The notes beneath the pieces were generated by a model. The model made no database searches. It was given only the letters and a program-made list of their open reading frames with translations, and was not told the DNA's origin. The position numbers and the translations under genes are program-made. A DNA stretch of 22,162 nt from Treponema sp. (lineage in GTDB: Bacteria > Spirochaetota > Spirochaetia > Treponematales > Treponemataceae): NCBI GenBank assembly GCA_022510885.1, contig JAFLSP010000012.1:1-22162 (forward strand). Direction: 5' to 3'. How positions within the stretch are numbered: position 1 is the first letter of the stretch; the number at the start of each line of letters is the position of its first letter. This document shows positions 1 to 22,162 of the stretch, piece by piece.

Positions 1-93
1 GCAGGTCAATTGAAATTGTCGCAAGAAAACGGTATGCTGATACTTATGGCAAGCGCGAACGGAGTGGGGCGCATATTTATTGAAGAAACATAA
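1..93 (+). other. Possible 3' end of an upstream coding region (unrecognised)
   Basis: Frame 1 is open from the window edge to a TAA at 91-93, giving about 30 codons that end in GRIFIEET. The stop falls inside the ribosome site of ilvB, a spacing common in operons. Frame 3 is also open up to a TGA at 84-86, so neither frame can be proven. I do not recognise the peptide. The stretch may instead be a leader, because a promoter-like pair lies within it. Confidence 0.25.
16..44 (+). promoter_or_regulatory. Candidate sigma-70 promoter for ilvB-argH
   Basis: TTGTCG at 16-21 and GATACT at 39-44 are separated by 17 bases. Each hexamer matches four of six consensus bases. Transcription would start near 51, leaving a leader of about 50 bases before the ilvB ribosome site. 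This is only a consensus match, and it overlaps a possible upstream coding tail. Confidence 0.3.
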
Positions 94-103
94 GGAGCAT
101 GAT

Positions 104-1813
104 ATGAAAATGACAGGGGCACGGGTCGTCGTGGAGTGTCTGATTGAGCAGGGTGTGCACACGGTGTTCGGCTATCCGGGCGGTAAGATTCTGAATATCT
201 ATGACGAGCTGTACAAGTGCAGCGACCGCATCCGCCATATCCTGACGGCGCACGAGCAGGGCGCGGCGCACGCGGCGGACGGCTTCGCGCGCACGACGGG
301 CGGCGTGGGCGTGGTGATGGCGACGAGCGGCCCGGGCGCGACGAACCTCGTCACGGGCATCGCGACGGCGTACATGGACAGCATTCCGCTCGTGGCGATT
401 ACCTGCAACGTGGAAAGCCCGCTGCTCGGCAAGGACAGCTTCCAGGAGGTGGACATCGCGGGCGTCACCATGCCGATTACCAAGCACAACTACATCGCCC
501 GCGACCCAAAGAAACTTGCGGCGACGATTCGCGAGGCCTTCCTGATTGCGAAGTCGGGGCGGCCCGGGCCGGTGCTGATTGACATCCCGCAGGAAGTGAC
601 GGCGGCGATGATTGACTACACGCCGATTGAGCCGGCGGCGGCGACCAAGGAGTCCGCCGCGGCGCAGAAGGCGAGCCTGCGCCGCATCGTCAAGACCGCC
701 GAGCCGACGGACGACGACATCCGGGCGGCGGCGGAGCTGATTAACGCGGCGGAGCGGCCGCTCATCTACTGCGGCGGCGGCGTGGTCATCAGCGGCGCGG
801 AGCAGGAGCTGCTCGAACTGGCGCACAAGGCGAACATTCCCGTGTGCGTCACGCTCATGGGAAAGTCCGCGTTCCCGTCCACCGACGGGCTGTGCACGGG
901 CATGGTCGGCATGCACGGCACGAAGGCCTCGAACCTTGCGGTGGGCAAGTGCGACGTGCTTGTCGCGATTGGCGCGCGCTTCAGCGACCGCGTGACGAGC
1001 GACACCAGGCGCTTTGCCAAGAACAGCAAGGTCCTGCACATCGACATCGACCCGGCGGAAATCGACAAGAACGTGAGGACGAGCGCGTCGGTCATCGGCA
1101 ACATCAAGGAGACGCTCGCGCGGCTGGTCACGTTGGTGGAGAAAAAAGACGCGGGAAAGTGGAACGAGCAGGTTGCCGAATGGAAGCGGCTCGTGCCGCC
1201 GAGCTGGACGGACGCGAAGGGCATGCATCCGCGCGTTGTCTGCGAGTACGTGCATGAGAAACTGGGCGACGACGCGATTATCACCACGGAGGTGGGGCAG
1301 CACCAGATGTGGGTGGCGCAGTTCTATCCGTTCGTCAAGCCGCGCACCTTCATCACGTCGGGCGGTCTCGGCACGATGGGCTTCGGCACGGGGGCGGCAA
1401 TCGGGGCGCAGGTGGCGAACCCGGGAAGGTACGTGGTGCATTTTGCGGGCGACGGCTCGTTCCGCATGAACTGCAACGAGCTGGCGACGATTAATCATTA
1501 CAACCTGCCGATAATCATCATCGTGGTGAACAACGGAACGCTCGGCATGGTGCGCCAGTGGCAGACGCTGCTCTACGGGCAGCGGTACAGCCAGACAACG
1601 CTCGACTTCGGGCCGGATTTCGTCAAGCTCGCCGAGGCATACGCCATCCGCGGCTACCGCGCGACGAACGAGGGCGAATTCAAGGCGGCGTTCGACGACG
1701 CAATCCGCGAGCGCAAGAGCGCGCTGATTGAGTGCCAGATTGACCTGGACGAGATGGTGATGCCCATGGTTCCCGGCGGCAGACCCCTGGACGAGCCGAT
1801 TATGGAAGTGTAG
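104..1813 (+). CDS. ilvB: Acetolactate synthase large (catalytic) subunit
   Basis: This enzyme condenses two pyruvates, or pyruvate with 2-oxobutyrate, in the first shared step of valine, leucine and isoleucine synthesis; it needs thiamine diphosphate (ThDP) and FAD. The 569-residue length fits the family. The N-terminal ThDP-binding domain has the catalytic Glu51 in TAHEQGAAHAADGFAR. The FQEVDI stretch follows, and the C-terminal ThDP motif is GDG (449-451), 24 residues, then Asn-Asn (476-477). I chose the ATG at 104 because AAGGAG lies six bases upstream at 92-97; a TTG at 80 is in frame but has no such site. argH follows after one base, so the two are probably cotranscribed. No regulatory small subunit (ilvN) lies downstream; it may be elsewhere in the genome. 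Other ThDP enzymes such as glyoxylate carboligase are less likely given the close match to biosynthetic ALS. Confidence 0.93.
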   Translation: MKMTGARVVVECLIEQGVHTVFGYPGGKILNIYDELYKCSDRIRHILTAHEQGAAHAADGFARTTGGVGVVMATSGPGATNLVTGIATAYMDSIPLVAITCNVESPLLGKDSFQEVDIAGVTMPITKHNYIARDPKKLAATIREAFLIAKSGRPGPVLIDIPQEVTAAMIDYTPIEPAAATKESAAAQKASLRRIVKTAEPTDDDIRAAAELINAAERPLIYCGGGVVISGAEQELLELAHKANIPVCVTLMGKSAFPSTDGLCTGMVGMHGTKASNLAVGKCDVLVAIGARFSDRVTSDTRRFAKNSKVLHIDIDPAEIDKNVRTSASVIGNIKETLARLVTLVEKKDAGKWNEQVAEWKRLVPPSWTDAKGMHPRVVCEYVHEKLGDDAIITTEVGQHQMWVAQFYPFVKPRTFITSGGLGTMGFGTGAAIGAQVANPGRYVVHFAGDGSFRMNCNELATINHYNLPIIIIVVNNGTLGMVRQWQTLLYGQRYSQTTLDFGPDFVKLAEAYAIRGYRATNEGEFKAAFDDAIRERKSALIECQIDLDEMVMPMVPGGRPLDEPIMEV

Positions 1814-1814
1814 C

Positions 1815-3248
1815 ATGGCGGAAAAAGACGACGCCCACGGCACGATGACCGGCGACAACCACGCGGCGCTGTGGCACGGACGCTTTGCGGAAGGGCCGGA
1901 CGCGGCGGCGGTTGATTTTGAGACCTCTATCTATGTGGACGAGCGCATGGCGCTTGACGACATTGCGGGGAGCAAGGCGCACGCGGCGATGCTCGCGCGG
2001 CAGGGCATCATCAGTGAGGCTGAGAACGAGGGCATACAGCGCGGCCTGGATTCCATTGCGCGGGACGTGCAGGCGGGGACGCTTGCGGTTGACTACAGCG
2101 CGGAGGACATCCATTCTTTCGTAGAGGCGACGCTGACCGACCGTATCGGCGAGGCGGGCAAGAAAGTCCATACGGGGCGCAGCCGCAACGACCAGATTGC
2201 CCTTGATGAACGTCTGTATTTGCGCCGCGTTATCCCCGACTTGCAGGACGCAGTGCGTTCGCTTGTCAAAACGCTTGCCGACATTGCGGCGCAGCACACG
2301 GAGACTTTGCTTTCGGGCTACACGCACATGCAGCGCGCGCAGCCGGTCACCTTGGCGCATCACCTCTGCGCGTGGGCGTGGCCGCTGGTGCGCGACTGCG
2401 AGCGGCTTTCTGATTCGCTCGGGCGCATTGCAAAAAGCCCGCTCGGAAGCGGCGCGCTTGCGGGGTCTGACCTGCCGCTCGACCGTGAGTTCGTTGCTGA
2501 GCGTCTCGGTTTTGTCGGCGTGACTGAGAATTCGCTTGACGGTGTTTCCGACCGCGACTATTGCATTGAATTCGCCGCGGATTTCGCGCTCTTGCAGATG
2601 CACTTGAGCCGCATGAGCGAGGAAATCGTCCTGTGGGCAAGCGCCGAATTCGGCTTCGTCGATTTGAGCGAGAAGTGGTCAACGGGCAGCTCAATCATGC
2701 CGCAGAAAAAGAACCCCGACTTCGCCGAGCTTATCCGCGGGCGCACGGGGAAGGTCTACGGCGACTTGCTCGCGCTTTTGGTGATGATGAAGGGCATCCC
2801 GCTCGCATACGACCGCGACATGCAGGAGGACAAGCAGAGTCTGTTCGAGGCATACGACACGGTGCTTTCCAACGTGCGTGTCTTTGAGGCGATGATTGCC
2901 ACTGCGCGGTGGAATACGCAGCGCATGGCGGCAAGCTGCGAGGGCGGCTTCGCCAACGCGACCGACGTGGCGGACTATCTGGTGCGCAAGGGGCTGCCGT
3001 TCCGTACTGCCCACGCCGTCGCCGCGCGCGCCGTCCGTTTGTGCATTGAGCGGGGGCTTTCCGCGATTGAGGAACTGCCGCTTGCCGACTTGCAGGGGCT
3101 CTCGCCGCTGTTCGGTGCGGACATCTTCGCGCTCATTACGCCGCGTGCCTGTGTGGAAGCCCGTTCGGTGACGGGCGGACCTGCAAAAGCGCAGGTGGCT
3201 GCGCAGATTGCGGCATTGCGCGCGTTTGCGGAAAAGAAAAAGGAATAG
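1815..3248 (+). CDS. argH: Argininosuccinate lyase
   Basis: ArgH splits argininosuccinate into arginine and fumarate, the last step of arginine synthesis, in the cytoplasm. The 477 residues include the fumarate-lyase superfamily signature GSSIMPQKKNPD (291-302) and the conserved TGRSRNDQ substrate segment. The usual family start (ALWHGRF) begins near residue 18, so there is a polar N-terminal extension. A later ATG at 1845 would shorten it, but only the ATG at 1815 has an upstream purine-rich site (GGAAG at 1804-1808). The gene sits one base after ilvB and is followed by a hairpin terminator. An arginine repressor gene lies about 9 kb away in the same window, but I see no convincing ARG box in front of this pair. 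Confidence 0.95.
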   Translation: MAEKDDAHGTMTGDNHAALWHGRFAEGPDAAAVDFETSIYVDERMALDDIAGSKAHAAMLARQGIISEAENEGIQRGLDSIARDVQAGTLAVDYSAEDIHSFVEATLTDRIGEAGKKVHTGRSRNDQIALDERLYLRRVIPDLQDAVRSLVKTLADIAAQHTETLLSGYTHMQRAQPVTLAHHLCAWAWPLVRDCERLSDSLGRIAKSPLGSGALAGSDLPLDREFVAERLGFVGVTENSLDGVSDRDYCIEFAADFALLQMHLSRMSEEIVLWASAEFGFVDLSEKWSTGSSIMPQKKNPDFAELIRGRTGKVYGDLLALLVMMKGIPLAYDRDMQEDKQSLFEAYDTVLSNVRVFEAMIATARWNTQRMAASCEGGFANATDVADYLVRKGLPFRTAHAVAARAVRLCIERGLSAIEELPLADLQGLSPLFGADIFALITPRACVEARSVTGGPAKAQVAAQIAALRAFAEKKKE

Positions 3249-3252
3249 AAGA

Positions 3253-3295
3253 TTCCCCGCGCATTTTTGCCCGCGCGGGGAAATCCGTCGTTTTT
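3253..3295 (+). terminator. Hairpin terminator after argH
   Basis: TTCCCCGCGC (3253-3262) pairs perfectly with GCGCGGGGAA (3273-3282) around a 10-base loop. A five-T run follows at 3291-3295. The T run is eight bases past the stem, further than in a textbook intrinsic terminator, so efficiency is uncertain. It separates the ilvB-argH unit from the flagellar operon. Confidence 0.55.
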
Positions 3296-3298
3296 CCC

Positions 3299-3326
3299 TT
3301 AACCCGCGCCCCACATCTTCCGACAA
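3299..3326 (+). promoter_or_regulatory. Sigma-28 (FliA)-type promoter of the flgB operon
   Basis: TTAA (3299-3302) and TCCGACAA (3319-3326), 16 bases apart, resemble the sigma-28 consensus TAAA-N15-GCCGATAA. The -10 element ends seven bases before the flgB ATG, so the transcript would begin at or next to the start codon. The same block, with two mismatches in 22 bases, precedes flgN (12971-12992). Confidence 0.6.
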
Positions 3327-3333
3327 TCAGAGT

Positions 3334-3750
3334 ATGAGCAGTTTTTCGGATTCGGTAGACTTATTGCACCGCGCGATGAACGTGCACCAGTTGCGTTATC
3401 AGGTGTCCGCGAACAACATCGCTAATGCGGGAACGCCCGGCTTCAAGCGGCAGGTCGTCAACTTCGAGAGCGAGTTGCAGCGCGCATTCGAGAGCGAGGC
3501 GGACAAAGGGCGACAGGTGCAACTGACGCGCACGGACGGCCGCCATTTTTCGCTTGGTGAGCCGTATGACTGGCGCGAGGTCGAGCCGCGCCGCGTGACC
3601 GACTGGGCGACGACCGCCGAGGCGAACGGCAGCAACGTCGATGCCGAGTATGAGGCGATGAACATCCTGAAACTGCAAATGAGCTACCGTCTGCTGACGC
3701 AGGTGCAGAGCTTTGAATTCAGCCAGCTGCGCACGGCAATGCGCAAATAG
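3334..3750 (+). CDS. flgB: Flagellar proximal rod protein FlgB
   Basis: FlgB is a proximal rod subunit, exported through the flagellar type III apparatus and assembled on the MS ring with FliE and FlgC. The 138 residues carry the flagellar rod signature near the N-terminus (VSANNIANAGTPGFKR, about residues 25-40) and the usual C-terminal helix (NILKLQMSYRLLTQVQSFEF). The start at 3334 matches the family N-terminus; a longer frame from 3208 would run through the argH terminator. No Shine-Dalgarno site precedes the ATG. Instead a sigma-28-like -10 element lies seven bases upstream, suggesting leaderless translation. It is the first gene of the flgB-fliJ operon, with flgC 13 bases downstream. 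Confidence 0.95.
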   Translation: MSSFSDSVDLLHRAMNVHQLRYQVSANNIANAGTPGFKRQVVNFESELQRAFESEADKGRQVQLTRTDGRHFSLGEPYDWREVEPRRVTDWATTAEANGSNVDAEYEAMNILKLQMSYRLLTQVQSFEFSQLRTAMRK

Positions 3751-3763
3751 GTGAGGTGAGACT

Positions 3764-4225
3764 ATGGGAATGTTTACGAGCATGAACATCGCCGCGACGG
3801 GCATGAGCGTCGAGCGTCTGCGCACCGACGTGATTTCAAACAACATCGCGAATGCGTCCACCACGCGCACGCCGGAGGGCGGCCCGTTCAAGAAGTCGCT
3901 CGTCGTCCTTGAGCCGGTCGCGTCCGAGCATCCCGTGTGGCGCACGCCGTTCGTCTCCGCCGACCAGGACAACGGTCCGGGGCAGGGCGTCCGCGTCAAG
4001 CAGATTATCAAGGACACGTCGGAGGGTCCGATGCGCTACGACCCCGACAATCCGGACGCATACCAGAGCGGCCCGCACAAGGGTTACGTGGAGATGCCCA
4101 ACGTGAACATCGTGAACGAGATGGTCAACCTGATTTCCGCGAGCCGCGCATACGAGGCGAATGGCACGGTCGTGCAGGGCGCGAAAGATATGTTCAGCGC
4201 GGCGCTTGAAATCGGCAAGGCGTAA
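3764..4225 (+). CDS. flgC: Flagellar proximal rod protein FlgC
   Basis: FlgC is the second proximal rod protein, exported by the flagellar secretion system. Its 153 residues start with the rod domain (SNNIANASTTRTPEGGPFKK) and end in the conserved helix NEMVNLISASRAYEANGTVV, which packs in the coiled-coil D0 region of axial proteins. The ATG at 3764 has GAGGTG five bases upstream (3753-3758). The gene lies between flgB and fliE, the standard order, and shows no truncation. Confidence 0.95.
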   Translation: MGMFTSMNIAATGMSVERLRTDVISNNIANASTTRTPEGGPFKKSLVVLEPVASEHPVWRTPFVSADQDNGPGQGVRVKQIIKDTSEGPMRYDPDNPDAYQSGPHKGYVEMPNVNIVNEMVNLISASRAYEANGTVVQGAKDMFSAALEIGKA

Positions 4226-4274
4226 GACAACATAGAACGGGAACGGCCCGGCTGTCGTCGGGCAGGGGGAAATG

Positions 4275-4625
4275 ATGAGGATACAAACAATGCCGCTGAT
4301 GTCGGCACCGGAAATGCTTCGTACTGATGCGGCGCACGTGGGAACTACTCCGCTTACTGACCTGACGGCGCGGAGCACGGAGGGCGCACAGCGGACAAAG
4401 AAGCCGGGCGCGTTTGAAAGCTATCTGCTGGAGGCTGTGAGTACGGTGAACGCGCAGCAGCTGGACGTGGACAATCTGACGAAGCAGTACATCACCGACC
4501 CGGATTCCGTGAACGTGGAGGACATCACCACGGCGATGGCGAAGGCGCAGATGTCGCTCTCGCTCGCGCAGACGGTGATTGACCGCATTACGACCGGCTG
4601 GAATGAGCTTTCCACGACGCGCTAG
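4275..4625 (+). CDS. fliE: Flagellar hook-basal body protein FliE
   Basis: FliE is a small periplasmic protein that joins the MS ring (FliF) to the proximal rod and is exported early. The 116 residues end in the conserved helices (ITTAMAKAQMSLSLAQTVID) typical of FliE. Two adjacent ATGs exist at 4272 and 4275; I chose 4275 because GGGGG at 4265-4269 is then five bases upstream rather than two. The 49-base gap after flgC contains a five-pair hairpin (GCCCG 4246-4250 with CGGGC 4259-4263) just before the ribosome site. It has no T run, so it is not a terminator. Confidence 0.92.
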   Translation: MRIQTMPLMSAPEMLRTDAAHVGTTPLTDLTARSTEGAQRTKKPGAFESYLLEAVSTVNAQQLDVDNLTKQYITDPDSVNVEDITTAMAKAQMSLSLAQTVIDRITTGWNELSTTR

Positions 4626-4657
4626 GGGCTTTTCACGGCAAAGTAGGTAGCCGGGGG

Positions 4658-4686
4658 TTTTCAAATTTCGCATGATATGGTAAACT
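4658..4686 (+). promoter_or_regulatory. AT-rich intergenic gap before fliF with a weak promoter-like pair
   Basis: The 105-base gap between fliE and fliF (4626-4730) is clearly more AT-rich than its surroundings. The best match is TTTTCA (4658-4663), 17 bases, TAAACT (4681-4686), each four of six against sigma-70. A TATATT at 4696-4701 lacks a good -35 partner. The fliF ribosome site GGGAGGGG lies at 4719-4726. An internal promoter here is possible but weakly supported. Confidence 0.25.
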
Positions 4687-4730
4687 GTTATGCGATATAT
4701 TAGTAGTTTTTCGTTCACGGGAGGGGTCAG

Positions 4731-6440
4731 ATGAACGAACGGCTCAAGAAAGTTACAGCCAACGCAAGGGAACGGTGGGAGAAGTGGTCCCTTGTCCAGA
4801 GAATCATCCTTGTCGCTATCGTCGTTGCGGTCGTCGTGGCGATTGTCTTCGCGAGCAGGCTTTCGGCAAAGCCGACGAACGTCTCGTTGTTTAACGCGGC
4901 AATCACTGACCAGGCGACGCTCGACAATATCCTTTTCCGTCTTGACGAAGGCAATGTCAAGGCGACGACCTCAAACGGCTTCATCTACGTGGACGACGAG
5001 CGCACGGCGCGCAAGTGGCGGGCTACGCTGATTTCGGAGGACTTGGCTCCGAACGGCATGGACGCGTGGTCGCTGTTTGATACGACGAGCTGGACGACGA
5101 CCGATTTTGAGCGCAACGTGAATTTGCAGCGTTCGGTCACACGCATGGTCAAAGAGCACATTGAATCCTTGGACGACGTGGCGAGCGCGGATGTCGTTAT
5201 CACTCCGCGCAGGGAAGCGGTGTTCAGGGAGGATTCCGAGCCGGCTAAGGCGTCGGTCATCCTCACGTTCCGCCCCGGCGCGAACGTCGCCGCCGGCTCG
5301 AAGAAAGTGCAGGGCATTCAGAACATCCTGATGCGTGCCATTGCGGGCGTGGTAAGTGCGGACAACGTGATTATCACCGACAGCAACGGCACGGTGCTCA
5401 ACGATTTTGACAGTCTCGCGGAGATGGAGCGGCTCACCGTCATTCAGAAACAGCAGAAAGAGATTGCCCGCCTTGAGACGGAGCTGCGCGCGAAGGTGCT
5501 TTCCGCTTTGCGCCGCACATTCAGCGACGACCGCGTGCGCGACTTGAACGTGAACTTGCAGATGGATATGTCCGAGGTGACGCGCGAGCAGACGATTCAC
5601 ACGCCGTTCGAGCGTAGGGCGCGCACGCCTGGGCTTCCCTACGACGACTCGGAGTACGTCGATTCGGTGGCGATTGCGACGCAGGAAATCGACAAGGAAT
5701 TCACGGGCACGGGCTACAATCCCGAGGGGCCTGCCGGCGTAGAGGGGCAGAATCCGCCGGTCATGAGCGATATGTCCAACATGATTGGCAGGACGACCGA
5801 GCGGGCGACCACTACGAATTATGCAATCAACACGGAGCGGCGCGTGACGGTGGTCAGCCCGGAGCAGGGGCGGCGCACGGTCTCGGTCAACATTGACGGC
5901 CGGTGGCGCGTCGTCTATGGCAAGGGGCATGTGCCGGTTCTGAACGAGGACGGCACGGGCATCGAGCGTGAGTATATTCCGCTTTCCGAGGATGACCTTG
6001 AGAACGCGCGTTCGCTTATTCGCGATGCGATTGGCTATGATGCCACGCGCGGTGACAGCGTGACGGTGACGAACATTGCGTTCGACCGCGAGGAAGAATT
6101 TGAGGCAAAGGACGATGCCTATTTTGCTAAGCAGCGGCGCAACCGCACGATTATGGTTGTGCTGCTCGGCATCGCCGTAATTCTGCTGTCGTTCATCCTT
6201 TTCCGCTTCATCAGCCGTGAGCTGGAGCGCCGCCGCCGCCTTCGCGAGGAAGAGATGCTGCGCCGCCAGCAGGCGGAGCGCGAGAAAGCGTTGTGGGACG
6301 CTCGGCAGGAAGGCATGGAAGTCACCATGTCCGTGGAAGAGCGCAAGCGCGCCGAACTGCTTGAGACGGCGGTCGCGATGGCAAAGGAGCACCCCGAGGA
6401 CGTGGCGATGTTGCTCCGCACGTGGATGATGGAGGAATAA
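4731..6440 (+). CDS. fliF: Flagellar MS-ring protein FliF
   Basis: FliF forms the inner-membrane MS ring on which rod, rotor and export gate assemble. The 569 residues show a first membrane segment at about 22-42 (LVQRIILVAIVVAVVVAIV), a large periplasmic part with the ring-building motifs, and a second segment at about 470-490 (TIMVVLLGIAVILLSFILF). An Arg-rich helix and a cytoplasmic tail follow. The tail ends HPEDVAMLLRTWMMEE (554-569), the known FliG-binding type of motif with Pro555 and Trp565. The ATG at 4731 has GGGAGGGG upstream. The next gene begins one base after the stop, and its C-terminus resembles this FliF tail. Confidence 0.96.
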   Translation: MNERLKKVTANARERWEKWSLVQRIILVAIVVAVVVAIVFASRLSAKPTNVSLFNAAITDQATLDNILFRLDEGNVKATTSNGFIYVDDERTARKWRATLISEDLAPNGMDAWSLFDTTSWTTTDFERNVNLQRSVTRMVKEHIESLDDVASADVVITPRREAVFREDSEPAKASVILTFRPGANVAAGSKKVQGIQNILMRAIAGVVSADNVIITDSNGTVLNDFDSLAEMERLTVIQKQQKEIARLETELRAKVLSALRRTFSDDRVRDLNVNLQMDMSEVTREQTIHTPFERRARTPGLPYDDSEYVDSVAIATQEIDKEFTGTGYNPEGPAGVEGQNPPVMSDMSNMIGRTTERATTTNYAINTERRVTVVSPEQGRRTVSVNIDGRWRVVYGKGHVPVLNEDGTGIEREYIPLSEDDLENARSLIRDAIGYDATRGDSVTVTNIAFDREEEFEAKDDAYFAKQRRNRTIMVVLLGIAVILLSFILFRFISRELERRRRLREEEMLRRQQAEREKALWDARQEGMEVTMSVEERKRAELLETAVAMAKEHPEDVAMLLRTWMMEE

Positions 6441-6441
6441 C

Positions 6442-6834
6442 ATGGCAAACGATTCTTTTCAGATGGTCACCGAAAACTTCCGCCGTCCGCTTTCCGGCAA
6501 GGAAAAGGCTGCCATCCTGCTGGGCGAGCTTGGCGGCAGCGCGGAAAGCGTTTTTGAGTACCTGAGCGATGCCGAAGTCAAGAAACTGCGCAAGGCGATG
6601 CGCTCGCTGGGCAAGAAAGTGAACTGGGCGGACGAGACCGCTGTGCTCGCCGAGACGAACAAATGGGGCGTGCGCAAGGGCATCGCCAAGCCTATCCATA
6701 GTGACGCGGAAATTGCCGCGCTTATCAAGACGACGGAACGGAATGAAAAGCAGAACGAGTTGCGGAATTTGTTCTTGAAAAATCCCGACGCGATTGCGAA
6801 CGCGCTCGGCGCGTGGCTCAAGGAGGACAAGTAA
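6442..6834 (+). CDS. Short FliG-N-like protein with a FliF-C-like tail, between fliF and fliG
   Basis: I do not recognise this 130-residue protein as a named family. Residues 17-56 (LSGKEKAAILLGELGG...EVKKLR) align with the N-terminal domain of the FliG encoded next door (LTGRQKAAIFLVSIG...EVETL). The last 24 residues (KNPDAIANALGAWLKEDK) resemble the FliG-binding tail of FliF (HPEDVAMLLRTWMMEE), sharing the Pro, Ala, Leu and Trp spacing. FliG middle and C-terminal domains, which bind FliM and make torque, are absent. It is not a decayed fliG: the frame is intact, GGAGG sits six bases before the ATG, and its own 3' end supplies the AGGAGG site for fliG. The inferred role is an accessory protein at the MS-ring/C-ring junction. 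The FliG-N relation is fairly secure; the tail resemblance rests on a short motif. Confidence 0.85.
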   Translation: MANDSFQMVTENFRRPLSGKEKAAILLGELGGSAESVFEYLSDAEVKKLRKAMRSLGKKVNWADETAVLAETNKWGVRKGIAKPIHSDAEIAALIKTTERNEKQNELRNLFLKNPDAIANALGAWLKEDK

Positions 6835-7896
6835 ATGCCAGATGCAAAACCGGGCAGTCTGAAACCTGCCGCCGGAAAAAAAGCTACGAAGGACTACAAG
6901 AACCTCACTGGGCGGCAAAAAGCGGCTATTTTCCTCGTCTCGATTGGCTCCGACGTGTCTTCGGAGGTGATGAAACACCTGCGCGAAGATGAGGTGGAGA
7001 CGCTGACTTTTGAGATTGCGCGCCTTGAGACTATTGACGCGGAATTCAAAGACCAGGTTCTGGAGGAATTCCAGGACCTGATGAACGCGCAGAACTTCAT
7101 CACGACAGGCGGTATTGACTACGCGCGCGAGTTGCTGGAAAAGTCGCTCGGTTCGCAGAAGGCAATCGACATCATCAACCGGCTTACCTCCAGTTTGCAG
7201 GTTCGCCCGTTCGACTTTATCCGCCGCACTGACCCGGCGCATCTGCTCAACTTTATTCAGACGGAATATCCGCAGACTATCGCGCTGATTCTTGCGTATC
7301 TTGAGCCGAGCAAGGCCGCAGTCATCTTGCAGAACCTGCCGGTGGAAATCCAGCCGGAAGTCTCGCGTCGCTTGGCGACGATGGACCGTACATCGCCGGA
7401 CGTTCTGCGCGAGGTGGAGCGCGTTCTTGAGAAGAAGCTCTCTACGCTGTCAAGCGAAGACTACACGGCGGCGGGCGGCGTCGAAGCCATCGTCGAAATC
7501 CTCAACCTCGTTGACCGCTCTTCCGAGAAGTCCATCATCGAAAGCCTTGAGGAAGAGGACCCGGACTTGGCGGAGGAAATCAAGAAGCGGATGTTCGTGT
7601 TCGAGGACATCGTTATGCTCGACGACCGCGCAATTCAGAAGGTCCTGCGCGAGGTGGACACGCAGGAACTGTCGAAGGCACTCAAGTCAGTCGATACGGA
7701 AGTGCAGGACAAAATCTTCCGCAATATGTCAAAGCGCGCGGCCTCCATGCTCAAGGAAGACATGGAGTTCATGGGGCCGGTGCGTCTCAAGGACGTGGAA
7801 GAGGCGCAGCAGAAAATCGTCTCCACGATTCGTCGTCTGGAGGATGCGGGCGAAATCGTCATCGCGCGTTCCGGCGAAGACGAGCTGGTTGTGTAG
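6835..7896 (+). CDS. fliG: Flagellar rotor/switch protein FliG
   Basis: FliG sits on the cytoplasmic face of the MS ring, binds FliF through its N-domain and FliM through its middle domain, and makes torque against MotA. The 353 residues are full length. The N-domain begins near LTGRQKAAIF (24-33). The middle-domain motif reads EYPQTIA (144-150), with Tyr where EHPQ-type FliG proteins have His. The C-terminal torque helix is present (FVFEDIVMLDDRAIQKVLREVD). The ATG directly follows the TAA of the previous gene, with AGGAGG at 6821-6826, so translation is probably coupled. Many spirochaetes carry two full FliG copies; only one is in this window. Confidence 0.96.
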   Translation: MPDAKPGSLKPAAGKKATKDYKNLTGRQKAAIFLVSIGSDVSSEVMKHLREDEVETLTFEIARLETIDAEFKDQVLEEFQDLMNAQNFITTGGIDYARELLEKSLGSQKAIDIINRLTSSLQVRPFDFIRRTDPAHLLNFIQTEYPQTIALILAYLEPSKAAVILQNLPVEIQPEVSRRLATMDRTSPDVLREVERVLEKKLSTLSSEDYTAAGGVEAIVEILNLVDRSSEKSIIESLEEEDPDLAEEIKKRMFVFEDIVMLDDRAIQKVLREVDTQELSKALKSVDTEVQDKIFRNMSKRAASMLKEDMEFMGPVRLKDVEEAQQKIVSTIRRLEDAGEIVIARSGEDELVV

Positions 7897-7910
7897 GCTA
7901 GGAGTGTGGC

Positions 7911-8843
7911 ATGGCAAGAAGACAGGTTTTTACGCCGAATGAAGTGAGAGGAACGGACGTCACGTTCGAACTGAAACTGCTGCATGAGTACGCGAAACCG
8001 CAGATTGAGGAAGTCGTCGAGGAAACGCCTGTCTACACAGGACCGACTGTCGAGGAGCTGCAAAAGGAAGCCGACGATTTCCGGGTAAAATGGGAAGCCG
8101 AAAAGCAGCGGATGCTCGCAGCGGCGCAGGCAGATGCCGACCAAATCCTTGAGCGCGCGCGGGAAGCCGCTTTCAATGAGGTAAAGAGTCAGAGCGACCA
8201 TGCGCAGGAGATGCGGGCACAGGCGGAGCAGGACGCGGCGGACATCGTTCAGAAAGCGAAAGATGAGGCCGCGCAGATACTTGCCGAAGCGCAGACTCAG
8301 CAGAGCAGCATGACTGAGCAGGCGCACAAAGATGGTTTTGAGCAGGGGCGTACCGCTGGCTACGAAGAGGGAAAGGCGGAGGTCGAGCGGCTCATCGAGC
8401 GTACCCATACCATACTGGACGAAGTGCTTGCCCGCCGCGAGCAAATTCTGCGCGGCACGGAGCAACAGATTGTAGAACTGGTCATTCTGATGACGCGCAA
8501 GGTTGTCAAGTTGCTAAGCGAGAGCCAGAAGAACGTGGTGATGGCGAACGTGCTCGAAGCGCTGAAGAAAGTCAAGGTGCGCGGTAAGGTAAACATCCGT
8601 GTGAATCTTGCTGACCTTAAGCTGACCACCGAACATGCGCAAAATTTTGTGCGTCAGTTCGAAAGCGTGGAAGGTGTTTCCGTGTATGAGGACTCTGCTG
8701 TGGACAAAGGCGGTTGCATCGTGGAGACTGACTTCGGGTCAATCGATGCGCGCATTGCAAGCCAGCTCGGCGAATTGGAGTCCAAAGTGCTTGACATCTC
8801 GCCCGTCAGGACGCTGCACAAAGGGGACGAGCCGTCCGCGTAG
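7911..8843 (+). CDS. fliH: Flagellar export apparatus protein FliH
   Basis: FliH is the cytoplasmic stator-like partner that binds and restrains the FliI ATPase and links it to the C ring. The 310 residues show an acidic N-terminal part and a long Ala/Glu/Gln-rich coiled coil (about 45-145). A GxxxG repeat run typical of FliH follows (GFEQGRTAGYEEGKAE, about 143-158), and then the conserved C-terminal domain (VRGKVNIRVNLADL). AGGAG at 7900-7904 lies six bases before the ATG. The position between fliG and fliI supports the assignment. Confidence 0.92.
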   Translation: MARRQVFTPNEVRGTDVTFELKLLHEYAKPQIEEVVEETPVYTGPTVEELQKEADDFRVKWEAEKQRMLAAAQADADQILERAREAAFNEVKSQSDHAQEMRAQAEQDAADIVQKAKDEAAQILAEAQTQQSSMTEQAHKDGFEQGRTAGYEEGKAEVERLIERTHTILDEVLARREQILRGTEQQIVELVILMTRKVVKLLSESQKNVVMANVLEALKKVKVRGKVNIRVNLADLKLTTEHAQNFVRQFESVEGVSVYEDSAVDKGGCIVETDFGSIDARIASQLGELESKVLDISPVRTLHKGDEPSA

Positions 8844-8864
8844 CGTGTCGCGGGGGTGGGGCAG

Positions 8865-10304
8865 ATGGAATCATGTTTTACAAAATATCTTGACACGGTA
8901 AAAGAAACCGAGACCATTCTCTATACCGGCGCGGTAAGCGCAGTCAAAGGGCTGATGATTGAGAGCATCGGCCCGCGTTCCATGATTGGTGAATTATGCG
9001 ACATCCGTTTGCCCGACGGTACGAGTGTGCAGGCTGAAGTGACGGGGCTTGAGGGGTCTGTCGTCCGCTTGATGACATACGGCGATACCAAGGGCATTGA
9101 GGTGGGCTGCGAGGTGGTGGCAAGCGGTCATGTCCTGCAAGTACCCGTGGGTGATTCCTTGCTGGGGCGCGTGATTGACGCGACGGGAAAGCCGATTGAT
9201 GGCAAGGGCGCGCTCGGCACGTCCGCGTATTATCCCGTTATTGCTTCCCCGCCCGACCCAATGACGCGCCGTCCGATTGACCGTCGCGTCGTGACGGGCG
9301 TTCGTGCCATCGATTCGCTGCTGACCTGTGGCAAAGGGCAGCGTCTCGGTATCTTCGCAGGCAGCGGCGTGGGGAAATCCACGCTGCTTTCGATGATAGC
9401 GCGAAATACGGACGCGGACATTAATGTTATCGGTTTGATTGGCGAGCGCGGTCGTGAAGTGATGGACTTTATCAGCCGCGACCTGGGCGAGGCGGGCATG
9501 GCGCGCTCGGTGGTGGTTGTTGCCACGAGCGACACGCCGTCAATTGCGCGTTTGCGCGCTGCTTACGTGACGACTGCCGTTGCCGAGTATTTCCGCGACC
9601 AGGGCAAGGACGTTATGCTCATGATGGACAATATGACGCGATTTGCCCATGCACAGCGTGAAATCGGGCTTTCCACGGGCGAGGCTCCCGCGCAGCGCGG
9701 CTATCCGCCGAGTGTCTTTGACCTGATTCCTAAACTCTTGGAGCGCAGTGGCACGAGTGACCGGGGGACGATTACCGCGTTCTACAACGTGCTTGTGGAC
9801 GGCGACGACATGGACGAGCCGATTACCGATAAAGTGCGCGGAACGCTTGACGGGCACATCGTCCTGAGCCGCGCGCTCGCGCAGGAACGCCATTATCCCG
9901 CAATCGACGTGCTTCAGAGCATCAGCCGGCTTTCCAAGCGCGTGAGCGGCAAAGCGTCCGTGTCTGCGGCGAACAAAATCGCGCGGCTCGTCGCCCTCTA
10001 TGCGCAGAACGCGGAGATGATTAACGCGGGCGTGTACCAGCAGGGCGCGAATGCCGACATCGACGAGGCGATTGCCAAGCACGACGCAATCGAGGCGTTT
10101 TTGATGCAGGAGGAGTACGAGCCGTGCCCGATTGACGACACGCTGCGGAAGCTCGCCGCCCTTGCCGAGACCGATATTCCCGAAAGCGAGTACGGCGAGC
10201 AGCCCGCGCTTGACCGCAAGACCACCGCGCAGATGGTCAAAGAAATGGCGGAATCAGCGGCAAACGACTCGCCGTCTGCTGAAGTCGTGGAGACGAGCCT
10301 GTGA
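8865..10304 (+). CDS. fliI: Flagellum-specific export ATPase FliI
   Basis: FliI is the ATPase of the flagellar type III export system, related to the F1 beta subunit, and releases substrates from their chaperones. From the chosen ATG the protein has 479 residues, with Walker A GSGVGKST (166-173), the GERGREV segment, and Walker B ending at Asp255 (MLMMDNMTRFAHAQREIG). The export-ATPase stretch GEAPAQRGYPPSVFDLIP follows. ATG 8865 has GGGGG eight bases upstream (8852-8856); an in-frame GTG at 8856 overlaps that site and is less likely. The stop overlaps the fliJ start. Confidence 0.96.
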   Translation: MESCFTKYLDTVKETETILYTGAVSAVKGLMIESIGPRSMIGELCDIRLPDGTSVQAEVTGLEGSVVRLMTYGDTKGIEVGCEVVASGHVLQVPVGDSLLGRVIDATGKPIDGKGALGTSAYYPVIASPPDPMTRRPIDRRVVTGVRAIDSLLTCGKGQRLGIFAGSGVGKSTLLSMIARNTDADINVIGLIGERGREVMDFISRDLGEAGMARSVVVVATSDTPSIARLRAAYVTTAVAEYFRDQGKDVMLMMDNMTRFAHAQREIGLSTGEAPAQRGYPPSVFDLIPKLLERSGTSDRGTITAFYNVLVDGDDMDEPITDKVRGTLDGHIVLSRALAQERHYPAIDVLQSISRLSKRVSGKASVSAANKIARLVALYAQNAEMINAGVYQQGANADIDEAIAKHDAIEAFLMQEEYEPCPIDDTLRKLAALAETDIPESEYGEQPALDRKTTAQMVKEMAESAANDSPSAEVVETSL

Positions 10305-10732
10305 AAAAATTCGCATTCACTATGCAGAAAGTGCTCGATTTGCGCGAATTCGAGCGCAAGCAAGCAGAGGCGGATTTGGGGCGCGCACTTGCCGAGGAGA
10401 ACGCCATTCGGCAGGCACTTGAAATGGTTGCGCAACAGCATGGCAGTGCCGTCTCTGCCGCCGACCGCATGACTGACATTCATGAATTGTACGGTGTGAG
10501 CCAGTATTTTGTCTTTCTTGACCAGAAAAAAGAATTGCTTTTGCAGGAACTTGCGCAGGCGCAGCTCGTGAGCGAGCAGAAGCGCGAGGCGATGCGCGAG
10601 GCGATGAAGAAATGCAAGGTCTTGGAGCAGCTCCGCGAACGCCGCCTTGCCACATGGAAAAAAGAGCGGCTTTTGCAGGAGGAGAACACAACGGACGACA
10701 TTGTAACGTCGCGCTTCCGCTCTAGTATTTGA
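10301..10732 (+). CDS. fliJ: Flagellar export protein FliJ
   Basis: FliJ is a small coiled-coil protein that inserts in the FliI hexamer like the gamma stalk of F1 and helps chaperone recycling. The 143 residues begin KKFAFTMQKVLDLREFERKQAEADL, a typical FliJ N-terminus, and are mostly predicted helix. The GTG start overlaps the fliI stop as GTGA, with GGAG eight bases upstream (10289-10292), so translation is coupled. Identification rests on position, size and helical character, because FliJ sequences diverge strongly. The gene ends the operon; its last 11 bases overlap the opposing kinase gene. Confidence 0.88.
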   Translation: MKKFAFTMQKVLDLREFERKQAEADLGRALAEENAIRQALEMVAQQHGSAVSAADRMTDIHELYGVSQYFVFLDQKKELLLQELAQAQLVSEQKREAMREAMKKCKVLEQLRERRLATWKKERLLQEENTTDDIVTSRFRSSI

Positions 10733-12368
10733 ACGTACTTCCCCCGATAAACTCGCGCACGATAGACTGGGCGGGCACGTAGTCCGATGCCATCGGCGAG
10801 AACAGCGCAAGAAACTGCAGCAAACGTGATGCTTCGGCATATTCTTTTTGCTCGGGCGACACGCAGCGCAACAGTGGTTCGGCATATACCTTGAGCACCG
10901 AAAGCTCGTAGTCAAGGGCCGTGTTCAGCACCGCGTCGGCGTTGTTCTGGAACGGGAAGATGTGCAAATTCTCGCCCTTCTGTACGCTGTCCCACATCGA
11001 AATAGTCGCTGCCGCGCTTTTTCCGCGGAATTTCGCGTCGCGCACGATGCGGCGAATGAGGCGGTTGTCGCGTGTGGGTACGCGGTTGTGGTCGTCGATG
11101 TTCAGTTGGGTGAGCGCAGAAAGGTAGACCTTGAACTTGCAGTCGTTGCTCACGAGCGGGGTCAGTTTGTCGTTCAGTCCGTGGATGCCTTCCATAATCA
11201 GGATGTCGTGCTTTTGGAGTTTCATCGTCTTGCCCGTGTAGTAGGGCTGCCCGAGGTCGAAATTGTACGACGGCATCCGAACTTCCTTGCCAGCGAACAA
11301 GTCCACTAGATTCTGATTGAGCAGCGGAATGTCCAGGGCTTCAAGGCATTCGTAGTCGTAATTGCCGTTCTCGTCCTTGGGATTGCGGTCGCGCCCCACG
11401 TAGTAGTTGTCAAGGCTGATGACGCGCGGTGTGTAGCCCGCCGCCTGTAAGTGAAGCGACAGTTTTTTTGCCGAGGTCGTCTTGCCCGATGACGAAGGCC
11501 CTGCAATCAGCACCACTTTGACATTTCCGCGCGCATGAATCTGTCGCGCCGTCTCCGCAAAATTCTGTGCTTGGAACGTCTCCGTGATGTCCACGAAGTC
11601 GTTTATCTTGCGTTTGGCAATCAGTTCGTTGAGCGCGGCGACCGAAGTCACGTTGATTTGCTTTCCCCATGCCTTGTAGGTCTTGTAAATCTGAAAAATC
11701 TTGGGATGGTCAGTGAACACGGGCAGCACGTCTGGCTCTTTCGTCGTGGGAAACTGGAGCAGGAAACCGTCTGCGTAGGGCAGCAGCGCGAACGTTCTGA
11801 TTTTTCCCGTGCGGTTCACGAGCGGGCCAACGTTCATATCGCTGTAGTCGCCCATCGTGTTGACGAGCAACCGGTTAGGGTTCACGTAGTCGAGATGCTT
11901 GCGCGTCTCGGTCTGTCCGTTCTTCTCAAGCAGTTCTTTCGCTTGTGTGTAGGAAATGATGTGGCTCGTGATGGGCGTGTCTGCCGTGATGATGGCGCGC
12001 ATCTCTGTTTCGAGCGCGGCGATTTCTTCTTTTTTTACCGCCGTGTCAGATTCAAATGTATAATAATAAGCGTAGCCGAGGCTGTGCCCCACGGTCAGCC
12101 GGCGGTCGGGGTGCAGTTTGTGCGCCGCCGCCGCAAGGATAAAGCACAGCGTGCGTCGATATGCCTCCGAGCCGAACTTGGAGTTGAAGTAAATCGGCTC
12201 GACGTAGGAATCGAACGGAATGGGATTAGTGAGCGCAGTCACTTGGTTGTTCACCATGAGCGCGGCAAGTTTCTCCTCGCCGCCGTCAAATTCATCCGCG
12301 AGCGTAAGTGCGCTCGTGTTCTGCTCTACCGTAATCGTCTTTCCCGTCGAAAGTGTGAGAGTAATCAT
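10722..12368 (-). CDS. udk: Nucleoside kinase with TGS and tRNA_SAD-like N-terminus (uridine kinase type)
   Basis: The 548 residues combine an N-terminal TGS-like domain (about 1-60) with a threonyl/alanyl-tRNA-synthetase-like second domain (about 65-250, with VGHSLGYAYYY at 93-103). A uridine-kinase/phosphoribulokinase fold starts near 283, with P-loop GPSSSGKT at 290-297, then SLDNYY and the EGIHGLN segment. The C-terminal half would transfer phosphate from ATP to a nucleoside, by homology uridine or cytidine; substrate choice is not visible. This three-part architecture occurs in other bacteria. A perfect TATAAT lies five bases before the ATG and there is no ribosome site, suggesting a leaderless mRNA. 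argR lies 41 bases upstream on the same strand. Confidence 0.9.
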   Translation of the reverse strand: MITLTLSTGKTITVEQNTSALTLADEFDGGEEKLAALMVNNQVTALTNPIPFDSYVEPIYFNSKFGSEAYRRTLCFILAAAAHKLHPDRRLTVGHSLGYAYYYTFESDTAVKKEEIAALETEMRAIITADTPITSHIISYTQAKELLEKNGQTETRKHLDYVNPNRLLVNTMGDYSDMNVGPLVNRTGKIRTFALLPYADGFLLQFPTTKEPDVLPVFTDHPKIFQIYKTYKAWGKQINVTSVAALNELIAKRKINDFVDITETFQAQNFAETARQIHARGNVKVVLIAGPSSSGKTTSAKKLSLHLQAAGYTPRVISLDNYYVGRDRNPKDENGNYDYECLEALDIPLLNQNLVDLFAGKEVRMPSYNFDLGQPYYTGKTMKLQKHDILIMEGIHGLNDKLTPLVSNDCKFKVYLSALTQLNIDDHNRVPTRDNRLIRRIVRDAKFRGKSAAATISMWDSVQKGENLHIFPFQNNADAVLNTALDYELSVLKVYAEPLLRCVSPEQKEYAEASRLLQFLALFSPMASDYVPAQSIVREFIGGSTFKY

Positions 12369-12373
12369 ACGCC

Positions 12374-12402
12374 ATTATACACCGGGACAGATGAAAAAGA
12401 AA
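12374..12402 (-). promoter_or_regulatory. Sigma-70 promoter of the nucleoside kinase gene
   Basis: On the minus strand TTTCTT (12402-12397) is followed after 17 bases by a perfect TATAAT (12379-12374). The -10 element ends five bases before the ATG, so initiation at the usual distance would place the 5' end on the start codon. The -35 element is poor. Confidence 0.5.
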
Positions 12403-12409
12403 GGGAAAT

Positions 12410-12880
12410 CTAATCTTCGATGTCGGGGATGCGCTGTTTGAGCGCGTTCATGAACTGCTTGCCCGTCACGCCTTCGCGCAGGCAGGCGAAAATGCAGTTG
12501 TCGCCCGCCACCGTGCCGAGGATTTCGTCCATGTTCATGCAGTCGAGCGCGTTCGACACGCTGTCCGCGTGCCCGCCGAAGGTCTTGATGACGACGATGT
12601 TCCCGCTCCAGTCGATGCTGACGTAGCCGCGCAGGAAGTCCTGCACGAGAATCTGCTCGCCCTCCGCGCGCTCCTCGTCGCTCGGCAGGGCGTACACATA
12701 ACTGGCGTTTCCGTCGCTTACTTTGCCCACTTTGAGCAGTTTGAGGTCACGGCTGAGCGTCGCCTGCGTCACGTCGAAGCCGTCCCTCTGTAGGTACGTC
12801 AGCAACTCGTCCTGGCTGGCGATGCGGTTGTTTTTGATGAGCCGTTTGATTGCCTTGAGGCGGGCGAGACGCTCTTTCAC
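12410..12880 (-). CDS. argR: Arginine repressor ArgR
   Basis: ArgR is a hexameric regulator that binds ARG boxes when loaded with arginine; it represses arginine synthesis genes and often its own. From the chosen GTG at 12880 it has 156 residues, the length of E. coli ArgR. The N-terminal winged helix includes QDELLTYLQRDGFDVTQATLSRDLKLL. The C-terminal oligomerisation and arginine domain includes GTVAGDNCIFACLRE. The GTG has GGGGGT five bases upstream; an earlier GTG at 12931 would add 17 residues unlike the family and would lie inside the promoter. argH in this window is a plausible target. Confidence 0.93.
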   Translation of the reverse strand: MKERLARLKAIKRLIKNNRIASQDELLTYLQRDGFDVTQATLSRDLKLLKVGKVSDGNASYVYALPSDEERAEGEQILVQDFLRGYVSIDWSGNIVVIKTFGGHADSVSNALDCMNMDEILGTVAGDNCIFACLREGVTGKQFMNALKQRIPDIED

Positions 12881-12909
12881 GATGACCCCCAGTATGTGGA
12901 TATGCCTCA

Positions 12910-12938
12910 AGTATGGATAAAAGTGTCGCACGTGTCAA
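12910..12938 (-). promoter_or_regulatory. Sigma-70 promoter of argR with possible operator
   Basis: On the minus strand a perfect TTGACA (12938-12933) is followed by 17 bases and CATACT (12915-12910). Transcription would start near 12903, giving a leader of about 23 bases. On the plus strand AGTATGGATAAAA (12910-12922) and AGTATGTGGATA (12891-12902) form an imperfect direct repeat covering the -10 and start region. The first partly resembles the ARG box (ATGAATAAAAATTCA), which would fit autorepression. Confidence 0.55.
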
Positions 12939-12952
12939 GGTTGTGATTTCCG

Positions 12953-12979
12953 TCAAGTCACCCGTGCGCGTTCCGATAT
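12953..12979 (+). promoter_or_regulatory. Sigma-28-type promoter of flgN
   Basis: TCAA (12953-12956), 15 bases, then TCCGATAT (12972-12979) matches the FliA consensus with correct spacing. As at flgB, the -10 element ends seven bases before the ATG and the bases between are the same. It is divergent from the argR promoter, with 14 bases between their -35 elements. Confidence 0.65.
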
Positions 12980-12986
12980 TCAGAGT

Positions 12987-13439
12987 ATGAGCGAGACCAA
13001 GGAGACCGGGACGAAAGGCGCGCTTGTCGCCGTCATGCGCAAAGAAAATGACCTGCTCGACAAGATTCTTGAACAGCAGGCGGTGCTGCACGAGTGCGTG
13101 GCGAAAAAAGACTGGTCGCACCTTGAGGACGCGATGGCGCATCTGCACGCGCTCTCCGACTCGTTTGTGGAACTTGAGGAACAGCGCACTTCTTTGGCGG
13201 ACGACGCTTCCCTTGCGGCAGACGCGGAACTTGCGCCCGTGCTTGCCCAGGTACGCGGCAAATTGCAGAAATCCAAAATCGAAAACCGCGCGCTCAACGA
13301 ATACATCAAAACCACGCGCAAATTCCTGCAAGGCGTGTTCGATTCCGTCGTCCCGCAGCGCAGGAACACGCTCTACACCCGCACGGGAAAAATCGTCCGT
13401 TCCGAGCCGAGCGGCATCACGCTCGACTGCGTTTTTTAA
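12987..13439 (+). CDS. flgN: FlgN-type flagellar chaperone
   Basis: FlgN binds the C-terminal ends of the junction proteins FlgK and FlgL and delivers them to the export gate. The 150 residues are almost wholly helical (ENDLLDKILEQQAVLHECV and onward), and the C-terminal end (NEYIKTTRKFLQGVFDS, then LYTRTGKI) has the FlgN pattern. The gene sits directly before flgK, as FlgN often does. The ATG lacks a Shine-Dalgarno site and follows a sigma-28-like -10 element by seven bases, suggesting a leaderless transcript. FlgN sequences are variable, so part of the support is context. Confidence 0.85.
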   Translation: MSETKETGTKGALVAVMRKENDLLDKILEQQAVLHECVAKKDWSHLEDAMAHLHALSDSFVELEEQRTSLADDASLAADAELAPVLAQVRGKLQKSKIENRALNEYIKTTRKFLQGVFDSVVPQRRNTLYTRTGKIVRSEPSGITLDCVF

Positions 13440-13451
13440 AGCCAAATTCCC

Positions 13452-13479
13452 TCAAGTCGTTCTTTCGCCACTCCGACAA
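13452..13479 (+). promoter_or_regulatory. Sigma-28-type promoter of flgK
   Basis: TCAA (13452-13455), 16 bases, then TCCGACAA (13472-13479). The -35 region shares TCAAGTC with the flgN promoter and the -10 is identical to that of flgB. Transcription would start near 13486, leaving about 40 bases of leader that include the flgK ribosome site. Confidence 0.55.
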
Positions 13480-13525
13480 TGAAAACGGCAGACTGTTTTT
13501 TGCGGTCGGCACGGAGGTTCGGAAC

Positions 13526-15394
13526 ATGGCGAATTCATTTGGCGCGATTGAGCTTGGCAAGCGCAGTCTTATGGCGCAGGCGCAGCAGATTAACACGGCG
13601 GGTCACAATATTTCCAACGCGAACACGGAGGGCTACACCCGTCAGCGTGTGCAGGTAAAGACCTTTGACCCGCTCTACCGCCCCGACCTGACGCGCGCGG
13701 AGACTCCCGGGCAAATCGGGCAGGGTACGGCAATCGAGCAGATTACCCGACTGCGCGATGAGCTGCTCGACCAGCGCATCGTGGCGCAGGAAAATCAGGA
13801 ATCGTACTGGGCGACGCGCGAAAAATACTACGTCATGCTCGAACAAATCTACAATGAGCCGAACGACGTGTCCATCCGCACGAACATGGACCACTTTTGG
13901 CTGGCGTGGCAGGAACTTTCTGTTTTCCCCGACAACCAGGCGGCGCGGCAGGCGGTGGTGACGCGCGGCGAGAGCCTCACCACGGCAATCCACCAGCGGT
14001 TCGCGAGCCTTTCCGGCATCGGTACGATGCTCAACGGTGACATCGAGGCGACCGTGCGGCAGGTGAACGACTTGGCGAGTCAAATTGCGCGCATCAATAA
14101 TGAAATCGTGCGCTCGGAGGCGATGGGCGACAATCCCAACGACCTGTACGACCGCCGCGACGTGCTCGTGGAGAAACTCGGCGCGCTCGCCAATATCACG
14201 ACCGACCGCCGCGACAGCGACGAATTTATGGTGCACATTGACGGTCACGTTTTGGTGCAGGGTTCGGTCGCGCGCGCGCTTGACATTCGCACGACCACCG
14301 ATAACAACAGTTACAGCGAAGTCGTTTGGAAAGACACGCAAAATCTTGCCGAAATCTCCGGCGGTACGCTCGGCGCGCTCATTGAACTGCGTGACGTGGA
14401 CGTGCGCACTGAAATACAGTCGCTCAACACGATGACGATGAATTTCGCCGATTTGGTGAACGACGTGCATCGGGCGGGCATCGGCGCGAACGGCGTGACG
14501 GGGCTTGCTTTCTTTACGCAGCATCCGTTCGTCACCGACGTGAACGGCAACTATGACCGCAACGGCGACGGTCAGCTCGATACGTCGTACATTTTCCGTT
14601 TTACCGGCACGAACGCGCTCAACGGGCAGGACAAGGTCGGACTCGAAGGCGTGATGACGTTCAGCGGCAAGCGCGGCAACGTGACTGTTCCGTACTACGC
14701 CACTGACACGATTGACGAAGTGGTCAACCGCATCAACGACAGCGACGGCGAAGTCAAAGCCTACCTTGACCGCAACAATCGTCTTGTTCTCAAGGCGACT
14801 ACGGCGAGCGCGATGGAGAATCCTGATTTCGTCATTCGTCACGTGGAGGACAGCGGCATGTTCCTCTCCGGCTACGCGGGCATTTTGAACGGCTCGGGCG
14901 AGGCGGGCGCGTATGACTTTGCGCAGGCAGACGCGGTGAACGCGCTTGCGGCGGATTTCTCCGTCGCGCCCGTGCTGAACCCGGCGGGCTATGTCGAAGT
15001 GAACGCGGCAATTCGCGGCGACGTGCTTTCCGTGGCGGCTGCTATGCCCACTACGCGCGGCGAGGTGATGGCGGGCGACGGGCGTGCGGCGGTGGAAATC
15101 GCGTCAATCCGCAATTCGCAGGTGATGATTGGTAAAGACCGCACGTTCGACGACTATTTTGCGAACAGCGTGACCAACATCGGTCTCAAGGGTGAGCAGG
15201 CGGAGACCAACTTGCTCAGCCAGAACAAAATCATGAACGACCTGCGCGACCTGCGCGACAGCATCAGCGGCGTGAATATCGACGAGGAGCTGGCGGACAT
15301 CATCAAATTCCAGCACGGCTACAACGCGGCGGCGAAGTTCATCAGCGTGATTGACGGAATGCTCGACACGATTATCAACCGCCTTGGCGTGTAA
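13526..15394 (+). CDS. flgK: Flagellar hook-associated protein 1, FlgK
   Basis: FlgK is the first hook-filament junction protein, exported with the help of FlgN. The 622 residues are somewhat long for the family. The N-terminal rod-type D0 helix is clear (INTAGHNISNANTEGYTRQR), and the C-terminal D0 helix ends the protein (ADIIKFQHGYNAAAKFIS). In the central variable domain a DxNxDGxxD loop (DRNGDGQLD, 344-352) looks like a calcium-binding EF-hand or dockerin loop. GGAGG at 13513-13517 lies eight bases before the ATG. That site contains ACGGA, and a second GGA lies at 13521-13523, the core bases recognised by CsrA, which is encoded 3.6 kb downstream in the same cluster. Confidence 0.95.
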   Translation: MANSFGAIELGKRSLMAQAQQINTAGHNISNANTEGYTRQRVQVKTFDPLYRPDLTRAETPGQIGQGTAIEQITRLRDELLDQRIVAQENQESYWATREKYYVMLEQIYNEPNDVSIRTNMDHFWLAWQELSVFPDNQAARQAVVTRGESLTTAIHQRFASLSGIGTMLNGDIEATVRQVNDLASQIARINNEIVRSEAMGDNPNDLYDRRDVLVEKLGALANITTDRRDSDEFMVHIDGHVLVQGSVARALDIRTTTDNNSYSEVVWKDTQNLAEISGGTLGALIELRDVDVRTEIQSLNTMTMNFADLVNDVHRAGIGANGVTGLAFFTQHPFVTDVNGNYDRNGDGQLDTSYIFRFTGTNALNGQDKVGLEGVMTFSGKRGNVTVPYYATDTIDEVVNRINDSDGEVKAYLDRNNRLVLKATTASAMENPDFVIRHVEDSGMFLSGYAGILNGSGEAGAYDFAQADAVNALAADFSVAPVLNPAGYVEVNAAIRGDVLSVAAAMPTTRGEVMAGDGRAAVEIASIRNSQVMIGKDRTFDDYFANSVTNIGLKGEQAETNLLSQNKIMNDLRDLRDSISGVNIDEELADIIKFQHGYNAAAKFISVIDGMLDTIINRLGV

Positions 15395-15423
15395 AGCGTT
15401 GGGTTTAGGAAAAGGAGACAGCT

Positions 15424-16668
15424 ATGCGCAGAATATCGAGCCAGATGAACAACAACAACACGCAGTACAATCTCCGTCAGCAGGAGAGCCGGCTGAACCG
15501 CGTGACTAACCAAATCGGCACGCAGCAGCGCATCCTCAATCTGCGCGACGACCCCATCTCCGCGGGGCATTTGGTCAAATACAATTCCTATCTCTCTCGC
15601 GTGGAGTTGTTCGAGCGCAACGCCGCGACCCTGCGTGACCAGTTCCAGTACCGCGAAGGCTATATGTACAACTCGCTCGAAATCATGCAGCGCGTGCGCG
15701 AGCTTGCCGTAAGCGGCGCGCATGGTACGTACACGAAAGAAGACTTGACCAACATGGCGGTGGAAGTGAACGAGTTGCTCGGCGAGCTGATTCAGAACGC
15801 CAATGCCACCGGGCCTGACGGCTCGTCGATTTTTGCCGGCACGAACACGCACATGCGCGCCTTCGACATCGATATGGGCGCGGTGGAAGGCTCGTCCGTT
15901 CCGCTTGTCGCCAACGTGCGCTACAACGGCACGATTGATTCCAATCGGGTGGAACTTGACGAAAATCGCTATATTACCGTGGAGAACGCCGGCAACCGTA
16001 CATTCTGGGCGGAGAACCAGCGGCTCTTCGGCGGGCGCGACACGACCAGGTGGCAGGCGACGCGCGATTCTGTCATTTCTGTGGACGGACAGCTCATTCA
16101 GATTGAGACGGGCGACAACATCCACGCGCTCATCGCAAAAATCAATGACAGCGGCGCGGCAATCAAAGCGAGCCTTGACCCCGTTACGCGCGGGCTTGAC
16201 CTTATCACCACCGACGCGCGCCAGCTGTGGCTTGAGGACGTGACGGGCAGCGCGCTCAACGAGCTGGGCATCATCAAAGACGCGAGCCAGAAGCCGCCCT
16301 ACAACCTTGGCGACAGCGTGCGCGTCTCCGGCGGCAGTCTGTTCGATACCGTGATTGCTTTGCGCGACGCGATGTTCAAGGGCGACCATGAGGCAATCGG
16401 CGGGCGCGTGCTCGCGAGCCTCGACAGCGGCATCAGCACGCTTACGGCGCGCGTGGCGAAAAGCGGCTCGGAGTACGAGCGGGCGGAGAACGATATGCTG
16501 CGCAACTCGCGCACCGCGCTCAACGTGACGGGACACATCGCGCGCGAAGGCGACCTCGACTTGACCAAAGCCATCACCGACGAGAAAATGCTCGAACTGA
16601 CTCAGCAGGCAACGCTCAGCAACGCGGGCAAAATGTACTCGTCCAGTCTGCTGAACTACATGAAATAG
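15424..16668 (+). CDS. flgL: Flagellar hook-associated protein 3, FlgL
   Basis: FlgL is the second junction protein between hook and filament and resembles flagellin at both ends. The 414 residues start with MRRISSQMNNNNTQYNLRQQ, then the flagellin-like stretch LNLRDDPISAGHLVKYNSYL. A helical D0 segment closes the protein (EKMLELTQQATLSNAGKMY). AAGGAG at 15412-15417 lies six bases before the ATG. It lies 29 bases after flgK and 17 before fliW, so it belongs to the same transcript. It is not flagellin: it is longer than spirochaete FlaB, and the context is flgK-flgL. Confidence 0.94.
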   Translation: MRRISSQMNNNNTQYNLRQQESRLNRVTNQIGTQQRILNLRDDPISAGHLVKYNSYLSRVELFERNAATLRDQFQYREGYMYNSLEIMQRVRELAVSGAHGTYTKEDLTNMAVEVNELLGELIQNANATGPDGSSIFAGTNTHMRAFDIDMGAVEGSSVPLVANVRYNGTIDSNRVELDENRYITVENAGNRTFWAENQRLFGGRDTTRWQATRDSVISVDGQLIQIETGDNIHALIAKINDSGAAIKASLDPVTRGLDLITTDARQLWLEDVTGSALNELGIIKDASQKPPYNLGDSVRVSGGSLFDTVIALRDAMFKGDHEAIGGRVLASLDSGISTLTARVAKSGSEYERAENDMLRNSRTALNVTGHIAREGDLDLTKAITDEKMLELTQQATLSNAGKMYSSSLLNYMK

Positions 16669-16685
16669 CGCGGGACGGAATCGGC

Positions 16686-17126
16686 ATGGAAGTACAGACA
16701 AAAACGATGGGAACCGTCACGGTTGATGACGCGCGCGTGCTTCATTTCCCCAAGGGGCTGTTCGGTTTTGAGGAATTCCGCTCGTATGCGCTGATTGAGG
16801 CGGAGTACGAGCCGTTCTGGTGGCTGCAATCCACGGACGAGCAGAGCCTTGCGTTCCTTTTGGTGGACCCCTTCCTCATTGCGGACGACTATGAGCTGGA
16901 CATCGACGACAAGATGCTCGGCGACATCGGCATTGCGTCTCCCGCCGACGTGTACGTGTGGGCAGTCGTCACCGTTCCTTCGGACGGCGGGCCAGTCACG
17001 GCGAACTTGCAGGGACCGCTCGTGGTCAACCGCAAGACGCAACAGGCACTGCAAGTCGTCCTCGCCGATTCCAAATGGACTACCAAGCATAATATCATCA
17101 AAGCCTTGCAGTCACGGGGGCGCTGA
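16686..17126 (+). CDS. fliW: Flagellar assembly factor FliW
   Basis: FliW binds either flagellin or CsrA; when flagellin has been exported, free FliW sequesters CsrA and relieves repression of flagellin translation. The 146 residues show the family core: [22 protein letters not shown], the FWWLQS strand, FLLVDPFLI and a C-terminal NLQGPLVVN segment. The ribosome site is weak (CGGGACGGA at 16671-16679). The stop TGA shares a base with the csrA ATG, so the two partners are translationally coupled, an arrangement known in Bacillus and spirochaetes. Confidence 0.94.
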
Positions 17127-17365
17127 TGCTCATACTGTCACGAAAAGTCGATGAAAAAATCAAAATCGGCACGGACATCACGCTCACGATAATCGAAGTC
17201 CACGGCGACCAGGTGAAAGTCGGGGTGGAAGCGCCCAAGAACGTCAAGGTGTTCCGGCAGGAAGTCTACGATGCCATTCAGGCGCAGAACCGCGAGGCCG
17301 CCGCAAGCACCGCCGCACTCGAATCCCTCTCCAAGTTGTTCGGGCAGAAACGCCGTGACGACTGA
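17126..17365 (+). CDS. csrA: Carbon storage regulator CsrA
   Basis: CsrA is a small dimeric RNA-binding protein that blocks translation by binding GGA motifs near ribosome sites; in spirochaetes and Bacillus it controls flagellin. The 79 residues begin [15 protein letters not shown] and include [21 protein letters not shown], the canonical core. The C-terminal tail after about residue 55 is longer than in E. coli CsrA (61 residues), as in many FliW-regulated CsrA proteins whose tail contacts FliW. Its start overlaps the fliW stop (TGATG), and the next gene starts inside its 3' end. Confidence 0.95.
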
Positions 17366-18077
17366 CGCGCCCGTCCGTTTGCAGGCATATCTTGCCCACT
17401 GCGGCGTGGCAAGCCGCCGTGCGAGCGAGACAATCATCACGCAGGGGCGCGTCACGGTAAACGGCGCGACGGTGACGGAACTCGGCACGAAAGTGACCGA
17501 TGCGGACATCGTGTGCGTAGACGGGGAGCGCGTCACGCCCGAAGCAGTCAAACGCTACGTGTTGCTCAACAAACCGGCGGGTTACGTCTGCACCCAGTCC
17601 GACGAAAAGGGCAGGGCGGTCGCGGCAGATTTGCTCAAGGACACGTTCCGCGAACGGCTCTACAACGTGGGGCGGCTCGATATGTACAGTCGCGGCGCGA
17701 TTATCTTCACCAACGACGGCGACTTTGCCGCAACACTCTCGCATCCGAGCGCGGAAATCGAGAAAGAATATATCGTCGAGACCAGCTATCCTTTGCCCGA
17801 GGGACTTGCCGAACGCTTTGTCAAAGGCGTGCGCGTGGAAGGCATTTTCTATCGCGCCGTCCGTGCGGAGCGCGTGAACTCTCACCGAATGCGCGTCGTC
17901 CTCATCGAGGGCAAAAACCGCGAAATCCGCCGCGTGTTCGAGAGCGCGGGCGCGGCAATCCGCAGCCTGGAGCGCGTCAGAATCGGTACGGTGCGCATTG
18001 AAGGTCTCAAGCCGGGCGAATTCCGGGAGCTTTCCCCTGCCGAAGTGCGGGGACTTTTAGCGTTGTGCAAAAACTGA
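17355..18077 (+). CDS. RsuA/RluB/RluE-family rRNA pseudouridine synthase
   Basis: The 240-residue protein would convert a uridine of rRNA to pseudouridine. An N-terminal S4 RNA-binding domain ([22 protein letters not shown]) is followed by the catalytic domain with [18 protein letters not shown] and the active-site Asp in [19 protein letters not shown]. The C-terminal [15 protein letters not shown] motif marks the RsuA/RluB/RluE branch; the exact target base cannot be read. I chose the GTG at 17355 because the S4 domain begins ten residues later; it overlaps the csrA end by 11 bases. A longer frame from 17271 lies inside csrA and encodes a proline-rich shadow. It joins a translation gene to the end of the flagellar unit. 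Confidence 0.9.
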
Positions 18078-18083
18078 TATAAT
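18075..18083 (+). promoter_or_regulatory. Extended -10 promoter of cmk-rpsA
   Basis: TGATATAAT forms a perfect extended -10 (TGn plus TATAAT). Its TGA is also the stop codon of the pseudouridine synthase gene. No good -35 hexamer lies 16-18 bases upstream, as is usual for extended -10 promoters. The leader to the ATG at 18124 would be about 34 bases and contains AAGGAG at 18111-18116. Confidence 0.55.
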
Positions 18084-18123
18084 CGTCACATACACGTAAC
18101 GCATTCGCACAAGGAGTTTCGCC

Positions 18124-20487
18124 ATGATTATCGCCATAGACGGACCTGCGGGGACGGGAAAATCGACCATCGCCGCGATTATCGCAAAAAAACTCGGCAT
18201 CACGTACTTGAACAGCGGCAGTTTTTACCGCGCCCTCACGCTCGCGCTCAACGCCACGGACATCGACCTTGCCGACGAGGAGTCGGTCGTCGCCTTCTGC
18301 AAGCAGCAGAAGCTGGAATACGTCAACGCGCGCCTTGTGCTCAACGGCACGGACGTGGAAGACCGCCTGCATGACGACGCGGTAAGCGCGCGCGTCGCCC
18401 CGCTTTCTGCCATCGTGCCCGTGCGCCACCTGGTGAACGACCGAATGCGCGAGATTACCAAGAGCCTTTCCATTATTTGTGAGGGACGCGACATGACCAC
18501 TGTCGTCTTTCCCCACGCCGAGCATAAATTTTACCTTGACGCTTCCTTGGACGTGCAGGCACAGCGGAGGTTCGACCAGGGCGTGTCGCAGATGTCGCTC
18601 GAAGAAATCAAGGCGGCAATCAAGAAGCGCGATGAGCTTGACCGCGCCAAGAAAGAGGGCGCGCTCAAACGCGCTCCCGATGCCATATATATCGATACTT
18701 CTGCCTTGACCATCGAGCAAGTTTGTGAGATAATGATACAGTATATTCATAACAAAGGGTCTGATATGGAACAGATGGAAGTGGAAACGGATGAGACGCA
18801 GGACTCCAAGAGCGCAATCCAAACACAATTAGAGGAATCCCTCAAGGGATTTAAAGAACTGGAGGACGGTCAGCTTGTGGACGGCACCGTCATCGAAGTC
18901 ACGGACGAGCTTGTGTTCGTAGACATCGGCTACAAGTCGGAGGGCAAGATACCCGTGCAGGAGTTCGCGGGCAATCTCCCCAAAGTCGGCGATGTCGTTA
19001 CCGTCGTCCTCGTTCGCAAGGACGGTCGCAACGGTCCGGAGATTTCAAAGTCCCGCGCGGACGCGAAGCAGCTGTGGAAAGACCTGCGCAAGGCATTTGA
19101 CGAAAAGCGCACGGTTGAGGGCGTGATTGAGAAAGAAGTGAAGGGCGGCTTTGAGGTGAACCTCGGCGGCGACATCCATGCGTTCCTGCCCATCAGCCAG
19201 TCGGACAGCCAGAAAGTTGAGCATCCCGAAAAACTGCTCGGACTGAAAGCCACGTTCTACATCGAGCGCCTCTATTCTGACAACAAGGCGAATGTGGTCG
19301 TGAACCGCCGCAAGTATCTTGAGGAGGCAATCAGCGCGAACCGCGACCGCTTCTTTGAGGAAATACAGATTGGCGAGACCGTCAAGGGCACGGTCAAGAG
19401 CTTCACGAGTTTTGGCGCGTTCATCGACTTGGGCGGCTTTGACGGTCTGCTCCATATCAACGACATGAGTTGGGGACACGTTACGCGCCCCAAGGATTTC
19501 GTTAAGAAAGGGCAGGAGTACGAGCTTAAAGTTATCCGCCTTGACCCTGCGGAAAAGCGCATCAACCTGTCGCTCAAGCATTTTACCGAAGACCCATGGG
19601 TGCATTTTGAGGAAAAATACCATGTCGATGACATCGTGGAAGGCAAGGTCACCAAACTGACCGACTTCGGTGCGTTCATCGAACTGGAAGAAGGCATTGA
19701 AGGCCTTGCGCATATCTCCGAATTCAGCTGGACAAAGAAAGTCAACAAGCCCGGCGACATGGTGAAAATCGGTGAGCCGCTCAAGTGCATGATTTTGGGC
19801 TATGACATTCAGGCGGGGCGTGTCTCGCTCGGCCTCAAGCAGGTGACCGACAATCCATGGGACACCATCTCGGAGAAATATCCCGCTGGCACGAAGGTGC
19901 ACGGAAAGGTCATCAAGCTCACCGGCACGGGCGCATTCGTGCAGCTTGAAGAAGGCATTGATGGCTTTATCCATGCCGAGGACATCTCGTGGACAAAGAA
20001 GGTCAAGCATCCGGGCAGCGAGCTTGCCGAGGGGCAGGAAGTGGACGTGGTGGTTCTTGAGGCAGACTCCGACAGCCGCCGCATCCGCGTGGGCATCAAG
20101 CAGGCGACGGACAACCCGTGGGAGCAGTTTGCCAAGAATTACAAAGCAGGCTCTACGCTTGAGGGCGAGATTACCTCAATCACCGACTTCGGCGTGTTCG
20201 TAAAAGCCCCCGACGGCATCGAGGGCTTGGTGAACAAGGCGAACCTGAGCGACGACAAGGACGTGCCCTACGAGGAAGCCGTCAAGAAGTACAGTGTGGG
20301 CGACAAAATCAACGTCTACGTGGTGGACGTGAACGTGCCCAAGGAAAAAGTCGCGTTCTCCGTGCGTGAGTACAAGCGGGCGCAAGACCGCAAGGAAATC
20401 TCGCAGTATATGTCGTCCTCGGCGGGCAGCGATGATGATTCCTACACGCTTGGTGATATGCTCAAAGAACAGCGGGGCAACAACTAG
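18124..20487 (+). CDS. cmk-rpsA: Cytidylate kinase fused to 30S ribosomal protein S1
   Basis: The 787-residue frame joins two proteins. Residues 1 to about 212 are cytidylate kinase (CMP/dCMP phosphorylation), with P-loop GPAGTGKST (7-15), the NSGSFYRA substrate region, and CEGRDMTTVVFP. The rest is ribosomal protein S1, the mRNA-binding protein of the small subunit. Six S1 domains start near residues 250, 330, 420, 505, 592 and 679 (for example VKGTVKSFTSFGAFIDLGG); 3-6 are the most alike. Such a fusion is annotated in Treponema pallidum. An ATG at 18766 (Met215) begins exactly the S1 part. It has AAAGGG upstream and a promoter match at 18706-18734, so separate S1 may also be made. AAGGAG precedes the main ATG. 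Confidence 0.94.
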   Translation: MIIAIDGPAGTGKSTIAAIIAKKLGITYLNSGSFYRALTLALNATDIDLADEESVVAFCKQQKLEYVNARLVLNGTDVEDRLHDDAVSARVAPLSAIVPVRHLVNDRMREITKSLSIICEGRDMTTVVFPHAEHKFYLDASLDVQAQRRFDQGVSQMSLEEIKAAIKKRDELDRAKKEGALKRAPDAIYIDTSALTIEQVCEIMIQYIHNKGSDMEQMEVETDETQDSKSAIQTQLEESLKGFKELEDGQLVDGTVIEVTDELVFVDIGYKSEGKIPVQEFAGNLPKVGDVVTVVLVRKDGRNGPEISKSRADAKQLWKDLRKAFDEKRTVEGVIEKEVKGGFEVNLGGDIHAFLPISQSDSQKVEHPEKLLGLKATFYIERLYSDNKANVVVNRRKYLEEAISANRDRFFEEIQIGETVKGTVKSFTSFGAFIDLGGFDGLLHINDMSWGHVTRPKDFVKKGQEYELKVIRLDPAEKRINLSLKHFTEDPWVHFEEKYHVDDIVEGKVTKLTDFGAFIELEEGIEGLAHISEFSWTKKVNKPGDMVKIGEPLKCMILGYDIQAGRVSLGLKQVTDNPWDTISEKYPAGTKVHGKVIKLTGTGAFVQLEEGIDGFIHAEDISWTKKVKHPGSELAEGQEVDVVVLEADSDSRRIRVGIKQATDNPWEQFAKNYKAGSTLEGEITSITDFGVFVKAPDGIEGLVNKANLSDDKDVPYEEAVKKYSVGDKINVYVVDVNVPKEKVAFSVREYKRAQDRKEISQYMSSSAGSDDDSYTLGDMLKEQRGNN
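18706..18734 (+). promoter_or_regulatory. Internal promoter ahead of the S1 part of cmk-rpsA
   Basis: TTGACC (18706-18711), 17 bases, then GATAAT (18729-18734) gives five of six matches in each hexamer. Transcription would start near 18741. It is followed by AAAGGG (18754-18759) and an in-frame ATG at 18766, which opens the S1 moiety. The stretch is AT-rich compared with the coding sequence on either side. Confidence 0.5.
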
Positions 20488-20493
20488 CGTTCG

Positions 20494-21336
20494 ATGTTCC
20501 ACACGTTCATTGCGGAAAGTCCTGCTGTGCTTGACGTGCTGCGCGTGATTGACGAAGTGGCACAGACGCAGACCCCCGTGCTGTTTACGGGGGAAAGCGG
20601 CACAGGCAAGGAACTTTTTGCCGAACAAGTCCATTTAAAAAGCACGTGCGCGGACAAACCGTTTGTGCGTGTCAATGGCATGACCGCCGCAACGGACGCA
20701 GACCTTGGTCAAGCGTTTGAGTCCGCCTGCGGCGGTACTGTTTTTGTGGACGAGGTTGCCGCGCTTTCCCTGCCATTGCAGGAGACGCTGTTCGCGTTGC
20801 TGCAAGACTCCGTTGTGCGTGTCGTGGCGGCAACGGGCCGCAACATAGAGCGCATGGCGGTAGAGGGAGCATTCAGCGAGCGGCTGTTCTACCGCTTGAA
20901 CGTCCTGCCCCTTCATATCCCGCCTTTGCGCGAGCGACGGGAGGACATCGAGCCGCTTGCCCGTCATTTTTTGGCGCATTACGGCAGGGAGACAAAAAAA
21001 CAGTTCGTGGGATTCACGTCCGATGCGGTGGAGGCATTGGGTGCGCAATACTGGCAGGGTAACGTGCGTGAGCTGAAGAACGCCGTGGAGCGCGCTTGCA
21101 TCGTCGCAACGCCGCCGCTCGTCACCGCAGAGCAGCTGAACCTTGCGTCCGTGGGCGACACTTCGCCGGCGGTAGACGGAAACCGCACCTTGCGTGCGGC
21201 GGTCACGCGCTTTAAGACGGCATACGTCACGCGCATTTTGAACGAGACGGCATGGAATCAGACCAAGGCAGGAAAAATTCTCGGCATTCAGCGCACGTAT
21301 TTATCGCGCTTGCTGCATGAGTTGCATATCCGCTGA
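20494..21336 (+). CDS. AAA+/Fis regulator resembling a sigma-54 activator but lacking the GAFTGA loop
   Basis: The 280-residue protein has a sigma-54-activator-type AAA+ domain and a Fis-type helix-turn-helix (NQTKAGKILGIQRTYLSRLL, 255-274). No receiver, GAF or PAS domain precedes it. Walker A is GESGTGKE (33-40), Walker B VFVDE (83-87), and sensor II GNVRELKNAVE (189-199). Between VRVN and GGTVFVDE about 18 residues are missing compared with the family, including the ELFGHEKGAFTGA segment that contacts sigma-54. Sensor I reads AATGRN where AATNRD is usual, and the first arginine-finger position (FSERLFYR) has Ser, with the second Arg kept. Ordinary sigma-54 activation therefore seems unlikely; a TyrR-like or ATP-independent DNA-binding role is possible. 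The ATG lies six bases after the S1 stop and has no clear ribosome site. Confidence 0.85.
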   Translation: MFHTFIAESPAVLDVLRVIDEVAQTQTPVLFTGESGTGKELFAEQVHLKSTCADKPFVRVNGMTAATDADLGQAFESACGGTVFVDEVAALSLPLQETLFALLQDSVVRVVAATGRNIERMAVEGAFSERLFYRLNVLPLHIPPLRERREDIEPLARHFLAHYGRETKKQFVGFTSDAVEALGAQYWQGNVRELKNAVERACIVATPPLVTAEQLNLASVGDTSPAVDGNRTLRAAVTRFKTAYVTRILNETAWNQTKAGKILGIQRTYLSRLLHELHIR

Positions 21337-21350
21337 AAAAAAGATATAAT
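21322..21350 (+). promoter_or_regulatory. Sigma-70 promoter of the TPR protein gene
   Basis: TTGCAT (21322-21327), 17 bases, then a perfect TATAAT (21345-21350). The -35 element lies in the last codons of the preceding gene. Transcription would start near 21357, just before the ribosome site GAGGAG (21364-21369). Confidence 0.6.
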
Positions 21351-21377
21351 CAAACAGTAATACGAGGAGCTATGAAT

Positions 21378-22055
21378 ATGGCTGAAACACAGGTGCAGGA
21401 GACTTCTGCCCAAAAAATGAACGCATTTCTTACCAAATACCGCACGGTGATTCTCGCTGTCTGCGCGCTCGTCGTGACGGTAGCCGTGGTTGTGGCAGTT
21501 GTCGTCGCTGTCTGCGCAAAACGGACGGAAAAAGGGCTTGCGCGGCTCGACGCGATTACCTACACGCTCATGCAGGGTGCTTCGGAACTTGCTGGCGACG
21601 ATTTGGTCGCACGGCGGGAAGCCGCGCTTTCCGCGCTCACGGAACTGACGGGGCGGGGCGGCATCGTGGGAACGCGCGCCAATATGCTCGCCGCAGACCT
21701 GTACTTTCAGAAAGCGGACTATGCCGCCGCGCGCGCGGCATGGATACAAGCCGCCGAGACGCAGAAGAATGCCTATACCGCGCCCCTCGCGTACTACAAC
21801 GCCGCCGCCGCCGCCGAGAACGCGGGCGACCTTGATGCCGCGCTCTCCTATTATCAGCTGGCAGCCGACGCGGAGGACTTTCCGCTCGCCGACCATGCGC
21901 GGTTCAGCACGGGGCGCGTGTACGAGGCAAAGCAGGACTATGCCGCCGCCGCCGCCGCTTACACCAAACTGAACGACGAACGTCCCGACGGCGACTGGGC
22001 ATCGCTTGCAAAGACGCGCCTCATCGCGCTCAAGGCAAGCGGCAGCATCGACTAG
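21378..22055 (+). CDS. Membrane-anchored TPR-repeat protein (YfgM-like)
   Basis: From ATG 21378 the protein has 225 residues. A short cytoplasmic N-terminus precedes one strong membrane helix (about 24-47, VILAVCALVVTVAVVVAVVV), then a helical region. At least three tetratricopeptide-like units follow, rich in Ala and Tyr (ADYAAARAAWIQAAE, GDLDAALSYYQLAAD, QDYAAAAAAYTKL). The layout resembles YfgM-type TPR proteins, which help envelope protein folding at the Sec translocon, but repeats this simple do not prove it. GAGGAG (21364-21369) is eight bases from this ATG and only two from an ATG at 21372, so the later start is preferred. A lipoprotein gene follows. Confidence 0.8.
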   Translation: MAETQVQETSAQKMNAFLTKYRTVILAVCALVVTVAVVVAVVVAVCAKRTEKGLARLDAITYTLMQGASELAGDDLVARREAALSALTELTGRGGIVGTRANMLAADLYFQKADYAAARAAWIQAAETQKNAYTAPLAYYNAAAAAENAGDLDAALSYYQLAADAEDFPLADHARFSTGRVYEAKQDYAAAAAAYTKLNDERPDGDWASLAKTRLIALKASGSID

Positions 22056-22085
22056 CCGGATTGCATCAAGGAGAGGTCGCGGCGT

Positions 22086-22162
22086 ATGCGGAAATTGCCT
22101 TTGCGCTTATGTGCGGTGGCATTCGGCGCATGGTCGTGCCTTTTTTTTGCCGCCTGCGGACT
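22086..22162 (+). CDS. Start of a putative lipoprotein, cut by the window end
   Basis: An ATG at 22086 with AAGGAGAGG nine bases upstream (22068-22076) opens a frame that runs off the window after 25 codons. It reads MRKLPLRLCAVAF, a hydrophobic core, then FFAACG: a basic n-region, an h-region and a lipobox-like end with Cys at residue 24. Spirochaete lipoboxes tolerate Phe at -3. The mature protein is not in the window, so no function can be given. It lies 30 bases after the TPR gene and is probably cotranscribed. Confidence 0.7.
   Translation, partial: MRKLPLRLCAVAFGAWSCLFFAACG

Follow-up and report, generated by a model that had tools for sequence, protein, structure and literature searches.

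In the flagellar rotor, the C-terminal tail of FliF and the N-terminal domain of FliG (FliG-N, or D1) co-fold into one composite domain, which oligomerises, and coevolved pairs between the two agree with the crystal contacts, according to the available text of three reports (PMC6079021; PMC7355467; PMC11528121). Engineered FliF-FliG fusions (PMC6445934, PMC6079021) place both halves on one polypeptide, and the FliF tail of T. maritima has a hinge before the last of its two helices (PMC6079021). Spirochaetes may carry a second FliG-related gene, as in Borrelia with fliG1 and fliG2 (PMC7225975, in part). In Borrelia the C ring is described as 46-fold symmetric (PMC6663468); for Salmonella, an MS ring of 33 subunits has been reported together with a C ring of 34 (PMC11087270), and according to a review FliF and FliG are equal in number (PMC7355467). 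An open question of the flagellar motor concerns the joint between the MS ring and the C ring and the way in which unequal or varying subunit numbers are accommodated.

Here we describe a Treponema gene whose product combines, by sequence comparison, a FliG D1 head and a FliF C-terminal tail in one chain, with the D1 fold of the head also predicted by modelling. Like the engineered fusions it holds both halves, with the FliG part leading and the FliF part at the end, the reverse of their order; unlike them it is natural and is encoded alongside intact fliF and fliG. Searches of open-access papers turned up no account of a hybrid of this kind. In databases its relatives are mostly named hypothetical protein, apart from one cluster named FliF/YscJ and one named FliG.

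The locus and the two halves of its product

The window, the whole 22,162-nucleotide stretch analysed, is an entire contig (G000:C24) of a genome of 2.0 Mb that is 88% complete. Its closest protein matches, so far as they carry an organism name, come from Treponema or Treponemataceae. Pfam matches outline a flagellar run of rod proteins, fliE, fliF, the hybrid ORF, fliG, fliH, the export ATPase and fliJ. On the forward strand, the MS-ring gene fliF (4731..6440; TIGR00206, E 2.3e-104) is followed by the hybrid gene (6442..6834, ATG to TAA, 130 aa), recognised by profile matches and conservation, and by an intact C-ring gene fliG with N, middle and C domains (6835..7896; TIGR00207, E 6.6e-149; Pfam). 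The hybrid ATG lies 1 nt past the fliF stop, and the hybrid stop directly abuts the fliG ATG at 6835. An earlier note on this DNA had described an intact frame with its own ribosome site that also supplies that of fliG, and inspection of the forward strand bears this out: a Shine-Dalgarno GGAGG lies within the end of fliF (6431..6435) and an AAGGAGG, serving fliG, within the end of the hybrid (6820..6826).

The D1-like head spans residues 15-80 (6484..6681, forward strand), with helices predicted at 19-38, 43-56 and 62-78. Pfam FliG_N (PF14842) matches residues 17-73 above its gathering cut-off, the fold match to FliG D1 (5TDY, 5WUJ and Salmonella C-ring structures) covers residues 15-80, and the hybrid profile aligns with the organism's own FliG over hybrid residues 16-94, so that the FliG-N-like segment, placed by the earlier note at 17-56, is real and longer than proposed. 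In contrast to FliG, this D1 is free-standing and lacks D2-D5. The FliG middle and C-terminal domains PF14841 and PF01706, both present in the adjoining fliG, had no match in the 130 residues, and the TIGR00207 score (24.8 bits, residues 16-73 only) is below the 226.7 bits of the equivalog cut-off. The hybrid head has a constraint of its own: E29, E65 and G76 hardly vary among 212 hybrids, and at the aligned positions 51 FliG sequences from the same set of loci carry mostly S, an invariant K and an invariant M. A linker follows (residues 81-99; 6682..6738, forward strand) that is weakly conserved in the alignment and varies in length (block mean pLDDT 62 and 50).

The FliF-tail-like C-terminus (residues 100-130; 6739..6831, forward strand), delimited by profile tests and predicted structure, has two predicted helices (100-113, 115-128) and an Asn-Pro hinge, an arrangement like that of the T. 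maritima tail. Its core motif, P115-x3-A119-x2-L122-x2-W125 (6784..6816, forward strand), has the spacing of the organism's own FliF tail (residues 546-569; 6366-6437, forward strand; profile comparison) and conforms to the P-x3-A-x2-[LIV]-x2-W that the FliG-binding tail of FliF shares with the hybrid at the extreme C-terminus. The collected loci included 101 with a copy; after removal of 15 that repeated a place already represented, 86 copies were analysed. The Ala-x2-Leu-x2-Trp motif, with close substitutes allowed, is found in 85 of them and the preceding Pro in 75.

An hhalign comparison of the hybrid tail profile (86 copies) with a FliF tail profile (51 sequences) scored 35.75, against 8.29 +/- 2.05 (maximum 15.32) for column shuffles, none of 200 reaching the real value; under other settings, run without the control, the score was 28.75. 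A hidden Markov model built from the final 24 columns of the hybrid alignment was run on 3,100 unique ORF ends from the collected loci. Thirty FliF ends scored 16.9-25.2 bits, behind or among the weakest hybrids, and all remaining ends scored 6.8 or less; nine initially unlabelled rows were judged by sequence to be five hybrids and four FliF. The FliF-tail relation first suggested by the shared spacing is therefore above chance, and among these ORF ends only FliF tails approach the hybrids. The whole-hybrid profile aligned to the whole own FliF only at residues 545-568 of 569 (E 4.8e-4, probability 32%). Against the whole PDB it found FliG first and then Salmonella FliF 516-558 at E 0.25, the right protein and the right place at a value not significant alone. 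T. maritima FliF (5tdy_A), crystallised with FliG-N, has the P-x3-A-x5-W spacing of the hybrid and gave E 0.49 to the own FliF tail. The FliF ring-building domains PF01514 and PF08345 had no match in the 130 residues; the tail is thus joined to a FliG head where FliF would carry its membrane and ring-building parts. Taken together, Pfam, the fold match and the tail profile tests support the reading of the protein as a FliG-N/FliF-C hybrid.

The overlap with the fliG Shine-Dalgarno was considered as a cause of the tail likeness, since the last residues of the hybrid, Lys-Glu-Asp, encode that site. An acidic pair within the last four residues is common in copies preceding fliG (27/32) and rare in dispersed copies (14/54), and the motif is kept in both; the acidic end is therefore probably in part nucleotide-driven and the Ala-x2-Leu-x2-Trp motif probably not. 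This explanation was rejected for all but the acidic end.

Separately, the M-ring entries 12dr, 12ds, 12dt, 12du, 12dw and 12eq in the PDB contain a FliF very close to that of the window (E 5.7e-123) and might have the native FliF tail in place.

Distribution, placement and selection

A single-sequence search gave matches in 27 of 97 relatives. With a 76-row profile at E <= 1e-12 the hybrid was detected in 78 of the 146 genomes of the genus (35 of the 63 good-quality ones), once per genome except for two copies in G168, and a family-wide search found it in 113 of 274 genomes and 4 of 20 genera. A phylum search with an older profile covered 296 genomes, of which 294 were listed; its list of matches ends at weak ones. 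On this list full-length matches appear in 18 of 29 members of the genus and in 2 of 20 genomes from the family's other genera. Among the matches listed for the other 245 genomes no full-length hybrid was present, and theirs cover only FliG D1. By the matches listed, full-length copies belong to part of one spirochaete family. Many gut and oral Treponema carry the gene. Record titles (59 loci) name a metagenome genome labelled T. bryantii, two T. socranskii strains and Treponema sp. JC4, C6A8 and Marseille-Q4130, and a T. pectinovorum protein is among the family members.

No copy was detectable in 68 of the 146 genus genomes, although 137 have a fliF match, so the hybrid is dispensable. The nine genomes that had no fliF match were considered as flagella-less controls and dropped: all nine have an flhA match, as do G175 (in fragments) and the window's own genome, so the missing fliF looks like an assembly gap. 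The flhA match is partial in G041, G098 and G175.

Nor is the gene tied to the fliF-fliG gap in which it was first noticed, since 32 of the 86 copies lie there and 54 elsewhere, some of the latter near contig ends. The 59 loci with named titles comprise 27 with fliF and fliG, 1 with one of them and 31 with neither. No hybrid copy was found in 20 short-gap junctions (L102-L121). Copies of the fliF-fliG class are tightly coupled to their neighbours. A tree of 83 different rows and 136 columns, midpoint-rooted and with many open forks, explains the placements with 4 changes, where shuffles require 26.1; one side holds 31 fliF-fliG and 2 dispersed copies and the other 52 dispersed copies and 1 fliF-fliG copy. 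Genes flanking the dispersed copies are common to at most 7 of the 54 loci. When these neighbours were compared with 20 window proteins, the sole similar one was a FliG-like gene in G173: at this locus (L080, G173:C115), unique among the 54, the hybrid stands directly before a FliG C-terminal-like gene with 40% identity to FliG 205-343. Sigma-28-like promoters, scored with a consensus sequence, were no more evident at the 54 dispersed copies than in shuffles (mean 8.22 vs 8.16 of 12), with one of the 54 at >=10.

Selection was estimated over whole reading frames (Nei-Gojobori) in 19 close hybrid pairs. dN/dS was 0.06-0.27 in 17 of them, one pair having no amino-acid change and one being saturated; where defined, it was 0.00-0.03 for FliG pairs and 0.02-0.18 for FliF pairs. 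These values and the conservation rule out a decaying duplicate. A profile relation to FliG-N and FliF-C, predicted FliG-N helices and carriage of the gene by relatives are likewise the opposite of the outcomes that the earlier note had named as telling against its reading.

Further FliG-related genes were observed. The window's genome has a diverged second FliG under the FliG cut-off (G000:C16:343-1308, a 436-aa frame) like spirochaete FliG1; it is separate from the hybrid and covers nearly the whole FliG profile. Many Treponema genomes have extra FliG-like genes, mostly frames of ~240-300 aa matching approximately FliG 115-350 (D3-D5, no D1-D2), for example L181 (G020), L182 (G133) and L183 (G016), with up to four per genome (G150, G176) and some clustered (G020, G176). 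Counted by eye in the 45 genomes with three or more matches (matches to E 1e-20), FliG-like genes additional to both the main fliG and the FliG1-like one occur in 26 of 78 hybrid genomes vs 10 of 68 without the hybrid (Fisher p 0.012, kinship uncorrected, a lead only). In L184 (G097:C6:1000-3539) a single frame has ~490 residues of another protein, FapA/DUF342-like by eye only, and then FliG D3-D5 (57% identity). G014 (C32, C105) and G105 (C114, C152) each have two near-full-length fliG, reflecting two systems or a mixed assembly; the two fliF matches of G014 are on the same contigs as its two fliG.

Possible roles at the FliF-FliG junction

With neither a membrane part nor FliG D2-D5 recognisable, the hybrid is excluded as an ordinary subunit of the MS ring or the C ring; judged by published ring structures, it would in particular be without the D2 hairpin that extends from each FliG to its neighbour. 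One chain with both halves could close on itself or onto a sister copy, link FliF with FliG, or act as a competitor of either. In view of the composite domain in the literature, the presence of both its halves on one chain and the lean to self-pairing set out below, we consider it likely that the hybrid acts at the FliF-FliG junction, and of the individual mechanisms we favour a closed form that exchanges halves. In this form the tail of the hybrid would be folded into the head of the same chain or of a second copy; the protein may then open and, by exchange, pair with FliF tails or FliG D1 domains that are left without partners while the rotor is assembled or remodelled or where symmetries do not match. 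As a complete account, this is our tentative best explanation, held with a little less than even confidence.

We lean to self-pairing because both halves change faster than their partners and because a second structure model (pTM 0.76) places the tail with good confidence. The model of the window protein (pTM 0.65) is less sure of the tail, at moderate confidence (block pLDDT 60, 79, 80), and head-tail contacts were not part of either output. In mean-field DCA of 212 sequences (Neff 78), head-tail couplings made up 12 of the top 60 vs 19.7 expected, no excess, with a head-head pair (A23-L49, z 7.9) as positive control; the closed form is therefore unproven. This result and the less sure tail count against our explanation, as do the 54 of 86 copies away from fliF and fliG, with sigma-28-like promoters no better than in shuffles, and the 68 genus genomes in which no copy was detectable. 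Given a junction role, a closed or homotypic form at rest is slightly favoured, having been evenly balanced before the second model; an open two-ended bridge is then clearly less probable, and a pure competitor a shade less probable again.

The open two-ended adaptor proposed in the earlier note, in which the head takes a FliF tail and the tail enters a FliG D1, giving a longer link or an added ring layer, or fitting unequal FliF and FliG numbers, is overall rather unlikely. Both binding halves are kept across the family on a variable linker, and the 46-fold Borrelia and 33/34-mer Salmonella rings cited above would suit such a fitter; the matching numbers of the review leave less need for one. 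The two halves are also much more variable than the FliF tail and FliG, which are near invariant, close to half of the genus does without the hybrid, and by the architecture in PMC11087270 the hybrid, having no D2, could not continue the D1-D2 chain of FliG. Equally unlikely is a competitor or assembly timer, whose head would cap FliF tails or whose tail would cap FliG D1, delaying or limiting C-ring assembly and setting flagellar number or timing. Loss of D2-D5 would leave just such a binding-only fragment, and coupling would give co-synthesis with fliF and fliG in 32 of 86 copies; against it, no flagellar promoter was detected at dispersed copies, and we know of no dominant-negative data. 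A non-flagellar role, or a fast-turnover duplicate retained for something other than the motor, would suit the scattered positions (54/86), divergent sequences and patchy presence and is improbable in view of the conserved FliF-like tail and FliG fold, the purifying selection and the operon coupling in one clade.

The comparisons point to the hybrid as an undescribed rotor accessory. More speculatively, a self-closing, half-swapping single-chain FliF/FliG junction unit might allow treponemes to have MS and C rings of unequal or changing subunit number and, with the D3-D5-only FliG paralogues, to build rotors from split FliG modules, a proposal we regard as a long shot. Consisting of little more than the two interface halves, this natural protein is a ready tool for the joint between the MS and C rings and possibly a regulator of that joint, and its carriers include the named species T. 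socranskii and T. pectinovorum.
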